From NCBI GenBank assembly GCA_015521085.1, contig WAOW01000006.1, forward strand, positions 1 to 64,000: a DNA stretch of 64,000 nt. The letters are read 5' to 3'. This DNA comes from Candidatus Thermodiscus eudorianus (lineage in GTDB: Archaea > Thermoproteota > Thermoprotei_A > Sulfolobales > Acidilobaceae). Made by a program: the position numbers and the translations under genes. Position 1 is the stretch's first letter. Every line of letters starts with the position of its first letter. A model generated the notes under the pieces. That model saw nothing but the letters and a program-made list of their open reading frames with translations. It did no database searches and was not told where the DNA came from. This document shows positions 1-64,000 of the stretch, in pieces.

Positions 1-153
1 ATACAATATCTCGCGGAACTCATGGAACAGTACATATTCCTCATATTACTTTAACAGTTCCGATAACCATATCTCGTTCAATGGAATGCCAAGCTTATCT
101 GCTGCAGGAGGATAAATCACTTTTCCTTTATTCAGACTTCTGCATTTAGACAT
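1..153 (-). pseudogene. Remnant of a small HE-motif protein, interrupted by a stop and cut by the window edge
   Basis: An ATG at 153-151 opens a reading frame that meets TAA at 48-46 after 35 codons. The same frame continues beyond the stop to the window edge and reads EEYVLFHEFREIL, an HExxE-like stretch of the sort found in small zinc-dependent hydrolases. The N-terminal part contains KLGIPLNEIWLSELL. The simplest reading is a nonsense-broken gene, but the rest lies outside the window, so neither the family nor the breakage is certain. It lies just downstream of the DUF433/DUF5615 pair on the same strand. Confidence 0.35.
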
Positions 154-178
154 GGTTATAAACTAGCGATGTAAGATG

Positions 179-532
179 CTAGTCATAGACTTCTATGTAT
201 TCATGCTCTATGACTATGAGTAGCCCAGGCCTAGGCTCTAGCTGGTTGGCCATTGAAGCTATTCTCTCGGCTAGTCTTTGTATTTCGTTCTTAGAAGGCT
301 GGTAGGAAATGTAGATTACTCCATACCTTATCAGAGATAAGAGACTTGGTACTGTAAAATCGGCGTCTCTTGTTAATATTATCCGCTCAAGTTCGTTTGC
401 TATATTGACTAACTCTTTGTCGCTAATACCCCGGATACCTAAGTCTTGTAAACGAGTAACATCTACGCCATACTGTCTCAAAAAGGTTACCAGCTTTTTA
501 GGTATATTTTCATCAGCTAGAAGCCTCAGCAA
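179..532 (-). CDS. DUF5615 PIN-like toxin candidate
   Basis: The 117-residue protein has the DUF5615 (Mut7-C-like PIN) layout: an N-terminal LLADENIPKKL with the acidic pair Asp7-Glu8, a central GIRGISDKELVNIA segment, and an ILTRDADF strand carrying two further aspartates. Members of this family are predicted metal-dependent RNases and pair with DUF433 antitoxins. The TTG start overlaps the last 20 nt of the DUF433 gene, so the two are translationally coupled. The strand order is antitoxin first and toxin second. RNase activity is inferred from the family. The gene lies at the left end of an AT-rich island full of similar modules. Confidence 0.8.
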   Translation of the reverse strand: MLRLLADENIPKKLVTFLRQYGVDVTRLQDLGIRGISDKELVNIANELERIILTRDADFTVPSLLSLIRYGVIYISYQPSKNEIQRLAERIASMANQLEPRPGLLIVIEHEYIEVYD

Positions 533-776
533 CGACTCTAACCCTCTTTAGCGTCTTAGATGCAAACCTTAATGCCTCATATACGGCTTCCAACGGTATA
601 TCAAATTCCTCAGCAACCTCTTCGGGTCTCCAGCCAGCCGCAAGCATGTCTAGAATATCGTCAACTGTTATGCGAGTTCCTCTAACGGTTGGTCTGCCAC
701 CACGCTTTCCTGGCACCACTTCTAGCCATTTGTATCCTGGTAGTAGCACCATTTCTTTGGATACCTCCATGCCCAT
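513..776 (-). CDS. DUF433 antitoxin candidate
   Basis: The 87-residue protein matches the DUF433 helix-turn-helix family. It has a GGRPTVRGTRITVDDILDML core (residues about 26-45), followed by GWRPEEVAEEFDIPLEAVYEAL, the typical recognition-helix region. DUF433 proteins are usually encoded immediately before DUF5615 PIN-like proteins and are thought to bind DNA and neutralise the partner. The same order and a 20-nt overlap are seen here. The ATG at 776 is the first in-frame start. An AT-rich stretch just upstream (about 800-850) probably carries the promoter. Autoregulation is an inference from the family. Confidence 0.8.
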   Translation of the reverse strand: MGMEVSKEMVLLPGYKWLEVVPGKRGGRPTVRGTRITVDDILDMLAAGWRPEEVAEEFDIPLEAVYEALRFASKTLKRVRVVAEASS

Positions 777-929
777 CTTACTTATAGGGTATTACATTCC
801 AATATCTTTATCTCTCCAAGATCCCACACGATAAAAGATCTCAAATAAAAATAGAATTTAATAGAGAAACAATCTCGATAACATGGGCGTCCCATACATT
901 ATCCTACAGGGTATAAATAGATTAGGGAA

Positions 930-1026
930 TCGTCCCAACTCAATGGAGAACTATGGGACGATTGTTTTAAGTGTCGGCCTCCGGAGCCGCAGGGTCTTGG
1001 GCTCTGAATCCCGGCTGGCCCGTCAC
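930..1026 (+). repeat. Composite element copy 1 (type A hairpin plus tRNA-Arg-like 3' half)
   Basis: An 8-bp inverted repeat, TCGTCCCA (930-937) with TGGGACGA (954-961), has a 16-nt loop containing ATGGA. It is followed 18 nt later by CTCCGGA and a diverged copy of the tRNA-Arg(CCG) 3' half ending near 1022. A TATA-like GTATAAATA sits at 911-919. The copy resembles copy 5 most closely. It lies between the DUF433/DUF5615 pair and a broken PIN gene. Confidence 0.75.
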
Positions 1027-1093
1027 ATGGGTGATTCTCCTTTAATACTTTACACTTCTATTTCAACGCTAAATTAATTATATTTTTATTTTA

Positions 1094-1466
1094 TTAAATT
1101 ATTAAACTAGAAGGCATGTTTACAAGTATTCTATAGGTCTTGAGATAGTCATCCTTATAGTCTTTCTTGTTCCATGTTAATAGTATCACTTTCTCGTACT
1201 CCTCAGATAAATGCAGTGCTAGGACAACGAAATCGGCATCTGCTAGATCGTTCACGCAAATTCTTGGCAGTCTCCAAATAGTCCGTGTAAGCTTGCTTCA
1301 CGATGATCTTCACGCCTAGTAATAGGATCCTTACTGCCACTCTTAGCTCTTCAATATGTATTTTCTTTCTCTTGGCTAGCTCTACTAAATGCTCTTCTAT
1401 CTCCTGTAACGCCTTTTCCGGCATATAGGTCTCTACTCCGAGGACATCTATGAGATAAACTATCAC
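1094..1466 (-). pseudogene. Frameshifted PIN-domain (VapC-like) gene
   Basis: From a GTG at 1466 the frame encodes MIVYLIDVLGVETYMPEKAL and reaches KNLRE near 1252, then runs into a nonsense peptide. Dropping one base at that point restores a frame reading EDLADADFVVLALHLSEEYE and ending at TAA 1096-1094. The restored part contains the acidic DLADAD cluster of a PIN domain. The usual N-terminal DTSVL/I strand is not seen, so the 5' end may also be lost. The gene lies alone between element copies 1 and 2, with no antitoxin partner. A sequencing error would be the alternative explanation of the single-base shift. Confidence 0.65.
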
Positions 1467-1484
1467 TTTATCCTATCTGAGCAC

Positions 1485-1582
1485 ATGTTGCATCTCTCCA
1501 TGAACTCGTGCAACCCGAATGTTTATAGTGCGGGTCTCCGGAGCCGGAGGCTCGCGGGTTCAAACTCTCGGCGAGCCCCCGC
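1485..1582 (+). repeat. Composite element copy 2 (type B hairpin plus tRNA-Arg-like 3' half)
   Basis: The inverted repeat GTTGCA (1487-1492)/TGCAAC (1509-1514) belongs to the type B hairpin shared with copy 4. It is followed by GTTTATAGTGCGGG and then CTCCGGA at 1536-1542, a GCCGGAG arm and a T-arm-like GGTTCAAA stretch ending in GAGCCCCCGC. GGCTCGC and GCGAGCC flank the T-loop as a perfect 7-bp stem. The copy starts only 19 bp from the start codon of the broken PIN gene and ends 8 bp from the 3' end of the nucleotidyltransferase gene. Confidence 0.75.
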
Positions 1583-1589
1583 AGTCCAA

Positions 1590-2135
1590 TCAGTGATTGG
1601 TCGTTAAGAGACAGTAGTTGATTCTTACATTGCATCTCTTCTTATCTATGGCGCCCTCGATAGCTCTTGCCCTTTCCAACCTGCCTAGCGCCTTATCAGT
1701 TATAACTTGGATCTCTGGGCATGGGATTCTCACAGTTGCTATGTCATTTATTTTTGTCTCTATCGTACATGGGAGAAGCTTTTCATATGTGAAGAGCATC
1801 CATTTATCTAAGTGCTTGAGCTGTACGTCAGCCATGATGTCTACTAGCACTCCATCCAGTAAGACTCTCCCATGGAATCCCCTAATCGTACTCCCTTCTC
1901 GCCACCTTACTGGCTCAAGCATACCAATGCCTTGTTCTTGTTGAATCATGGTGTTTAGCTTCTCAACGTTTTCCTTGCTTACAAGTATGTCGATGTCGTC
2001 GGGCTTGATTGCAGATATGCCTAGGAGATAGTCTGCTAGACTACCAATTACTATGTATCCAATACGATGCTTATCAAGTAGCTTATCAAGTTTAACCAGT
2101 ACGTTTAACAGCTCAGCCATATTCAACCTGGCCAC
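1590..2135 (-). CDS. Nucleotidyltransferase-fold protein (MNT-like)
   Basis: The 181-residue protein has the polymerase-beta-type nucleotidyltransferase signature. Gly31-Ser32 of VIGSLADYLLG are followed by the DDIDILVS strand with paired aspartates (about residues 46-49), and a third acidic strand VLVDIMADV lies near residue 98. Such small transferases include antitoxins of HEPN/MNT systems and AbiEii-type toxins. No HEPN partner is visible here, so its role is open. The GTG start at 2135 precedes an internal ATG at residue 6. The final residues (about 165-181) are unlike the family and run to within 8 bp of element copy 2, which suggests that the original C-terminus was replaced. Confidence 0.65.
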   Translation of the reverse strand: MARLNMAELLNVLVKLDKLLDKHRIGYIVIGSLADYLLGISAIKPDDIDILVSKENVEKLNTMIQQEQGIGMLEPVRWREGSTIRGFHGRVLLDGVLVDIMADVQLKHLDKWMLFTYEKLLPCTIETKINDIATVRIPCPEIQVITDKALGRLERARAIEGAIDKKRCNVRINYCLLTTNH

Positions 2136-2240
2136 CGATCCCTACCTGATGTCGTATTATAAAATCTTGGCTACGTGAGTTGCTCATGACTGTAGGTATC
2201 AATGCTTTATATTAAATCTTATGATAGTTTATTAAGGTCC

Positions 2241-2771
2241 TTAGAGTTCACTTAGTTCTCTAAGGAATTCTTCAAGTAGCTTCCTAGATATCCAGAAGCC
2301 GCTTTCTACGAGCTTATCTATTATTGGCTTTGCCTTAGGAATTAGTCCTCCATATTTAGCTAGCGCTATCACGCCTAGCGTACCCATTACTTGTAGTCCC
2401 AGCTTTTTAGCTATTTCTCTTGCATCGCGGTCGTCGACGAGTAATAGATCTGCGTTTCGCTCTAGTGCTAGAACTATTGCTTCTGCTTCACCGCTATCCA
2501 CGAACCCTTCAAGAAGAGTTACTAGCCTCCTATTACCAGCTTTCCCTACATGTATGAAATCTGCCCTCACTATCTTCTCATGGCCAGGCTTGCCTTTAAC
2601 TGCTATTTCCCTCCAGACAGCTTCTGAGACAAGGATCTTCCCAAAGGGTTTCTCCAAGAGGTCTAAACGGCATATCCTGGCAAGTGCGATAATAACGCTT
2701 GAATTAGAGACGACTAGAAACTCTCCCTCCGCTCTGTTACTCTCTTGTCTTCTCTGCAAGCTTCTTAGCAA
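2241..2771 (-). CDS. DUF3368 PIN-domain toxin candidate
   Basis: The DUF3368 family PIN domain begins with VVSNSSVIIALARI, where Asn replaces the usual Asp of the first strand. It continues with the GEAEAIVLAL helix, the LLVDDRDAREIAKKLG acidic motif and a GTLGVIALAKY segment. The family is predicted to be a metal-dependent RNase acting as the toxin of UPF0175-DUF3368 pairs. The TTG at 2771 overlaps the antitoxin by 35 nt. A second TTG at 2759 would shorten the overlap, and the conserved domain starts only near 2714. The C-terminal SGFWISRKLLEEFL helix is typical of the family. Activity is inferred from sequence only. Confidence 0.8.
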   Translation of the reverse strand: MLRSLQRRQESNRAEGEFLVVSNSSVIIALARICRLDLLEKPFGKILVSEAVWREIAVKGKPGHEKIVRADFIHVGKAGNRRLVTLLEGFVDSGEAEAIVLALERNADLLLVDDRDAREIAKKLGLQVMGTLGVIALAKYGGLIPKAKPIIDKLVESGFWISRKLLEEFLRELSEL

Positions 2772-3015
2772 CCTCCAGGTCTTCTTTCAACTCCTCTTCA
2801 CCGTAGTGTAGCGGTATGCCTTCCCTGGCTAGTAGTTCTAGGAAATCCCATTTCGAGAGACCCGCTATCCTTCTAGCCTGGCCCAGCGACGCTATACCCT
2901 TTTCATAAAGCCTCAACGCTAGTTCTATCCGGAGTCTTTCCTCAAGCTCGCCAGGAGGAATCCTTAGACCCTCAGGAACCTCGATAACAACTCGTTTGGC
3001 ACTAGTCCTGGCCAC
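2737..3015 (-). CDS. UPF0175 antitoxin
   Basis: The 92-residue UPF0175 protein has an N-terminal strand (KRVVIEVPEGLRIPPGELEE), the LRIELALRLYEKGIASLGQA segment and a helix-turn-helix region, ARRIAGLSKWDFLELLAREG, followed by IPLHYGEEELKEDL. UPF0175 proteins are DNA-binding antitoxins encoded immediately before DUF3368 PIN proteins, which is the arrangement here. It starts with GTG at 3015. The start faces the left end of element copy 3 across about 145 bp of AT-rich DNA that must hold its promoter. Confidence 0.85.
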   Translation of the reverse strand: MARTSAKRVVIEVPEGLRIPPGELEERLRIELALRLYEKGIASLGQARRIAGLSKWDFLELLAREGIPLHYGEEELKEDLEVAKKLAEKTRE

Positions 3016-3159
3016 TTAAATCCCCTATAGTTACCTTATGCTTATAGGAAGAAGATATTAATCTTAGCCGCCCCCAAGATAGACCAGGCTTTAACAACAT
3101 TAAATCTCCAAGCTAAACCGTCCCATATACTAGATAATAGGTATAAAAACTTTACCTAT

Positions 3160-3252
3160 CTGTCCCAGAACATCATCAGCTTCTGGGACAGTGTATTTAA
3201 ATGACAGCCTCCGGAGCCGGAGGCTCGCGGGTTCAAATCCCGGCGGGCCCGC
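3160..3252 (+). repeat. Composite element copy 3 (longest type A hairpin, best-preserved tRNA-Arg 3' half)
   Basis: A perfect 11-bp inverted repeat, CTGTCCCAGAA (3160-3170)/TTCTGGGACAG (3181-3191), encloses a 10-nt loop. After TATTTAAATGACAG comes CTCCGGA (3209-3215), GCCGGAGG, then GGTTCAAATCCC and CGGGCCCGC up to 3252. This is nearly a textbook crenarchaeal tRNA-Arg(CCG) 3' half without any 5' half. A TATA-like GTATAAAA lies at 3141-3148. The copy precedes a + strand toxin-antitoxin operon by about 90 bp. Confidence 0.8.
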
Positions 3253-3343
3253 TATATTCCATAAGCTAGTGTTTTGGATGGAGCTAGCGGTAACATATGG
3301 TATTTAATGTCTAGGTCACTGTTGGTAGTTGTGGGAGTATTAT

Positions 3344-3607
3344 ATGGCGGGCCGTGATAAAGCCATTTTAGAGATTATTAAGAGTGAGAGAGTTCCTTAT
3401 CGAGACCCGGAGAGGCTTTTCCTAGTCCTGGGGTTGCTCTTATCACGCAGGATCTCTATGGGCAAGGCCGCCGAGCTGCTGGGTTTACGTATCGATGAGC
3501 TTTGGCTGGTGTTGAGGAGGCTCGGGATAGAGTATGAGGTAGTTGACGAGGAGGAGGCAGAGGAAGAAATTGAAGCCTACAAGAGGCTCTTTAAGAGTGG
3601 TTCTTAA
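3344..3607 (+). CDS. UPF0175 antitoxin
   Basis: The UPF0175 protein is 87 residues from the ATG at 3344; an upstream TTG at 3329 would add five residues. It carries RLFLVLGLLLSRRISMGKAA, then ELLGLRIDELWLVLRRLGIE as the helix-turn-helix, and an acidic EEEAEEEIEAYKRL tail. It is the first gene of a two-gene + strand operon. Its end overlaps the downstream DUF3368 toxin by 11 nt. Element copy 3 lies just upstream and its hairpin or TATA could serve this operon, though the distance (about 150 bp from hairpin to start) makes that uncertain. Confidence 0.8.
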   Translation: MAGRDKAILEIIKSERVPYRDPERLFLVLGLLLSRRISMGKAAELLGLRIDELWLVLRRLGIEYEVVDEEEAEEEIEAYKRLFKSGS

Positions 3608-4061
3608 CACGTCTCCCCTCATAGTGCTATCAAAGTTAGGGTTACTCGAATTAGCCTTGACAGAGTTGTTTTCTGAAGCTCAGATCCCACAGGGTGTATT
3701 GTCTGAACTTGGGAGAAAAGATGATGCCGTCTATCACCTGGTAAAAGACATGGTGAGGAGGGGACTGCTCAAGGTTGAAGAAGTTTCCGTGTCTTTCCCG
3801 AGGCTTGGCACGGGAGAGTCATCTGCTATACTAGTTGCACTGAACAAGGGTAAGGTTGCTGTAATCGATGATAAGAGGGCGAGGAGGCTTGCCCGGGAGC
3901 TAGGATTAGAGGTTATAGGAACACTAGCAATTCTACGGAAACTATATGAGCAAGGCTATATTAAAATGACGATAGAAGAACTCTATATTAAACTCTTAGA
4001 CCTGGGCTTTTACATCAGAAGAGACATTTATGACAAAATATTTAAAAATAAAAATAAATAA
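3597..4061 (+). CDS. DUF3368 PIN-domain toxin candidate
   Basis: The protein starts at GTG 3597 (VVLNTSPLIVLSKLGLL), inside the antitoxin end, and gives 154 residues of DUF3368 PIN type. The TGESSAILVALNKGKVAVID helix-strand and DDKRARRLARELGLEVIGTL motif hold the expected Glu and Asp residues. As in the other DUF3368 proteins of this window, the first acidic residue is replaced by Asn (LNTSP). The C-terminal LGFYIRRDIYDKIF helix closes the domain. Predicted role: RNase toxin neutralised by the upstream UPF0175 protein. An extended frame reaches back to 3543 but lies entirely within the antitoxin gene. Confidence 0.8.
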   Translation: MVLNTSPLIVLSKLGLLELALTELFSEAQIPQGVLSELGRKDDAVYHLVKDMVRRGLLKVEEVSVSFPRLGTGESSAILVALNKGKVAVIDDKRARRLARELGLEVIGTLAILRKLYEQGYIKMTIEELYIKLLDLGFYIRRDIYDKIFKNKNK

Positions 4062-4239
4062 AGTTAATTACATAGTATGGGCACACTTCTTACACGATAT
4101 TACTCCAAACCTAATTTCAAACGATTCATGCAAAACATTAAGCATATATGAGGATCCTTAAAATACCTAAGGCCTTTACCCAGACATGTTGCAATATTAT
4201 CGGTAATGAGCTGCCAATAGGATTATCACGCTGAAGTGC

Positions 4240-4336
4240 ATGTTGCGTTCCCTCATGGATTCATGCAACATTGGTTTATTTAGAGCGGGTCTCCGGAGCC
4301 GGAGGCTCGCGGGTTCAAACTCTCGGCGAGCCCGCC
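4240..4336 (+). repeat. Composite element copy 4 (type B hairpin plus tRNA-Arg-like 3' half)
   Basis: ATGTTGCGT (4240-4248) pairs with ATGCAACAT (4263-4271) in a 9-bp stem with one G-T wobble; the loop holds ATGGA. GTTTATTTAGAGCGGG follows, then CTCCGGA (4291-4297), GCCGGAG and the GGTTCAAAC T-arm-like part to 4336. From GCGGG onward it is nearly identical to copy 2. The 178 bp between the preceding toxin gene and this copy are AT-rich and contain one extra ATGTTGCA half (about 4185-4192) but no gene. Confidence 0.75.
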
Positions 4337-4350
4337 ACTATTCTTTAGTT

Positions 4351-4866
4351 CTACTTTAGTTTTAGTTTCTTTAGAATCTCGTTTATTACACTATCAGATA
4401 CCCTGAACCCGTGTTCTTTTAGTTCTCTTAGTGCTCGGATTAGCTTGTCTTTGTCTATGATACCTTTATCGTATGCTAGTCGTAGGAGGCCTATTGTTCC
4501 CTTGACTGCTAGCCCCATGGATTTCGCTTTAAGTCTTGCAATTCTATCATCGAGGATTACCGTGCAGCCATGCTCAACTGCTAGTGCTATTGCCTCCGAT
4601 TCACCTATACCTAGAGGATCGTGGAGAGCCTCCACCAGCGCTCTATCCCGTGGCGCTAAAACCTTTACCTTACCTTGGCGTACGAGATCTTCTAGCTCTC
4701 CTGAGCCAGGCCTGCCGCGGCCCTTAACTGCTACCTCCTCGTAGACCGCTTGAGGCACGATTATCTCCATGCCAGGCGCTTCCATGATATCCGCCATACC
4801 TATCTCTGCAAGAGCTATTATGGCGCTAGAATCTAGTACTAGGCATCTACTAGCCTTGTTCTTCAA
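4351..4866 (-). CDS. DUF3368 PIN-domain toxin candidate
   Basis: The PIN domain begins LVLDSSAIIALAEIGMADIM, here with the canonical first Asp. It continues with GIGESEAIALAVEHGCTVIL, the DDRIARLKAKSMGLAVKGTI acidic motif and a C-terminal EHGFRVSDSVINEIL helix. This layout is the DUF3368 family, the predicted RNase toxin of UPF0175 pairs. The TTG at 4866 gives a 17-nt overlap with the antitoxin, similar to the other pairs; an in-frame ATG at 4893 is an alternative. The gene ends 15 bp from element copy 4, so the cassette is tightly bounded. Confidence 0.8.
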   Translation of the reverse strand: MKNKASRCLVLDSSAIIALAEIGMADIMEAPGMEIIVPQAVYEEVAVKGRGRPGSGELEDLVRQGKVKVLAPRDRALVEALHDPLGIGESEAIALAVEHGCTVILDDRIARLKAKSMGLAVKGTIGLLRLAYDKGIIDKDKLIRALRELKEHGFRVSDSVINEILKKLKLK

Positions 4867-5098
4867 TTCCCAGCTCCTCTCGGAGCTCCTCATCACTATA
4901 AGGGTAGGCTTGTATCCCCCTCCTACGAAGCTCAACTAGGAAGTCGTATAGGCTCGTCCCAGCCAGCTCGGCTGCACGCTCAACACTAACAACGCCCCGA
5001 AGGAATAGATCGACGGCATAGGCTAGCCTAACCTCCCTCTCAACATCCCCAACATAGTGAGAAGGCACCCTAACCCTAACAACCACCTCACGAGACAA
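4850..5098 (-). CDS. UPF0175 antitoxin
   Basis: The 82-residue UPF0175 protein reads REVVVRVRVPSHYVGDVERE, then VRLAYAVDLFLRGVVSVERA, then the helix-turn-helix AELAGTSLYDFLVELRRRGI and an acidic YSDEELREELGIEE tail. It is the first gene of the third UPF0175-DUF3368 pair in this island and begins with TTG at 5098. Upstream is about 110 bp to the hairpin of element copy 5. Sequence similarity to the other two UPF0175 proteins is moderate, so these are not recent duplicates. Confidence 0.82.
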   Translation of the reverse strand: MSREVVVRVRVPSHYVGDVEREVRLAYAVDLFLRGVVSVERAAELAGTSLYDFLVELRRRGIQAYPYSDEELREELGIEEQG

Positions 5099-5210
5099 CC
5101 CATCCCCCCGCTACCAATAATACATCGCAACCCTTAAGTCCTTAAAGCCCCGCAACATGGAATAGAGTGTCCTATATGTTACCTCCATACTGGTATAAAT
5201 GAGTTAGAAA

Positions 5211-5290
5211 CTGTCCCAGAATAATGGAGAGTTATGGGACGATTGTTTTTGAGTGCCGGCCTCTGGAGCCGCGGGGGTCTCGGGCTCAGA
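5211..5290 (+). repeat. Composite element copy 5 (type A, most degraded tRNA part)
   Basis: CTGTCCCA (5211-5218) and TGGGACGA (5235-5242) form an imperfect type A hairpin whose loop contains ATGGA. GATTGTTTTTGAGTG and CCGGCCTCTGGAGCCG follow, closely resembling copy 1. The T-arm part is degraded (GTCTCGGGCTCAGACC). A TATA-like GTATAAAT is at 5193-5200. The rest of the gap to 5427 is AT-rich with no convincing gene. Confidence 0.7.
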
Positions 5291-5427
5291 CCTCACAAAA
5301 CTATTATTATCCAGGCGTAGAATTATATTAGTAACTGAGATAGTGGAACTAGTCGATACATTCTTCGAGTTTGATAACCTCTCAACGTGATATATCATCT
5401 CTTTACATTAATTTATAATTAGTTATA

Positions 5428-5796
5428 TTATATTTTGAAATTAAGGTTATCGAGCAAACCCTCTAGGTCCTGTTTATCTAAGATGTAGAATGCCTTGATC
5501 TTGGACTTTTTGGCGTTTAGTGCTTGTACTCTGTCGCTTGTTGCTAGGGGCGCGTTTAGGGTCCTGGCTAGGCCGATGTAGTAGGAGTCTGCACCCCTAG
5601 AGCCAGTAGCCAGAGCAGTCTCTACTGCTTCTGTGAAGTAGAGGTCGTCTCCAACAAGCGTTACCTCGTCTCTCAGCCTCCCGACTACACCCCTCGCTAC
5701 GCACCCAAACACCTTCTCAGCCGACACTACGCGAAGCTCTTCCCAGCCAGCAAAGAGGTCCACGGCAACAGAGGTGTCAAATACTAGCTTCTCCAC
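5428..5796 (-). CDS. vapC: VapC-type PIN toxin
   Basis: The 122-residue PIN domain opens with KLVFDTSVAVDLFAG (first Asp at residue 7), has FTEAVETALATGSRGADSYY with the central acidic and Asp residues, and ends with LATSDRVQALNAKK carrying the late Asp. This is the classical VapC endoribonuclease layout. It starts with GTG at 5796 and overlaps the DUF104-type antitoxin gene by 13 nt. Cleavage targets in archaeal VapCs are tRNA or rRNA, but the target cannot be deduced here. The gene closes the toxin-antitoxin island on its right side. Confidence 0.82.
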   Translation of the reverse strand: MEKLVFDTSVAVDLFAGWEELRVVSAEKVFGCVARGVVGRLRDEVTLVGDDLYFTEAVETALATGSRGADSYYIGLARTLNAPLATSDRVQALNAKKSKIKAFYILDKQDLEGLLDNLNFKI

Positions 5797-6011
5797 ACCA
5801 GCCTACCCCTCTCCCGAGAGAGAACCTCACTAGGCTCCCCTCCCCGGCCCGTTAGACTACGGCGGACACGGCGGGCATACTTTACTAAATCCTCCTTCAA
5901 GACCACAACTACCTCTTCACCCTCCTCGAGCCCTAGAGGCTCAAGAGTCTTTAGCACCCTGTTCTCATACATCACAGGTATAACTTTGGACGACTTTTTC
6001 CCTACTATCAT
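5784..6011 (-). CDS. DUF104-family antitoxin
   Basis: The short beta-rich N-terminal part KVIPVMYENRVLKTLEPLGL followed by EEGEEVVVVLKED matches DUF104 antitoxins, which pair with VapC. The C-terminal half (KYARRVRRSLTGRGGEPSEV) is basic and would be the toxin-binding tail. The ATG at 6011 gives 75 residues and places the family motif near the N-terminus. An ATG at 6068 would add 19 hydrophobic residues that the family lacks. The toxin gene starts inside the last 13 nt. Confidence 0.75.
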   Translation of the reverse strand: MIVGKKSSKVIPVMYENRVLKTLEPLGLEEGEEVVVVLKEDLVKYARRVRRSLTGRGGEPSEVLSRERGRLVWRS

Positions 6012-6045
6012 TAATATGATTAATAGGGGCTCTAGGCTTTTGCCT

Positions 6046-7113
6046 CTAAGTTGCTGCAATGGATTCATCGCTGGTATGAGCCCGTGGGAGTACTGTGATG
6101 TCTTCCTCGTCTACCGCGTCCTTGGCCATTGCTATATCGAGTACGAGCCTTATCTTGGCATCCTTCAAGCCATGCCAGACTCTCCCTAGCATGACTGGCT
6201 CTGTTACCCCCAGGCTCTTCAGGAACCCGTTAATTGATACGACTCCAGCATTTGATAGTATGACGTAGATTGGTTCCTCGGGCTTGGCTGGCCATTTAAA
6301 CTCGATCGATCCAGGCTCCCTCGTCTCGGTAATCCTGGCCTTGTACTTGATCCCCTCGTATACCCCTGTTATCTCGACTCGTGCCCCCCTAGACTTTGAT
6401 CCGGGAGCTCGATAATACTCAAGGCGGCCTCGTATGACCCCGTCTTCCACGTCTATTTCAGCCCTAGCTATATCCCGCTCGTGTGATACTTGGAGCGTCC
6501 TCCTACCTATGGCTATTGGTAGGGATGGCTTGCGGTATAGAGCTATGCATACATCGAATACCGGGGTCGCGTATTCTCTCTCCCTTACAATATAGCATGG
6601 TAGATTCACCCACTCGACAATGCTCCGGGCGGAGCCAATGCTCACCGGCCCAGCTCCGACTACTACACGTGACCAGTCCACGTTAGCGGCTATACTCTCG
6701 GCCTCGGCGAAGTCCTCGGGGCTCAGCGTTTCCCTCGTAACCTCCTGGTCCTCGCTCTCATTGAAGCTGAGCCTTGTCTCGTACCTCTTATTCCTCTCCA
6801 CCAGGCTTATACTCAGCGTGCCCCTCTTCAGCCTGAACCGGCGGGGCAGGACGAGCCTATCATCCTCGACCCCTACCTCCATGCTAAGCCTCTTCAAGAT
6901 CCGCGACATCGCCGGCCCGTATCTGATCTGGTAGATGCCGCCGATCGTGGCGATGAAGCCTACTATAGCGAATACAAGGCGGACCGGTATAGGTATTGTA
7001 GACATGTTTCCATCCATCACGAACGGGAGTATGCCTATCGCTAGAAACAAGAGGCCAAGCATGAGTACAACTACACCGACCAGTGTACCAGCCTTTACCG
7101 GAAAGACGTACAC
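6046..7113 (-). CDS. Unrecognised two-TM membrane protein with a large soluble domain
   Basis: The 355-residue protein has two N-terminal membrane segments (about residues 9-31, VGVVVLMLGLLFLAIGILPF, and 45-63, LVFAIVGFIATIGGIYQIRY). A beta-rich domain of about 290 residues follows and includes two cysteines (Cys174 region and VFDVCIALYRK). I do not recognise the family. The short external loop and the arrangement suggest the large domain faces the cytoplasm, but that is topological inference. The GTG start at 7113 follows a TTTAATATG box about 25 bp upstream, suggesting leaderless transcription. It is the first gene upstream of the VapBC pair on the same strand, and may be cotranscribed with it. 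Confidence 0.7.
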   Translation of the reverse strand: MYVFPVKAGTLVGVVVLMLGLLFLAIGILPFVMDGNMSTIPIPVRLVFAIVGFIATIGGIYQIRYGPAMSRILKRLSMEVGVEDDRLVLPRRFRLKRGTLSISLVERNKRYETRLSFNESEDQEVTRETLSPEDFAEAESIAANVDWSRVVVGAGPVSIGSARSIVEWVNLPCYIVREREYATPVFDVCIALYRKPSLPIAIGRRTLQVSHERDIARAEIDVEDGVIRGRLEYYRAPGSKSRGARVEITGVYEGIKYKARITETREPGSIEFKWPAKPEEPIYVILSNAGVVSINGFLKSLGVTEPVMLGRVWHGLKDAKIRLVLDIAMAKDAVDEEDITVLPRAHTSDESIAAT

Positions 7114-7487
7114 GCGGGCGATAATCCCACCATATTAAAGCAATATGATAGAGACATTTATTAAAATACTTTCCAGTGAGGGTCTAGCTATACTCTACGG
7201 AGAACTCCAGCACCCCTATTCCAGCGATCCCCCTTATCGTTGGCTGACTCTTCATCCTTTCAAGATCAATATACAGCGCGTCAACCATTTTCGCCGTAGC
7301 TGGCTTTAACCTCCATTAAGAACCTAGCACAACACTATGGACAAATACAGCCCGGGGTATTTCAACAGTAGAAGTACCTGGGGCCGGGGGAGGCGTATAG
7401 GGCGTCTCCCCCCTTGACTCCCTGGTCCGGTCGTCTATATTTGTTACTCTTGGGATGTTATAGTGGAGATCATTGTCGAGTAGGGGT
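7114..7487. other. Intergenic region with a GC hairpin and a 34-codon reading frame
   Basis: About 370 bp lie between the two - strand membrane-protein genes. A hairpin, GGGGGAGGCG (about 7387-7396) with GCGTCTCCCCC (about 7403-7413), follows the end of the 208-aa gene on the - strand and may end its transcript. A - strand frame at 7288-7184 would encode 34 residues (MVDALYIDLERMKSQPTIRG then IAGIGVLEF). It could be a small gene or a remnant. No other feature is evident. Confidence 0.35.
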
Positions 7488-8114
7488 CTAGGGGGCGCCC
7501 TTAGACATTAGGTCTCTAGACGCCTCGTAGATGAGGCTCACCGTGTCTTCGTCTAGCCCGTTGAAATTATAGCTCTCATTATACACGGTCTCCTCCAACT
7601 CCCGATGAAGCAGGGTGAATGCCTGGTTCAATCTATGGAGGCTCTCTTCGCCTGGCAGCGTGTCGCAGTCGAGAGTCCTATTGTCTAGCATGTACTGGTA
7701 CACGCGCTGTGATAATAGCCGGAAGAATACTCCTATATCGTGCAGCGATAAGTCCAGCTCCCAGGGCATCTTCTCCCCAGTGGAAGTGTATGCTATTGCA
7801 AGGTCTGCCCGGAGACCATCGACGCGGTCCGCTAGACCCGTGAGACCATAAATGTAATACATGGTCCTCTCCGACTCCGCCCGCCTGAGCCCTGCTGGGC
7901 TACAATTGTACTTCATCAAATCGTCTATCAGGTTCTGGGTGAAGTTTCCAGAGAAGGTTAGACTCGCCGACTCCTGTAATGCTTGATCCAATGCTATTAC
8001 TAATGTCTTATGTAGTCTCTCCTCGTATCTACCCGTTTCCTGTATTATGGCGAGTGAGGCTATGGCTATGGCGCCTATGAGCAGTGCTGCACATAGGCGC
8101 AGTGTCTTACTCAT
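7488..8114 (-). CDS. Unrecognised membrane-anchored helical protein
   Basis: The 208-residue protein has one N-terminal hydrophobic segment (LCAALLIGAIAIASLAIIQ, about residues 7-25), then a largely helical, acidic, extracytoplasmic domain with several N-glycosylation-like NxS/T sites and two or three cysteines. No family is recognised. It starts with ATG 17 bp after the end of the glycoside-hydrolase-like gene on the same strand, so the two are probably one transcript. It may work with that enzyme at the cell surface; this is inferred from neighbourhood alone. Confidence 0.65.
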   Translation of the reverse strand: MSKTLRLCAALLIGAIAIASLAIIQETGRYEERLHKTLVIALDQALQESASLTFSGNFTQNLIDDLMKYNCSPAGLRRAESERTMYYIYGLTGLADRVDGLRADLAIAYTSTGEKMPWELDLSLHDIGVFFRLLSQRVYQYMLDNRTLDCDTLPGEESLHRLNQAFTLLHRELEETVYNESYNFNGLDEDTVSLIYEASRDLMSKGAP

Positions 8115-8130
8115 AAAACGTGCCCCCAGC

Positions 8131-10206
8131 TTATGCTGATTGGGTATCCACGCTAATATCGAGTCGGTAGACGTTGAGGTGTCTATCTACGGGCTCGTTT
8201 GCCCTAGGAGCCGTCACTGTCTGTCTCCGCCTTGGCGTGCAAACACGGCTGCATGTGTATAGGATGGCGGTTACTGCCAGTATAGTGGTTGCTACGAGTA
8301 TGGGTGGTTCTGGTATGGGGACTGGTGTCCCTGGGTCTACGGAATTCGTATTAGTGTAGAAGTTTGACAATACGTTGCCCCCGGTCTCTAGTGATATGTA
8401 GTAGGGTATGTATCCTAGATGGTAGTAATAGTCCACTGCGAGTACTATCTTGTCTTTGAATCGTACAGTCATATTCTCTAATTCCAGCCATATAGTCCCG
8501 CTATTGGAGTCATAGGGTTTAACATAGAAGTAGTCGAAGTCTAGAGTTAGGGAGCCACCCATCCCGGTATCTAGTGTATAGCCTGCTACTACATTGCCGT
8601 TGGGGTCGACCACGCTATAATGGATGGCCCAGTAGCTCGAAGTGTTGCTAAGCCTAATGCTGGCTAGATAGAACCCTGTCACCGGTATGTTGATCGGCGT
8701 GCTGCTTAAATCGACGTAATGATACTGCCAGCCGTCTATACTACTTAGAAACTCCAGCCTAACGATACTATTGCTGCTGACGAGGGCTTTAATGATAGCC
8801 TGGTAGCCCTGGTTATCAATGTAGAAGCCTAGCCTAGAGACATAGAATCTACCATCGCTACTGCTCTGTGACTTGACCCTAAACGACAAGTTAGCCTCTA
8901 GCAAGTATCCGGGCTTGGGTTGCCTCCCGTACTCGCTACTCTGTATCATCCAGTCATCATAGAACAGGCTTATGATAGATGTGGTATTGTCGGGATCTAC
9001 CAGGCGTAGATACCCGGGTTCTAGTTGCCCTCCCTGATAGTACGCTATGACCCTTTCAGCATGTTTAGCCCATACGTCATAGCCGTCCCAGTGGTATGGT
9101 AATCCAGTGGCGGCCCCCCATACAACGTATCCCCAGAATCCCCCGTTGACGCTTGTGGTAGAGTTCAGCCTTAACGACTCCCATATTAGCGTGTAGAAGG
9201 CTAGACTCTGCTCTAGCTCGTCCTGCTCGGCGTCTAGATTAGACGTATAATCGAATGGCTCATCCAGATAGCCATCTACGCTCCTATATCCCACCTCCAT
9301 GAATATCAATGGCTTGTCGTAGAAGTCCCTGACGTCGAGGAGTCGTTGTGTATAGTTTAGGTTCTCCGGGTTCGACCCGTCCCAGGCGTCTTTTAACTCG
9401 TCTAGCGTGGGATCTGGGTTTGTTGTTAGCGGGAAGTATGCCGCTATGCCGATTGCATCTAGATTAGTGTTCGTGAAGGTGCTGTATAGCACATCGCTAG
9501 TACTGCCTGTTATGTCGTTGATTAGTCTATCCCAGTTCACCGTCATAACTATTCTGCCATTATATACACTGGATATTGAATTAACCAGGTCATTCCAGTC
9601 GGCATCGTATGTGCTTGTAAACAACTTGTTTAGCTCAGACGCAACCTCTAGGCAATAGACTCCCTTATTCTCAGCCCACTGCGCTATAATTGTTACTATG
9701 TTCTCAAAGTTGGCAAACCAGGTGTTGGGGTCACTCGGGTTTATATTGCCCCGCCACCCCCAATCGCCGTATGTGTTGAATATTCTTATACAGACCTTGA
9801 ACCCCATGTCACGGGCCTTATCGACGAGCTGGCCCACGTAGTCTAGGTAATCGGCTCCCAGGGAACCGAACTTATCATTACTCTGATTCGCCAGATGGGG
9901 ATCATTACTGTCTGCACTCGACTGGTTTACGAACACGGGGATGGCTATCAGGTCGAATCCATCGAGTTTAAAGCGGTTGAAGTCGATTTCAGCGGCTATT
10001 TTAGTCCCGTTGAGAAGCGGTAATGTGGATGTGGCGTTAACCAGCTGGCCTGCACTCCAGTAAAAGTAGTTGACCCCATTTAACAGGCTTAATGCATCGC
10101 CTCGTGATTGAGCCCCAGCTAGAGTAATACCATCATACACAATACCCACTAGATATAATATAAATAAAAATAAAATAGCAGAGACAGGCATTATCGTCTT
10201 CAACAC
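8131..10206 (-). CDS. Secreted, membrane-anchored GH113-like glycoside hydrolase
   Basis: The 691-residue protein has an N-terminal signal/anchor (residues 4-24), then a TIM-barrel of about 370 residues. Two motifs fit GH113-type beta-mannanase-like enzymes: YCLEVASELNKLF (acid/base Glu candidate) and LIFMEVGYRSVDG (nucleophile Glu candidate). A beta-sandwich of about 220 residues, possibly carbohydrate binding, follows. Near the C-terminus come PVPIPEPPILVATTILAVTA, a TM segment, and CTPRRRQ, then an unusual tail of about 35 residues. Many NxS/T sites suggest surface glycosylation. The GTG start at 10206 precedes MLKTIMPVSAI. Substrate is unknown. Assignment to a numbered GH family rests on motifs I recognise, not on a search. 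Confidence 0.7.
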   Translation of the reverse strand: MLKTIMPVSAILFLFILYLVGIVYDGITLAGAQSRGDALSLLNGVNYFYWSAGQLVNATSTLPLLNGTKIAAEIDFNRFKLDGFDLIAIPVFVNQSSADSNDPHLANQSNDKFGSLGADYLDYVGQLVDKARDMGFKVCIRIFNTYGDWGWRGNINPSDPNTWFANFENIVTIIAQWAENKGVYCLEVASELNKLFTSTYDADWNDLVNSISSVYNGRIVMTVNWDRLINDITGSTSDVLYSTFTNTNLDAIGIAAYFPLTTNPDPTLDELKDAWDGSNPENLNYTQRLLDVRDFYDKPLIFMEVGYRSVDGYLDEPFDYTSNLDAEQDELEQSLAFYTLIWESLRLNSTTSVNGGFWGYVVWGAATGLPYHWDGYDVWAKHAERVIAYYQGGQLEPGYLRLVDPDNTTSIISLFYDDWMIQSSEYGRQPKPGYLLEANLSFRVKSQSSSDGRFYVSRLGFYIDNQGYQAIIKALVSSNSIVRLEFLSSIDGWQYHYVDLSSTPINIPVTGFYLASIRLSNTSSYWAIHYSVVDPNGNVVAGYTLDTGMGGSLTLDFDYFYVKPYDSNSGTIWLELENMTVRFKDKIVLAVDYYYHLGYIPYYISLETGGNVLSNFYTNTNSVDPGTPVPIPEPPILVATTILAVTAILYTCSRVCTPRRRQTVTAPRANEPVDRHLNVYRLDISVDTQSA

Positions 10207-10368
10207 CCATACACCATATTACTATTACAAAATATAGGTACAATGGGGGATTAATTCTTAACTCATAACGCCCACTTGAAGTTCCGCCGAATATAGACTT
10301 AGCCGTCCAAGACATGTCTCCCAGCTCTACACCCTAGCTAATCTCAGGCCTGGGGTTGAACGGCACAG

Positions 10369-10403
10369 GTATCACCCTTGATACTAGGTATCAGGGGTGA
10401 TAC
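10369..10403. promoter_or_regulatory. 35-bp near-perfect palindrome
   Basis: GTATCACCCTTGATAC and GTATCAGGGGTGATAC flank a central TAG. All 16 positions pair, with one T-G wobble if the + strand is transcribed. It lies between the end of the PAPS-reductase-like gene and the upstream region of the glycoside hydrolase gene. It could be an operator for the hydrolase operon or a hairpin ending the upstream operon; no T-tract follows. Confidence 0.6.
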
Positions 10404-10463
10404 TTGATGAGCCATGAGACACGATAAGCCTTTACGTGATAGCACTGGGATAGGATTCCAGAT

Positions 10464-11774
10464 TCAGCCTTTATCCCTGGGTGTGGGCGTGTTCCTCCAT
10501 CTCCCGGATAGTATTGTCCCCCGGGGGTCCCTCACGCCCGTGGATTTTAGTGTATTGTAGAGCCTCTCGTAGAATCCGGGTTTCATTTTGCTGGCTAGCC
10601 TGAGCTCGTGTAGGTGCATCGCCGGGCACACCATGCATCCTATCCTCTGGAAGCCCGTGTCGTAGAGCGGGTTGACTGGTAGCCTCTTCAGGCTGGCGTA
10701 TAGTTGTACTTCGAGCCTGCTCCAGGACTTTATGGGGAGTAGCCTCTTCACCCCCGGTATGAGGGGGTTCACGCCCACCCTCGGGGTCTTGGCCCGGCCC
10801 TCGCTCTCAAGGGATCTAGCCCCGTCGACTACAACCCTAGCCCCCACCCTCTTGTAGAACCTCCTTAGGGGCTCTAGCTTGAGTAGCCTGGTGCACCATC
10901 GGTTGTCCCTGGCCATCAGGCCCCTCTCCCGTATAAGCTCCAGGGGGTCCCTCTCTGCTCTAACCACGGCTAGCTCGACTCCGAGCCTGCTGGCCAGGGC
11001 CTCGACCGTCTCCCTGGACTCGGGGAACTCCATCCCGGTGTCGGCGTATACCGCCGTTATCCTCTCGGGGCCGAGGGCCTCGACCGCTAGTGTAAGGGCC
11101 ACGCTGCTATCCAATCCCCCACTCACTGCAACGTAGACTCGGCCTCTCCCGGCCTCGCTGGCTATGAACTCCCGGGCCTCCGAGGCGAGCCTCTCAATAT
11201 AGGCCCTATTGACGGCGACGGCATCCTCTACTGTGGACTCGCCCAGGGGCTTGAAGCCCCCGGGAGCCATATCCTTCACCCGATACATGCAGTCCCCGCC
11301 GAGGCGCCTCGCAACCCCGCTATATCCCCGCGACCCTACAATGATGTACTCCTTGTCCTCGCAGCCCTCTATCCTTATCTTCTTCCCCTTCAGTCTACCT
11401 CTAGCCTCAACCCTATACACCGGATAACCCATGGTTGCCAATAGGCTGGCCAGCGCCCCGGTAGGGTAGAGCCTCCACTTGGACCCCTCATAGGCCAGGA
11501 GCCCGGCCCTCAGCGCGTCGTGGAACACCTCAACCCCGTATCCGCCGTCGGGCGAGAAGGCCCTGTGGAATAGGAGGAGCCTGTCGCCTAGGAGGGATGA
11601 GGAGCCTGGGAAGGCCTCTTCGAGGGCCTCCATATACCAACGCTTCTCCTCCCTGCCCGCTAGCCAGTGGTCTCGGGCTAGCTTGAAGCCCCGTGCTACG
11701 CCCAGCCAGGGCGAGTTGGCCCTGGGGTTCCACCCTACGATCCTCGCAGGCCCTTGGAATCTTCTCTCCCTCAT
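10464..11774 (-). CDS. PAPS-reductase-like PP-loop protein
   Basis: The 436-residue protein has an N-terminal domain of about 200 residues unlike known sulfonucleotide reductases, then a PP-loop ATP pyrophosphatase domain: VYVAVSGGLDSSVALTLAVE holds the SGGxDS loop. RDNRWCTRLLKLEPLRRFYK and a CMVC motif near residue 385 follow. In COG0175 proteins such cysteines hold a thiol or metal site, but many archaeal members do not reduce PAPS and their substrate is unknown. The ATG overlaps the stop of the MmgE/PrpD gene in ATGA, so it is coupled as the last gene of a four-gene operon. That company suggests a role outside sulfate assimilation. Confidence 0.75.
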   Translation of the reverse strand: MRERRFQGPARIVGWNPRANSPWLGVARGFKLARDHWLAGREEKRWYMEALEEAFPGSSSLLGDRLLLFHRAFSPDGGYGVEVFHDALRAGLLAYEGSKWRLYPTGALASLLATMGYPVYRVEARGRLKGKKIRIEGCEDKEYIIVGSRGYSGVARRLGGDCMYRVKDMAPGGFKPLGESTVEDAVAVNRAYIERLASEAREFIASEAGRGRVYVAVSGGLDSSVALTLAVEALGPERITAVYADTGMEFPESRETVEALASRLGVELAVVRAERDPLELIRERGLMARDNRWCTRLLKLEPLRRFYKRVGARVVVDGARSLESEGRAKTPRVGVNPLIPGVKRLLPIKSWSRLEVQLYASLKRLPVNPLYDTGFQRIGCMVCPAMHLHELRLASKMKPGFYERLYNTLKSTGVRDPRGTILSGRWRNTPTPRDKG

Positions 11775-13096
11775 CGCTCAGCCCAGAGTGCCTCGAATGC
11801 CTCCCCTAGCGTGGTCTCCAGGCTCTCGGAGGCGAGCCTCCTAATAACGCTATACTCCACGGGATCCATATACTCCCTCAGGCCCTCCACCTTCTCCAGG
11901 ATCTCGTCCATGGACACGCTGCTACCTGGCTCGCCGCGGGGCCTGTCCCTATAGCTGGATAGGGTCCCTCCCCTAGCCTGGATCACCAGCTCCGCCGGCT
12001 GCCTAGCCGGGTACTGGCCCGTGTATTCATCGACGGCCTCAAGCTCGACTAGCCTAGCCAGCCTATGGACCATGGGGTCCCGGAGGGACCCTTCTATCTC
12101 CCTGAACCCGACCCTGCCATAGACTAGGGCCGCCGCCACCAGGTATGGTATGCTGAACCGGGCCTCCTCCACGCCGCGGGGCTCCCTTATGCCGGCTACT
12201 TCAACGGCCTCCCGATACAGCCTGGCCCTTATCCTCTTGATCTCGCCTGGCTTGACCCTCCCGTAGAGTTCTAGGGCGGCCTCTATCACCGTGTGGGAGT
12301 GGCGGCACGATGGGTAGAACTTGTACCCGTTTACTGCAACCCCATACCTGTAGGATTCAATGTACCTACAGTCGCCGTAGAGGGCCTGGCATGCACGCTC
12401 TATGCCGCCGGGCACGGGCTTCCCCTCCACCAAGGCAGCCTTAGCCGCTAGCACCCCTGTCTCGACCGCCTTGGCCGGTGAGAGGGGCTTGTAGAGCGCG
12501 CCAGCCCTGTTCACACTCCACAGTCCCCCCATGTAGGATGCCGCTAGTGTTATCGCCGCCTCCAAAACCCTTCTTGAGGGTCCCTCCACTAGCATCGTAT
12601 AGACTGTCGCGGCCACCACCGATCCGATCGTGGCCGTCCCATGGTAGCGGAGGTAGTGGCTCCTGCCCATGTAGGAGCCTACCTTGAGTCCAGCCTCGTA
12701 GCCAGCTGCGATAGCCTGTAGGACCTCGCGGAGGCTGGAGTCGTAGCCGTAGCTCAAAACCACGGGTATGGCGATGCTCCCGGCGTGTACGTAGCCGGGG
12801 GCGAGCCAGTCGTCGAACTCTATGCTGTGAGCTAGGAACGCGTTAGCCAGCGCCGCGGCTAGCCTGGGAGCCCTCCCGCCCCCGGAGCCAAGTATGGGGA
12901 TCGGACCGGGCTCGCCCCCTGCTATGGCTGATGCAATCCTCAAGGCTTTCGGGTATACGCGTGGCGCGGCGGCCGCGACTGCCAGCGTGTCTATGAGGGC
13001 CTTCCTCGCCTCCCCAAGAACCCAGTCCCCAGCCTCGACCACGCCTAGTACATCGTCTACCACGGCCTCCGCTATGCCAGCCAATCCCCGTGTCAC
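11771..13096 (-). CDS. MmgE/PrpD family protein (2-methylcitrate/aconitate dehydratase-like)
   Basis: The protein is 441 residues from the GTG at 13096, whose GTGA overlaps the stop of the DUF4387 gene; the frame extends further upstream but only inside that gene. Recognisable family segments are ARKALIDTLAVAAAA, ALANAFLAHSIEFDDWLAPG (with the conserved His and DD), YVHAGSIAIPVVLSYG, and SYMGRSHYLRYHGTATIGSV. MmgE/PrpD enzymes dehydrate or isomerise hydroxy-tricarboxylic or itaconate-type acids. The exact substrate is unknown. Translational coupling to AtuA-like and DUF4387 genes suggests a shared catabolic or dehydration pathway for an organic acid or CoA ester. Confidence 0.82.
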   Translation of the reverse strand: MTRGLAGIAEAVVDDVLGVVEAGDWVLGEARKALIDTLAVAAAAPRVYPKALRIASAIAGGEPGPIPILGSGGGRAPRLAAALANAFLAHSIEFDDWLAPGYVHAGSIAIPVVLSYGYDSSLREVLQAIAAGYEAGLKVGSYMGRSHYLRYHGTATIGSVVAATVYTMLVEGPSRRVLEAAITLAASYMGGLWSVNRAGALYKPLSPAKAVETGVLAAKAALVEGKPVPGGIERACQALYGDCRYIESYRYGVAVNGYKFYPSCRHSHTVIEAALELYGRVKPGEIKRIRARLYREAVEVAGIREPRGVEEARFSIPYLVAAALVYGRVGFREIEGSLRDPMVHRLARLVELEAVDEYTGQYPARQPAELVIQARGGTLSSYRDRPRGEPGSSVSMDEILEKVEGLREYMDPVEYSVIRRLASESLETTLGEAFEALWAER

Positions 13097-13416
13097 CCTG
13101 CTCCCTGGCAGTCGATGTCTAGGTCTAGGCTTAGGAGTGGGGCGTGTTGTTGTGCTCCGTAGACGTCCGTATCCCCGGGGTGCCCGGAGGGGACTAGCCT
13201 GGGCAGGTTTATCTTCACGGCGTTGGCGGGCTTGTAGAGTATTATCTCCACGTTCTCCGGGTCTATCCTGTAGAGTGCTCCTACCATATCCCTGGTGATC
13301 CTCTTGTATGCCTCCACAGCGCACTCCACGGAGTCGAATATTATGTCGAGGGTCAGCGTATAGGGCCCCGCGTTCTTGCTCCTCACAACCCTAGCAACAC
13401 TACCAAGCTCCACCAA
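13093..13416 (-). CDS. DUF4387 protein
   Basis: The product of about 107 residues has the full DUF4387 pattern: VARVVRSKNAGPYTLTLDII near the N-terminus, LYRIDPENVEII, NAVKINLPRLVPSGHPGDTD and VYGAQQHAPLLSLDLDI at the end. The family is almost always encoded next to, or fused to, AtuA/DUF1446 proteins and probably forms a complex with them. TTG at 13416 or GTG at 13413 starts it directly after the AtuA-like stop; a longer frame upstream overlaps that gene. The stop overlaps the PrpD start. The function of the family is not established to my knowledge. Confidence 0.85.
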   Translation of the reverse strand: MVELGSVARVVRSKNAGPYTLTLDIIFDSVECAVEAYKRITRDMVGALYRIDPENVEIILYKPANAVKINLPRLVPSGHPGDTDVYGAQQHAPLLSLDLDIDCQGAG

Positions 13417-13417
13417 G

Positions 13418-14773
13418 TCAACCAGCCTCCAACACCTCAAGCCTAGCATACTCCAGAGGGTCCCTCTCCTCCACCAAATGCCATATACTCCACTCGTAGA
13501 CGCGCCCGCCATCTAGGTCGCTCGGGCTGAAGGGGAACGCCAGGTTCCCCGCGGTAGTCTTCCTACCCTCCCAGCCCATGTGGAGGAGCGTGCTCCTCAC
13601 GAGCCCAGCCACGGTCTTAGCCCTATCCCTGCTAGCGGCCACGACCTCGATCACGAGCCCAGCCTCATGGCCCAGCCTCGGCGTTGGTTCCCGCGGGCCC
13701 ATCACGCCATCCCTCCCATAGACCCTGACATACACGCGGTAGCCGTCTCCGCCCACGAGCCTGGAGACGTGGCTGAGCGCGGCGTTGACCAGCTCGTCGA
13801 GCCTCTCAAGGAACCCGGGGTCCCTCACGCCAGCTATTACAACGTACCTGTGGCCAACCAGCCTGACGCCCTCAAGCTTCACAAGCCTCCTCTCCGAGGA
13901 TATCCACCTGCTCCCCCGGACAACGACCCTCCCATCACCCAGCTCCTCGTAGGTAGTCTCCGTGAGGTCCGCGTAGCCCCCGGGGATGTACTCGCGGTAG
14001 GGGTCCCTCCTCTCGTAGAGAGCGTGCTCTGAGACGCTGGTAACTGTAGCCCTCCTAGCCGGGTTGAGCGGGTAGACCTCGAACTCCCCACTCCTAATCA
14101 CGCCCATCATGCCGTCGCTCCCGCTACCGGGCTCGGCCGCGAGGGCGCCGCACTCAAGTATCTTCGCCATGTGTACGGCTAGTCCCCGGTCGAAGCCCTT
14201 CATCCATGGGAGGGCAGCGAATGGGGCCACGTCGACACTCCTACCCGCGAGGACTACGTCGACGCCCCGCTTCAAGAGTTCTATGAAGGGCTCTACACCC
14301 ACCTGGGCCACGATCCTACTACTAGATAGTACCAGCTCCTCGCCTAGCTCTGGCAGGGGAGAGTAGGGGTCCCTCACGCTATACAAGCCGTTTCTCAACC
14401 TACCGGCTAGTAGGTCTTTATCGACATCGCTATAGACCAGGCCAACCCTTACACGCCTGCCTAGCCTAGAGGCGGCGCGCCTAAGCCTCTCAAGGGCCCA
14501 CTCCACGTGGGGACGGGCGCCCCCACCGCCGGCACTCCCTACTAGGAGTGGTATTCCGTGGTCGAGGGAGGCCTCTAGGAGATGGTAGAGGTCGCGTTCA
14601 ACTGCCTCCGCCGATACGAAGGGGACCCCCTCGCCCAAGTAATAGGGGCCCGGATCGGTCGAGCCGGCGTCAACCGCGATAGCGTCGGGCCCGTCCCTCA
14701 GCCCGCGCCTAAAGCTCTCAAGGGGAAACCCATAACCCAGTATGGCCGTGGGCGACAGGATCCTCAACTCCAA
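13418..14773 (-). CDS. AtuA-like acyclic terpene utilisation family protein (DUF1446)
   Basis: The 451-residue protein has the DUF1446 hallmarks: DAIAVDAGSTDPGPYYLGEG near residue 32, LLVGSAGGGGARPHV with the glycine-rich loop, VVLAGRSVDVAPFAALPWMK, GSGSDGMMGVI and ARRATVTSVSEHALYERRDP. AtuA of Pseudomonas belongs to the acyclic terpene/citronellol gene cluster, but in archaea the partner DUF4387 and PrpD genes point to a hydroxy-acid or acyl substrate. It is the first gene of the operon, with a TTG start at 14773. No other atu genes are present, so terpene use is not implied. Confidence 0.82.
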   Translation of the reverse strand: MELRILSPTAILGYGFPLESFRRGLRDGPDAIAVDAGSTDPGPYYLGEGVPFVSAEAVERDLYHLLEASLDHGIPLLVGSAGGGGARPHVEWALERLRRAASRLGRRVRVGLVYSDVDKDLLAGRLRNGLYSVRDPYSPLPELGEELVLSSSRIVAQVGVEPFIELLKRGVDVVLAGRSVDVAPFAALPWMKGFDRGLAVHMAKILECGALAAEPGSGSDGMMGVIRSGEFEVYPLNPARRATVTSVSEHALYERRDPYREYIPGGYADLTETTYEELGDGRVVVRGSRWISSERRLVKLEGVRLVGHRYVVIAGVRDPGFLERLDELVNAALSHVSRLVGGDGYRVYVRVYGRDGVMGPREPTPRLGHEAGLVIEVVAASRDRAKTVAGLVRSTLLHMGWEGRKTTAGNLAFPFSPSDLDGGRVYEWSIWHLVEERDPLEYARLEVLEAG

Positions 14774-14892
14774 CAGGATACACCGCGTTGAACCAGACCG
14801 GGCACCACAAGTACAGGGCCCGGCTTAAACGGTTTCCCCCAGGCAGACACTATACCGCCAAGAGGAGGAAATCCAAGCTCCATAGAGAGGTG

Positions 14893-15777
14893 TCACTTTT
14901 TGACCCAGACGACGCCCTTCTTCTCCAGGCCAGCCTCTATCAGGCCGCGTCCAGCGAGGCATGCTAGGGCTCCTCGGAGGCTCTGCTCTACCAGGAACAT
15001 CGCGCCTGGAGAGCCAGCCTTGGAGGCGTCATCCACCAGCCTGTGGAGGATCTCCTCGAACGAGACTGGCTCCTCCAGCGACTCGACCAGCCTTGAGAGG
15101 AATGAGTCTAGGACCCGCATGTTAGCCCGGACCAGCTCGCGCCCCTCACCCTCCTCCAACACGGGCCCGTGGCCCGGGACCAACACCCGGAAGCTGGCTC
15201 CGAGTAGCTTGGCCAGGCTGTCCCTAGCCTTGCATGGATCCCTATGGTATGGCAGTAGGTAGGCTTCGAGGACCCTCTCGCCGAACACGGCATCGGCCGC
15301 GTAGAGGACCCCGTCTGGCGTGAGCACGCCGATCTGGCCGGGCGTGTGGCCTGGGAGGTGTAGGGTCTCCAGGGGACCCACCCGGCTGCCGCAGTCGAAG
15401 GCTTCATCCACGCCCACAGCAACGGGCTTGTAGAGTAGTGCTTCCTGCCACTCCTCTAGTGGTAGACCGAAGGTCATTGACACGCGATACTCCGGGTGCT
15501 CTATGCCGGGCTTGTCCAGTCGGGAAGAGTAGATTTTCCCGATTCCTGTGTCCTTTGACAGGGATTCGAAGTGGTCACTGTGATAGTGCGTTACTACCGC
15601 CACAGCCTCGCCGCCGAGCTCCGCTAGTACCCTCTTAATCTGCTTGGCTCTCTTTGATCCATGCCCAGGGTCAATAACATACACGACTTCGTCGTTCACG
15701 TGGAATAGGGTCGAGGGAGACCCCCTGAGGAGGTAGGTTGAGTCGCCGAGCCTCATGAGCTTGTCAATAGCGCCCAA
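14893..15777 (-). CDS. Metallo-beta-lactamase fold hydrolase
   Basis: The 294-residue MBL-fold protein shows all metal motifs: VVTHYHSDHFESLS (HxHxDH), LHLPGHTPGQIG, VLYAADAVFG (bridging Asp) and VLVPGHGPVL. The last 70 residues (LSRLVESLEEPVSFEEILHR to VKK) form a helical C-terminal part of the LACTB2/glyoxalase II-like subgroup. Substrate could be a thioester, lactone or RNA; none is indicated. The TTG start at 15777 follows a short gap from the propeller-like gene. The AtuA operon begins 120 bp downstream on the same strand, so partial cotranscription with it is possible. Confidence 0.82.
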   Translation of the reverse strand: MGAIDKLMRLGDSTYLLRGSPSTLFHVNDEVVYVIDPGHGSKRAKQIKRVLAELGGEAVAVVTHYHSDHFESLSKDTGIGKIYSSRLDKPGIEHPEYRVSMTFGLPLEEWQEALLYKPVAVGVDEAFDCGSRVGPLETLHLPGHTPGQIGVLTPDGVLYAADAVFGERVLEAYLLPYHRDPCKARDSLAKLLGASFRVLVPGHGPVLEEGEGRELVRANMRVLDSFLSRLVESLEEPVSFEEILHRLVDDASKAGSPGAMFLVEQSLRGALACLAGRGLIEAGLEKKGVVWVKK

Positions 15778-15897
15778 ACTGCCATGCCACCAAGCTGGGA
15801 GAGCCGGCTGGAGAACTTAATAATGAGACCATATCCAAGGCAGTGCTCCGCTATCAATATTGTAGAGAGGGGGATTATCGGGTTGGCGGGAGGGTTA

Positions 15898-17493
15898 TCA
15901 TCTTCTATGGTAGAAGACTGCCAATACCAGAGCTATAACAGCCACGGCGATAGCCGCGTACCAGGGTTCCGGTACGGGCTCTGGTATAATGTTATCGTTT
16001 GCTGTGTAGACGGTTGGGTTGATGGAGTTCAATACTATGCATGTGAGGGGGCTCGATAGAGGCGTGTTTGTTGATGCCGCATAGGGGCCGTTGGTGGAGG
16101 GGTTTATGTCTGTCCTCTTGGTTATGGTGGCTATGCCTGTTAGGTCCTTCAAGACGGTTACCGGGGGCCAGCTTATGCTTCCCTGCCAGTCCAGCTGGTT
16201 TGATATCTCATTGCTGTAGAGTAGTAGGCCGACGTTGGGCCAGGCTGTGTTGGAGTAGCCCGTGGTCCCCATGGCGAACGTGTACCCGTTGTAGACGCTC
16301 CCGGTGAAGTACTCGCCACGGGGCTTGCTGTAGTCCGAAGACGTAGGCGCTGGGGCCATAGCCGCGCTCTCCACTGATCCATCGGGAGCTACCACAGCTA
16401 TCAGTGGATACTGGTTTCCGCTATAGCCGCTGTGCGCTAGGGAGCCGTATAGTACTATCCTATCACTACTGCCGGTGTCAGTATCGTATAGCGCTACTGC
16501 ATAGCCGTGGTCATCGTCGTCGTTGTCGAATACTACCACCCACTCGAAGGCTGGATTCCCCAAGGCCATGTCCTGGAGGTCCACCTTTATCAGCACGGGA
16601 TCACTGTCACTCCCCGTGCCCCAGTCTGTATAGGAGTTATCACTCTTCTCAGCGGCTATATACGCGTAGTAGGTGCCGTCCTCCTCGTTAACCAGCACAT
16701 CGTGGATGTATAGCCCGTTCAGGTACTTGATGACGTACGCTTGGGTGTAATCGTTGCTGCTAGGGTTCCACTTGAATAACGCTATGTGGCCCTGGGAATT
16801 GAGCGTTGCAATGACTACAAGGTCGCCATAGGAGTCTATGCTAATAGCGGCTGTTGTCACGCCGTTTTGATTCCAGACTTGGTAGTTACTGGCTATATAG
16901 TTCTCTATACTAAGGTCAGTTGGGTCTAATATCAGCATTACTGGATAGTTACCGTTGGAGTCCGCTGCAACGGCCAGCAATACCTTGCCATAGTATGGAT
17001 GGATCGCCAGTTCGAGGTCCTTTATCTCGCCTACATTATAGTATCTTATGGCGTTAAGCGTGTAGCTTCCCCCGGGTGATCCGCCTATCATGGCCACGAA
17101 GTAGTATTTGGTGGTTTCGTCACTGTACTGAGCGTATCCCCCTACGTATAGGTTCCCGTTGTCCTCGGCCGTGACCGCCGTTACAACTACATCTTGCGGT
17201 TCAGTACATGACCTGTCCTTCAGTAGCTTGAGCAGTTTATAGGCTGGAGGCTCTGTTGAGAGATCGCTGACAGCTATCCATCCAGAGTATCCTGAAGTTG
17301 CCGAATTATAGAAGCGTCCTCCTACGGCCAGTATGTTTCCTTGCGGGGAGTGCCCTCCTGTGAGGGTGTAGGAGTAGGGTAGGTTAACCTCTACGCTGTT
17401 GAAAAAATGTGATGTGTATGAGAGGGCCGTCACCGGGGCTAGCGTTATGACGACCAGTGTTAAGGCCACTAGGGCTCGCCTAGTTGTGTTCAT
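15898..17493 (-). CDS. Secreted propeller-like surface protein with PEP-TM-Arg C-terminus
   Basis: The 531-residue protein has an N-terminal signal (RALVALTLVVITLAPVTALS), then about 470 residues of repeated beta strands rich in Gly, Ser, Tyr and Asp with phrases such as GNLYVGGYAQYSD and DSYGDLVVIATLNSQGH. This suits a beta-propeller of YVTN/SBBP type. The end reads IIPEPVPEPWYAAIAVAVIA, completing a TM helix, and HRR, a layout like exosortase/archaeosortase sorting signals. No sortase gene is in the window, so simple membrane anchoring is equally possible. ATG at 17493 has a strong AAGGTGAT ribosome site. Function unknown; probably an extracellular binding or structural protein. Confidence 0.7.
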   Translation of the reverse strand: MNTTRRALVALTLVVITLAPVTALSYTSHFFNSVEVNLPYSYTLTGGHSPQGNILAVGGRFYNSATSGYSGWIAVSDLSTEPPAYKLLKLLKDRSCTEPQDVVVTAVTAEDNGNLYVGGYAQYSDETTKYYFVAMIGGSPGGSYTLNAIRYYNVGEIKDLELAIHPYYGKVLLAVAADSNGNYPVMLILDPTDLSIENYIASNYQVWNQNGVTTAAISIDSYGDLVVIATLNSQGHIALFKWNPSSNDYTQAYVIKYLNGLYIHDVLVNEEDGTYYAYIAAEKSDNSYTDWGTGSDSDPVLIKVDLQDMALGNPAFEWVVVFDNDDDDHGYAVALYDTDTGSSDRIVLYGSLAHSGYSGNQYPLIAVVAPDGSVESAAMAPAPTSSDYSKPRGEYFTGSVYNGYTFAMGTTGYSNTAWPNVGLLLYSNEISNQLDWQGSISWPPVTVLKDLTGIATITKRTDINPSTNGPYAASTNTPLSSPLTCIVLNSINPTVYTANDNIIPEPVPEPWYAAIAVAVIALVLAVFYHRR

Positions 17494-17546
17494 CTATGTA
17501 TCACCTTCCCGGGTATGGGTTTGTCTGTGGTGGAGGTGGCTCAACG

Positions 17547-17556
17547 GATTTATATA
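17547..17556 (-). promoter_or_regulatory. TATA box for the propeller-like surface protein
   Basis: On the - strand TATATAAATC lies 54-63 bp before the ATG at 17493. Transcription would start near 17530, leaving a leader that contains the GGTGAT ribosome binding site. Surrounding DNA to 17740 is AT-rich and also serves the divergent glycosylase gene. Confidence 0.6.
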
Positions 17557-17757
17557 GATTTTATTTAGTGGTTAGAATTGTTTATAAACCGCTTCAGCGC
17601 AGGGAGAATATATTTTCATGTAAGGATAATTACGAGTCCTATAAGAACTAGTATATAGAAATACTAATATATTATAACTAATAACCATTATATAATTCAT
17701 TGATAAATCCCCCCTTTAACTCATACACTATAACCTAGAGGCTAAAGGGTGACACCC

Positions 17758-18687
17758 ATGAAACCCAAACCCTACACCTTCACCTACATGCCAAAACCAC
17801 CATACTGGTTCACCGGGCACCTAGAGAGGTTCAGCCTACCCAATCGCCCGCTCCCATGGATATATGACTGGGGCGAGAAGTCGTGTAGGAGGCTCATAGG
17901 GTATAGGGAGGCGCTTGTCCCGGTAAAGGTGTACTTCCGGGGGGAGCCCTGGATGCCCTCCGTAAAAACCGTCATCTGGAGCCGTAGCGCGGAGCAGGCC
18001 AGAGGGCTCAACGAGGCGCTCCTAGAGTGTATACGGGCGCGCTTCGACTACAGGGAGTTCCTGGCCGTGTTGGATGGGTGGCCTAGGCTCCGCGTGCTTG
18101 CTGAGAAGTATCCTGGCTTGAGGCCTGGTCGGACTATGAGCCTTTACGAGGCCCTGGTTGACTCGGTTGTGAAGCAGAGGATAGCGTTGAGGATGGCGCT
18201 GCGTGTACAGTCTAGGCTCGTGTCCAGGTACGGGGCCAAGCTCGTCATGAAGGACGAGGTGTTCTATTCGTTCCCGCTACCAGAGGCTCTGGCGTCATCC
18301 AAGGTAGAGGACCTCTATGGCCTCGGGTTGACGCGTATGAAGGCTAGGGCCCTGAGGGAGATCGCGCTCGCAGAAGTCGAGGGGAGGCTTCCCAGCGTGG
18401 GAGAGGTTGTAAGGGACCCCCAAGGCAATATAGAGGAGTTGACCGGGCTATACGGGGTTGGGAGGTGGACTGCCGAGCTCTCCATAGCCATGGTCCATCC
18501 CAGGTTCCCAGTCGGCCCGGCTAGTGACCTGGCCGTTTCGAGGGGGCTTGAGAGGCTGCTTGGCTTGAAGCTGTCGGAGGCCCGCTTGAGGGAGTTGCTG
18601 GAGGATTTGGGGGATTACCTGGGGCTCATCATGTACTTGGCCGCCTACGACTACGAGTCCGCCAAGAAGAGGGGTAGGCAGGGCTAG
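17758..18687 (+). CDS. HhH-GPD DNA glycosylase, AlkA-like
   Basis: The 309-residue protein has the HhH-GPD fold of 3-methyladenine/8-oxoguanine glycosylases. LYEALVDSVVKQRIALRMAL is the conserved helix, ELTGLYGVGRWTAELSIAM is the helix-hairpin-helix, and GPASDLAVSRGLERLL holds the catalytic Asp. There is no Cys cluster for a 4Fe-4S centre and no HhH Lys (VGRWTAE has Arg/Trp), which favours a monofunctional AlkA-type enzyme. It would remove alkylated or deaminated bases. ATG 17758 has a GGGTGA site 6 nt upstream; a GTG at 17749 is the alternative. It ends in a 4-nt tail-to-tail overlap with the next gene. Confidence 0.8.
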   Translation: MKPKPYTFTYMPKPPYWFTGHLERFSLPNRPLPWIYDWGEKSCRRLIGYREALVPVKVYFRGEPWMPSVKTVIWSRSAEQARGLNEALLECIRARFDYREFLAVLDGWPRLRVLAEKYPGLRPGRTMSLYEALVDSVVKQRIALRMALRVQSRLVSRYGAKLVMKDEVFYSFPLPEALASSKVEDLYGLGLTRMKARALREIALAEVEGRLPSVGEVVRDPQGNIEELTGLYGVGRWTAELSIAMVHPRFPVGPASDLAVSRGLERLLGLKLSEARLRELLEDLGDYLGLIMYLAAYDYESAKKRGRQG

Positions 18688-19226
18688 CATGGGCGTGGCA
18701 GTATCCTCCTGTAGGCTACCGCCTTGCTATGCACCTGGGATAACTCCCTCCTGACAGTCTCTATGTCGTCGTCCGATAGCTCCCTCACGGGCTTCGCCGG
18801 CACGCCTAGGGCTAGTGTCCGCGGCGGTATCTCTTTGCCCGGCGGTACGAGGGCTCCAGCGGCTACTATCGCCTCCTCCCCTATCCTGGCCCCGTCGAGT
18901 ACTATCGCTCCTATGCCCACTAGGGCTCCATCCCCTACCGTGGCCCCGTGTATTATGGCCCCGTGGCTTACCAGCACGTTCCTGCCTATGGTGACCGGGT
19001 GCCCCTTTGGCGCCTCCACGAGACTGTTCTCCAGTATGGCGGTATCCCTGCCTATCTCCACCCTGTCGTCGTCTCCCCTTATTATGGTGCCGAAGAGGAC
19101 TACCGCGTTCTCCCCGATGCGGACGTCTCCGAAGACCCTGGCCATGGGGTCTATGTAGGCTGAGGGGTCGACCCGGGGCTTCAGCCCATTGTACGCGATT
19201 ATGTTACACGGGTAGCCGGGGTTCAT
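18684..19226 (-). CDS. Gamma-carbonic-anhydrase-like left-handed beta-helix protein
   Basis: The 180-residue hexapeptide-repeat protein carries the family's order of motifs: VFGDVRIGENAVVLFGTIIR, GDDDRVEIG, GHPVTIGRNVLVSHGAIIHG (two metal-type His in SHGAIIHG) and VPAKPVREL. It is similar to CamH/YrdA/PaaY proteins, which are trimers with zinc or iron sites between subunits. The third metal His would be that of GHPV. The enzyme may hydrate carbon dioxide, or like CaiE/PaaY act on thioesters. It sits head-to-tail with the acyl-CoA transferase gene on the same strand, which would fit either role. Confidence 0.8.
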   Translation of the reverse strand: MNPGYPCNIIAYNGLKPRVDPSAYIDPMARVFGDVRIGENAVVLFGTIIRGDDDRVEIGRDTAILENSLVEAPKGHPVTIGRNVLVSHGAIIHGATVGDGALVGIGAIVLDGARIGEEAIVAAGALVPPGKEIPPRTLALGVPAKPVRELSDDDIETVRRELSQVHSKAVAYRRILPRPC

Positions 19227-19311
19227 GGGGCTCGACCTCCATCCACGGGAGAGGGGACCCTCTAGCGATAATGTATTGCACGCCTATACCGGGGGCTGTC
19301 TATTTCCTCCA

Positions 19312-20820
19312 TCACAGTCTCATGTCCTTCTTGTCCCTGAAGCTTATGTGGAAGCTGAAGGCCTCCTCCAGCGCCACGGGGATGTGGCCCCCGTACTCCA
19401 ACGCCTTCCTGTAGTACCTGTATAGCTTGTCCCTGTAGTCTGGGTGGCTGCACCTTTCTATTATGAGCTCGGCCTTCTCCCTCGGGCTCAGCCCCCTCAG
19501 GTCGCAGACCCCCTGTTCCGTTACTATCACGTCCACGTCGTGGTCCGGCGTGTCCACGTGTGAGGCCATGGGTACTATGGAGCTCACGGCCCTGCCCTTG
19601 CGGGTGCTCGGGGTTATGAATATCGACAGGAGGGCTCCCCTGGCATAGTCCCCGCTCCCGCCGATCCCGTTTATTATCTTGGATCCTAGTACGTGGGTTG
19701 AGTTGACGTTGCCATAGATATCCACCTCTACGGCCGTGTTTATCGCTATGACGCGGAGCCTCCTGATCACCTCTATGTTATTGGTTATGTCCTGAGGCCT
19801 CAGGGTGATCGCCTCGATATAGTCTCTCGGGTTGCTGTAGAGCCTCTCCAGGTTCCTCGGAGTCAGCATGAGGCTCGTGCACGACATGGCCTCGGTCATG
19901 CCCTCATTGTACAAGTCTAGTAGGCTGTCCTGCACCACCTCGGTCCAAGCCGTGAGGCCCTTGAACCCAGCGTCCTTCAAGGCCTTGAACACCGCGTCGT
20001 TGACTGTGCCGACCCCGCTCTCCAGGGGGTAGAGTGATGGTGGTAGGCGGCCCGCTGAGACCTCCTCCTGTAGGAAGCTTAGGAGGTTCTCTGCTATCAT
20101 CTTCTCAACCCTACTGGGCTCGGCTGGCTCTCCCCCGTGGTCTATCCCCCTGCTCTCGACTATCGCCACTATCTTGTCCCTGGGGACCCTTACTAGGGGC
20201 GACCCGACCCTGTCGTCGACCCTCCTTATCGGTATGGGCTCCCCGTCGACAGGCCTGTATATGTCGTGTATCCCGTAGAGGTCTGGTGGGGAGTCCATGT
20301 TCACCTCTATAACCACGTAGTCGGCCATCTCGACCCATGCCGGGCCCGCGCCCACGCTGGCCGTGGGCACGAAGCCCTCCTCCAATACGAGGCTAGCCTC
20401 TACAACGGCCACGTCTATCCCGTCTATGAACCTGTGTAGGTGCCCTGTCTTCACCATGTAGGGCCACTCGCCGAGGTGGTAGTCCTGGAATGCGACGACG
20501 CCATCGTTTATCAGCTTTCTTAGCTTGGGGTTGTTCTGGTAGGGGTATCTCCTCGCCACGACGCCTTGGTCTACGAGCCTCTCGTCCATGTCGTAGGCGC
20601 TGGCCCCCGTCAGCACAATCAGCCTACCGTTCTCTCCTGCCAGGAGGCTTCCCAGCTCCTGGGGGAAGCTCTTGGGATACCCCACGCTTCCAAAGCCGCT
20701 GGTCCCCATGGATACGGTCTTCTTACCTCCCAGCTTCTCGTACAGTCTTCTAGCCGCGTTTTCGGGGTCTTGCAGTAGGTTGCAGAGGCTGTCCGGTATC
20801 CTGCCCTCCAGGCATGACAA
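19312..20820 (-). CDS. Acetyl-CoA hydrolase / succinyl-CoA:acetate CoA-transferase family
   Basis: The 502-residue member of the acetyl-CoA hydrolase/transferase family shows MGTSGFGSVGYPKSFPQEL, VEASLVLEEGFVPTASVGAG, AINTAVEVDIYGNVNSTHVL with the predicted catalytic Glu, and the oxyanion loop INGIGGSGDYARGA. TEQGVCDLRGLSPREKAELI is also diagnostic. The enzyme would move CoA between acetate and another acid, or hydrolyse acetyl-CoA. It starts with TTG at 20820. Next to a gamma-CA-like gene and the amino-acid importer, it suits fermentation or oxidation of amino acids. The direction of the reaction cannot be read from sequence. Confidence 0.85.
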   Translation of the reverse strand: MSCLEGRIPDSLCNLLQDPENAARRLYEKLGGKKTVSMGTSGFGSVGYPKSFPQELGSLLAGENGRLIVLTGASAYDMDERLVDQGVVARRYPYQNNPKLRKLINDGVVAFQDYHLGEWPYMVKTGHLHRFIDGIDVAVVEASLVLEEGFVPTASVGAGPAWVEMADYVVIEVNMDSPPDLYGIHDIYRPVDGEPIPIRRVDDRVGSPLVRVPRDKIVAIVESRGIDHGGEPAEPSRVEKMIAENLLSFLQEEVSAGRLPPSLYPLESGVGTVNDAVFKALKDAGFKGLTAWTEVVQDSLLDLYNEGMTEAMSCTSLMLTPRNLERLYSNPRDYIEAITLRPQDITNNIEVIRRLRVIAINTAVEVDIYGNVNSTHVLGSKIINGIGGSGDYARGALLSIFITPSTRKGRAVSSIVPMASHVDTPDHDVDVIVTEQGVCDLRGLSPREKAELIIERCSHPDYRDKLYRYYRKALEYGGHIPVALEEAFSFHISFRDKKDMRL

Positions 20821-20965
20821 TAGCGTGGCACCCGCTGGGTCTTGTATTGTATAGATGGTCTAAATATTGGAGGGCGGCTATTGTATGTAGGGTGTTTTGT
20901 ACCCGATACTTACGGGTCCAGCATTATATTCACATATGAAAACATATGGATAAAATAACGATGGA

Positions 20966-21022
20966 TTATAAATACAAGTGCAGGCACCATAAGGTTTAAA
21001 CCGAGCCATACCTGCTGAGGTG
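20966..21022 (+). promoter_or_regulatory. livK promoter and ribosome binding site
   Basis: A strong TATA box, TTATAAATA, lies at 20966-20974 and predicts a start near 20990-20993. A second weaker GTTTAAA is at 20994. GAGGTG at 21017-21022 is 8 nt from the TTG start at 21031. Upstream there is a CATATG-AAAA-CATATG palindrome (about 20933-20948) that might be an operator. Confidence 0.6.
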
Positions 21023-21030
21023 CGTATGCT

Positions 21031-22500
21031 TTGAGGAAGGGAATGCTCTTTGCAATGGTCCTGGTAGCGCTGATGCTCGCCGGTCCAGTGGCGTTCGCCG
21101 ACATGTACCCGGAGAGCGTGTCGGGCGACGTCATCAAGATCGGCATGACCATAAGCCTGTCGGGCAAGTTCGCTACCGAGGGCCAGCAGGCTCTATGCGG
21201 TGTGAAGGCTGTCATCAAATGGTATAACGACCAGGGAGGAGTCGATATAGGCGGTAAGAAGTACAAGCTACAGCTAGTCTACTACAACGACGAGTCCAGC
21301 AAGGACAACGTCGCATCCCTATACACGAAGCTCATAACGACAGACAAGGTAGACTTCCTACTAGCACCATACTCCAGCGGCCTCACCCTGGCAGCACTGC
21401 CAGTGGCAGAGCAGAACAACAAGCTCATCCTAAGCCACGGCGGTGCAAGCGACTCGATAGTCAGCAAGGGCTACTACTACATAGTCCAGGTACTCACACC
21501 CGCGAGCAGGTACCTGGAGCAGGCCGCTGTGCTAGTGCATGACAAGATACCCAACGCCAAGGTCGCCCTGATATTCGAGAACGCCGCCTTCGCCCAGGCC
21601 GTCAAGAAGGGACTCAAGAGCTACCTAGAGAAGTACGGTGTAAACGTGGTGTACGAGGCCGACTACGAGCCCGGGACCAGCGACTTCTCAGTCTACATAC
21701 AGTCGGCCAAGCAGAAGGGAGCCGATGTACTGCTGGGCGGCGGGCACTACGAGGATGGGAAGGCCCTGGTAAAGCAGGCCCATGACAGCGAGTGGAGCCT
21801 CAAGTTCATAGCAATCCTAGTAGCCCCTGCACAGCCGAAGTTCTACGACGAGCTAGGCGAGGGTATTGTGAACGGCGTAGCCTACCCAAGCCAGTGGAGC
21901 CCCAAGGCCAACTACAACCCACAGGCAGCACAGCAGGCCGGCCTAACCTGGGCTGGACCGACGATCGACGACTACCTGAACTACTTCCACCAGGTATGCC
22001 CAGACCTTGAATCGCCAGCCTACCAGTCAGCCGAGGCTGGAGCAGCCGTAGTCTACCTGGTCGAGGCCATCAAGAAGGCCAACGAGATGTTCGGCGCGGA
22101 CGCCATAAAGGACAGTGCAAAGGTCAGGGAGGCCTTCAACGACCTGAAGATAATGACGTTCTTCGGCCCGCTATGGATAGACCCAGACACCGGTAAACAA
22201 ATGGGACACCCAATGCTACTGATGCAGTGGCAGGGCAAGAACAGGGTCATCATATACCCGCCGGAGTACGCTGAGGCTAGCCCGCTGATAGCGGCCCCGA
22301 ACTGGCAGTTCGGCGGAGCCCCTGCTACGACGACGACCCAGGCTCCCGCGACTACAACGACCCAGCCCGCGTCACCGACTAAGACGACGACTACAACGAC
22401 TGCCGCCAAGGGTGGCATGTCCACGGGACTGGTAGCTAGTATAGTGATACTGATTATCATAATAGTTGCTGTCGCCTGGTATGCTATGAGCAAGAAATAA
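21031..22500 (+). CDS. livK: Branched-chain amino-acid-type ABC transporter substrate-binding protein
   Basis: The 489-residue periplasmic-binding type I protein has signal peptide GMLFAMVLVALMLAGPVAFA, then VIKIGMTISLSGKFATEGQQ, the LivK opening motif, and GADVLLGGGHYEDGKALVKQ. After about residue 425 comes a Thr-rich stalk (blocks of TTTT with Ala/Pro) and a C-terminal TM segment (LVASIVILIIIIVAVAWYAM) with a KK end. It is therefore tethered to the membrane from outside, unlike lipid-anchored bacterial LivK. It begins with TTG at 21031 behind a GAGGTG site. Ligand may be amino acids or another small carboxylate. A T-rich stop region separates it from the permeases and would give excess binding protein. 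Confidence 0.88.
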   Translation: MRKGMLFAMVLVALMLAGPVAFADMYPESVSGDVIKIGMTISLSGKFATEGQQALCGVKAVIKWYNDQGGVDIGGKKYKLQLVYYNDESSKDNVASLYTKLITTDKVDFLLAPYSSGLTLAALPVAEQNNKLILSHGGASDSIVSKGYYYIVQVLTPASRYLEQAAVLVHDKIPNAKVALIFENAAFAQAVKKGLKSYLEKYGVNVVYEADYEPGTSDFSVYIQSAKQKGADVLLGGGHYEDGKALVKQAHDSEWSLKFIAILVAPAQPKFYDELGEGIVNGVAYPSQWSPKANYNPQAAQQAGLTWAGPTIDDYLNYFHQVCPDLESPAYQSAEAGAAVVYLVEAIKKANEMFGADAIKDSAKVREAFNDLKIMTFFGPLWIDPDTGKQMGHPMLLMQWQGKNRVIIYPPEYAEASPLIAAPNWQFGGAPATTTTQAPATTTTQPASPTKTTTTTTAAKGGMSTGLVASIVILIIIIVAVAWYAMSKK

Positions 22501-22506
22501 ATATCA

Positions 22507-22542
22507 AATCTTTCTAATATTTTCTTTTAATTTCTTTTCATA
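22507..22542 (+). terminator. T-rich terminator or attenuator between livK and livH
   Basis: Directly after the livK stop come several T runs (TCTTTC, ATTTTC, TTTTAATTTCTTTTC). Archaeal RNA polymerase stops at such tracts without a hairpin. Some readthrough into livHMGF is likely; a TTAAATATCC box at about 22563-22572 may also provide a separate start. Confidence 0.5.
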
Positions 22543-22646
22543 TATATGAGCATCCTTGTAACCCTTAAATATCCACTGCCAAGGCAGAATACCCGAAAGA
22601 CAGGACACCGGAAACCCATGTGGATTGTGGGTAAAGGGGTGGATTC

Positions 22647-23621
22647 ATGGTAGACCTAGGAGAACTACTACGATTCACACTCCAAGGCCTACTCACAGGC
22701 TTCCTCTACGGCTCCGTCCTAGGAGTCGTCGCGGTAGGGCTCACACTCATCTGGGGCGTGATGAAGGTAGTCAACCTAGCACACGGCCACCTAGTAGTCC
22801 TCGGAAGCATGTTCGCAGCATACATCTTCATAGCAATGGGCCTAAACCCGATACTCATATTCATACTCTTCCTAGGCTTCGGAGCGATAATGGGCGCGAT
22901 ACTCTACTACTCCTCCATCCACAAGATCATCGGGAAGGTCGACGTGATAACGCTCAAGGAGGAAATGGCCACGCTGATGACGACCTTCGGCTTCGGAATC
23001 ACGCTCTTCGGCCTACACTACGTGATAAACCACTTCAAACCCGACTACAGCACCGAGCCCAGCCTATCCTGGAAGGCGACCATAGCCGGGAAATCCATCG
23101 TAAGCATACAGGCCATAAGCCTCGGAGAGGCGCCCTTCACCATCTCAATAACACAGATAGTCGCGGCCATACTAGCACTACTACTAGCACTAGCACTACA
23201 CCTACTCATAAACAAGACGACCCTAGGCCTCACCATAAGAGCCGTCGCACAGGACTCAAGGGCACTCGCGTTAGCGGGTATAAACCCCGTCAACATAAAA
23301 CTGGCGACAACCGTCATCTCCTCCAGCGTCGCTGTAGCGGCCGGAGTACTCTACATAATCTACACCGGCTCCGCCACGCCGGTGACAGAGTCGATCGTGG
23401 CCCCACTCAGCTTCGTCATAGTAGTCCTAGGAGGCCTCGGGAGCATACTAGGCACATACGCCGGGGGGCTGATACTAGGGATAATATACCAGGTCATAGT
23501 GTACTCAAGCCAGGCGTTCTTCGGCCAGCCGCAACAGGCCCTAGCCCTGGCAACGGCCTTCGCTATACTACTCATAATGCTGATCGTAAGGCCACAGGGC
23601 CTCTTCGGCAAGAGGGGGTGA
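22647..23621 (+). CDS. livH: Branched-chain amino-acid-type ABC transporter permease
   Basis: The 324-residue polytopic protein is of the LivH family. GLLTGFLYGSVLGVVAVGLT and LIWGVMKVVNLAHGHLVVLG are the characteristic first two helices; TLGLTIRAVAQDSRALALAG is the EAA-like cytoplasmic loop that contacts the ATPase. About eight TM helices are visible. ATG 22647 has a GGGGTGG site. It is followed after 7 bp by livM, which starts with GTG. It pairs with LivM to form the channel served by the upstream LivK. Confidence 0.9.
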   Translation: MVDLGELLRFTLQGLLTGFLYGSVLGVVAVGLTLIWGVMKVVNLAHGHLVVLGSMFAAYIFIAMGLNPILIFILFLGFGAIMGAILYYSSIHKIIGKVDVITLKEEMATLMTTFGFGITLFGLHYVINHFKPDYSTEPSLSWKATIAGKSIVSIQAISLGEAPFTISITQIVAAILALLLALALHLLINKTTLGLTIRAVAQDSRALALAGINPVNIKLATTVISSSVAVAAGVLYIIYTGSATPVTESIVAPLSFVIVVLGGLGSILGTYAGGLILGIIYQVIVYSSQAFFGQPQQALALATAFAILLIMLIVRPQGLFGKRG

Positions 23622-23628
23622 TGGAGCG

Positions 23629-24690
23629 GTGATAGGCTTGTTCAAGAGGCCGAGCTTCTACATCGCCCTAGCACTACTCGTGATCTTCGGAGTGATAGGC
23701 GCGGCCGGGACCGCTGGCATAGGCTCCGAGCAGTTAATCGCCAACAGCATGGACCTTATGATGTGGATAGGCCTGGGCCTGGCGATGGCCGTTATAATGA
23801 GCTACGCCGGCTACGTCAGCTTCGGGCACACGGTATTCATAGGAATCGGCTCCTTCGCAACAGCATACATCGTAGCCGTGAGGAACTACGACACGATAAT
23901 CCAGATCATGAGGGACCTAAGGAGGCAGGCCATACAGGCGGGGCTCCCACCGAGCTCCGTCTCACTACCCACCAGCGAGGTGGTGAAGCTATTCATTGTC
24001 AGCTCCCTGCTAGCCAGTGTGCTAGCGGTGGTGGTCGCCGCCGGCGTGGGCTACGCGGTGCTCCGCCTCAGGGGAGCCTTCTTCGCCATAGCCACCATAG
24101 GCTTGAACTACGTGGTGATGTACATAGTGGTCTTCTACCTCAAGAACTACCTGGGCAGCACCGAGGGCCAGGAAGTGGGTAACCCCGCGATGGGGCTGAC
24201 CAACATAGACTTCTACTGGATGCACTACGTCGTATTCATAGTAACAGTGCTGGTCGCCTACCTCGTGAGGGTGAGCAGGCTCGGCTATGGCCTCGCAGCC
24301 ATAAGGGAAGACGAGGACGCCGCCGAGGTGGTTGGAGTAGACACCTTCAAGTACAAGATAATAGCCTTCAGCATCGCAGCCTGGCTAGCCAGCCTATGGG
24401 GGGTTGCAAGGGAGTTCAGGGGCTCCTTCGTGGCCCCCGTGGAGTTCAACCTGCTAAACAGCGTTGTAATGCTACTCGAAAACGCTATAGGAGGCCTGGG
24501 CTCCTTCACAGGCCCGATAATAGGCGCGTTCATATACTACCCCCTGAAATGGTACACGCAGACCATAGCCGGCGTGTTCGCGCTAGTCATACTGGGAGTG
24601 CTGATAATATTGGTGGTGAGCTTCGCGCCTGGAGGAATAGTCGGCATACTCAGGAACAGGTTCCCCCGGCTGAGGAAGATACTGGAGTAG
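23629..24690 (+). CDS. livM: Branched-chain amino-acid-type ABC transporter permease
   Basis: The 353-residue protein is of the LivM family with about nine TM helices. MMWIGLGLAMAVIMSYAGYV, SFGHTVFIGIGSFATAYIV and GYGLAAIREDEDAAEVVGVD (the EAA-like loop) are family marks. The GTG at 23629 follows a GGTGATGG site overlapping the livH end. A soluble loop of about 40 residues (NYDTIIQIMRDLRRQAIQAG and on) between helices 3 and 4 looks longer than usual. It is part of the livHMGF operon and forms the second half of the translocation channel. Confidence 0.9.
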   Translation: MIGLFKRPSFYIALALLVIFGVIGAAGTAGIGSEQLIANSMDLMMWIGLGLAMAVIMSYAGYVSFGHTVFIGIGSFATAYIVAVRNYDTIIQIMRDLRRQAIQAGLPPSSVSLPTSEVVKLFIVSSLLASVLAVVVAAGVGYAVLRLRGAFFAIATIGLNYVVMYIVVFYLKNYLGSTEGQEVGNPAMGLTNIDFYWMHYVVFIVTVLVAYLVRVSRLGYGLAAIREDEDAAEVVGVDTFKYKIIAFSIAAWLASLWGVAREFRGSFVAPVEFNLLNSVVMLLENAIGGLGSFTGPIIGAFIYYPLKWYTQTIAGVFALVILGVLIILVVSFAPGGIVGILRNRFPRLRKILE

Positions 24691-24703
24691 AGTGGGGTGG
24701 TCC

Positions 24704-25495
24704 ATGGTGTCGGATGGCGATGTCATACTCAGGATCCAGGGCGTGACCAAGAGGTTCGGGGGCCTCGTAGCCCTCTCAGGCGTCTCCTTCGACGTCTATA
24801 GGAAGGAGATACTCGGCCTCATAGGCCCGAACGGCGCCGGCAAGACCACGCTATTCAACGTGATCTCAGGCGTCTACAAGCCGGAAGAGGGCAGGGTCAT
24901 ATTCAAGGGCGTCGACATAACCGGGTGGAGGCCTCACAGGGTCGCCAGGCTGGGCATAGCGAGGACCCACCAGATAGTCAAGCCCTTCGGAGACCTGACG
25001 GTGCTGGAGAACACGATGGTCGGGGCACTCTTCGGGAAGAGAGCCGGCAAAATAGGCGAGGCGGAGGCCAGAGAGATAGCCCAGGAGGTATTGGACTTCA
25101 TAGGCCTGGGCGACAAGGCAGAGCTCCCAGCCAGGGTGCTGAACGTTCAGGAGAAGAAGAGGCTTGAGCTTGCCCGTGCCCTAGCCTCCGAGCCAGAGTT
25201 ACTGCTACTAGACGAGGTACTGGCAGGCCTAACGCCGCAGGAGGTGGACAGGATGCTCGAACTGTTGAGGAGGATAAGGGAGGAGAAGAATGTAACCATG
25301 ATCATGATAGAGCACGTGATGCACGCGGTGATGAACATTGCCGACAGGATAGTAGTGCTACACTTCGGCAGGAAGCTGGCCGAGGGCACCCCGGAGGAGG
25401 TGGCCAACAACCAGGAGGTCATAACAGCCTACCTAGGAGACCCGACGCTGGCCCTCAGGTTCGTTAAGAAGCTCAGGGAGAAGGGTGGTGCCTGA
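24704..25495 (+). CDS. livG: Branched-chain amino-acid-type ABC transporter ATPase
   Basis: The 263-residue ATPase is of the LivG subfamily. The Walker A is GPNGAGKTTLFNVISG, the Walker B LLLLDEVLAGLTPQEVD, and the switch IEHVMHAV. The signature region reads VLNVQEKKRLELARALA, lacking the usual SGG/SYG; such relaxed signatures do occur in LivG proteins but may lower ATPase activity. ATG at 24704 has a GGGGTGG site; GTG at 24692 is an alternative. The stop overlaps the livF ATG (TGATG). It forms a heterodimer with LivF. Confidence 0.88.
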   Translation: MVSDGDVILRIQGVTKRFGGLVALSGVSFDVYRKEILGLIGPNGAGKTTLFNVISGVYKPEEGRVIFKGVDITGWRPHRVARLGIARTHQIVKPFGDLTVLENTMVGALFGKRAGKIGEAEAREIAQEVLDFIGLGDKAELPARVLNVQEKKRLELARALASEPELLLLDEVLAGLTPQEVDRMLELLRRIREEKNVTMIMIEHVMHAVMNIADRIVVLHFGRKLAEGTPEEVANNQEVITAYLGDPTLALRFVKKLREKGGA

Positions 25496-26217
25496 TGGCC
25501 GGGAAGTACATATTGGAGGTCGAGGACCTGGTATCGGGCTATGGCGAGACCCAGATACTCTTCGGGGTCTCGCTGAAGGTAGAGAAGGGCACGATAACGA
25601 CGCTGCTCGGCTCGAACGGCGCCGGGAAGAGCACGACCCTCTGGACAATAATGAGCGTGGTCGAGCCCTGGAAGGGCACGATAAAGCTAGACGGCGCCGA
25701 CGTCACGCGGCTCCCAACCCACAAGAAGGTCAGGCTCGGGATGATACTAGTCCCCGAGGGGAGAAGGCTCTGGCCCGGGCTAACAGTCGAGGAGAACTTG
25801 AAGCTAGCGGCACTGATACCCAGGGCCAAGGAGAAGGTCGAGGAGAACCTTGAACTAGTCTACAACTACTTCCCCAGGCTGAAGGAGAGGAAAGACCAGC
25901 TCGCCGGCACCCTGAGCGGCGGGGAGCAGCAAATGCTCGCCATAGCCCGGGGGCTAATGCTCAACCCGGAGATACTGATGCTCGACGAGCCGAGCCTGGG
26001 CCTGGCGCCCAAGCTAGTCCAGGAGATAGCTGGTATAGTGAAGAGGCTTAGGGACGAGGAGAACAAGACGATATTCCTGGTGGAGCAGAACATACACATA
26101 GCCCTAACCGTAGCCGACTACGGCTACCTGCTTGAGAACGGCAGGGTCGTGCTGGAGGGCACCCCGAAGGAGCTACAGGAGAACCCCAAGATGAAGGAGG
26201 CCTACCTAGGCCTCTAG
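25495..26217 (+). CDS. livF: Branched-chain amino-acid-type ABC transporter ATPase
   Basis: The 240-residue LivF ATPase has Walker A GSNGAGKSTTLWTIMS, signature LSGGEQQMLAIARGLM, Walker B LMLDEPSLGLAP and switch VEQNIHIAL. The domain is of standard length. The start overlaps the livG stop by one base. As the last gene of the operon it is followed by an AAACCC-TAT-GGGTTT hairpin with a T/C-rich tail. With LivG it powers the LivHM channel. Confidence 0.9.
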   Translation: MAGKYILEVEDLVSGYGETQILFGVSLKVEKGTITTLLGSNGAGKSTTLWTIMSVVEPWKGTIKLDGADVTRLPTHKKVRLGMILVPEGRRLWPGLTVEENLKLAALIPRAKEKVEENLELVYNYFPRLKERKDQLAGTLSGGEQQMLAIARGLMLNPEILMLDEPSLGLAPKLVQEIAGIVKRLRDEENKTIFLVEQNIHIALTVADYGYLLENGRVVLEGTPKELQENPKMKEAYLGL

Positions 26218-26228
26218 AAGCCCCGCTT

Positions 26229-26263
26229 AAACCCTATGGGTTTTCTCCAGTTCCTACTTCTTT
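26229..26263 (+). terminator. Hairpin and pyrimidine-rich terminator after livF
   Basis: AAACCC (26229-26234) and GGGTTT (26238-26243) form a short hairpin followed by TCTCCAGTTCCTACTTCTTT. It lies 11 bp after the livF stop and before the convergent DUF401 gene. Confidence 0.5.
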
Positions 26264-26271
26264 GCCGGCGG

Positions 26272-27468
26272 CTAGTATATCAGGTATATCATAGCCACTC
26301 CTATGGCTACAGCTGCCAGGATGCTGGCGTAGGTCTTCAACAATACGCGGCCCATGCTAGACTCGAAGTAGTCAACCGTGAGGGCCAGGCATAGGTGCAC
26401 GGGGCTACCCATCACCCCGAGGAAGCCTCCCAGGTATGCTAGGGCTAGCATGCTCCAGTTTATCCCTGTCTGTAGGGTGAGGTATGGGATTAGGGCTGGC
26501 ATGGCCGTTGATGCGAAGAAGTTCTCGCCGCCGGCCGCTAGGCCTAGTATGAAGGGGACCATGAAGACTAGGAGTGCCTCGTTTATGCCTGCCGTGTCGG
26601 CGAAGGAGGCCATTGCAACCCCCATGTCGGTGGCTAGGAGAACGTTCTTGAAGTAGAGGCTCTCAAGCAACACCAAGTGTATCGTGGGCCTCGTCGCCAG
26701 CTTCAAAGCTCTAACCAGCTGGGGCCTGCCAGGCCTCCATATAGCCACGAAGACGATGATGACCGTGGCTAGCGCGACGAGCATGGGGACTCCCGAGAAG
26801 AAGAGGATCACCAGGCCTAGGAGGGGTGATATAGAGGCCAGGAACACGGCGAGGGTCCCCCTGCCCCCGCCGCAGGAGACGCTTCTGAGTATCGGGTATG
26901 ATATGAGGGCGCCGCCGAGTATGGCTGCCACGGTCCCTATCCACGTGTGGCTCACGACGTCGATTGGGTTTATGTAGAGTACGCTGGCAGTTATCACGAC
27001 GCTCTGGAAGAGGGGCCACGAGGGGACCCACACGTGCCTGAACCAGTAGTTGAGGTAGGTCGCGTCGTCACGGGACACCCTGGCCTCGGCTAGGTACTTG
27101 TCCTTCAACGCTATAGCCGATACTAGGGCGCCGCCTGGCATGGGCATCAGGCCTATCAGGGCTGGCACGCCGGTGAGGGCTAGCCTGCAGCTTGACGATG
27201 AGAGGGATTCCACCATCTCATCGAGGAGACCTGTCTCCTTCATCAGCCCCGCTAGGAGCATTGAGAGGAATATGTAGACGAAGACTCTCAGGTCGTTCCA
27301 TTCGAGTAGCTTGGCCCCGGCCTCCACGGCTTCCCTCGGGGTTGCTGAGAGGAGTACGTATGTGGCTATCATGCCGGCTATTACTATGTAGACTTTCCTG
27401 ATCCTGCTGGCTAGTATCACGAGTAGGATGTATGAGGCTATGAATCCATATACTGGGTTTAGCGGCAC
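26272..27468 (-). CDS. DUF401 family membrane protein
   Basis: The integral membrane protein has about ten TM helices and the DUF401 hallmark GLMPMPGGALVSAIALKDKY near residue 105, plus YLNYWFRHVWVPSWPLFQSV. DUF401 proteins are related to anion/gluconate-type transporters, substrate unknown. A reading frame extends to ATG 27519, but the GTG at 27468 or 27480 gives a natural start before NPVYGFIASYILLVIL and a short overlap with the homoserine dehydrogenase stop at 27459. The two genes are therefore in one transcript; a role in exporting a product of that pathway is speculative. Confidence 0.78.
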   Translation of the reverse strand: MPLNPVYGFIASYILLVILASRIRKVYIVIAGMIATYVLLSATPREAVEAGAKLLEWNDLRVFVYIFLSMLLAGLMKETGLLDEMVESLSSSSCRLALTGVPALIGLMPMPGGALVSAIALKDKYLAEARVSRDDATYLNYWFRHVWVPSWPLFQSVVITASVLYINPIDVVSHTWIGTVAAILGGALISYPILRSVSCGGGRGTLAVFLASISPLLGLVILFFSGVPMLVALATVIIVFVAIWRPGRPQLVRALKLATRPTIHLVLLESLYFKNVLLATDMGVAMASFADTAGINEALLVFMVPFILGLAAGGENFFASTAMPALIPYLTLQTGINWSMLALAYLGGFLGVMGSPVHLCLALTVDYFESSMGRVLLKTYASILAAVAIGVAMIYLIY

Positions 27469-28502
27469 TGTCTGGTGCACCTTATCCCGGGGGGGCAGTC
27501 TTCTGTGTCCTTCCTCCATTGGACGAAGTCCAATATATCGGTTATCATTACTTTAGCCGTCCTCCAGGCGGGCCCGGCAGGCCCCCTGAGCACGATACTC
27601 GTACCCTCCAGGCCAAACACTATAACGTTCTCCTCTCCCTCAGCCAATGCGAGGGGGTCACTCCCCTCCAAGACCATAGGCTCCACGCCCAGCCGGCTCG
27701 ACTCGAAGTCGGCATAGGCGACGTACTTCACCCTCTTGCCCTCCCTCAGGCTCTCGGCCACCAGCTTCTCCTCCATACTCTCTAGAGGGACCCTCTTGAC
27801 GTCCTCAAGCCTGGCATCATACCCGAGCGTGTTGGAGAGTATGACTAGCTTCGCCGCCGGGTCCCAGCCGTGCGTGTCCACCGTGGGATCTGGCTCGGCT
27901 AGCTTCGCCTCTATAGCCTTCTCTAGGGCCTCCCTGTAGGAGTATCCCTTCTCGACGAAGCCGAGTATATAGTTCGTGGAGGCGTTCAACACCGCCCTCA
28001 CTGACTCGACCCCCCTCAGCCTCAGGCCGAGGGCAGAGTCTATCGCCGGCGTCCCGGCGGCGACTGTGGCTCTGTATCCTAGGAAGAGGCACCGCCTCCT
28101 GACCTCTTCGATGAACCTCTTCCCCTCAAGGGCTAGCACCGTCTTGTCTGCCGTGATTATGGAGACCCCCTTCTCGACTAGCCCATGGTATATGGTCTTG
28201 TTGGGCTCGCCTGTCTGGTAGCTTGGGGGTATGGTTATCAGGGCTACGTCTGCGTTGGCTAGGATGGCGGCTTCTATGGGGTCTAGGCCCTCCTTGAAGT
28301 TGTGGTGTCTATCCAGCTTCTCCCCGGAGCGTGCTAGTTTGGCTAGCTTGGCTAGATCGCCTGGCCCGCCCACTATAACGGCTCCCCCGCTCGACGCGAC
28401 TCCCGTCACCTTTACCGGCAGGCCGGTACCTGGGTCGAGGAGCCTCTGGGCTAGTTCCCTGCCGACGTTCCCAAACCCGATAAGTACGGCGTTGTACTCC
28501 AT
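27459..28502 (-). CDS. hom: Homoserine dehydrogenase
   Basis: The 347-residue protein has N-terminal NAD(P) motif VLIGFGNVGRELAQRLLD and central GVSIITADKTVLALEGKRFI with the TADK lysine. It continues with YRATVAAGTPAIDSALGLRL and NASTNYILGFVEKGYSYREA, followed by AEPDPTVDTHGWDPAAKLVI (catalytic Glu/Asp/Lys region). It reduces aspartate semialdehyde to homoserine in threonine/methionine synthesis. There is no C-terminal ACT domain, as in short archaeal forms, so feedback control may be absent. ATG at 28502 has a good GAGGAGGG site. The last 15 residues contain three cysteines, unusual for this family. Confidence 0.88.
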   Translation of the reverse strand: MEYNAVLIGFGNVGRELAQRLLDPGTGLPVKVTGVASSGGAVIVGGPGDLAKLAKLARSGEKLDRHHNFKEGLDPIEAAILANADVALITIPPSYQTGEPNKTIYHGLVEKGVSIITADKTVLALEGKRFIEEVRRRCLFLGYRATVAAGTPAIDSALGLRLRGVESVRAVLNASTNYILGFVEKGYSYREALEKAIEAKLAEPDPTVDTHGWDPAAKLVILSNTLGYDARLEDVKRVPLESMEEKLVAESLREGKRVKYVAYADFESSRLGVEPMVLEGSDPLALAEGEENVIVFGLEGTSIVLRGPAGPAWRTAKVMITDILDFVQWRKDTEDCPPGIRCTRQCR

Positions 28503-28646
28503 CCCTCCTCACCCGCGGTTCAAATATACTACCGCCATGGCAGTGGGTTAATGTCGTATTAGTGGCTACCGCGTAAATACCGAGACCACATATATGTATA
28601 TGTGAAAACAGAGGAAAGCCGAGAGAGCATAGAGGGTGTATAGCCT

Positions 28647-29552
28647 ATGGCGATCCAGCTAGAGGAGATATTCTACGACTTCATCAAGAGAGTCGCAACC
28701 GGCATACCAGAGGACGTGTACAAGAAGATAAAGGAAGCCTACGAGAAGGAAACGGTCCCAGCGGCCAAGGCACAGCTCGAAGCGATACTGGCAGACATGG
28801 AGATAGCCTGCAAGAAGGAGAGGCCCATATGCCAGGACACGGGGACCCCCTACCTGTGGATAGAGTGGGGCGAGGACTTCCCCCTGAAACCCACCGCGAT
28901 AATAGAGGCCTACAAGAACGCCCTAAGGAGAGTAACCAAAGACGGGTACCTAAGGCCCAACGCCGTAGACCCCCTCAAGGCAAAGAACTCCGGGGACAAC
29001 ACGGGCAGGTTCATACCATGGATACACGTGGAACCAGTACCGGGAGACAAGCTGGTAGTACACATGATGAGCAAGGGAGGAGGAAGCGAGGCCCCGTCAA
29101 CACTCATAATGTCAACCCCCCTCAAGGGCTTCGAGAACCTTAAGAAGGGAGTAGTAGAGGCGGTGGCCAGGGCAGGGCCACTACCATGCCCGCCGGTGAT
29201 AGTTGGAGTGGCTATAGGCGCGGGAGCCGACATAGTGATGAGCCTAGCCAAGAGGGCGCTACTAAGGCCGATAGGCGAGAGGCACCCGGACCCGGACGCC
29301 GCCAAGCTAGAAGAGGAGTTGCTAGAAGCCCTGAACAAGCTAGAGCTAGGCCCCCACGGCTTCGGAGGCCACCTAACGGCGCTAGACGTCAAGTTCGAAT
29401 ACGCCCACAGGCATCCGGCCACCTTCGCGATAGGCATAGTAACTAGCTGCTGGGCTACCAGGAGGGGCAGCATAGAGGTGGGCCCCGACGGGAGCTGGCG
29501 CATGCTAACCAAGCACCTGGTCCCCGGGGACGGTGGTTGTGTTATTAGGTGA
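28647..29552 (+). CDS. fumA: Fumarate hydratase class I, alpha subunit
   Basis: The 301-residue protein matches the N-terminal domain of class I (4Fe-4S) fumarases. MEIACKKERPICQDTGTPYL supplies the first cluster Cys region, followed by KGGGSEAPSTLIMSTPLKGF, PLPCPPVIVGVAIGAGADIV and GPHGFGGHLTALDVKFEYAH. ATG at 28647 is preceded by GAGGGTG. TATA-like ACATATATGTATATG lies at about 28589-28603. The subunit forms the active enzyme with the beta chain encoded next, in the TCA-type cycle (fumarate to malate). The C-rich third codon positions match a well-expressed gene. Confidence 0.9.
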   Translation: MAIQLEEIFYDFIKRVATGIPEDVYKKIKEAYEKETVPAAKAQLEAILADMEIACKKERPICQDTGTPYLWIEWGEDFPLKPTAIIEAYKNALRRVTKDGYLRPNAVDPLKAKNSGDNTGRFIPWIHVEPVPGDKLVVHMMSKGGGSEAPSTLIMSTPLKGFENLKKGVVEAVARAGPLPCPPVIVGVAIGAGADIVMSLAKRALLRPIGERHPDPDAAKLEEELLEALNKLELGPHGFGGHLTALDVKFEYAHRHPATFAIGIVTSCWATRRGSIEVGPDGSWRMLTKHLVPGDGGCVIR

Positions 29553-29564
29553 GTGGGGTGGTTT

Positions 29565-30191
29565 GTGGTGAGCGAGTCTAGAGTATTCCATCTCCGGACC
29601 CCCCTCTCGGACGAGGACGTCGAGAAGCTCAGGATAGGAGACATAGTCTACGTGACGGGTATAATGGTCACAGCGAGGGACGAGGCCCATAAGGAGATAC
29701 TCGAAACCATAGAACGCGGAGAGAAGCTGCCCATCGACCTGAAGGGCCTAGTGCTATACCACTGCGGCCCGGTGGTCAGGAAGAAGCCCGACGGGAGCTG
29801 GGAGGTCGTAGCGGCCGGGCCGACCACCAGCATGAGGATGGAGTCGGTCGAGGCCGAATTCATAGAGAAGACCGGCGTGAAGATGATAGTTGGAAAAGGC
29901 GGGATGGGCCCGAGGACCGCTGAGGCCATGAAGAAGCACAAGGCCGTCTACGCGGTATTCACCGGCGGCGCTGGAGCCCTCGCCGCGGACAGGATCAAGA
30001 GGGTGGTCGACGTCTACTGGCTCGACAAGCTGGGCATACCGGAGGCCGTCTGGGTTTTCGAAGTAGAGAACTTCGGCCCCCTCATAGTGACGATAGACTC
30101 CACGGGCAGGAACTACTATGAGGAGAGGCTGAAGAAAGTCAAGGAGAACGCTGAGAGGGTAGTAAAGGAGCTGCTCTCCAGGGAGGGCTAG
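29565..30191 (+). CDS. fumB: Fumarate hydratase class I, beta subunit
   Basis: About 208 residues correspond to the C-terminal domain of class I fumarase. Motifs are VYVTGIMVTARDEAHKEILE, KGLVLYHCGPVVRKK, GPTTSMRMESVEAEFIEKTG, IVGKGGMGPRTAEAMKKHKA and AVFTGGAGALAADRIKRVVD. The GTG at 29565 (or 29568) lies behind GTGGGGTGG; another GTG at 29553 directly abuts the alpha stop. Split alpha/beta subunits are usual in archaea. The gene ends 10 bp from the convergent AIM24-like gene. Confidence 0.9.
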   Translation: MVSESRVFHLRTPLSDEDVEKLRIGDIVYVTGIMVTARDEAHKEILETIERGEKLPIDLKGLVLYHCGPVVRKKPDGSWEVVAAGPTTSMRMESVEAEFIEKTGVKMIVGKGGMGPRTAEAMKKHKAVYAVFTGGAGALAADRIKRVVDVYWLDKLGIPEAVWVFEVENFGPLIVTIDSTGRNYYEERLKKVKENAERVVKELLSREG

Positions 30192-30201
30192 CCCTTCTAA
30201 A

Positions 30202-30867
30202 TCAACCCTTTTTCGGGAGGTACCTGTAGACTAGGCTCGCCAGGGCTGGTAGGAGCCTCGTCTGGAGCCATACCCTTCCAGGACCCCTTAGCTCGAATAC
30301 TATCCCTTCTCCCCCGAAGAGGAAGGACTTCCATCCCCCGAACTTCCTGGCACTCCACTGGACCGTGGGGTCCATTGCCACGAGGTGGAAGTTGTCGACT
30401 ATCATGGTCTCGCCGGCCTGCAGCGTATAAGTCTCTAGGGCCCCGTAGGACGAGAGCCATGCCCTCCCCCTGCCCTCGATCTTGAGCCAGAAGAACTGTC
30501 CCTCGGAGAGCCAGCCCTTCAAGCCGCGCCAGGCGGTCGTGACCTTCAGATCCCCATAGTGGGCTAGGTAGCTCGTGTCCTGCACCAATAGCTCTCCAGC
30601 TATATCAACGCCCACTATATCGCCTGGAGCCGATGGGGCGAGTCCGACCGCCGAGGGGCCCCTGGCCCTGGCCACGTTTAGGAAGAAGGACTCACCGCCC
30701 AGCAACTTCCTCTTTAGAGCCGAGCCCAGGCCGCCGCTGGTTGTTGTGACCTCTATAGGGCCTCGGCTGTACACGAAGGCCCCCGCCTCAAACCATACCT
30801 CTTCTCCAGCATTCAGCTCTAGTTCGAGGAGGCTGTAGGCTGGTCCCCCGACAATCTTCTCCTTCAT
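30202..30867 (-). CDS. AIM24/TIGR00266 family protein
   Basis: The 221-residue all-beta protein is of the AIM24 (TIGR00266) family. YSLLELELNAGEEVWFEAGA FVYSRG opens the fold, GGESFFLNVARARGPSAVGL follows, then the LLVQDTSYLAHYGDLKVTTA and TYTLQAGETMIVDNFHLVAM strands. Archaeal members are soluble trimers of unknown biochemical function; the yeast namesake is mitochondrial. No catalytic residues are known. The ATG at 30867 is the first in frame. It stands alone between fumarase and a methyltransferase gene. Confidence 0.82.
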   Translation of the reverse strand: MKEKIVGGPAYSLLELELNAGEEVWFEAGAFVYSRGPIEVTTTSGGLGSALKRKLLGGESFFLNVARARGPSAVGLAPSAPGDIVGVDIAGELLVQDTSYLAHYGDLKVTTAWRGLKGWLSEGQFFWLKIEGRGRAWLSSYGALETYTLQAGETMIVDNFHLVAMDPTVQWSARKFGGWKSFLFGGEGIVFELRGPGRVWLQTRLLPALASLVYRYLPKKG

Positions 30868-30983
30868 ACAAGTCCACCCATACGTCCTTGTAGAGTCGCT
30901 GGCCCGGGTTAATATAGTGGCTTGGCTTGATAAGCCTAATACCCTCTGGGCGTCTACCTGTGTATGGCTTGGTGTAGCGTGTT

Positions 30984-31547
30984 TTGGATGGACTGGATTA
31001 TGAGGTGAGGGAGCTCTTATCTCGCTTGAGGAAGGAGTCCTTAGAGAGTTACGTGCCCCTGATAGACGCGGAGGATGGTGCCGCGCTCGCCACCCTCGCC
31101 TTCATGGCCCCTGAGGGTTTGATTGTTGACCTGGGCGCGGGGGTTGGCTACTCTGCCCTCTGGCTTGCCATCGGGGCCCGTGGGAAGAGTGGTGCTAGGA
31201 TTGTGGCGGTCGAGTGGGATCCGGATTTGGCCCAGGTGTTGGCTAGGAATGCTAAGGCTATAGAGAGGATAACCGGTGTTGGGGTAGAGGTAGTTAATGA
31301 TGATGCTCTGGAGTACTTGGACTCGCTACCCGAGGAGGAACTGTTCTCGCTGGCCTTCGTCGACATAGAAAAGAACCAGTACCCGGAGGCCCTCGCGAAG
31401 CTAGTGCCGAGGACCAGGAAGGGCGGCGTGCTGGCGTTCCACAACGCGTACTTCCCGTCCCCGCCCAAGTCCTTCTACGAGATGATTAGAGGCTATAGGC
31501 ACCTCATAGTGCCGACGCCGCAGGGCCTGGCAGTGATAGTAGTGTGA
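30984..31547 (+). CDS. Class I SAM-dependent O-methyltransferase-like protein
   Basis: The 187-residue Rossmann methyltransferase is of the catechol/caffeoyl-CoA O-methyltransferase type. Motif I is GLIVDLGAGVGYSALWLAIG, then ARIVAVEWDPDLAQVLARNA (acidic ribose contact), SLAFVDIEKNQYPEALAKL with the metal-type Asp, and GGVLAFHNAYFPSPP. Substrate unknown. TTG at 30984 gives the full N-terminal helix; a GTG seven codons later is possible. It ends tail to tail, 2 bp from the PIN-like gene. Confidence 0.78.
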   Translation: MDGLDYEVRELLSRLRKESLESYVPLIDAEDGAALATLAFMAPEGLIVDLGAGVGYSALWLAIGARGKSGARIVAVEWDPDLAQVLARNAKAIERITGVGVEVVNDDALEYLDSLPEEELFSLAFVDIEKNQYPEALAKLVPRTRKGGVLAFHNAYFPSPPKSFYEMIRGYRHLIVPTPQGLAVIVV

Positions 31548-31549
31548 GG

Positions 31550-32095
31550 CTACCTGGCGAGCGATACTATCCTCCTGATGATGCTCTCCTTGCCCGGGAA
31601 CTCGTTGGGAGGCATGTACTCGACCCGTATACGCTCGTCTCCCAGGGACTCCACCTGCCGTGCAAGCCTCTTATCCCCGGTGACGAGGATCACCCTCCTA
31701 CCACTACCAGCTAGGCGCTCGACGATCTTCAACACGTCATAGTCGTCGTGCGCTGGCCAACGCGTGACCCGGCCAGCCTTGACAGGGGACTCCAAGCCCT
31801 TACCCAGCACCTCGTGTACCTCAACGGATCCGGGCAACTCTCTGGCCACAACCTCCGCCAAGCCCCTGAACATCTGGTCTAAAACAATAGCCACGACGCC
31901 AGCCGGGCTAGCGGAGGCCTCTAGACCGGGCCCTGGCTCCCTCCTTCCGGCTGCCTGTGGCTTCTCGACCCTCAACACCAGGGGCTCGTCCTCGAACAGG
32001 ATTACGACTCCCCCGTTCTCCCGGGCCAGCTTCAAGGCCTCACCTAGATCGTCGAGGAGCCTGTATTCCCCCTTGACCCAGACGATCCTAGCCAT
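31550..32095 (-). CDS. PIN/NYN-like nuclease-fold protein
   Basis: The protein is 182 residues from the ATG at 32095; the open frame extends upstream but only through the intergenic region and into the antisense of eS25. AIVLDQMFRGLAEVVARELP opens a PIN-like fold (acidic first strand), DDYDVLKIVERLAGSGRRVI gives central aspartates, and LVTGDKRLARQVESL holds the late Asp. The N-terminal 60 residues (IVWVKGEYRLLDDLGEALKL) are a separate small domain. It is probably a stand-alone RNA nuclease or binding protein rather than a toxin, since no antitoxin gene is beside it. It lies divergent to the eS25 gene. Confidence 0.65.
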   Translation of the reverse strand: MARIVWVKGEYRLLDDLGEALKLARENGGVVILFEDEPLVLRVEKPQAAGRREPGPGLEASASPAGVVAIVLDQMFRGLAEVVARELPGSVEVHEVLGKGLESPVKAGRVTRWPAHDDYDVLKIVERLAGSGRRVILVTGDKRLARQVESLGDERIRVEYMPPNEFPGKESIIRRIVSLAR

Positions 32096-32152
32096 CCCAT
32101 AACCCTCTCCCGGCGCCACCCAGGCTAGAGTATTGTAGGCCCTGATAGATGC

Positions 32153-32160
32153 TTTTATAT
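32153..32160 (+). promoter_or_regulatory. TATA box of the eS25 gene
   Basis: TTTTATAT lies 36-43 bp before the ATG at 32196, predicting a start near 32180. GATGGTGG at about 32182-32189 supplies the ribosome site in a short leader. Confidence 0.6.
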
Positions 32161-32195
32161 CCACTAGGCCGGGCCAGTGTAGATGGTGGACGGTT

Positions 32196-32501
32196 ATGGC
32201 GAAGAAGAAGGGCAAGGCCGAGGGCGGCGCCAAGGGGAAGGCGAGGAGCCTGGTGGAGCAGGCCAGGTATGACGTCAGCCTCCCGCCGGAGCTCCTAGAG
32301 AGGGCTAAGAAGGACTTGAAGAGGGAGAAGTACCTGACTCCATTGAAGCTCTCCCAGAAGTACAATGTAACGCTTAGCACCGCCAGGAAGATACTGAAGG
32401 CCCTCGAAGGGGAGGGGCTGATAGTAAAGTTCGGAGCCAGCAGGAGAGCGCCAGTCTACGTGCCAGCGGATAAGGCCAGGGAGCTACCCCAAGGGATATA
32501 G
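32196..32501 (+). CDS. rps25e: Small-subunit ribosomal protein eS25
   Basis: The 101-residue protein has the eS25 pattern: a Lys/Gly-rich N-terminal tail (AKKKGKAEGGAKGKAR), then a winged helix with VSLPPELLERAKKDLKREKY, LTPLKLSQKYNVTLSTARKI and LKALEGEGLIVKFGASRRAP. It is found in crenarchaeal and eukaryotic small subunits, near the mRNA exit/E site. It has its own TATA and ribosome site. The next gene starts 76 bp later on the same strand. Confidence 0.92.
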   Translation: MAKKKGKAEGGAKGKARSLVEQARYDVSLPPELLERAKKDLKREKYLTPLKLSQKYNVTLSTARKILKALEGEGLIVKFGASRRAPVYVPADKARELPQGI

Positions 32502-32576
32502 CATAGCCCAGGAGCATTCAACCCAACTCCTATGACACAAGCTAGAGTGGCTAGGCCTCCTCCGGTGGCCCAGGTC

Positions 32577-33431
32577 ATGCCCTCGATACTAGTAGTTGGA
32601 TACCACGAGCACGACGCGGGCAAGACGATCCTAACCGGTAGCCTAGTGAGTATACTGAGGGGCCGGGGAGTCGATGCCGTGGCGGTCAAGCCCATGGCTG
32701 GCGTGGACCTGTGGGAGTCGCCGTGGGTTCTAAACGAGATCAAGGCCCGGGGGCTAGTTGTCAGCGGCGATGCATTGAAGCTCGCCGAGGCTAGCGGCGG
32801 AGTCGATCCCGAGATCTTGAACCCTGTCACCCTGATATACGCCCCCGTGGATCCGAGCAAGGTGCATTGGAGGCCTCGCATCGGCGAGGGTAATGTAGAG
32901 GTCCTCGGTAGGGTTAGCGTGTGTAGGGAGGATAGAGTCGACACCATGCACTTCATAAACGTTGAAGCCCTGAACCTCATACCGAATGGCCTGGCTTCTA
33001 GCGTGTTGGAGGCGGGAGGCCGGCTGAAGCCGTACCCCTTTAGGGCGAGCCGGGAGCTCGTGGATAAGGTTGTGACGGGGGGCTTCACCGCTGAAATCGA
33101 ATCCTGTATGAGCAAGGTGTACTCAAGCCACGGGCTGGTCGTGGTAGAGTCTAACAGTGACGTGGCGGTGCCTACGCCCAGCTCCCTAGGGGCCGAGTGG
33201 GTCCTAGTCTCTGGCAGGGGCGTGGTAGCCGTGGTTGAGGGGGAGAGGTGGGCTAAGGCCGTGGAGGTTCTGGCTGGTACCGGTGGGGTGCGCGCGTTAA
33301 CTACCAGGGATGTGCTCAGCCTGACTGGCGTGAAGGAGGTCTTCCAACTACCCTTCCTCGTGGAGCCTATTGAGGGCTATAGTGAGTCCGACCTGGATCC
33401 GCTCCTATCCTACATACTCGGTAGGAGTTGA
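32577..33431 (+). CDS. P-loop NTPase, dethiobiotin-synthetase/CobB-like
   Basis: The protein is 284 residues from ATG 32577, which has a CCGGTGG site; an earlier ATG at 32532 would add 15 residues before the conserved SILVVGYHEHDAGKTILTGS Walker A. VDAVAVKPMAGVDLWESPW and SSHGLVVVESNSDVAVPTPS resemble the BioD/CobB/MinD-like class of P-loop proteins. Archaeal homologues are annotated only as predicted ATPases. No biotin or cobalamin genes are near, so function is unknown. The Cys residues in VSVCREDRVD and EIESCMSK might bind metal. Confidence 0.68.
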   Translation: MPSILVVGYHEHDAGKTILTGSLVSILRGRGVDAVAVKPMAGVDLWESPWVLNEIKARGLVVSGDALKLAEASGGVDPEILNPVTLIYAPVDPSKVHWRPRIGEGNVEVLGRVSVCREDRVDTMHFINVEALNLIPNGLASSVLEAGGRLKPYPFRASRELVDKVVTGGFTAEIESCMSKVYSSHGLVVVESNSDVAVPTPSSLGAEWVLVSGRGVVAVVEGERWAKAVEVLAGTGGVRALTTRDVLSLTGVKEVFQLPFLVEPIEGYSESDLDPLLSYILGRS

Positions 33432-33520
33432 CGGCTAGATTAATCACCTCCACCGGGCCACGTGGGGTTTCCTGGGCCGATGGGGTGAGTCGTGCCCGGT
33501 AGAGGAGCCACCTCTAGCCA

Positions 33521-34507
33521 ATGACTGTGGCTTTGGCGGCGATGACTAGCTCTGGGGTACCCGGAGGCCCCTCCTTCATTCCCTGCCATGGGTATATTGC
33601 CTCCGAGGACAGGTATCCTAGCCTGGTGGATGGGCGAGCGGCTTTGGCGGCCTCGACGAGGGTGTATGTTGAGAGGCTGAAGACTGGCGTGCCCGGCTTC
33701 GACCCCCTGGTGAATGGAGGGATCCCCAGGGGCTTCTTCGTCGCTGTAGTGGGCGAGCCTGGGACTGGGAAGACGGTCTTCAGCATCCACTTCGCGTGGC
33801 AGGGCGTTGTCGAGGGCGACAAGGTAGTGTATGTGACTACAGAGGAGAGCCGGGAGAGTATCGTGAGGCAGGCCGCTATGTTTGGGATGGACCTGGCTAG
33901 GGCGATGGATAAGGGTAGGCTGGTTATAATTGACGCTTTGATGAAGAGTAAGGGTGATGAGTGGAGTCTGGGCGAGCTCGATATTGAGGAGCTAGTGGAG
34001 AAGGTGCTTGAGGCCAAGAAGAAGCTCGGCTATGGTAGGGCTAGGCTGGTCATAGACTCGATGAGCGCCTTCTGGCTCGACAAGCCGGCGATGGCTAGGA
34101 AGTATAGCTACGCGGTGAAGAGGATACTCTACAAGTGGGACTTCACGGGCTACCTGGTTAGCCAGTACGCGATAACGACCTCTGAGGCCTTCGGCTGGGG
34201 GGTCGAGCACGTCGCGGACGGCATAGTCAGGTTCAGGCGCTATATCAGGGGAGGCGTGCTGAGGAGGTATGTTCTAGTGGAGAAGATGAGGCAGACGCCC
34301 CACAGCCTAGTCATGCACGAGATCAATATAGTAGATGGAAAGGGGATGATGGTCACGAGGCCAGTCACGGCCCGCAGGGAGGACGTGGCACTGCCGGGTA
34401 GCGTGAGGGACCGGATAATCCGGGCCCGCCTGGAGGAGGAGCTAGCCTCTCCTGATAACGTATCGGAGGGCGGCGATGTAGGCGACGACTTCGAGCCTAC
34501 CCAGTAG
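33521..34507 (+). CDS. KaiC-like RecA-superfamily ATPase
   Basis: The single-KaiC-domain protein has LKTGVPGFDPLVNGGIPRGF and VAVVGEPGTGKTVFSIHFAW (Walker A), DKVVYVTTEESRESIVRQA with the catalytic Glu pair, and ARLVIDSMSAFWLDKPAMAR (Walker B). The C-terminal 60 residues are basic, then acidic (ASPDNVSEGGDVGDDFEPTQ). Archaeal KaiC-like proteins are signalling ATPases, some tied to motility or phosphorylation networks. ATG 33521 has a GAGGAG site, but GTG 33662 just before the domain is possible. The end overlaps the convergent trkH gene by 66 bp. Confidence 0.8.
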   Translation: MTVALAAMTSSGVPGGPSFIPCHGYIASEDRYPSLVDGRAALAASTRVYVERLKTGVPGFDPLVNGGIPRGFFVAVVGEPGTGKTVFSIHFAWQGVVEGDKVVYVTTEESRESIVRQAAMFGMDLARAMDKGRLVIIDALMKSKGDEWSLGELDIEELVEKVLEAKKKLGYGRARLVIDSMSAFWLDKPAMARKYSYAVKRILYKWDFTGYLVSQYAITTSEAFGWGVEHVADGIVRFRRYIRGGVLRRYVLVEKMRQTPHSLVMHEINIVDGKGMMVTRPVTARREDVALPGSVRDRIIRARLEEELASPDNVSEGGDVGDDFEPTQ

Positions 34508-35923
34508 CATGGCCGCTATGAGTATAGCCTTCACTCCAAGCGGCGCGCCCGCGGCCGATAGCCCTGCGCTCAGGCCCACGTTGCCCATCGCGCTGGCTAT
34601 CTCGAAGGCGATGTCCCCCAGGTCGTACATTCCAGGGTAGACGGCGGCTAGCAGTATGACTAGTAGGGTATAGGTCACGACGAAGGCCGTCACGGTGGCT
34701 AGGGTCCTCCTCACCAGCTCCTCGTTCAACACGTACCTGCCAAGCCTCCTGCTAGGCACATATCCCCTAGCGTGGACCACGAGGTCCGCCTCGTAGGATA
34801 TGCTCTTGAGCGATATCAGTATACGGAACACCTTTATACCTCCAGCCGTGGAGAAGGCGCTCCCCCCTATCAAGGCTAGGATCGCTAGTAGGACCTTGTA
34901 GGACTCCGTGGTGGCGTGGAGGTCTCCTGCCTGGAAGCCCGCGGTGGCGAAGGAGGAGACGACGTGGAACCATACCTGGGTGAAGGTGAAGTTCCTGTGG
35001 AAGAGGGGGTCCCTCACCCACATATAGCCCGCTAGGAGTATCGAGCCTGCTATGATCGCTAGCTGCGCGTGTAGCTCTATGCTGTACCTCAGCTCCCTGA
35101 ACCTGCCCGTTAGGATCGCGTTGTGATCTGCGAAGCTCACAGCCCCCAGGAACATTATGAAAGCCGCTACCAGGAGTATCCAGTGGTTACTCATGTAGTA
35201 CCCTATGCTCTCCGTGTGGGTTGAGAAGCCTGCCGTGGCTATACCGGTCATCGAGTGTTGTATGGCGTCGCCTAGAGGCATGCCTGCCAGGAAGAAGAGC
35301 ACCGCCCCTATAATGGTCAGGACGATGTAGATAGCTCCCATCTTGACGGCGCTCCTCCTGAGGCTGGCCTCCAAGCGCTCGAACTTACCCTCAGCCAGGT
35401 ATAGCGTCGCGACGGACACGCCTGGCGGGGCTAGGAAGGCTATCGTGAAGATGACTATGCCTAGCCCGCCCTCCCACTGCATCAGGCTCCTCCAGACCTT
35501 CAACGTCTCCGGTATGGCGCTGACCTCTGGAACGTATACGTGGTGCCAGGTGCTCGGCTCGCCCGAGAGTATTGTTAACCCGGTTGTGGTCCACCCGCTG
35601 ACGCTCTCGAACAACGCGTCGATGAATGGTATATGGGACGCTGCCATGAATGGTACCGCGTCAAGGGTCGGCACTAGGAGCCAGATGAGCACTGTTACGG
35701 CCACTGCCTCACTCATCTTCAAGGGCTCGGTGCCCCTACGGGTCAACAGGTACCCTGCCAGTATGAAGGAGAGGCCCATGGAGAACATCACTATAGCCGG
35801 GTACCTCTCCTGGGGGAGGCCTTGCAGGTAGGCTAGGTATAGGCCGTATAGCCCGGAGCCTATCAGGGATAGGCTAGACGCTATTATAGCCAGGCCAGAG
35901 TAGTAGCCGAACTTCTTCAGCAT
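34442..35923 (-). CDS. trkH: TrkH-family potassium uptake channel
   Basis: The 493-residue membrane protein of the TrkH/KtrB family has about ten TM helices and four pore loops of the type SVSGWTTTGLTILSG, HSMTGIATAGFSTHTES, SSFATAGFQAGDL and SAMGNVGLSAGLSAAG, each with the selectivity-filter Gly. It mediates K+ (or Na+) uptake at the membrane with a TrkA/RCK regulator, which is not encoded in this window. ATG at 35923 is preceded by GGAGGG. The C-terminal 22 codons overlap the KaiC-like gene on the opposite strand. Confidence 0.9.
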   Translation of the reverse strand: MLKKFGYYSGLAIIASSLSLIGSGLYGLYLAYLQGLPQERYPAIVMFSMGLSFILAGYLLTRRGTEPLKMSEAVAVTVLIWLLVPTLDAVPFMAASHIPFIDALFESVSGWTTTGLTILSGEPSTWHHVYVPEVSAIPETLKVWRSLMQWEGGLGIVIFTIAFLAPPGVSVATLYLAEGKFERLEASLRRSAVKMGAIYIVLTIIGAVLFFLAGMPLGDAIQHSMTGIATAGFSTHTESIGYYMSNHWILLVAAFIMFLGAVSFADHNAILTGRFRELRYSIELHAQLAIIAGSILLAGYMWVRDPLFHRNFTFTQVWFHVVSSFATAGFQAGDLHATTESYKVLLAILALIGGSAFSTAGGIKVFRILISLKSISYEADLVVHARGYVPSRRLGRYVLNEELVRRTLATVTAFVVTYTLLVILLAAVYPGMYDLGDIAFEIASAMGNVGLSAGLSAAGAPLGVKAILIAAMLLGRLEVVAYIAALRYVIRRG

Positions 35924-36124
35924 CCCTCCATGGCCTCCCCCACGGCTATAGAGCCCGTCGCGATTGAGGAGAGGGTCCCTCCTTGGATGATATGCGTTTC
36001 CCGGGGGTAGGGGGCTGAGGAGTCCTCATCGCAGGGCCTCCCCATCGCCACGAAGGGTCGGGGTCGGAGGTTCCAGTCATCCGCCAGCCCCTCCCCCAGG
36101 GGTTTATGAGCGTGCTTGGAGGCT

Positions 36125-37531
36125 CTAATCGGTTCCCAGTAGCTCCGAGAGGGTCCCCCTCAGCTTCTCCAGGGCTAGCGGGTGTCTAACAACGCTGCTC
36201 CCCACGCGCTCTCTCCCCAGCTCCCTTTTTATGGCCTCATAGGTTTCCTCGTCGAGGACTACTACTAGTTTATCCGTCATCCCTGCCTCCTCGAAGGCCT
36301 GTTTTATGGCTTCTAGGGTCTCGGATTCGAGGTGGAAGTAGGCGATGAACTTTTTATAGTGCCTGCCGTGGGCGGCCAGGTAGTCTTTGACCCTCTTCTT
36401 CGTTATCTCTATGTAGTCCCTCTTGACCTCTTCAGTCTCCATCCACTCGGGCCAGTCGTAGTGGGTGAATGGATACCTGTCGTGGTATTCCCATGGTATG
36501 ACTCCCGGGGTCGAGACCACTATCAGGTGTAGCTTCGGGAACCACGGGTACCCGGATATAGCGGATAGTATGGCCCTGTGGGTCTTGCTCTTCCTATAGG
36601 GCTTCCTATAGCTGCAGGGCAGTAGTAGCGCGTACTCCTTATTCTTGGGCGGCTCGTAGAATCTCGTGATGTAGTCTTGCCACACCTCGAAGTGGGGGTG
36701 GAGGAGTATCTCCCTGCCGACGCCCTTTATCCTCTGCCATAGCCTGCGCGGGATCTTTGGGACGAACGCGAAGTTGCTGTGGTCGACTTCTATGGCGACG
36801 CCCATGTACTCGTACCGGCCGGTGTCCCTCCTGACGCCGCCTAGCCTCGATATAGCCCTATCGACGAGCCCGTGGAAGCTCTGCTCGTCTAGGGGCTTCC
36901 ACTTGCCCTCTATCCAGTCCAGTATGAGCCTGGTGTCCCTGTGGGGGTACGTGTTTATGACTACTATCGAGTCGCTGTAGACCGCTGCCAGGTGGATCGT
37001 CCTCTCAAGTAGCTCCTCCTGTACCTCCAGGTTGTTGTACATGATGGGGTGGCCGTTTACGAGCACGTAGGTCCTCAGGCCGAAGCCCTTGCTCTTGAGC
37101 AGCCTGGCGGCCCGGATGTAGTCTGCTACCCCCGTGTTCTTCCTGTAATACCTGTAGAGTATTATGTCGTCGGCCACCTCTAGCCCGATGGCCACTGTGA
37201 TCTTTATCCCGTCTACCCACACGCGGTCGAGGTTCTCCGTGGTGACGTCGTCGGACTTGCCCTCTATAACTATCTCCCTAACGCCTCTAGCCTTCGCCTC
37301 TTCTATCAGGGACTTTACAAAGTCGAGGGGGAATTGCCTCGGGTCCAGCATGCTGCCCGAGGAGAAGAGCTTCACTACCTCGGGCTTGCCGGCCTTGTCG
37401 AGGGCCCTGAGGTACTTTTGCCTGAGTGCCTCTAGGCTTGTCTCGGCTCTTCTCTTCCCCCAGCCGCAGAAGTAGCATGCGCCCCAGCTGCACCTGCCGT
37501 GCTCTAGTACTACCGATATCGTTTTCTGCAT
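36125..37531 (-). CDS. Radical SAM / ArcS-type fusion, probable archaeosine biosynthesis
   Basis: The 468-residue protein has two parts. The N-terminal radical-SAM part has GRCSWGACYFCGWGK (Cys14, 19 and 22, a C-x4-C-x2-C spacing) and VKLFSSGSMLDPRQFPLDFV, resembling RaSEA (TIGR01210). The C-terminal part, from about residue 300, has LLLPCSYRKPYRKSKTHRAI, then HLIVVSTPGVIPWEYHDRYP and FTHYDWPEWMETEEVKRDYI, the catalytic core motif order of archaeosine synthase ArcS. Archaeosine at tRNA position 15 is made from preQ0-tRNA by ArcS with RaSEA as a partner, so one chain may hold both activities. ATG at 37531 begins MQKTISVVLEHGRCSWG. The assignment is from motif recognition. Confidence 0.75.
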   Translation of the reverse strand: MQKTISVVLEHGRCSWGACYFCGWGKRRAETSLEALRQKYLRALDKAGKPEVVKLFSSGSMLDPRQFPLDFVKSLIEEAKARGVREIVIEGKSDDVTTENLDRVWVDGIKITVAIGLEVADDIILYRYYRKNTGVADYIRAARLLKSKGFGLRTYVLVNGHPIMYNNLEVQEELLERTIHLAAVYSDSIVVINTYPHRDTRLILDWIEGKWKPLDEQSFHGLVDRAISRLGGVRRDTGRYEYMGVAIEVDHSNFAFVPKIPRRLWQRIKGVGREILLHPHFEVWQDYITRFYEPPKNKEYALLLPCSYRKPYRKSKTHRAILSAISGYPWFPKLHLIVVSTPGVIPWEYHDRYPFTHYDWPEWMETEEVKRDYIEITKKRVKDYLAAHGRHYKKFIAYFHLESETLEAIKQAFEEAGMTDKLVVVLDEETYEAIKRELGRERVGSSVVRHPLALEKLRGTLSELLGTD

Positions 37532-37618
37532 TGTCTCTGTCGCCTTGGGGATAGTGTTTTGTTCCTGGTGGTTTAATACTTGAGTAGTATCTCTGGGGTT
37601 GAAGGGGCTAGTTAATTA

Positions 37619-39379
37619 ATGGCGTGGCCGGACAATTGTGTCGTTGGGGTCCTGGGCTTGGCTAGCGAGGTATTGGATAAGATCGTTATAATCGGCGGCA
37701 CCACCGGGATCGGGTTAAAAAGACTATATAATTGCCTGAAAACTAGGAAATTCGATGTTGGAGACGCATGCGTATTCCACTTCGAGAGCATGCTGGAGGA
37801 GGAGTACTCTCGCCCGGGTCGATGCGGCGATATAGAGCAGCTGATAGCTCTGACGCTCACCTCAAGGCCAGCCGCCCTCAAGGCCTTCTCCAGAGGGATA
37901 GAGCGGATAAGGGCTAGAATAGCGGAGAGGGGGTGCAACAAGGCGGTAGTGGTAGCCCATCTAACATACCTGAGCAAGAGGAGCATAATAGCGAATCCCG
38001 CCCTCGTGGACCTGCTGAGGATGGCTAGGGAGGCGTCTATAATCTACATGACCGACGACCACTTCGACGCGCTATACAGGATGGCCCTCAGCGCAAGCGA
38101 CCGCGTAGTCAGCGGCTCGGGCAGCTGCGCCGGGCTACCCGAGACCCCCTACCACATAGATCCGGTGCTCTACCTCACATGGCGCGCGGTGGACTCCAAC
38201 ATACTGAGCCTGGCCGTCGAGATAAAGCCGGGGACCGAGACCTATATCTTCGGGGTCAAACACCCGGCCAGGGACTTCCAGCTCCTCCTCAAGAGGGTCT
38301 TGAAGACGCGGCGGGAGTTCATGGTTGACTCGACGCCGGTCACGGCCTATCTCTCGCACCCGATAACGCAGGTTAGAGCGATGTACGTCGCGCTCGGCGA
38401 TAGGCCGCTGAGCGAGCTTTCTCTCGTCAAGTCTATAGAGGCTTTGAAGGAGGCGCTGAGGAGGGCTAAGGACGATATAGTGATATATGAGCCCACGACC
38501 GTAGACGAGTTACACCAGGATAGGTATTCTAGGATAAGGGAGATCGTACCCCGGGATCTGGTGGAGAAGACCGTCCTTGGAGGAAGCTTGGGCGTCGAGG
38601 AAGTAGAGGGTGATCCTCCCCTTATACACTCGCTCTTCGTGGATTCCATGAATAGGTGGCCCTACAGCGAGGTGAACCTCCGCGAGTATTGCGCTGGCCA
38701 GCCAGTGTATCCCTATCGGGAGGGCGGCAGGCTCAGTATACTGGATCCCCTGATGGCTGTGATATATGGGGATGACATGTACAGCAATTTGCTTGTAGAC
38801 GTCGTGGTCCACAACATGGCCAAGCCAGGCCCTACTAGCGGGGCTATGAGAGGCATGCTAATGACCCAGCTCCTGGACCTCGTCAACGCCCAGATAGAGG
38901 AGAGGGACTACGCCTACGTATCACAGTCAGACCATATAATAGCCGCTACGACCGCGGTGGTAGTCTCCGAGAAGGACGCTAGGGAGATGGGCATAGAGCC
39001 TGGCATATACATCCCATGGAGTACTGGAATGGACGCTGAGATACAGCGGGCCAGAGCCCTAGCCAAGCCAATAACCTACTACCTGCTACCACTGTGCTCC
39101 GACACTCTACTCGAAGCAACCACCAGCAGGGATGAGGCCAGACGCCTCGGCGAGACCCTGACAGCGGGGTTCAAGCAGTGCAATGCTAATACGACGGCTA
39201 GCACTTGCGGCGACGAGGAGGCTATAGAGGCGGTCAGGAGGTGCGCAGTCAGGATACAGAGGGGAGGCCTCTTCGCAACCATAGGGGGCGGGGTCAGGGT
39301 GTGCGTCCTACCAGTCCTCTACAGGAAGGGTGTGGAGTATGAGGAGCTCGTGGAGGCCTACTCCAAGTCCCTCTGTTGA
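37619..39379 (+). CDS. Large unrecognised protein, possible P-loop-like N-terminal domain
   Basis: The 586-residue soluble protein does not match a family I know. The N-terminal 175 residues include KIVIIGGTTGIGLKRLYNCL, a glycine-rich loop with a displaced Lys (not a strict Walker A), KAVVVAHLTYLSKRSIIANP, and ASIIYMTDDHFDALYRM, which together resemble a nucleoside-kinase-like fold. A second part has VTAYLSHPITQVRAMYVALG, then DDIVIYEPTTVDELHQDRYS; these resemble nucleotide-handling transferases only loosely. Several of the many cysteines (about 11) lie in the last 90 residues. ATG at 37619. It is monocistronic, convergent with a small gene. Confidence 0.7.
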   Translation: MAWPDNCVVGVLGLASEVLDKIVIIGGTTGIGLKRLYNCLKTRKFDVGDACVFHFESMLEEEYSRPGRCGDIEQLIALTLTSRPAALKAFSRGIERIRARIAERGCNKAVVVAHLTYLSKRSIIANPALVDLLRMAREASIIYMTDDHFDALYRMALSASDRVVSGSGSCAGLPETPYHIDPVLYLTWRAVDSNILSLAVEIKPGTETYIFGVKHPARDFQLLLKRVLKTRREFMVDSTPVTAYLSHPITQVRAMYVALGDRPLSELSLVKSIEALKEALRRAKDDIVIYEPTTVDELHQDRYSRIREIVPRDLVEKTVLGGSLGVEEVEGDPPLIHSLFVDSMNRWPYSEVNLREYCAGQPVYPYREGGRLSILDPLMAVIYGDDMYSNLLVDVVVHNMAKPGPTSGAMRGMLMTQLLDLVNAQIEERDYAYVSQSDHIIAATTAVVVSEKDAREMGIEPGIYIPWSTGMDAEIQRARALAKPITYYLLPLCSDTLLEATTSRDEARRLGETLTAGFKQCNANTTASTCGDEEAIEAVRRCAVRIQRGGLFATIGGGVRVCVLPVLYRKGVEYEELVEAYSKSLC

Positions 39380-39588
39380 CCGTGGACCAGAACCCTTGCA
39401 ACCATATACGGGTAATCCTCCTCCCTGTAGAATAGCTTGTTTATCTTGAAGAGGAGCACGCCCTTCCCGGATACCCTGCGCATCTCGATCCTCAGCCCCT
39501 TCTCCTTCAACGGGTAGGATAGGCTCGCTGCCTTCAGCGCTTTATCCTCCGAGTACTCTACTATAATCTTGTCCTCCAACGCGCCCAT
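39358..39588 (-). CDS. Small conserved-looking hypothetical protein
   Basis: The 76-residue alpha/beta protein reads IIVEYSEDKALKAASLSYPL, then KEKGLRIEMRRVSGKGVLLF and KINKLFYREEDYPYMVARVL. Its layout loosely recalls Pcc1 (a KEOPS subunit) but key positions are not convincing and I do not assign it. ATG at 39588. Its end overlaps the 586-aa gene by 22 nt tail to tail. Base composition matches its neighbours. Confidence 0.5.
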   Translation of the reverse strand: MGALEDKIIVEYSEDKALKAASLSYPLKEKGLRIEMRRVSGKGVLLFKINKLFYREEDYPYMVARVLVHGQQRDLE

Positions 39589-39791
39589 CCCTAGAGTCTA
39601 CTATAGGGACCCGGGGGATCTAACCCGGTTTCTCCCGGTAGTACGGGGTTGCCCCCAGTGCTATGTCTTGCCCTGTATTACCATTTATGCCGGAAGCCCC
39701 TCTCGGCTCCTAAGACTGTATGGGAACACTGTGGGGGCAGAGATAAGACCCTAGAGGATACACTAGGACCGAGGAGGGTAGATGAAGAGCC

Positions 39792-40583
39792 ATGAATAGG
39801 AGAGACATGGTGAAGAGGGCGGCCGAGATCCTAGCGTCTTCAACCCACGCCATAGCATTCACCGGAGCCGGGATATCGACTCCAAGCGGCATACCCGACT
39901 TCCGGGGCCCCTCAGGCCTATGGAGGAGGATCTCGCCGGAGGTGTTCGAGATAAGCTACTTCCGCAGGCACCCCGAGGAGGCCTGGAGGGTGTTCATAGA
40001 GCTCTACAAGTCAATTAAGGGGGTTAAGCCTAACCCCGCGCACTACGCGCTGGCATACCTCGAACGGATAGGCGTCGTCAAGCACGTCATAACCCAGAAC
40101 ATAGACCGTCTCCACCAGGCCGCTGGGAGCAGGAACGTGATAGAACTCCACGGTTCGATAGGATACGCCGTTTGCCTCGACTGCAGGCGGAGGATCAAGC
40201 TGGAGGAGGCCATAGCGATCGCGGAGAAGGGAAGGCCCAGATGCCCCTACTGTGGAGGGCTACTCAAGCCGGACGTCGTCTTCTTCGGAGAGACACTACC
40301 CCTGGAGGCTCTGGAGAGGGCCTTTGACATAGCCAGGACGAGTGACGCCGTGCTAGTGGCTGGTAGCAGTCTATACGTGGCCCCTGCACGCTATGTCCCT
40401 CTCATAGCCAAGGAGTCCGGGGCTAGGATAATCATTGTCAACATGGGACACGTCTACGGGAGGGAGATCGCCGACATCTACCTGGAGGCCCCGGTGGAGG
40501 AGGCGTTACCCGAGATATGCGCTGAGACGGCCAGGCTCCTGGGAGAGGATCCGAGGGGCTGCAGGTCCCCACAAGACTCGTAA
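39792..40583 (+). CDS. Sir2-family NAD-dependent protein deacylase
   Basis: The 263-residue sirtuin has the NAD site AFTGAGISTPSGIPDFRGP, the VITQNIDRLHQAAG motif, the catalytic His in VIELHGSIGYAV, and a zinc ribbon formed by CLDCRRR and CPYCGGLLKPDVVFFGE. LVAGSSLYVAPARYVPL and IIVNMG complete the Rossmann core. In crenarchaea Sir2 deacetylates the chromatin protein Alba and other targets. ATG at 39792; the purine-rich leader GGAGGGTAGATGAAGAG provides the ribosome site. The C-terminal tail adds CRSPQDS with an extra Cys. Confidence 0.9.
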   Translation: MNRRDMVKRAAEILASSTHAIAFTGAGISTPSGIPDFRGPSGLWRRISPEVFEISYFRRHPEEAWRVFIELYKSIKGVKPNPAHYALAYLERIGVVKHVITQNIDRLHQAAGSRNVIELHGSIGYAVCLDCRRRIKLEEAIAIAEKGRPRCPYCGGLLKPDVVFFGETLPLEALERAFDIARTSDAVLVAGSSLYVAPARYVPLIAKESGARIIIVNMGHVYGREIADIYLEAPVEEALPEICAETARLLGEDPRGCRSPQDS

Positions 40584-40675
40584 GGTCTAGGAGGGCCACG
40601 GGGATCGATCTGCTAGTAGGATTTATTGAGGCCGGCGAACGATATTAACCCGGCCAGAGAGGGTGCCAAGCCGCA

Positions 40676-41845
40676 ATGCCAGCGAACCTACCGCCGGAGG
40701 CCAAGGCTAAGCTGGCCAAGTACAGCGATGCGAAGACGCCGGAGGAGAAGATGCGGGCCCTAGAGGAGTTTCTATCGGCGGTCCCGAAGCACAAGGGGAC
40801 CGAGAACATAAGACTGTGGGCCCGTAGGCGCCTGGCGGAGCTCAGGGAGGAGGTCGAGGCTAGGAAAGCTAGGAGGGGAGGCGGGGGCCCCAGGATCTTC
40901 GTGGAGAGGGCTGGGGCCGGCCAGGTGGTCTTGCTGGGCCCCCCTAACTCTGGCAAGAGCAGTATCCTAGCCAGGGTCACCAATGCATCGCCCGAGATAG
41001 CGGATTACCCCTTCACCACGCAGCTACCGGTTCCGGGCATGCTGGCCTACAAGGATATACAGTTCCAGCTGGTCGACACGCCCCCGCTACTGCTCGATCA
41101 GCCCAATAGCCCCATCAACAACAGGGTCATCGGGCTTGCTCGCAACGCTAACGCGGTAGCCCTAGTTGTGGGGCTCGACGAGGAGGATCCTGGTAGGGTA
41201 CTCTCTAGGCTTATAGGCTTCCTGGCCGAGCGTGGTATAGTCATAACAAAGACCCGTGGACTGGTTAGGATAAGGCGGGACCGTAGTGTTAACGGCTTGA
41301 AGATCGTGGGTAGCGGTAGGATGCTTGACTTCACGGAGGACGACTTGCGTAGGCTCCTCTCCCAGTACAGGATATACAATGCGGTTGTAGAGCTTGAGGG
41401 CGACGTCACCCTCGACGACGTCGAGGACGCCATATTCACGACCAGGGTCTACAAGCCAGCGATAATCATACTGAACAAGGTCGACCTACCCGACGCGCGG
41501 GGAAAGCTGGAGCTCGTCAAGAGAGTCGCTCCCCCAGACGTCCCCCTAATAGCTGCAAGTGCGAGGACCGGCGAGGGCCTCGAAGGCCTGGGCGAGACCA
41601 TCTTCAAGGTGCTGGGCGTCATAAGGGTCTACACGAAGCAGCCCAACAAGGAGCCGGACCCGGACCCTCTAGTGCTTGAGAGGGGCTCCACAGTGATGGA
41701 TGCTGCCAAGAGGATCCACAAGGACCTGGCCAGGCGTTTCCGGTATGCGAAGATCTGGGGGCCGAGTGCAAAGTACCCGGGGCAGAGGGTTGGAGCTGAC
41801 CATGTCCTGGAGGACGGTGACGTCATAGAGGTCCACGCCGGCTAG
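40676..41845 (+). CDS. DRG-type Obg-family GTPase with TGS domain
   Basis: The 389-residue GTPase of the DRG/Obg group has an N-terminal helical segment, G1 VVLLGPPNSGKSSILARVTN, G3 FQLVDTPPLLL, G4 IILNKVDLPDARG, and G5 LIAASARTGEGLEGL. A C-terminal TGS domain ends in ADHVLEDGDVIEVHAG. DRG proteins bind ribosomes and act in translation. ATG at 40676 is preceded by GAGGGTG. It overlaps the CDF transporter gene by 4 nt tail to tail. G3 is DTPP rather than DTPG. Confidence 0.88.
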   Translation: MPANLPPEAKAKLAKYSDAKTPEEKMRALEEFLSAVPKHKGTENIRLWARRRLAELREEVEARKARRGGGGPRIFVERAGAGQVVLLGPPNSGKSSILARVTNASPEIADYPFTTQLPVPGMLAYKDIQFQLVDTPPLLLDQPNSPINNRVIGLARNANAVALVVGLDEEDPGRVLSRLIGFLAERGIVITKTRGLVRIRRDRSVNGLKIVGSGRMLDFTEDDLRRLLSQYRIYNAVVELEGDVTLDDVEDAIFTTRVYKPAIIILNKVDLPDARGKLELVKRVAPPDVPLIAASARTGEGLEGLGETIFKVLGVIRVYTKQPNKEPDPDPLVLERGSTVMDAAKRIHKDLARRFRYAKIWGPSAKYPGQRVGADHVLEDGDVIEVHAG

Positions 41846-42675
41846 CTCCTCCCCTTGACGTCTATGTGCACTGTTAGGTCGACGTTGTACTCCTCCCTGG
41901 CTATATAGGAGGCCTCGTCGACCAGCAGATCCGCGACCTCGTAGGGTATGTCCACGGCCTCCACAACCATGTCCCCGTGGTACTTGCCCGGCACCACGGT
42001 CCTAAGCCTTATGCTCTTAACCCTGAGACCCCTCTCCTCGAAGAGGCCACGTATCCTCCTTAGGATCGCCGGGTCTATAGTGTCGCTCATGAGCACTCCC
42101 AGCCTCTGAGACTCGCTCCAGAGCTCGTAGACTAGGTACATGGTTATGACGAGCCCGCCAGCGATATCGTACACCCTCCCATAGTAGACCGCCGTGTAGC
42201 TCGCGGTTATGGTTACTACCCCCTCTATCACCTCCGTGAACGTGAAGGCCGAGAAGACGCCTCCAGCATAGCCCTGCCTCCTCGACACCAGGATTGAGGC
42301 CCCGTAGAAGAGTGTTCCTATGAGGGCGAAGAGGGGCGCGCCCTCCTCCACACTATAGGCCTGGCCGAGAGAATAGTACAGTACTGCCGTGCTCAGGCCC
42401 GCTATGAAGGAGTAGGTGACGAGGACAAGCAACACGCCATGATAGACTAGCCTGGTGTGGCCGAAGGGGTGGTCCTCGTCCGGTGGCCTGGAGGCGGCTC
42501 TCAGGCTCCTGTAGAGGAGTATCCCGGCCACGATGTTTCCTATGCAGGTTGCCCCGTCTATGAAGACCGCCCGCGAGCCGTAGAGTAGTCCTCCGAGGAT
42601 CTTGAAGACTGCCCCGGCTCCCCCCAGTATTAATGCTATTAGTATTATTCTAGCGCTCTCGCCATAGCTTTGCAA
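41842..42675 (-). CDS. CDF-family cation efflux protein
   Basis: The 277-residue cation diffusion facilitator shows six TM helices. TM2 has GSRAVFIDGATCIGNIVAGI with an Asp metal ligand, the loop DEDHPFGHTRLVYHGVLLVL matches the HPFGH family motif, and YDIAGGLVITMYLVYEL holds a TM5 Asp. The C-terminal domain (about residues 205-277) with KYHGDMVVEAVDI and YNVDLTVHIDVKG is the metallochaperone-like cytosolic part. Substrate probably Zn, Fe, Mn or Co. The TTG at 42675 overlaps the end of the upstream small gene by 26 nt. Confidence 0.82.
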   Translation of the reverse strand: MQSYGESARIILIALILGGAGAVFKILGGLLYGSRAVFIDGATCIGNIVAGILLYRSLRAASRPPDEDHPFGHTRLVYHGVLLVLVTYSFIAGLSTAVLYYSLGQAYSVEEGAPLFALIGTLFYGASILVSRRQGYAGGVFSAFTFTEVIEGVVTITASYTAVYYGRVYDIAGGLVITMYLVYELWSESQRLGVLMSDTIDPAILRRIRGLFEERGLRVKSIRLRTVVPGKYHGDMVVEAVDIPYEVADLLVDEASYIAREEYNVDLTVHIDVKGRS

Positions 42676-42913
42676 AATCCTTCACACTTAGCTTTAAAGC
42701 GGCCTTGAGCTTATAATTATAGCTTCTCGCCAGCTCCTCTACGAGGTCCTCGGGGAGGCCCTTGAGGCTCTTCTTGAACTTCCTGGTGTAGGATCTCCTA
42801 GTCATCCATAGGTGCAGTCTCAGCCTTAGGATGACTAGGGTTATCTTGGCCGCTAAAAAGAGGGATAGGGTTATTAGAGATAGTATGGCCTTAGCTTTTC
42901 CCGCTTTCCCCAT
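42650..42913 (-). CDS. Small basic membrane protein
   Basis: The 87-residue protein has one N-terminal membrane segment (KAILSLITLSLFLAAKITLV) followed by a basic cytosolic region RLHLWMTRRSYTRKFKKSLK and a short helix-rich tail. No family recognised. It overlaps the winged-helix gene upstream by 23 nt and the CDF gene downstream by 26 nt, so all are translated from one transcript. A link to the CDF transporter or to the regulator is likely from context only. Confidence 0.6.
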   Translation of the reverse strand: MGKAGKAKAILSLITLSLFLAAKITLVILRLRLHLWMTRRSYTRKFKKSLKGLPEDLVEELARSYNYKLKAALKLSVKDFAKLWRER

Positions 42914-43322
42914 AGTCTCTCAGCCTCACTATACTCCTAGTCCCCTTCCTCTCAACACTCACTATGCCGAGGCTCTCAAGCTGCTTGATCCTCTCGACCA
43001 GGGTCTTCCTGGAGGCGCGCCCTCTCAGCCTTCTTACAGCCCTCTCAAGCCCCCTTATGCTCATGGGTCCCTCGACTACTAGCACCTCCACTACAGCCCT
43101 GCTGATCTCGTCGACCCGGCCCATTCCGCCTACCAGCCCGATTATTGTCCTAGCATACTCGACAGCTTTCTGGGCTGGTAGGTTGAATGCCGCGGTCAGC
43201 TCTCCCGCTATGCCGAGTGATTCGTCCTCTCTAAGCTTGTCTTCGAGCCACTTGAGCCTTTCGAGTACCTCGGCTAGCATCTTCTCTATCTTGGCGAGCC
43301 TTTCCTCCAGGCTTTGGGGCAA
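42891..43322 (-). CDS. Coiled-coil winged-helix regulator
   Basis: The 143-residue protein has an N-terminal coiled coil (SLEERLAKIEKMLAEVLERL then KWLEDKLRED), a linker, and a winged-helix domain: ISRAVVEVLVVEGPMSIRGL, ERAVRRLRGRASRKTLVERI (recognition helix) and LESLGIVSVERKGTRSIVRL (wing). It is a probable DNA-binding regulator. TTG at 43322 begins the frame. It sits 25 bp after the acidic 133-aa gene on the same strand, heading a small operon that ends with the CDF transporter. Autoregulation is inferred. Confidence 0.7.
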   Translation of the reverse strand: MPQSLEERLAKIEKMLAEVLERLKWLEDKLREDESLGIAGELTAAFNLPAQKAVEYARTIIGLVGGMGRVDEISRAVVEVLVVEGPMSIRGLERAVRRLRGRASRKTLVERIKQLESLGIVSVERKGTRSIVRLRDYGESGKS

Positions 43323-43347
43323 CCTGGCTTGCCCTCAACTGTGTTGG

Positions 43348-43749
43348 CTACTCTTTCGTCTCCTCCTCTTCGTCCTCATCCTTTTCCTCTTCTTCCCCGC
43401 CGCTCTTCCCCTTGCCGTGTTTTAGGGCTTCCATGAATGGGGGTTTCCCTCCCTTGAATAGGTTAGTTATGCTTGACATTGCGTCTAGTATCTTGGTCCT
43501 CTTCTCGAAGTATTCCTTGGTCATCTCCCTGGCCAGGTCCTCCGGTATGCCGCTCTCTACTAGTGACTTGTAGAACGCCGCTATCTCGCTGCCGAACTTG
43601 TCGCCCCTCACCGGCTCTAGCAGGGTCTCTAGCAGGTCCTTTATCGGCTTCTGTACTTCCTTTAGGAAGTCTGAGACCGCTGTTAGGATGCCCCGGACCT
43701 CTTCCACGTCCTCGCTCACGGACTCGGGCCTCCTCTCCTCTTCTGCCAC
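43348..43749 (-). CDS. Acidic, mainly helical hypothetical protein
   Basis: The 133-residue protein is mostly helical, with VSEDVEEVRGILTAVSDFLK and LAREMTKEYFEKRTKILDAM as clear helices. The end is very acidic (GGEEEEKDEDEEEETKE). It may be a crenarchaea-specific conserved protein; function unknown. The GTG at 43749 has a GGAGGTG ribosome site, a strong one for this window. It shares an approximately 100-bp divergent promoter region with the ChaN-like gene. Confidence 0.6.
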   Translation of the reverse strand: MAEEERRPESVSEDVEEVRGILTAVSDFLKEVQKPIKDLLETLLEPVRGDKFGSEIAAFYKSLVESGIPEDLAREMTKEYFEKRTKILDAMSSITNLFKGGKPPFMEALKHGKGKSGGEEEEKDEDEEEETKE

Positions 43750-43853
43750 TCTATTCCACCTCCGTTCCTCAGGCGTCGTGAATACTACTAGTTGTACATG
43801 TAATTACGTTTTTATGGTCACTAGTGAACCAAGAGTAGACCAGTGAGGGTGGA

Positions 43854-44627
43854 ATGCCACGCTACATTAATCTAGGAGACTACACCCAGGTAGACCGTGG
43901 CGCCGTGGTTGAGAGCTACGAGAAGCTACTCTACATAGGAGAGGTCCACGAGCAGGAGTGGCTGATCAAGGAGGTCGTCCTTCTACTCGGAGAAGCCTGC
44001 GAGACCGGGAAGCTCGGGTTCCTAGCAATGGAGCACTTCAACATAGAACAACAGGAGATACTCGACAAGTGGCTAGAGGATGAGTTGTCCTTCGAGGAGC
44101 TAGCCGCCGTCTACGAGAAGGGGCCGGAGGGCTTCAACCTAAGGGTGTATAGGCCCCTTATGGAGGCCGCAAGGGACTGTGGAGCCCGTATTATAGGCGT
44201 GATGCCGCCGAGGGACAAGGCCCAGATAGTGTCTAGAACAGGCTCGATACCATGGATCCCCGAGGGTGCTCCGGATCCCAGTGATATGAGTAGAGAGTAT
44301 ATCGAGTTGCTCTCAAGGCTGTTCCCCCGGGAGGGGCCCATGGCTCGCATACCCGTTGAGAGGCTACTACTGGCCCAGTCCTACAAGGACTCTATCGCCT
44401 CCTGGAGGATAGCGGAGGAGTTGAAGACGGGGAGGAGTGGGATTGTGTTGATGGGCTGGACCCATGTAGAGGTTAAGGGTGCAGTTGCCTCTAGAGTCTC
44501 GGCCCTGAGCGGGCTGGTTAAACCCGGGTATAGGGTTGTCGGTGCTAGGCTTGACCCTGGAGAGCTAGATTTCTACCGGGAGAATAAAGGGTTGGTTGAA
44601 ACGGATTACCTCTTAGTTGCCAGGTAG
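43854..44627 (+). CDS. ChaN-like (DUF399) protein
   Basis: The 257-residue protein is of the ChaN/EreA-like fold. YIGEVHEQEWLIKEVV carries the His and Glu, LAMEHFNIEQQEILDKW is the second motif, and GIVLMGWTHVEVKGAVASRV the C-terminal His motif. Bacterial ChaN binds haem; the archaeal function is unknown and may be hydrolytic. No signal peptide is visible, so it is cytosolic. ATG follows GAGGGTGGA. It overlaps the end of the phosphoesterase gene by 22 nt tail to tail. Confidence 0.72.
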   Translation: MPRYINLGDYTQVDRGAVVESYEKLLYIGEVHEQEWLIKEVVLLLGEACETGKLGFLAMEHFNIEQQEILDKWLEDELSFEELAAVYEKGPEGFNLRVYRPLMEAARDCGARIIGVMPPRDKAQIVSRTGSIPWIPEGAPDPSDMSREYIELLSRLFPREGPMARIPVERLLLAQSYKDSIASWRIAEELKTGRSGIVLMGWTHVEVKGAVASRVSALSGLVKPGYRVVGARLDPGELDFYRENKGLVETDYLLVAR

Positions 44628-46090
44628 ATTCCAGCCGCGACGACTACTACCGCCAGTATAGAGGCTGCTACCAGTAGCGTGTTGGCCCCTGCCTTCTCTC
44701 CGGTGGTCTCGGTCGAGGATGTAGCTGTGTAGGGTGCTACGGTCGAGGTGGTGGTTGTAGTGGTCTCGGTTGTACTCTTGGCCCCGGTGGTCTGGCTCGT
44801 GTGCGTGGTCGGGGCTGTTGTAGTGGTCGTGGTCTCCGAGGTGGTGGTCGTGGTTGTTGCTTGGCTCGGGGCGATGTACCCTGTAATGTCTATCGCGCCC
44901 CCGAGGGGCCTGGCGGCGACTACCGTGGCTCCAGCCGACTCATTGCCGGCCTCTACTATGTAGACGTATGTGTCGTTGGAGGTGGAGTTTGATTCGAGCC
45001 TGTAGCCGGAGGGTCCCTCCAGGAGCTTAACGTATACCGTGGTGTCGGGTGGTATCATGGAGACATAGTAGACCTTGTAGAGCTTCTCACCCACGCTCAC
45101 ATTGAACTGGAGCCTCACAGGCATCTCGGCCGGGTCCCCGTAGACCGTGACCTTGCTGTTCCTCACAAGCACGTACGTCTTATTGACGTACTCCACCGTG
45201 AAGTTACCCGAGCCCTTCCCGGCCTTAACCGGGATATACCGGTAGGTGTGGTCCGGGTACAACAGGAGGACTAGGTAGTTGTAGGATGAGACGCATGAGG
45301 CCGCGGCCTCGCAGTCGCTAGCCTTGTAGAGTGGAGCGCCGAGGCTACCGACTATCAGCCACGTGGTGCCACCGCTCTTGTACTCGGCCCACCCATGCCA
45401 GTGCGCCTGCAATACCAGGACCGGCTGTCCTGTCTCGTTAATCCTCTCAAGGAGTAGCTCCGCCTTCCCCGGGTAATCGTCCTGCAGGTTGTGGTGTACG
45501 TATGGCTTGATGGGCCTGTGGAAGGCTACTATAAGGCTCCTGTCCCCGAGGCCCCGGTAGGCTTCCTCAACCCCGTTCCTCCAGAGCTCGGGTTTGCCCT
45601 CGGTGTCCAGGACCGCGATCCTCCAACCTGGTATGTCGTCGAAGACCAGAGTGTAGGGCCCTATATACCGGGCCCAGTACTTCCAGGCCACTCCACCGTA
45701 GGAGACGTCGTGGTTGCCCATGGCGTAGAGCTGGTTCTCCAGCCCTGACTCGTTCATGACCCTGTAGAACTCCTTGTACTGCCTCTTGCTACCCTGGCCC
45801 ACGTGATCCCCTAGGCCTATCGTGGCCACGGGGTTCACCATCGATATCTCCCGTATACCGTCGTAGAAGACCTGTGGTAGCTTGACCCATGGTATCGCCC
45901 TGGGCCTGTTGTCCCCGAACACTACGACCGGGTACCACGGCAGGTTCCCGGGTATGGGACGCCTAGTCTTATTGTATAGCGGGACCACCTCCTGCTGTTG
46001 CCCCATGCTTGTCGGGGCCGATGCATAGAGTAGTATCGGAGTGGCAACCGCTATCAGTACTAGGAGGCCTCCCGTTATCCTCCTATTCAA
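44606..46090 (-). CDS. Cell-surface metallophosphoesterase with Thr-rich stalk
   Basis: The secreted calcineurin-like phosphoesterase is about 494 residues. The signal/anchor ITGGLLVLIAVATPILLYAS is followed by VVVFGDNRPRAIPWVK (first metal motif), ATIGLGDHVGQGSKRQY, LYAMGNHDVSYGG (GNHD) and VLQAHWHGWAEYKSGGTTWL (final His pair). After a beta domain comes a long Thr-rich stalk (about residues 415-465) and a C-terminal TM with KR end. The TTG at 46090 overlaps the NUDIX stop (TTGA); a longer frame begins at 46153 inside that gene. It would act on extracellular phosphoesters or phosphoproteins. Confidence 0.82.
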   Translation of the reverse strand: MNRRITGGLLVLIAVATPILLYASAPTSMGQQQEVVPLYNKTRRPIPGNLPWYPVVVFGDNRPRAIPWVKLPQVFYDGIREISMVNPVATIGLGDHVGQGSKRQYKEFYRVMNESGLENQLYAMGNHDVSYGGVAWKYWARYIGPYTLVFDDIPGWRIAVLDTEGKPELWRNGVEEAYRGLGDRSLIVAFHRPIKPYVHHNLQDDYPGKAELLLERINETGQPVLVLQAHWHGWAEYKSGGTTWLIVGSLGAPLYKASDCEAAASCVSSYNYLVLLLYPDHTYRYIPVKAGKGSGNFTVEYVNKTYVLVRNSKVTVYGDPAEMPVRLQFNVSVGEKLYKVYYVSMIPPDTTVYVKLLEGPSGYRLESNSTSNDTYVYIVEAGNESAGATVVAARPLGGAIDITGYIAPSQATTTTTTSETTTTTTAPTTHTSQTTGAKSTTETTTTTTSTVAPYTATSSTETTGEKAGANTLLVAASILAVVVVAAGIYLATKR

Positions 46091-46644
46091 TGCGCGTCCC
46101 CCTCCCTCTCCTCGCTCAAGGCTACTGGTAGTTTGGCGGTTATCGATATGCATTGCGGGAGTGTCGTGAACGTGTTTATGAAGGCGAGCCTCTCGTCGAT
46201 GTAGGTGACGTATAGGAACCTCTTGAAGTCCGGTATGTCCTGGCTTATGAGCTCCGCCATCCCGCTAGGCCAGAAGTTGTCCGCCACCTCTATAGGATCC
46301 CTCCACTCGAAGGTGAGAGTAGCGTACTTCCTCCTAGGCTCCCCGCCACCGTTACAGAAGAAGTAGAAGAGGATCTCGTGCCTAGGCCCCTTCTTCCGCT
46401 CGCTGAGGCTCTCCACTATATAGATTAGCCTGACGGGCTCGACCTCAAGGCCAGCCTCCTCCTTCATCTCCCTAACCACAGTGAAGGGGAGGCTTTCGAG
46501 GAACTCAAGCCTCCCGCCAGGCACGCTGTAGACGCCGTTCTTCTCCCTCTGTAGGAGGATCTTGCCGTCGCGCTCCAGTATGCACCTGCTCCTCACAATG
46601 ACCCTGCTCCTATAGGTCCATGCCGGCTTCTTCCTCCAACTCAT
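46087..46644 (-). CDS. NUDIX hydrolase
   Basis: The 185-residue NUDIX protein has the Nudix box GGRLEFLESLPFTVVREMKE EAGLEVEPV with the REMKEE metal ligands (residues about 43-65). The rest forms the Nudix beta/alpha core with a C-terminal extension containing two cysteines (one in TLPQCISI). It hydrolyses a nucleoside-diphosphate-linked compound, unspecified. ATG at 46644. It is upstream of and coupled to the surface phosphoesterase by a TTGA overlap, although the two act in different compartments. Confidence 0.85.
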   Translation of the reverse strand: MSWRKKPAWTYRSRVIVRSRCILERDGKILLQREKNGVYSVPGGRLEFLESLPFTVVREMKEEAGLEVEPVRLIYIVESLSERKKGPRHEILFYFFCNGGGEPRRKYATLTFEWRDPIEVADNFWPSGMAELISQDIPDFKRFLYVTYIDERLAFINTFTTLPQCISITAKLPVALSEEREGDAH

Positions 46645-46772
46645 TACCTCGCCCCGTCTACCAGTTCCACCGGGCTACTATTAGCCTCTATCCCTCCATA
46701 CAGCGGTAACACCGGGCTACACCTGCAAACTACCGTTGATACCCCTATCACTTGAGAATGGTGTAGGAGTAG

Positions 46773-47075
46773 ATGCCTGGGGTAGCTCAGAAGATACTGG
46801 AGGTCCTAGAGGAGAGGGGAGCCCTGGCCCCCGGGGACGTGGTCTCGATAACGGGAGAACCAAGGTATAGGGTGCTGGCGGCATTCCACTGCCTGGAGGA
46901 ACTCGGGCTCATCGACAAGATGTACGAGAGGGGCACATACAAGATATATCAGGTCACGGTGCTAGGCAAGGAGCTACTTAGGCAGGCCAAGGGCCACGGA
47001 CTAGCCTACGCGCTGGAGAAGGTGCTGCTGGACTCGTCTAGCGTTGCAGGGGTTCAGCTCTCGACCGAGACGTAG
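46773..47075 (+). CDS. Small winged-helix protein
   Basis: The 100-residue winged-helix domain has QKILEVLEERGALAPGDVVS (helix 1), ITGEPRYRVLAAFHCLEELG (recognition helix) and LIDKMYERGTYKIYQVTVLG (wing), then a C-terminal helix. It is a probable DNA-binding regulator of unknown target. ATG at 46773. The end overlaps the convergent 127-aa gene by 22 nt. Confidence 0.68.
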   Translation: MPGVAQKILEVLEERGALAPGDVVSITGEPRYRVLAAFHCLEELGLIDKMYERGTYKIYQVTVLGKELLRQAKGHGLAYALEKVLLDSSSVAGVQLSTET

Positions 47076-47437
47076 ACGGGCTTCTCCGCCAGGTTTATCA
47101 CGGGCACAACCACCCAGCCGGGCCTAGCCCTGTCGGTGACCTCGATCCTCTCACCCGACTCGTCAGTCCTGGCAATGATGTACTTCACCTGGCTCGCATC
47201 CCTCTCGTCGTCCTCGGCCACATAGTAGTATATCACGGGGAGCCCGTAGCATCGGTAGTAGTCCTTGTACATCATCTGGAGGAAGTAGACGCTGCCCTTC
47301 CCCGACTTGAACCTGTAGACGGGCATGACGACCATCCGCCCGGCGAGGCTGCTGGCAAGCCTCACGAGGTCGCTCAGCGTCTCGACCCTAACACTAATGG
47401 CTTCCCCGACCTTGTCGGCCTCACAGTAGCCGGACAC
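47054..47437 (-). CDS. Hypothetical alpha/beta protein
   Basis: The 127-residue protein reads SVRVETLSDLVRLASSLAGR then MVVMPVYRFKSGKGSVYFLQ and VIYYYVAEDDERDASQVKYI, ending WVVVPVINLAEKPVYVSVE. It is probably a small crenarchaeal soluble protein; family not recognised. GTG start at 47437. Its end overlaps the winged-helix gene on the other strand. Upstream is the promoter region of the tRNA-Leu gene. Confidence 0.55.
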   Translation of the reverse strand: MSGYCEADKVGEAISVRVETLSDLVRLASSLAGRMVVMPVYRFKSGKGSVYFLQMMYKDYYRCYGLPVIYYYVAEDDERDASQVKYIIARTDESGERIEVTDRARPGWVVVPVINLAEKPVYVSVES

Positions 47438-47537
47438 CCTCTAAGACACCCCCCCTGGGGGATTGTACCCAGCCTCTAACAATAAAAACCCAGATATACA
47501 ATGGAGCGAGACTAGGAGCAAAGGCCCGGGGAGGGGT

Positions 47538-47625
47538 GCGGGGGTGCCCGAGCTTGGCCAAAGGGGTCGGGCTCAGGACCCGATGGCGTAGGCCTGCGCG
47601 GGTTCAAATCCCGCCCCCCGCACCA
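47538..47625 (+). tRNA. tRNA-Leu (anticodon CAG)
   Basis: The acceptor stem GCGGGGG (47538-47544) pairs with CCCCCGC (47615-47621). The anticodon arm TCGGG-CTCAGGA-CCCGA shows anticodon CAG. A long variable arm TGGCGTAGGCCTGCG and T-arm CGGGTTCAAATCCCG follow. Discriminator A and an encoded CCA end at 47625. The long variable arm fits class II tRNA-Leu. No intron is apparent. TATA-like ATAAAAA and GATATACA boxes lie 40-55 bp upstream. Confidence 0.93.
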
Positions 47626-47665
47626 TAGACGCCCCCATAGGTAGTCTAGGCCCGTGGTGGCGGTT

Positions 47666-48544
47666 GTGAGAAAGACTATACCGGTAGTCTTGGCGATTCT
47701 ACTGCTCGCCTTGGCTGTTACTGGGGCATATTATCTTGTGCGTCCCACCGGTGGTTCTAGTGGTCCGGGGGAGGGCGTCTCGGGGTATTTGATCGGTGTC
47801 GACGACGCCGGTGAGGTGGGGGTACGTCATTGGCGCTATCTCATACTGGACCCGGATTCCTTCGAGTCTCCACCCCAATGCGGGTGTTATGACGTCGTCT
47901 TGGCGTACTTGAACGTTGGTTACGCCGAGGAGTGGCGCGATTACTATGGGGGTCTTCCTGGCTCGATCCTCCACGGGGAGTCCGGGTATGAGGGCGAGTT
48001 CCTGGTAGAGTATTGGAGTGGTTTGTGGCATGGGTTGATGACTAGGCTGGCATTGGATTACCTCGCCAACGGCTATGACGGCGTATACCTTGACAACATC
48101 GACGCGCTGGAGCACGTAAGCAATGCGAGCTGGGCCAGCGTGGACCCGGCCAGCGCTATGGTTGACCTGGTCTGCGATATATCCCATGCAGTGAAGGCAC
48201 GCTACAATGCATACGTATTCATAAACATTGGCGGCGCCACAGACCTACTCTACAACGACAAGCTAGCCAACTGTATAGACGGCGTACTACGGGAAGAGCT
48301 CTGGACCCGATGGACCCCCACAGGGCCAGAGCCGGTGGACGTGAACGAGTCAAACACGGTGCTAGAGGCGTTGCAACACGTTAGAGAGCTCGGAAAACAC
48401 GTCATAGTGGTCGATCCACAGAGCAACGCTGAAGAAGCCGAACGGTTCTGCAGGCTGGCCTGGAGCTACGGGTTCAGCCCCGTGCCACAGCCTGCCTGGT
48501 CCCCCGACTACACCGTGCCGCCTCCCAGCGACTGGTGCAGCTAG
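47666..48544 (+). CDS. Secreted GH114/TM1410-like protein
   Basis: The secreted protein is about 292 residues. The signal is KTIPVVLAILLLALAVTGAY. The TIM-barrel opening YLIGVDDAGEVGVRHWRYLI is followed by DVVLAYLNVGYAEEWRDYYG, LDYLANGYDGVYLDNIDALE (DxxD/E motif) and YVFINIGGATDLLY, typical of the GH114/TM1410 group (endo-alpha-1,4-polygalactosaminidase-like). It has six cysteines. The GTG at 47666 has GGTGG 6 nt upstream; GTGs at 47654 and 47657 are possible. It starts 41 bp after tRNA-Leu. It may trim glycans of the cell envelope or of other cells. Confidence 0.75.
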   Translation: MRKTIPVVLAILLLALAVTGAYYLVRPTGGSSGPGEGVSGYLIGVDDAGEVGVRHWRYLILDPDSFESPPQCGCYDVVLAYLNVGYAEEWRDYYGGLPGSILHGESGYEGEFLVEYWSGLWHGLMTRLALDYLANGYDGVYLDNIDALEHVSNASWASVDPASAMVDLVCDISHAVKARYNAYVFINIGGATDLLYNDKLANCIDGVLREELWTRWTPTGPEPVDVNESNTVLEALQHVRELGKHVIVVDPQSNAEEAERFCRLAWSYGFSPVPQPAWSPDYTVPPPSDWCS

Positions 48545-48572
48545 GATAGGAGACTCGCGCACCCCTTCATGC

Positions 48573-49277
48573 TTATACCTTGTAGCCCTTCCTCTCCAGA
48601 CAGCTCCTCAGGGCCTCCTCAACCCTAGACACATAGCCCTCCCTGGATACTACGAAGGACAATAGCCTGCCCGCACGCCCTCCGTATACCCTTATAACGC
48701 TCTCCGCCCTCGCATCGAGGCTGGGAGCCTCGTTGTCGATACTGTAGACGTTATCTTGCCTGGGGCGTAGACCGGGCTTCTCGCCGGGATAGCCTATAGT
48801 CAGCCCCACTAGCGGCACAAGCTCCTCAGGCAGTGAAAGGACCTCCTGCAATCTACAGGGGTCCGCGTAGGCTGCTATGAAGGTCACTCCATAGCCCAGG
48901 CTCTCCGCGGCTACAGCAGCCCATGCAGCCATTATGCCAGCGCCTATAGCGGCCTCGACTAGGTGAGCTAGACCCTTGGGGGCGGGCTCTAGGCCCAGCT
49001 TCTCGGCGGCCCGGAGTATCTTGTCGTAGTCTAGGCTGAAGACCAGGAATACAGCGCTCTCCTCCACGTGCCTCTGCCCGCCGACCGCTATGGCCGCCTT
49101 CTTCTTTAACTCCCTATCGATTATGGCGGAGACGTGGACTGGCATGAGGTTCCAGGCCGTCGGCGCTCTCCGAGCGGCTTCTAGTATCGCCTTGAGGTCT
49201 CCGCTTGGGATCTCCTTCTCCTCGTATTCTCTGATGCTAACATGGTTATTCAGTACTTCTATACAGTCCTTGGGCAT
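48573..49277 (-). CDS. Nitroreductase-family flavoprotein
   Basis: The 234-residue nitroreductase-fold protein has HVSIREYEEKEIPSGDLKAI with the SIRxY FMN motif and LEAARRAPTAWNLMPVHVSA. HLVEAAIGAGIMAAWAAVAA and IAAYADPCRLQEVLSLPEEL VPLVGLTIGYPGEKP are the later family segments. It is an FMN-dependent oxidoreductase that would use NAD(P)H; substrate unknown. ATG at 49277. It ends 28 bp from the convergent GH114-like gene. Confidence 0.85.
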   Translation of the reverse strand: MPKDCIEVLNNHVSIREYEEKEIPSGDLKAILEAARRAPTAWNLMPVHVSAIIDRELKKKAAIAVGGQRHVEESAVFLVFSLDYDKILRAAEKLGLEPAPKGLAHLVEAAIGAGIMAAWAAVAAESLGYGVTFIAAYADPCRLQEVLSLPEELVPLVGLTIGYPGEKPGLRPRQDNVYSIDNEAPSLDARAESVIRVYGGRAGRLLSFVVSREGYVSRVEEALRSCLERKGYKV

Positions 49278-49464
49278 CTTATACTAACACCTCGCTCCAA
49301 CCGGATGACACTGAGTTTAACTTCTCTTACGGGATCCCGGGGGATCCTGTTTGACCTTGCGGATAAACCCATATATGAACTTGCAATATAGGCTCCCGGG
49401 GATCCCAGGGCCAAGAATCCCTACAGCCTCTTTGGGGGAGCTGTTACTTGCATTTTGAGTCCTG

Positions 49465-50856
49465 TTAGGCGGGAGACTGGAATCGCGGCCTTAGCATCCT
49501 TTCCCTACACTCATCGCAGAGGTATATCGCCTTAATAGCCCTCTCGGGTAGGCCCCTCGACCTCATCACCTCCTCCACCTTAAGGAACATCCTACGGGGA
49601 CCCAGAGGCTTGCCGCACACCCTGCACCGCACTAGTTTATCCTCGGCGACGACAACCTCCCTACCATAAAGCCTGGTGTCAACAGAGAAGCTGACCTCAA
49701 TAGCATCATGGGGGCAAACCTTGAGACACGCCTCACAGCTCACGCATTTAGAATGCCTAAACACCAGGGTAATCCTGCTATCCTCGATCCTCTTCTCCAG
49801 AGCCCCGGTCGGGCAATTCACAACACATGCATCACAGAGCGTGCAGTTCTCATTAACCTCTATAACGCCCAAGACAGGAGTCCTGGTCTCAAGCCTCTCC
49901 AAGCCCAGCAGGGCTATGGCCCGGGCGGGGGCGGCATCCGGAGCATATCCGCCCTCTGGAAGGCCTTGCCTCCTCAGCTCCCTGGACAGCTCCTTCCTCG
50001 AAGCCGCTATCCTGGCTAGTCTATTGAGGTGGGGGTCCTCGGCGAGCTTACCCCTGGGATCGTATATTATAGTGTCCACCCCATAGGTTAGCCCCGTGAT
50101 GAGAGTCTTCTCGTCAATCCACCCCAGGTCATCGACTATCTCGACTATGAAGGGCGTAGCCTCATCGGGGTACTCTAGACCCTTTAACTCGTCTATCTCC
50201 ATTACCAGGAGCCTCAATGGCCCATCATAGTATCTCCTGATGTAGCTGAGGACCCTCTCGACCCTGTAGGGACCCCAGCGCGGCATTGTCAAGACGTTGA
50301 ACGGGCATTCATGGACGCATATCCCGCACCAAGTGCACCTGTCTATGGCGAGTGATGGAGGCTTGCCCACCAGCGCGTTCTCGGGGCACCTCTCTACGCA
50401 TCTTGTACACCGGGGCACTATCGCGCAGGCCTGGTAATTCACCATTATGGGGGCCGGGACGTACTCTCGTATCGCCCTCTGCGGGCGTAATAGTAGCGTG
50501 CGCCTGGTCACGCTCTTGCTAGCGTTGACGCGGTACTCCATCTTCCAGGGCTTGCTGGCCATTACAGCCTCTAGCCTGGCCCCGGGTAGTAGCCTGGCTA
50601 GGCTCCTGGGTAGGACTTCCATGTAGAGGGTGTCTAGGGGCTCGTAGAGGTATGGGTTTCCCCCCTCGCTCCTAACCAGCCTATGGATCCCGGGGTACTC
50701 CTTGAAGGCGCCCCGGTATATGCCGACTACAGGCATGCCCGAGAGGACACGGTCCAATACGAGCTCCCTGACATTGCCATCAACCGCCTTCACATCAAGG
50801 CCCTCGGGGAAGGGCCCGAACCGCTCGACGACCTCCTTAGAAGCTATAACGGTCAA
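49465..50856 (-). CDS. Multi-cluster ferredoxin protein
   Basis: The 463-residue iron-sulfur protein has four Cys sets, in order: CAIVPRCTRCVERCPENAL, CTWCGICVHECPFNVL, CTLCDACVVNCPTGAL and CVSCEACLKVCPHDAIEV. Together they suit several 4Fe-4S clusters. CRVCGKPLG and CDECRERML at the C-terminus form a zinc-ribbon or rubredoxin-like knuckle. The first 120 residues are a unique domain and the middle 100 a Rossmann-like segment. The TTG overlaps the tatC stop (TTGA), so it is coupled to Tat export genes. There is no signal peptide, so it would be a cytosolic electron carrier or maturation factor of the Mo-enzyme module. Confidence 0.78.
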   Translation of the reverse strand: MTVIASKEVVERFGPFPEGLDVKAVDGNVRELVLDRVLSGMPVVGIYRGAFKEYPGIHRLVRSEGGNPYLYEPLDTLYMEVLPRSLARLLPGARLEAVMASKPWKMEYRVNASKSVTRRTLLLRPQRAIREYVPAPIMVNYQACAIVPRCTRCVERCPENALVGKPPSLAIDRCTWCGICVHECPFNVLTMPRWGPYRVERVLSYIRRYYDGPLRLLVMEIDELKGLEYPDEATPFIVEIVDDLGWIDEKTLITGLTYGVDTIIYDPRGKLAEDPHLNRLARIAASRKELSRELRRQGLPEGGYAPDAAPARAIALLGLERLETRTPVLGVIEVNENCTLCDACVVNCPTGALEKRIEDSRITLVFRHSKCVSCEACLKVCPHDAIEVSFSVDTRLYGREVVVAEDKLVRCRVCGKPLGPRRMFLKVEEVMRSRGLPERAIKAIYLCDECRERMLRPRFQSPA

Positions 50857-51731
50857 GCAGCCTCCCCTCCTGGGATGCGTTGAGCCCTACCCTGACCCCT
50901 GCCCCTAGGGGCGGACCTGGAGCCTAGCCAGGCCGCTACCATTATAGCGGCGAACATCGCCGTGCCTATCACCATCATGCCAATACCGCTCGGGTCGGGG
51001 CTTATCGCCGCGCCCAGGAGCATTGATGCTAGTAGGACGTATTTCCTGTTCTCCCCGACGAACCAGGTGTGGTCTATCACGGCTAGGGATACTAGGAGGT
51101 AGACTATCAGGGGGGTTTCGAAGGCTATCCCGGTTGCCACCGCTATGAGTATTATCGTGGTGAAGAGCTGTTCTACGTCGCTGAAGGCTATGAGGGTCTT
51201 CTCCCCCGTGACGGCTGTCGACGTTATAATCATTATCCTGAAGGCTAGGGGCATTACTATGGTGAACGCGACTACGACGCCCAGAGCGAATAGTATCACG
51301 GCGAATACTGAGAATATCTTGACCTTCCTCCTCTCATAGGGGTATAGTCCTGGGGCTATGTAGCCGTAGATCTCCCTCGCTATAACGGGGCTCGCGCCCA
51401 ACAGGCCTAGGAGCAGGGCGGTCTTCAAGAGTATGTTGAACCCGGCGAAGGGGTTGTACTGGGCTATGTGGACCTCGATTACCCTGCCACGCCACACTAC
51501 CTGGTCTGGCAGAACGTAGCCTAGAACCATGTCGGGGAAGTAGCTGATCAAGGGGATATAGTACTTGTAGTCGATTGGTATAGCCGAGAGTACGGCCCCG
51601 GCTATTATGACCGAAATGAATATCCTCCGGAGCCTTAGGGATAGCTCTGCTACGTGACTCCATATAGGCCTCGGCTCGTCATAGAACGGCCCATTATCCC
51701 CTGACACTGTTACATCTCCTGCCAATCCCAA
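50853..51731 (-). CDS. tatC: Sec-independent translocase TatC
   Basis: The 292-residue TatC protein has IWSHVAELSLRLRRIFISVI (conserved HxxELRxR-like start), six TM helices, and ARVIAREIYGYIAPGLYPYE RRKVKI near residue 130, the conserved cytosolic loop. GIAFETPLIVYLLVSLAVID holds the FExP-type motif. TatC recognises twin-arginine signals. TTG at 51731. It follows tatA after 75 bp and precedes the ferredoxin gene with overlap. The C-terminal 20 residues are basic. Confidence 0.9.
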   Translation of the reverse strand: MGLAGDVTVSGDNGPFYDEPRPIWSHVAELSLRLRRIFISVIIAGAVLSAIPIDYKYYIPLISYFPDMVLGYVLPDQVVWRGRVIEVHIAQYNPFAGFNILLKTALLLGLLGASPVIAREIYGYIAPGLYPYERRKVKIFSVFAVILFALGVVVAFTIVMPLAFRIMIITSTAVTGEKTLIAFSDVEQLFTTIILIAVATGIAFETPLIVYLLVSLAVIDHTWFVGENRKYVLLASMLLGAAISPDPSGIGMMVIGTAMFAAIMVAAWLGSRSAPRGRGQGRAQRIPGGEAA

Positions 51732-51805
51732 GTGATGGGGAAAGGGGGTGAGGGGTTAGCTGGTATCTTGTATTAGTTCCTTGGAAGGTGCCACCGGTTA
51801 CGGCC

Positions 51806-52120
51806 CTAGCCGAGATCCTTTCTCTTGGCTACCTCGACTATCTCATTGTATAGTTCATCATCGCTCTTGCCAGTGGTTTCAATGCCAAGGTTACCCGCAA
51901 TGACTTCTAGGGTAGCCCGATCGTAGGTTCTATTCAAGCCCGCTGGCCTGAGCCCTCGGCTGGCTGGGACAGCCTCGTATTCTCCCTGGGCAGCTTTCCT
52001 AAACTCTCTTAGAGCCTGGCCTAGGCCCCTTGCTAGTGCGGGTAGCTTGGAGGGCCCGAGTATTAGCAGGAGTATTACTAGGATTATGAGCAACTCGTTG
52101 CCCTGGAGGAAACTACCCAT
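51806..52120 (-). CDS. tatA: Twin-arginine translocase TatA
   Basis: The 104-residue TatA has an N-terminal helix ELLIILVILLLILGPSKLPA with the FGPxKLP-type hinge (here LGPSKLP), the amphipathic helix ARGLGQALREFRKAAQGEY and a polar tail. It forms the pore with TatC for folded, cofactor-bearing proteins. The residue before the hinge is Leu in place of the usual Phe. It has its own TATA boxes (- strand ACATATATAA and TGTAAATATT at 52161-52190) before ATG 52120. Confidence 0.88.
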   Translation of the reverse strand: MGSFLQGNELLIILVILLLILGPSKLPALARGLGQALREFRKAAQGEYEAVPASRGLRPAGLNRTYDRATLEVIAGNLGIETTGKSDDELYNEIVEVAKRKDLG

Positions 52121-52160
52121 GTCTCATCCCGTGTTATACTCTAATCGGCCCCGCTGGTAA

Positions 52161-52190
52161 AATATTTACATACCTTGATCTTATATATGT
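52161..52190 (-). promoter_or_regulatory. Promoter of tatAC
   Basis: Two TATA-like boxes on the - strand (ACATATATAA at 52190-52181 and TGTAAATATT at 52170-52161) lie 40-70 bp before the tatA ATG. They suggest that tatA-tatC-ferredoxin forms its own transcript. Confidence 0.5.
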
Positions 52191-52242
52191 AGCTAGAATT
52201 AATCTATACAACTGTAGTCTAAACATAGACTATAATATATAA

Positions 52243-53055
52243 TCAACTGGTACCGTCAAGGACTACAGCTAAATCACCTATAACCCTCTTATACAACAGC
52301 CCTAAACCCCTACTCCTGTAGTACGACGCCTCCCTCACGAGAAAACGCCGGGCTCTCGAAGGGTCCGACTCCCAGTAACGTAATGCGTCAACGAAGAAAC
52401 CATGATCAATACGTACTATGTCATCGATCCTAGGGGCATCCTCACCGGCAAACTCCCCGGGCCTATTAACGTTGCTGAACTCGGCGGGGCTACTAGCCAC
52501 GACGCTCCAACCAACGAGGGCCATGCCCCTCACCCTATAGAGGTCCGAGAGCCCAGCCCTACGACCCTTCACAGAGCAAATCCTATCCACAAAGCCCAAG
52601 GCACCCCGCGATAGGACGCCGATCGAGCTGGCAAGGTAACCACTCCAGAGCAACACAGTCCCACCCAGGAAACCCCCGTCAATGACGAAGCTGGCCAGGT
52701 TCTCCAGGGTACTCGCCTCTAGGAGGGGGTAGTCGACCGGGACGTATAGATAGTACCCTGCTTGGACCGCCTTGAGAGAGGAGGCAAGGCCCCTCAGAGG
52801 GCCCTGGCACGGCAGATTCCTGTCATAGACTATGCAATCCGAGATACTCCTTGACAGGTCAAGCAAGTCCCCCGAGGGGTCCCTCAGCACTATACATGCA
52901 TAGCCGGTGGCCCTGGATACTTTGCTATAGGCCTTCTCAAGAAACGTCTCTCCACCAATCCGGGCTAGGGCCTTCGGGGACCCGTAGCGGCGTGACTCGC
53001 CGCCAGCTAACACGAGGCCGACGAGCCCTCTAGGCTTAAACCCCTTCTTATTCAT
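52243..53055 (-). CDS. mobA: MobA-like molybdenum cofactor nucleotidyltransferase
   Basis: The 270-residue protein has an N-terminal MobA-type nucleotidyltransferase: LVGLVLAGGESRRYGSPKAL (GTP loop and Lys), RNLPCQGPLRGLASSLKAV and YYLYVPVDYPLLEASTLENL with the metal-binding Asp. It attaches GMP or CMP to molybdopterin. The C-terminal part, from about residue 190 (NVNRPGEFAG and after), adds a helical region of about 75 residues with HGFFVDALRYWESDPSRARR. This region is longer than in bacterial MobA, and its role is unknown. It sits between the Mo reductase genes and tatAC and would supply the cofactor. Confidence 0.8.
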   Translation of the reverse strand: MNKKGFKPRGLVGLVLAGGESRRYGSPKALARIGGETFLEKAYSKVSRATGYACIVLRDPSGDLLDLSRSISDCIVYDRNLPCQGPLRGLASSLKAVQAGYYLYVPVDYPLLEASTLENLASFVIDGGFLGGTVLLWSGYLASSIGVLSRGALGFVDRICSVKGRRAGLSDLYRVRGMALVGWSVVASSPAEFSNVNRPGEFAGEDAPRIDDIVRIDHGFFVDALRYWESDPSRARRFLVREASYYRSRGLGLLYKRVIGDLAVVLDGTS

Positions 53056-53130
53056 GGTTGTATCCTCCGCTCTTCATCCTCCCGGGAGAGAATCCTTCAA
53101 ACAATGTAATACAACTTGATCCAACTTCCT

Positions 53131-53160
53131 ATATAAATTATTTTATTTAAATAAAAAAGT
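53131..53160 (-). promoter_or_regulatory. nrfD-like gene terminator and mobA promoter
   Basis: Reading on the - strand, ACTTTTTTAT at 53160-53151 directly follows the NrfD-like gene and is a likely T-tract stop. TAATTTATAT at 53140-53131 is a TATA box predicting a start near 53110 for the mobA gene. Confidence 0.5.
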
Positions 53161-53167
53161 TTAGGGT

Positions 53168-54121
53168 TTAGGGTAGTGGAACCGCTATTACACCAGAGTC
53201 CAGTACTATGAACCTCAACAACAACCCTCCGATGACGACAGTCCATCCGACTATCGCAGAGGCTAGCTCGACCCTGAAGTTCTCCTCTTTGACCCGGAGT
53301 GTATATCCCAGGAGGAGTGCCAGTGGCAGTATTATTCCGATTAACACCACGCCGATCCAGAATGCCGGGGCAAGGCTCCCGTAGAGGATCTCCCTGGCAG
53401 GCCTGGCGGCGCCTGGGGGACCCCACAAGGCTATGTCTAGGAAGGCGAAGAGGAGGAAGAGCTCGCCTACTAGCACGTATACCTCGAACCTCTGTATGGC
53501 CAGCCTAACCCTCGTCCCCACCTGCTTGTACTGGGGGACCCTCCATGATAGGATGGGAGCCACTATGCCACAGTAGGTCCCGCATAACCCGCTTGAAGCG
53601 GCTGATGCTAGGAAGAGCACGGGGAGCATGGGGTTATTCCAGAACTGGACCCCTCTAGCCGCTGCCAAGAGGAAGCCCGTGTAGGCGGCTGTAGCCAGGC
53701 CTAGGGCCGACGTTACTAGTCCAAAGATCGTTACGTTCTTGCGCCCTAGCCTAAGCCTCGCGAGGAAGCCCTTTGGGCTGGGAGTGAATTGCAGCGTGTA
53801 GGCTAGTGTCATGATCATGTAGAGCGTTATTATGTAGGTGCCTATCGTCATCCATGACCCTAGGTTCAGCCTAGGACTAGTGGCTAGCGCTGTCACGTTG
53901 CCGGGGCTGCCTAGATCTATGACCAGTAGAACCACGCCGACTAGCATCGCCAGGAAGGCTACGATTCCCCCACTGTAGTTGACCAGCTTGTTACCATCCC
54001 TATACCAGAAGTAGTATGCCACCGGGACCGACGCCCCCGCCATGCCGCCTAGGAAGAGGTAGCCCGCGATGATCCAACCCCACCAGTCTTGGCCCACGAA
54101 CACGACTCCACTCACGGCCAT
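53168..54121 (-). CDS. NrfD/PsrC-type membrane anchor subunit
   Basis: The 317-residue polytopic protein is of the NrfD/PsrC family with about nine TM helices. GWIIAGYLFLGGMAGASVPV is the N-terminal GG motif, then LGSPGNVTALATSPRLNLGS and AGAARPAREILYGSLAPAFW IGVV follow. PsrC-type subunits exchange electrons with menaquinol. ATG at 54121 (GTG 54124 also possible). It is the third gene of the catalytic-FeS-anchor set and follows the FeS gene by 8 bp. Confidence 0.85.
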   Translation of the reverse strand: MAVSGVVFVGQDWWGWIIAGYLFLGGMAGASVPVAYYFWYRDGNKLVNYSGGIVAFLAMLVGVVLLVIDLGSPGNVTALATSPRLNLGSWMTIGTYIITLYMIMTLAYTLQFTPSPKGFLARLRLGRKNVTIFGLVTSALGLATAAYTGFLLAAARGVQFWNNPMLPVLFLASAASSGLCGTYCGIVAPILSWRVPQYKQVGTRVRLAIQRFEVYVLVGELFLLFAFLDIALWGPPGAARPAREILYGSLAPAFWIGVVLIGIILPLALLLGYTLRVKEENFRVELASAIVGWTVVIGGLLLRFIVLDSGVIAVPLP

Positions 54122-54129
54122 CACCCCTG

Positions 54130-54696
54130 CTATGGAGGAATCACGTATACCTTGGGCTTGGTCCCCAGCTCTGGCCCGAGCGTTACGGCGTGCTTGGCGA
54201 GTCTAGCGACCCTGCTCTCCGGGTCGTCTAGGTCGCCGAAGACTATGGAGTCCGTCGGACAGGCCTCTGCACACGCCGGCTGGAGGCCTTCCTTCAGCCT
54301 GTGTATGCACATAGTGCACTTGTCGGGGCCTCCCAGGGCCTCGTTCACGTATCTAGCGTCGTAGGGGCATGCCACCAGGCAGTATTTACAGCCTATGCAT
54401 AAATCATGGTCGACTAGGACTATGCCGTCCTCGGTCTTGTAGGTTGCACCGGTTGGGCAGACGGCCGCGCAGGGGGCCTCCTCGCAGTGCATGCATGTCC
54501 TGTGGTAGTGGGCGCGTATGACTGAGGGGAACACGCCCTTCTCTGAGACCCATATATCCCTTCTACCGCCAAGCGGTACTACCGCGTCCTCTTTGATCTC
54601 GCTGAGCACGAGTGTGTTCTCCTCGCTACACGCGGCGACGCAATCGCCGCAGCCTATGCATGTGGATAGGTCTATCACGAATCCATACCTAGCCAT
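54130..54696 (-). CDS. Four-cluster Fe-S subunit of Mo reductase (DmsB/PsrB type)
   Basis: The 188-residue protein has four Cys motifs: STCIGCGDCVAACSEENTLV, CMHCEEAPCAAVCPTGATY, CIGCKYCLVACPYDARYVNE and CTMCIHRLKEGLQPACAEAC PTDSI. This is the DmsB/PsrB/PhsB ferredoxin with four 4Fe-4S clusters, passing electrons from the membrane subunit to the catalytic one. It has no signal and would be exported bound to the catalytic subunit by Tat. ATG at 54696 overlaps the end of the catalytic gene by 8 nt. Confidence 0.9.
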   Translation of the reverse strand: MARYGFVIDLSTCIGCGDCVAACSEENTLVLSEIKEDAVVPLGGRRDIWVSEKGVFPSVIRAHYHRTCMHCEEAPCAAVCPTGATYKTEDGIVLVDHDLCIGCKYCLVACPYDARYVNEALGGPDKCTMCIHRLKEGLQPACAEACPTDSIVFGDLDDPESRVARLAKHAVTLGPELGTKPKVYVIPP

Positions 54697-57247
54697 AGGG
54701 CATCACCCTAACTATAACATCCTGGTCCGACGAGGATGCCGAGGGGTTCCTGTAGTCGACCATGACCGGCTTGATCACCCCGTCGCCTCCCTTTATCGTG
54801 AACTCGTAGCTCTTCATGAACCTTGACAGCTGCCCGATGCCGTGTGGCACGAATATGACGTCAGGCCGGACCGCCTCGGTCACGTGGACCCTGCCAGCGA
54901 GCCTGTACCTGGGCTTGTGCAGTGTCGCCTCCTCGCTGAAGGTCCTGACAGCCTCCACGAGGACCAGGTCCCCCTCCTTTACGCCGATCCTCGCGGCGGT
55001 CGAGGGGTGTATCCAGATCCTGTTCGCGTGGTGCTTGGCGAGGAAGTACATCAGCCACTCGTTGTTAACCGTCTTGGAGTGCCTGTTCATGCTGAAGACC
55101 GATGTGACTAGCACGAGCTCGCCCTCGCCTAGCCCCTCGTAGGTGAAGGTGTCCATCCAGCGGGGGAGGGGGTCGTAGCCGTGCTCCGCCAGCTCTACTG
55201 GGAGTAGCTCTATCCTGCCGGACCTTGTCTTGAGCTTCCTCAGGTCCTTGGGCGTCCAGTCGAGAGAGAATATCTTCTCCCTCTGGAGCTGTTCTAGCGT
55301 GACACTAGTCCCGAGCTTCTTGTTGTACAGGTCTATCATCTTCTGCAGCTCTTCCTCCTTCGACACGAGGAAGTATTCGCTGAAGTAGTTGTTCTCCAGG
55401 TCCTCCCTAGTTATGCCGAGTCTCTCCGCGATCCTGTAGGCTAGTTGTTTGACTATCCATTTCTCGCTCTTGGCCTCGGGGTGTACCGGGGGTATGCCGT
55501 CGACCCAGTGTATCCTGTAGGTTAGGTCGAAGCTCTTGGAGTATCCTATAGTGGGCCCGCCCTCTAGGAAGAGCTTCTCGGGGAGGACTACGTCGGCTAG
55601 TGTGGCCATCTCGTCGGGGTATATGTTGACGTTGACTATGATCCCGTCGTTATCCTCCACGACGTGCTTGATAGCGGCCTCCACGAGCTCGTAGTCCATG
55701 AAGGCCTGGAGGCCCTGGGCCCATACTACGACGACCTTGACGGGGTACGGGTTGTCGTGGAGTATATTGTACCAGACCTTCTGGAACACCCCCTCCTTGG
55801 CGTACTTCTTGTAGACGGGGAACTTCTCCCTCTCATCAACAGTAAGCCCCCGGTACTCCTCCGGTATAGGGTATAGGTCTGCGAAGGTCTTCTTGGGCTT
55901 CTTGCTAACGGCCTTCTTAACGAACTTGGCGGTCCTATTGAATAGCCAGCCTCCCCTCCTCTCGACGTTACCGGTCAAGGCCATGAGGAGTGCAATGGCC
56001 TTGTAGGTCTCGACCCCCTGCCTCCTATTAGGCCCTGTACCGCCAGACCTCTTCCAGTGCGGAATACTAGCCGGCTTCACAGTGGCCAGCTCCCTCGCTA
56101 TCTCCCTAATCTTAGAGCTCGGGACCCCGCTGACCCTCTCGGCCCACTCCGGGGTATACTCCCTCATCCTCTCCCTCAGGAGCCTGAAGACCGTCGCGAC
56201 ACGCCTACCCTTATACACGCCCTCCCAGTCAAGGGCAGGAGACCCCGCCTCCCCGACCGGTACGATCTCGCCCCGTACAGTGTCATAGACCAGGAGCTCT
56301 CCATCGCTGGCATAGGTCAGCTTCTCCCTGTCTACCAGTATGGGCGCGTTCGTGTAGTTGACCAGGAAGTCCCTATCGTATAGCTCCTCCTCTAGTATGA
56401 CGTTGGCCATGGCGAAGGCGACCGCCGCGTCTGTGCCCGGCTTTATGGGTATCCACTCGGTGGCCTTGCTCGCCGTCTCGGAGAGCCGGGGCTCGAATAC
56501 TATGATCTTGGCTCCACGCCTCTTGGCCTCCGAGAACAGCCATGGGAAGGGGTTCTTTGACTTGCCGGCTCCCTGGTCGAAGCCGAAGGCCACTATCAGC
56601 TTCGAGTTAGCCATGTCGGCGTTCGGCACAGAGCCGTACATTGGCTTGAGGACTACGTCCCACGTGGAATGGCACGTGGTATGGTGCTTGACCACGTTGG
56701 GGGTCCCGATTAAGCTAGCCAGAGCTCCCCCCTTGCCGTGGCCTATGAAGACTATCGACTGGGGCCCCCACTCCCTTATAGCCTCGGCCATCTTATCCGC
56801 TACAAGGTCCAGGGCCTCGTCCCAGGTGGCCTCCCTCCACTTGGGGTCCTTCACTCCAACTACGGCTCCCTTGTCGTCTAGTATGAAGCCCCTGTCCCTG
56901 CTCGTCCTTATGAGGGGCTTCCTGAGCCTGTCTGGGTCGTATAGCATCTTCAGGGAGGTCTTGCCCTTGACGCATGGCGTCCCGTGGGAGACCCAGTCCC
57001 GCGGGTCGCCCTCTATCTTCACAAGCCTCCCGTTCCTGTCAACGTACCCCTTTAGTACACACCCGCCACCGCATATCCGGCAGACGAAGTAGCGCTCCTC
57101 TAGACCGCGTCCTTCGACTGCTGACTCTAGGAGGCTCATGGAGTCCCTCTTGAGGAATATGCCGTCTACACCAGCCTTGCTGGTCGCGGCTATCGCTGTG
57201 GATACGGCTGCCAGCTTTAGGAACTCTCTGCGTTTGAGCTTGGGCAT
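54689..57247 (-). CDS. Tat-exported molybdopterin oxidoreductase (sulfur/polysulfide/thiosulfate reductase type)
   Basis: The 852-residue member of the DMSO reductase superfamily has twin-arginine signal KLKRREFLKLAAVSTAIAAT. Cys56, 59, 63 and 92 (CRICGGGC and TPCVKGK) bind the FS0 4Fe-4S cluster. Cys192 in HHTTCHSTWDVV is the likely Mo ligand. Later segments AGKSKNPFPWLFSEAKRRGA, ITREDLENNYFSEYF, NRHSKTVNNEWLMYFLAKHH and IWIHPSTAARIGVKEGDLVL are typical of the large-subunit fold. The A-B-C gene order with an NrfD-type anchor fits polysulfide, sulfur or thiosulfate reductase; tetrathionate or arsenate reductases cannot be excluded. ATG at 57247 with GGGTGTC site. Confidence 0.85.
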   Translation of the reverse strand: MPKLKRREFLKLAAVSTAIAATSKAGVDGIFLKRDSMSLLESAVEGRGLEERYFVCRICGGGCVLKGYVDRNGRLVKIEGDPRDWVSHGTPCVKGKTSLKMLYDPDRLRKPLIRTSRDRGFILDDKGAVVGVKDPKWREATWDEALDLVADKMAEAIREWGPQSIVFIGHGKGGALASLIGTPNVVKHHTTCHSTWDVVLKPMYGSVPNADMANSKLIVAFGFDQGAGKSKNPFPWLFSEAKRRGAKIIVFEPRLSETASKATEWIPIKPGTDAAVAFAMANVILEEELYDRDFLVNYTNAPILVDREKLTYASDGELLVYDTVRGEIVPVGEAGSPALDWEGVYKGRRVATVFRLLRERMREYTPEWAERVSGVPSSKIREIARELATVKPASIPHWKRSGGTGPNRRQGVETYKAIALLMALTGNVERRGGWLFNRTAKFVKKAVSKKPKKTFADLYPIPEEYRGLTVDEREKFPVYKKYAKEGVFQKVWYNILHDNPYPVKVVVVWAQGLQAFMDYELVEAAIKHVVEDNDGIIVNVNIYPDEMATLADVVLPEKLFLEGGPTIGYSKSFDLTYRIHWVDGIPPVHPEAKSEKWIVKQLAYRIAERLGITREDLENNYFSEYFLVSKEEELQKMIDLYNKKLGTSVTLEQLQREKIFSLDWTPKDLRKLKTRSGRIELLPVELAEHGYDPLPRWMDTFTYEGLGEGELVLVTSVFSMNRHSKTVNNEWLMYFLAKHHANRIWIHPSTAARIGVKEGDLVLVEAVRTFSEEATLHKPRYRLAGRVHVTEAVRPDVIFVPHGIGQLSRFMKSYEFTIKGGDGVIKPVMVDYRNPSASSSDQDVIVRVMPYG

Positions 57248-57280
57248 TTAAGACACCCTTCGGGGGCCGGTTATACTAGT

Positions 57281-57326
57281 GATATATATTCTGAGGGATA
57301 TAAATATATAGATTGCTATATAAATA
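57281..57326. promoter_or_regulatory. Divergent promoter region of the Mo reductase and TorD genes
   Basis: The AT-rich 115-bp gap holds - strand AATATATATC (57290-57281), placing a start near 57262 for the reductase operon, and + strand TATATAAATA (57317-57326), placing a start near 57344 for the chaperone gene. The facing boxes make coregulation likely. Confidence 0.6.
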
Positions 57327-57362
57327 CTTGCTAGACTCTAGAAGTATAATATCTAGCCTAGA

Positions 57363-57971
57363 ATGTATATACGAGGGAGCGGGTTGAGGGAATGCATCGC
57401 ATTAACCTCCAAGATAGCAGCCACTCTAGAACGCCTCCTCCTGAACCCCAAATACGTAGAGAAGCGCTGGGAGAGCCTAGACGCCGGCAGCGACTGCCCA
57501 GCAGCACAGTGTAGAGAGGCGCTGTTGCTAGCCACGCGAGCCTCCGAGAAACTGTACGCCGGGCCTCCCGACGAACTGGAGATAGAGTACACGAGGCTCT
57601 TCACCGCCTCCTACCCAAGGCCCAAGTGCCCGATATACGAGTCATACTATCTCGGGGGAGAACACACGCTGGGAAAACCAGACATAATAGACGACCTCTA
57701 CAGTATCATTAGAGAAGCAGGGCTCAAGCTAGACACCACAAGAGAGCGGCTCCCAGACAACATACCTGTAATCCTAGAACTATACTCGATAATATCCAGC
57801 AGCGCCCACATAGACGCCCAGCCCATCCTGAGGAAGCTGGCCTACAACCACCTCATAGAAACACTACCCAGGCTAGCGAAATGCATAGACGAGAACACAG
57901 AGACCGAGTACTACAGGCTAGTGAGCAAAGCCCTGGCTAGATACTCGGAGTGCCTCAGAGAGATACTATAA
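57363..57971 (+). CDS. TorD/DmsD-type redox enzyme maturation chaperone
   Basis: The 202-residue all-helical protein resembles TorD/DmsD-family chaperones: ELEIEYTRLFTASYPRPKCP with the conserved E-x-x-R-L-F motif, IYESYYLGGEHTLGKPDIID, AGLKLDTTRERLPDNIPVIL and CIDENTETEYYRLVSKALAR. Such proteins bind the twin-arginine signal and apo-enzyme until the Mo cofactor is inserted. It is encoded divergently from the Mo reductase and shares its promoter region. ATG at 57363. Several cysteines occur, which is unusual for the family. Confidence 0.78.
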   Translation: MYIRGSGLRECIALTSKIAATLERLLLNPKYVEKRWESLDAGSDCPAAQCREALLLATRASEKLYAGPPDELEIEYTRLFTASYPRPKCPIYESYYLGGEHTLGKPDIIDDLYSIIREAGLKLDTTRERLPDNIPVILELYSIISSSAHIDAQPILRKLAYNHLIETLPRLAKCIDENTETEYYRLVSKALARYSECLREIL

Positions 57972-58395
57972 GGGGGAAAGAAAAACCCGGCCCCTAGGGA
58001 CCCCCGGCGATCCCAAGCGCCTCCCCAAACCCCAAAGGGGAGGCGTTCCTGTCGAGGGTGGGGTTATGCTTCTCACGGCGTCGTGGCGCGCCGTGGCGGG
58101 CCTTATGGCCCTCCTCATACGCCCCCCGCCGGCGGGGCTCGCCCCTCTCGCAGCACCGGGCTGGCGCTCTTGGATGTGCATCGGGGCGTGTCTATAGCGT
58201 GTGTATTGGGGGTCCCTGGGGGCCGGGCCGTCTAATTATACATTGTCTGGGAGAGGATAAATCGTTTTCCCATGGTTATCCCACTGTTTTCAGCGTACCC
58301 GGGATCCTGGGCCCCCGTATTTGCTCTATATGGGGCTCTGAAATTCAGAGTATCATCGTGGCTTATTTCCCCAGTGAGGCTACATTTAATCCCTG
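57972..58395 (+). ncRNA. 424-nt gap with a 242-nt self-complementary segment, candidate structured RNA
   Basis: CCCGGCCCCTAGGGACCCCC (57986-58005) pairs over all 20 positions with GGGGGTCCCTGGGGGCCGGG (58208-58227), with one U-G wobble only on the + strand. Enclosed are further hairpins: CGCCTCCCC/GGGGAGGCG (58018-58045), GGGCC-TTAT-GGCCC (58098-58111) and CCCCGCC/GGCGGGG (58124-58137). No convincing protein is encoded. It is not recognised as SRP or RNase P RNA because their core motifs were not found. The first hairpin may also end the TorD transcript. From 58230 to 58395 the DNA is AT-richer promoter DNA for the ABC exporter. Confidence 0.45.
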
Positions 58396-59340
58396 GTGGA
58401 GGCCGTGGAGCCACTGGTTGTCGTAGAGAACCTTGCCAAGATATACAGGGACGGGTCCGTCGGCGTGGACAACGTGTCCTTCGAGGCGGGCGAGGGCATA
58501 ACGATGCTCATGGGCCCGAATGGCAGCGGCAAGACCACGACGATGTCCATTATAGCCGGGGCCCTAACGCCCACGCGGGGGAGCGTGAGGGTCTGCGGCT
58601 ACGAGGTCTGGGGCAGCGGGTGGGAGAGGGCCCGCGAGTGCATAGGGTTCGCCCCCCAGGACATGCCCTTCAGGCTGCGCCTCACGGTGATGGAGAACCT
58701 GGTATGGTATGGGCTCCTCAGGGGCCTCGGTATGGGCGAGGCTAAGAGGAGGGGGTTGGAGCTACTGGAGGCCCTGGGCCTGTTGGAGCATAGGGGTAAG
58801 AAGGTCCAGCAGCTCAGTGGTGGGATGAGGAAGAAGCTCTCTATAGCGGCGGCGATGATGGGTGATCCGAGGGTCTTGATACTCGACGAGCCGACGAGCG
58901 GGTTGGACCCGGCTGCGAGGAGGGAGTTGTGGAGGATTATAAGGGGCCTGGCGGGTGGCCGCGTGGTCCTTGCGAGCACGCATATAGCTGAGGATGCCGA
59001 GGAGAACGCTGACAGGGTCCTTATCTTCCATAGGGGTAGGATTGTGGCCGAGGGCAGGCCGCTCGACCTGATAAGGGAGCACGCTGGGTTCGCTAGGATT
59101 AGGATTCGCGGGGTCTTGAGGGACCCTCCGCCTTCTAACGGCGAGTATAAGCTGTTGAGGGTTTCTGACGGCGAGGCCTGGTATTTGACTAGGGATCCCG
59201 ATACCGTGCTCCCCAGGATTATAGAGGTTTTAATTAATAATAATTCTAGTATAGAGCTCGTTGAGGTGAAGAAGCCCGGGCTCGCAGAGGTGTACCTACA
59301 CCTGACCGGGGTGGAGCTTGGAGAGGGGGTGGAGGAGTGA
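58396..59340 (+). CDS. ABC-2 type exporter ATPase
   Basis: The 314-residue ATPase of the CcmA/DrrA/NatA class has Walker A LMGPNGSGKTTTMSIIAG, Q-loop IGFAPQDMPFRLRLTVM, signature QQLSGGMRKKLSIAAAMMG, Walker B VLILDEPTSGLDPAARREL and switch His in LASTHIAEDAEENADRV. The last 70 residues form a DrrA-like C-terminal domain. It pairs with the ABC-2 permease encoded next, overlapping in the start. GTG at 58396 or 58405. Substrate (drug, lipid or polysaccharide) is unknown. Confidence 0.88.
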   Translation: MEAVEPLVVVENLAKIYRDGSVGVDNVSFEAGEGITMLMGPNGSGKTTTMSIIAGALTPTRGSVRVCGYEVWGSGWERARECIGFAPQDMPFRLRLTVMENLVWYGLLRGLGMGEAKRRGLELLEALGLLEHRGKKVQQLSGGMRKKLSIAAAMMGDPRVLILDEPTSGLDPAARRELWRIIRGLAGGRVVLASTHIAEDAEENADRVLIFHRGRIVAEGRPLDLIREHAGFARIRIRGVLRDPPPSNGEYKLLRVSDGEAWYLTRDPDTVLPRIIEVLINNNSSIELVEVKKPGLAEVYLHLTGVELGEGVEE

Positions 59341-60581
59341 TGGGCTCGCTAAACAGGATACTGAGCGAGGCATACGTGGGGGTCAAGGGCATATTCAGGT
59401 ACAAGGAGGTACTCTTCTGGGTGATACTATTCCCCATACTCTTCTACGGGCTAATGATAGGCATATGGGGGAACACGAGCTACAACCCTATCAAAGCCGG
59501 CATATACGACCCCGACAACGGAGTGGTCCTAGAGAACGGGACCAGGCTAGACCTCAGCGACGCGCTGAAGACCGCCATGAACGAGTCCAAGGTATTCAAG
59601 ATCTACATATACGACAACGAGACCAAGCTCATTGAAAGCGTGAAGCGGGGAGGAGTAGACGTCGGGCTCATAATACCTGGTAACTTCACCGAGTCACTCC
59701 TCAACATGACCCCCGCGACCATACGCCTAGTCACCCTGAAGACCCCCTGGGGCGACTACAATAGAGAGGCCACCATAGGCTTCCTCAACGGGTTCGCCGA
59801 CGGCATCAGGGAGAGATACCTCAACATGACCATGAAGTTTGCGGTGCAATACGTCCCAGAGGAGTACAAGGCCTACCTGGGCAACTGGTTCAACTTCCTC
59901 AGGAAACCGCTGACTGTCAACGAGACCCTCTACACGCCGCCACTCCTAGAGACGCCGGAGGGCGTGAGGGCCTTCTACGCCATAGGAATGATAGGGGTCG
60001 AGATACTCTTCATAGGCCTCTCAACTGGCACGAGTAGCATAATAGACATGAAGAAGGAGGGGACCCTCAGGATAATCCTCTCCTCGCCCATAAGGAAGTG
60101 GGAGCTGCTGGCTTCGCTGACCCTATCGACGCTGATAGCTGTGGCGATATCCTCCCTGTCAATAATACTCTTCAGCCTGGCGCTCGGGGCCAGCTACAAC
60201 ATATCGCTACAGGCGGCCATAGCGATAATAGCGTTGCTGGCGCTTGGAGCACTATTCACTATAGGGCTAGGCCTACTACTGGCACCCCTAGCCAGGAGCC
60301 AGGAGGCGGCCATGGTCATAGTAAACGCTATCGCGTTCCCGATAATGTTCATCGGCGGGATAGTAATCCCGAAGTTCATACTGCCAGAGAGCCTCCAGGT
60401 AGTCGCCGACGTATACCCGCTCTCCCGCGAGATAGAGGCGATAAGGAGGATGACCCTATACAACTACACTCCAGGCGAGGCCCTGGCCATGGCATGGCCA
60501 GCGATAGCAGGAACCATAATAGTCTACGCGATAGGCCTAGCGATATTCAACAAGCTACTAGCCAGGGCCGCGGAAGAGTAA
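59340..60581 (+). CDS. ABC-2 type exporter permease
   Basis: The 413-residue protein has an N-terminal TM (LFWVILFPILFYGLMIGIWG), a large extracytoplasmic domain of about 190 residues with several NxT/S sites, and five further TM helices at the C-terminal end (AIGMIGVEILFIGLSTGTSS through AMAWPAIAGTIIVYAIGLAI). This is the ABC2_membrane_3 (YhgE/YbhR-like) layout. The ATG at 59340 overlaps the ATPase stop (TGATG); GTG 59337 is an alternative. Together the two genes encode a complete exporter. Confidence 0.85.
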   Translation: MGSLNRILSEAYVGVKGIFRYKEVLFWVILFPILFYGLMIGIWGNTSYNPIKAGIYDPDNGVVLENGTRLDLSDALKTAMNESKVFKIYIYDNETKLIESVKRGGVDVGLIIPGNFTESLLNMTPATIRLVTLKTPWGDYNREATIGFLNGFADGIRERYLNMTMKFAVQYVPEEYKAYLGNWFNFLRKPLTVNETLYTPPLLETPEGVRAFYAIGMIGVEILFIGLSTGTSSIIDMKKEGTLRIILSSPIRKWELLASLTLSTLIAVAISSLSIILFSLALGASYNISLQAAIAIIALLALGALFTIGLGLLLAPLARSQEAAMVIVNAIAFPIMFIGGIVIPKFILPESLQVVADVYPLSREIEAIRRMTLYNYTPGEALAMAWPAIAGTIIVYAIGLAIFNKLLARAAEE

Positions 60582-60610
60582 ACAAGGGGGGTCCCCCAGG
60601 GCAATATAGA

Positions 60611-60660
60611 AATGATAATACCATAAATGATAATACCATAGACGCCCTCCGAGGCGGAGG
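60611..60660 (+). repeat. Perfect 15-bp tandem duplication and adjacent hairpin
   Basis: AATGATAATACCATA occurs twice back to back (60611-60625 and 60626-60640). A CCTCCG-AGG-CGGAGG hairpin follows at 60646-60660, just before the Cas4-like gene. The duplicated unit carries a weak TATA-like ATAATACC and may be part of that gene's promoter. Confidence 0.6.
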
Positions 60661-60669
60661 CACGCTATA

Positions 60670-61323
60670 GTGGAGTGGGAGGCGCCAATAGCCTACACGG
60701 GCGCGGTAACAGGCTACCTACTAGAATCCTCATACTACTGCGAGTACAAGCCCCTACTAGACGCTAGGAGGACCGGGAGGATAGGCCCCGGCAGGGCCAG
60801 GGAGCTGGCCAGGAAAATGCTCGAAGCCCTCAGGCGCGTGCCCAGGAAGGGCAGGGGGTTCGTCAAGGTAACCCTGGTGGGGGAAGTCGACGGGGTCCCG
60901 GCCATAGTGAGCCCCGACGCGGTATACTACGAGGATGGGAGGCCCCGGGCCCTGGTGAGGGCTAGGATAAGGGGCAGGCTACGGGTATACCCCGGTGACT
61001 GGGCCCCGCTAATACTAGCCGCCCACATACTAGAAACAACAACCAATACAGGCGACGCCACCCTAGCGGTCGCTGTAGGCCTAGACGAGTCGAGCCTAGC
61101 CACTGCCCTGTCAAACCTGAAGATGCACGGGCCTAAGCCAGCTAAGGGAGGCAAATGGATGGTCACAACCAGAATATACAACCCGGTGGCCGACCTCCAC
61201 GAGCTAAGAGACAAGATAGCCCTGCTAGCCGGCGGGAGGTCGCCCCGCGTGGGAGGCGGGCGCCGGTGCCAATACTGCCCATACAACGGCGAGTGCCCCT
61301 GGAGTGCGGGTCGAGAATCCTAG
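60670..61323 (+). CDS. Cas4-like PD-(D/E)XK family protein with degenerate catalytic core
   Basis: The 217-residue protein is Cas4-like. YLLESSYYCEYKPLLDARRT has the N-terminal Cys of the Fe-S site, and RCQYCPYNGECPW supplies three C-terminal Cys. TLVGEVDGVPAIVSPDAVYY gives the Asp strand, but the next strand reads RALVRARIRGR where an E-x-K is expected, so nuclease activity is doubtful. Stand-alone Cas4-like proteins occur in archaea and viruses. No CRISPR array or other cas gene is in the window. GTG start at 60670. Roles in DNA end processing or as an antagonist of Cas4 are guesses. Confidence 0.65.
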   Translation: MEWEAPIAYTGAVTGYLLESSYYCEYKPLLDARRTGRIGPGRARELARKMLEALRRVPRKGRGFVKVTLVGEVDGVPAIVSPDAVYYEDGRPRALVRARIRGRLRVYPGDWAPLILAAHILETTTNTGDATLAVAVGLDESSLATALSNLKMHGPKPAKGGKWMVTTRIYNPVADLHELRDKIALLAGGRSPRVGGGRRCQYCPYNGECPWSAGRES

Positions 61324-61344
61324 CAAGGATTTATCCCCGGGGCC

Positions 61345-61450
61345 CGTGATAGTGTTTACCCGGGCGATGGAGTGGCTTGACCGCTGCCGACCCCCACCGC
61401 CTCCATGGGGGGATGGCGAGCGAACCCGAGCCTCAAGCCGCCCATTCTCC
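61345..61450 (+). ncRNA. Candidate structured RNA
   Basis: GTGGCTTGA (61372-61380) pairs with TCAAGCCGC (61433-61441). Inside, CGCT-GCC-GA-CCCCCA (61382-61396) pairs with TGGGGG-GAT-GGC-G-AGCG (61406-61422), leaving a purine-rich GA/GAT internal loop. A GATTTATCC TATA-like box at 61328-61336 would place a start near 61355. No protein is encoded between the Cas4-like gene and 61516. A terminator structure is the alternative. Confidence 0.35.
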
Positions 61451-61515
61451 CGCCACTGACTCCATGTTATATTCCCCGGTGCACGACGGGCTACTAAACC
61501 CAGGGGTGTACGTGT

Positions 61516-62094
61516 ATGCCGGAGATTAGGGTTGAAGTGAGCGGCGAGGCGCTGCGCGGCCTTGAAAAGCTTGCCGAGAGCCTGAAGACTAGCGTCGAGG
61601 ACCTAGTGAGTAGTTCCCTTGAATCCATGTCGGCCTACTCGGGCCACCTGGCGCGCTGGGGGCTGGAGCTTAGGGTTAGGAAGGAGCATAGGGTGGCCAG
61701 CCTCTTCGACGAAGTGTACTTCTACGCCGTGGAGGCTTGGGGAGGGCTAGTATCCAGGATACTGGATAGGTTGAAGGCCAGGGGGAGGTTCGAGCTTGAG
61801 ATGCTAGAGTTCGACCCGGAGGAGCCGGGGGTTATAGTGGAGCTCGTGGCCCTTGAGGGGAGCGACCTCCTGGCCGACAAGATCAGGATAGACTGGGGCG
61901 TGAACGAGGTCCTCGTCGAGGCCTACTACTACCTCGAAGAGGGGGAGGAGCCTCCCCTGCCCAGGCAGGGCGAGGGCTTTGACTGGGTCTACCTGCCGGA
62001 CGAGAGGGCGGTGGTGGTGACCGTGAGGGCCCCCAAGCTCTCCATGATACCGCCGGTCCACGTGATAGACAAGTACTCGGGGCTAGCCGAGTAG
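61516..62094 (+). CDS. Hypothetical protein with a ribbon-helix-helix-like N-terminus
   Basis: The 192-residue protein begins with a segment resembling a ribbon-helix-helix domain (EIRVEVSGEALRGLEKLAES LKTSVEDLVSSSLESM). About 140 residues of alpha/beta character follow, with VRKEHRVASLFDEVYFYAVE and FDWVYLPDERAVVVTVRAPK. I do not recognise the family. ATG at 61516 with GGGGTG upstream and a GTTATATTC box near 61465. It is the first of four + strand genes with small gaps or overlaps, which may be an operon. Confidence 0.6.
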   Translation: MPEIRVEVSGEALRGLEKLAESLKTSVEDLVSSSLESMSAYSGHLARWGLELRVRKEHRVASLFDEVYFYAVEAWGGLVSRILDRLKARGRFELEMLEFDPEEPGVIVELVALEGSDLLADKIRIDWGVNEVLVEAYYYLEEGEEPPLPRQGEGFDWVYLPDERAVVVTVRAPKLSMIPPVHVIDKYSGLAE

Positions 62095-62136
62095 GCTTCC
62101 GAGGATGAGGGGAGGGTCCCTCCGGGGAGTAGTGCA

Positions 62137-62952
62137 ATGAAGGGTCTGCTAGTTGTGAACGACTCCATACCCCTGTCCATGGCCCCGGCGATACCGCTGT
62201 TCATAGCTCCCAGGTTTCCCGGGGGCTACGATGTCGTAGTAGCGGTCTCCCGCCTAGCCACCGGGGGGCTGACTGTGGGGAGCCTCGGGTCCCTGTGGAG
62301 CGGTGAGGATGGGGTTCGTAGAGCCAGTGGAGGCGGCCGGTACCATGCAGAGGCGGGCGACTATCACGTGGCGATCGTGCTCCGCAGTGGATCGCTTAGG
62401 TGGGTCTACTCCAGGTACGAGGAGGAGCTCCAGGGTGACGGCGTTGTCGGGATCGGCAAGAGCTCCGGGAAGCCCTTCGTAGAGGTATACACTGGAAGGG
62501 ACCCCCTAGGCAGGATAGAGGAGCTGTTCCCGGGGCTGGAGGAGGGGGACCCCATAGAGCCCGAGCTACTAGAACCCATAGCCGTGGACCTGGCCAGGGA
62601 CGAGTGGAGGGACCCCATAGAGGGGGGCTCCCGGCTCGCCTCGTACCGCGTTGCTAGTGGGAGGCACTATTTCGGCTTGGTGGGGGTGGTGGGCGAGGAG
62701 GGCCTCATCCTGAGGGCCTGGCCCGACTCGACTATCCACGTCTACCCGCCCGGCCTGGCCAGGAGTGTCGTGAAGGAGATAGGCATGGCCCCGCCCAGCA
62801 TGCCCCTGGCATTCCACGCGGCCAACGGCTTCCTCAGCCTAGTGGAGTATGCTGGCGTGGAGTCAAACCATATAGTCGAGGCCTTCCAGGGGTTCATACG
62901 AGAGGCTGAGAAGCTTGCAGGAGGAGATAGAGGTCAGGGAGGAGTCCCATAG
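62137..62952 (+). CDS. Unrecognised protein
   Basis: The 271-residue protein is mostly beta in prediction by eye, with GLLVVNDSIPLSMAPAIPLF at the start, GRYHAEAGDYHVAIVLRSGS, ASGRHYFGLVGVVGEEGLIL and a helical end VEAFQGFIREAEKLAGG. No catalytic motif or family is recognised. Two VxxxR/HYxF segments look like an internal duplication (residues about 60-85 and 165-190). ATG at 62137. It overlaps the thioesterase gene by 38 nt if the TTG start of that gene is right. Confidence 0.6.
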   Translation: MKGLLVVNDSIPLSMAPAIPLFIAPRFPGGYDVVVAVSRLATGGLTVGSLGSLWSGEDGVRRASGGGRYHAEAGDYHVAIVLRSGSLRWVYSRYEEELQGDGVVGIGKSSGKPFVEVYTGRDPLGRIEELFPGLEEGDPIEPELLEPIAVDLARDEWRDPIEGGSRLASYRVASGRHYFGLVGVVGEEGLILRAWPDSTIHVYPPGLARSVVKEIGMAPPSMPLAFHAANGFLSLVEYAGVESNHIVEAFQGFIREAEKLAGGDRGQGGVP

Positions 62953-63283
62953 GGCCTGTGCAATGGAGTTCACCGTTGGGGAGGAGCACCTGGCGCTCCA
63001 CCTAAAGGAGAGGGGGCGCCGCGTGCTATCGACTCCCTGCCTCGTCCTAATGATGGAGGTAACCGCCAGGACCTGCCTAGACCTAGCCCTCCCCGCCGGT
63101 AAGACTAGCGTCGGCTACAGGGTCGACGTGAGGCATAGGAAGAGCGTTGGGGAGGGGGAGAAGGTGAGGGTGGAGGCCAGGCTGGTGTCCTTCGATGGTA
63201 GGAGGGCGTTGTTCCACGTGACGGCCTATAGCCGCGGCGAGGTCGTCGGCGAGGCCATACACGAGCGCTACGTGGTGGATTAG
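62915..63283 (+). CDS. FlK-like hotdog thioesterase
   Basis: The 122-residue single hotdog-domain protein is most like fluoroacetyl-CoA thioesterase FlK relatives. VLSTPCLVLMMEVTARTCLD carries the Thr and Glu positions, KTSVGYRVDVRHRKSVGEGE the conserved His, and LVSFDGRRALFHVTAYSRGE VVGEAIHERYVV the C-terminal strands. These relatives hydrolyse acyl-CoA thioesters; fluoroacetate itself is not implied. TTG at 62915 gives full length; ATG 62963 would remove 16 residues. A nucleotidyltransferase gene follows after 4 bp. Confidence 0.78.
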   Translation: MQEEIEVREESHRACAMEFTVGEEHLALHLKERGRRVLSTPCLVLMMEVTARTCLDLALPAGKTSVGYRVDVRHRKSVGEGEKVRVEARLVSFDGRRALFHVTAYSRGEVVGEAIHERYVVD

Positions 63284-63287
63284 GGGT

Positions 63288-64000
63288 ATGACGCCTAGAC
63301 CCGCATATCCCGGCGTCGAGGTCGAGTATGACGAGTGGAGGTGGAGGGTTCTAGCAGAGAAGAGGGCTAAGGCCGTGAAGATCATGGAGGCTCTCAGGCC
63401 CCTGCGCGTCGAGGTCATAGTCCACGGTAGCATAGCCCGGGGCGACGTTGACAGGGACTCGGACGTCGACGTCGTGGTCGTCGAGCCCGTCTCCCCAGGC
63501 ATCGTGGAACTCCTGCTTGAGAGGGCCGGCTATAGGGTTAGATATAGGGAGATCGTGCAGGCGACGCCCAACTATACCCCAAAGGTCTACTTCTACCTGG
63601 ATGAGGCGGAGGAGCAGGTCGTCAGCGTCCCCCTGGCGGTTTTGAAGCCGAGGGAGAGGGAGTTCTATAGGTGGGGCGGGGAGCTGGGCCTGGAGGGGGT
63701 CCGGGCGGGCAAGAGGGTCCCCGGGGTCAACAAGGACCTCGTACTCATTATACCGACCGAGAGGGGGCATGTCGAGGTCGAGCTTGAGGGTAACGAGAGG
63801 CTGGCGGCTAAGCTGACCGGCGTGAGCCTTGAGACCGTCGAGGAGAGGATACGGGTGTTGTCGAGGCGCAGGGAGCACGGCAGGACGGGGGTATTCGTCA
63901 AGAGGCCCGTCCCCCCGGGCAAGAGCGTTGAGGAGGTAGTCGAGGAGGTCGCCAGGGAGAACCCCTACTTCAGGAGGGCCCTAGGCCCTAGGCGGGTCTA
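63288..64000 (+). CDS. Nucleotidyltransferase-domain protein, cut by the right window edge
   Basis: From ATG 63288 the frame stays open for 237 codons to the window end. The motif VIVHGSIARGDVDRDSDVDV has the GSxxRG and SDxD elements of polymerase-beta-type nucleotidyltransferases. Later KTYFYL-like and KVYFYLDEAEEQVVSVPLAV and KRVPGVNKDLVLIIPTERGH strands follow, with a basic ERIRVLSRRREHGRTGVFVK region. It is longer than MNT antitoxins and may be a nucleic-acid-modifying enzyme. The C-terminus is missing here. It starts 5 bp after the thioesterase stop. Confidence 0.75.
   Translation, partial: MTPRPAYPGVEVEYDEWRWRVLAEKRAKAVKIMEALRPLRVEVIVHGSIARGDVDRDSDVDVVVVEPVSPGIVELLLERAGYRVRYREIVQATPNYTPKVYFYLDEAEEQVVSVPLAVLKPREREFYRWGGELGLEGVRAGKRVPGVNKDLVLIIPTERGHVEVELEGNERLAAKLTGVSLETVEERIRVLSRRREHGRTGVFVKRPVPPGKSVEEVVEEVARENPYFRRALGPRRV

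Follow-up and report, generated by a model that had tools for sequence, protein, structure and literature searches.

A GC-rich, helix-bounded segment next to a torD-like gene of Candidatus Thermodiscus eudorianus: a possible lineage-specific non-coding RNA gene

What is the GC-rich segment, bounded by a long terminal helix, that occupies positions 57986–58227 in the gap between a torD-like gene and an ABC transporter gene of Candidatus Thermodiscus eudorianus? The genome comprises 1.52 Mb in 10 contigs and is 95.5% complete; the window, i.e. the whole stretch of DNA analysed, covers contig C6 from its first base to base 64,000. Stems, motifs and GC content were counted in a 464-kb sample, made up of the window and a further 400 kb of the genome. 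An initial annotation had considered a new structured RNA, an unrecognised form of a known RNA or a mobile element with terminal inverted repeats, and had suggested searches of Rfam, of the genome for further copies and of the flanks for target-site duplications. The torD-like gene (57363–57971, + strand; PF02613) codes a TorD/nitrate reductase delta-like chaperone. It forms a divergent pair with a molybdopterin oxidoreductase gene (54689–57247, - strand) and is convergent with the RNA proposed here. Beyond the segment is an ABC transporter ATPase gene (58396–59340, + strand; PF00005), the first of an ABC gene pair. A palindrome, CTCTGAAATTCAGAG, is found at 58336–58350, some 50 bases upstream of this gene, whose relatives in L028, L029 and L032 have upstream palindromes that appear similar by eye; to judge from these sequences, it is likely the operator of a regulator common to those relatives. 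The description of the segment as non-coding holds: all six of its frames score negative by codon-usage log ratio and the overlapping 122-aa frame (58058–58426) has no Pfam match. A hidden or decayed gene was rejected on the negative codon score. Apart from itself, a 48-residue frame from the interior matches two sequences weakly (E 0.007 and 0.008), one of them in the same genome where, by reading of the sequence, it appears to lie antisense within a peptidase gene.

On the + strand the two arms of the terminal helix (57986–58005 and 58208–58227), each 20 nt long, join at 19 positions by Watson-Crick pairing and at one by a U-G wobble, which confirms the pairing first described; on the - strand the wobble turns into an A-C mismatch. 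In the sense of the - strand, pairing and fold prediction define 58208–58227 as the 5' arm and 57986–58005 as the 3' arm. The folding z of the whole segment is -5.42 on the + strand and -4.75 on the - strand, with 0 of 200 shuffles as stable, and is -4.14 for the - strand segment with its tails. Three inner hairpins, given with no strand specified, are predicted in the centroid at 58016–58047 (11 bp, with a 9-bp form also on the - strand), 58074–58095 (8–9 bp) and 58098–58111 (5 bp, also in the - strand fold). The earlier count of at least three is thus matched by prediction, but these hairpins are no more stable than those of shuffled sequences: the interior without the helix has a z of -1.23 (+) and -1.31 (-), and 22 and 23 of 200 shuffles, respectively, are at least as stable. 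The excess folding stability comes from the terminal helix, because the interior alone folds like shuffles.

Could the helix be due to chance? When stems with a span of 60–400 are scored (GC 3, AT 2, GT 1, mismatch -4), it is the top stem of the 464 kb with a score of 58, followed by a runner-up at 53. The score of 58 is also reached in 2 of 48 simulated 464-kb sets (2/16 with the order-3 model, 0/16 with order 5 and 0/16 with order 6), while order-1 and order-4 simulations, each of 928 kb, have maxima of 47 and 50. A genome-wide search would therefore yield such a stem by luck occasionally. The helix exceeds chance at its place, yet not astronomically so genome-wide. Among the 7-mers over-represented in the sample, GGGACCC, a word contained in each arm, ranks second, with 288 occurrences against 202 expected; across the sample, GGGACCC/GGGTCCC is located mostly within genes, in no single codon phase. 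The second-best long stem of the sample, at 50585–50940 (25 nt, 88% complementary, 306 nt between arms), has its left arm inside one open frame and its right arm inside the next.

The use of GC islands as markers of RNA genes is an established idea, best known in AT-rich genomes, and Klein and co-workers are said to have reported in 2002 that such islands mark RNA genes in hyperthermophiles. The genome studied here is not AT-rich. In the 464-kb sample, 129 stretches of 150 nt or more are free of genes; these were ranked by their richest 150 bases and the top seven were inspected. The segment ranks second, between the SRP RNA (first) and the RNase P RNA (third), followed by the gene of an NTP-transferase-like protein (fourth), the tRNA-Leu stretch (fifth), the gene of a 104-aa protein (sixth) and the 5S rRNA (seventh). 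The six other stretches are thus four RNA genes and two overlooked protein genes, ranks four and six being, by reading of their frames, protein genes that the gene caller missed.

No relatives of the segment are detectable. A DNA search of four congeners (draft genomes of 65–87% completeness) gives no full match, and the same kind of search finds the RNase P RNA in three of the four at 83–85% identity. In 213 other genomes of the order, with at most three candidates scored per genome, there is no relative at E <=1e-4. Short DNA matches occur in 12 of 59 relatives besides the own genome (best E 3.5e-4), and the four such loci that were examined by frames are all inside an open frame. A covariance model built on the single sequence has matches at E up to 10 in 8 of 47 other genomes and nothing better than E 0.19 outside the own genome, the best of these falling in protein-coding frames. 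The torD-like and ABC genes are not adjacent in any relative among the matches listed, and a TorD query has no match in a collection of genome contigs. Covariation is not countable because no homologue was found. If the segment is an RNA gene, the lack of relatives therefore implies that it is young or fast-evolving, not a conserved housekeeping RNA. Among the papers listed for Thermodiscus genomes and non-coding RNA, and for Desulfurococcales small ncRNA transcriptomes, none concerns this locus.

Sequences that resemble transcription signals are found at both ends of the helix. A promoter matrix trained on 142 divergent gene upstreams identifies a promoter-like BRE/TATA site, GGAAAACGATTTATCC (58255–58270, - strand; matrix score 8.25), which is the best site on both strands of 57851–58420 and belongs to the top 0.2% of sampled positions. 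The - strand from 57248 to 63350 carries no gene of at least 170 codons that could use it. Its TATA centre at about 58259 predicts a start near 58233 (58231–58233, - strand), six bases outside the helix and ~26 nt downstream of the centre, a position deduced from archaeal spacing: in a Sulfolobus study, the TATA motif precedes the starts of ncRNAs by 24–30 bp and is itself preceded by an A-rich pattern (PMC12817955). On the - strand the helix is immediately followed by a T-rich tract, TTTTTCTTT (57977–57985), which fits TTTTTYT, described in a minireview as the termination motif of the messages of the Sulfolobus virus SSV1 (PMC9608457). Of the features of archaeal intergenic and antisense ncRNAs, the segment has the terminator-like T-rich 3' tract, TTTTTCTTT (57985–57977), and lacks protein coding; its candidate promoter, GGAAAACGATTTATCC, is the best site of the region, but the start is itself deduced from it.

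TTTTTYT occurs 32 times in 464 kb, both strands summed. In a count of 773 stems scoring at least 30 in the same sample, each taken on two strands and with search windows chosen after the signals at this locus were known, TTTTTYT lies no further than 12 nt after the helix in one case, this locus, and a promoter-like site of at least 8 is in place in 30 stem-strand cases; both signals together are found only here, even at a promoter limit of 6. None of 9 sampled tRNA genes, nor the RNase P RNA of the genome, has TTTTTYT within 35–40 nt downstream, and the promoter matrix is noisy, its best RNase P site being placed 14 nt from the gene. Given the post hoc windows and these RNA genes that do without the motif, the joint signals are suggestive, not proof. 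Note that this locus is absent from the list of a joint promoter-terminator scan, in which the gene caller took frames of 100 codons as genes, probably because 58058–58426 (the 122-aa frame) was masked as a gene; the scan listed two pairs in L101 that have one terminator in common.

The observations made so far bear on a first alternative, namely that the segment codes no RNA and is gene-free GC-rich DNA composed of words common in the genome, such as GGGACCC, that happen to pair. An interior no better than shuffles, the simulated sets that equal the stem score, the over-represented arm word and the lack of relatives are all in keeping with chance; against it stand the gene-free position, the signals at both ends and a GC rank next to those of the SRP and RNase P RNAs. 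Chance is considered unlikely, though an alternative to be reckoned with.

A second alternative concerns the strand. Transcribed from the + strand, the segment would serve the torD-like gene as a structured 3' UTR or as a transcript barrier, blocking 3' decay or insulating the ABC genes. The + strand folds best (-149.3 kcal/mol and z -5.42, versus -135.8 kcal/mol for the - strand) and keeps the wobble as a pair, which counts against the - strand. In a GC-corrected scan of 5739 windows the segment is the most extreme on the + strand, and 60 windows are more extreme on the - strand, in a setting that favours the segment by its hand placement versus grid windows; the RNase P start, hand-placed likewise, reaches a z of only -1.28 (+) and -1.6 (-). 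However, no T-rich tract follows the helix within about 35 nt on the + strand. The best TATA-like site of this strand (57958–57973, score 7.71) is weaker and would start transcription at ~57995, inside the helix, though a separate promoter is not required for a 3' UTR. The - strand is favoured because the promoter-like site and the T-tract both fall on it, and the 3' UTR explanation is judged improbable, with some weight left to it.

A small non-autonomous mobile element would account for inverted repeats at the ends of the segment. However, the segment is single copy in the genome, with no second arm at up to two mismatches, and has no match in phage and plasmid collections; no target-site duplication is obvious by eye in the flanks (gaaaaa before, ccgtct after). 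A 17-base arm pattern has two matches in viral contigs, and neither has another arm-like word in the 400 bases to its left or right. The single copy, the lack of another arm and of a phage or plasmid match led to rejection of this option, which is very improbable. Least credible is a known RNA in divergent form (SRP, RNase P, box C/D or another Rfam family), an option invited by the size and closed ends of the segment, which resemble those of SRP RNA, and rejected since no Rfam family reaches its curated cut-off at the segment (the tRNA-Leu is alone in the window) and the genome has its SRP-like RNA on contig C3 (RF01857, 91.9 bits, slightly below the cut-off of the family) and its RNase P RNA on contig C5 (RF00373, 175.3 bits). 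The segment matches neither of these two models, its sole match in a relaxed Rfam scan is Xist_exon1, far below cut-off and due to chance, and no C box (RTGATGA) is present on either strand of 57901–58420. The lack of an Rfam match, the single copy and the SRP and RNase P RNA genes elsewhere leave the segment as neither a known RNA nor a repeat. The SRP RNA match itself (L106:19832–19964) stops 36 bases short of the contig end, and its score may be just under the cut-off because its 3' part is probably cut off there. Separate from this locus are two tRNA-Val genes (L098:16266 and 18196) that are near-identical over about 160 bases including upstream sequence and differ within the gene by one base, apparently in the anticodon (GAC vs TAC); the sequences suggest a recent duplication in which the anticodon changed. 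CRISPR-like arrays at L089:8623–9823 and L102:1936–2658 have the word AACATAGAATTGAAA in common, in 19 and 12 copies, respectively, spaced by about 59–76 bases.

The reading that we favour, with a probability of just under one half (about 0.48), places on the - strand an ncRNA gene specific to this lineage. It would meet the torD-like gene tail to tail, and its RNA would most likely act at the 3' end of the torD message. A new structured RNA is thereby the best supported of the three options raised at the outset, moved from the + strand used there to the - strand that the signals favour. The start predicted 6 nt outside the helix, the T-tract directly after it and the GC rank count for this reading, from which we infer transcription, strand and function of an RNA of about 257 nt (57977–58233, - strand). 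TBP/TFB would bind GGAAAACGATTTATCC (58270–58255), transcription would begin near 58233, and RNA polymerase would copy about 257 nt before stopping in the U-tract TTTTTCTTT (57985–57977), about six bases short of the stop codon of torD. Both RNA ends would close into the GC-rich helix, with 19 pairs and one A-C mismatch, probably lengthened by G-U pairs with the U-tract, and this end-closing helix would shield the RNA at high temperature. Any torD message that continues beyond its stop codon would show full complementarity to the proposed RNA. On account of the tail-to-tail ends and this complementarity, its likeliest role would be that of a stable cis-antisense or 3'-end RNA that limits or terminates torD read-through. 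That it represents a new class of stand-alone structured RNA from one Thermodiscus-like lineage, acting in trans or antisense to the adjoining molybdoenzyme maturation gene, is doubtful.

The proposed RNA shares with archaeal SRP RNA (RF01857), whose ends are paired, a high GC content and a length of about 250–300 nt, but the segment has no RF01857 match and the SRP-like RNA is on another contig. Archaeal RNase P RNA (RF00373) is likewise a GC-rich structured RNA, and an A-rich GGAAAAC stretch upstream is common to the RNase P RNA of this genome and the proposed RNA; the former is present elsewhere in the genome and in three of four congeners, whereas no full match to the segment was found in any of the four. 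The intergenic and antisense ncRNAs of Sulfolobus acidocaldarius have a TATA site 24–30 bp upstream with an A-rich element before it and are discrete RNAs beside or opposite a protein gene (PMC12817955), an arrangement that the proposed RNA would share. Those ncRNAs were found, according to the same text, by matching transcript starts to 3' ends no more than 400 bp away, whereas the RNA proposed here is a single, strongly folded candidate locus of another lineage.

The proposed RNA would be as GC-rich as SRP and RNase P RNA and end-closed by a helix of 20 positions. Were the segment transcribed, it would add a highly structured RNA gene that curated families overlook for want of relatives, and would argue for seeking RNA genes of hyperthermophiles by joining GC content and terminal pairing with the archaeal signals for start and stop. 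The locus may further be relevant to the way in which torD-like genes in molybdoenzyme clusters are bounded or regulated.
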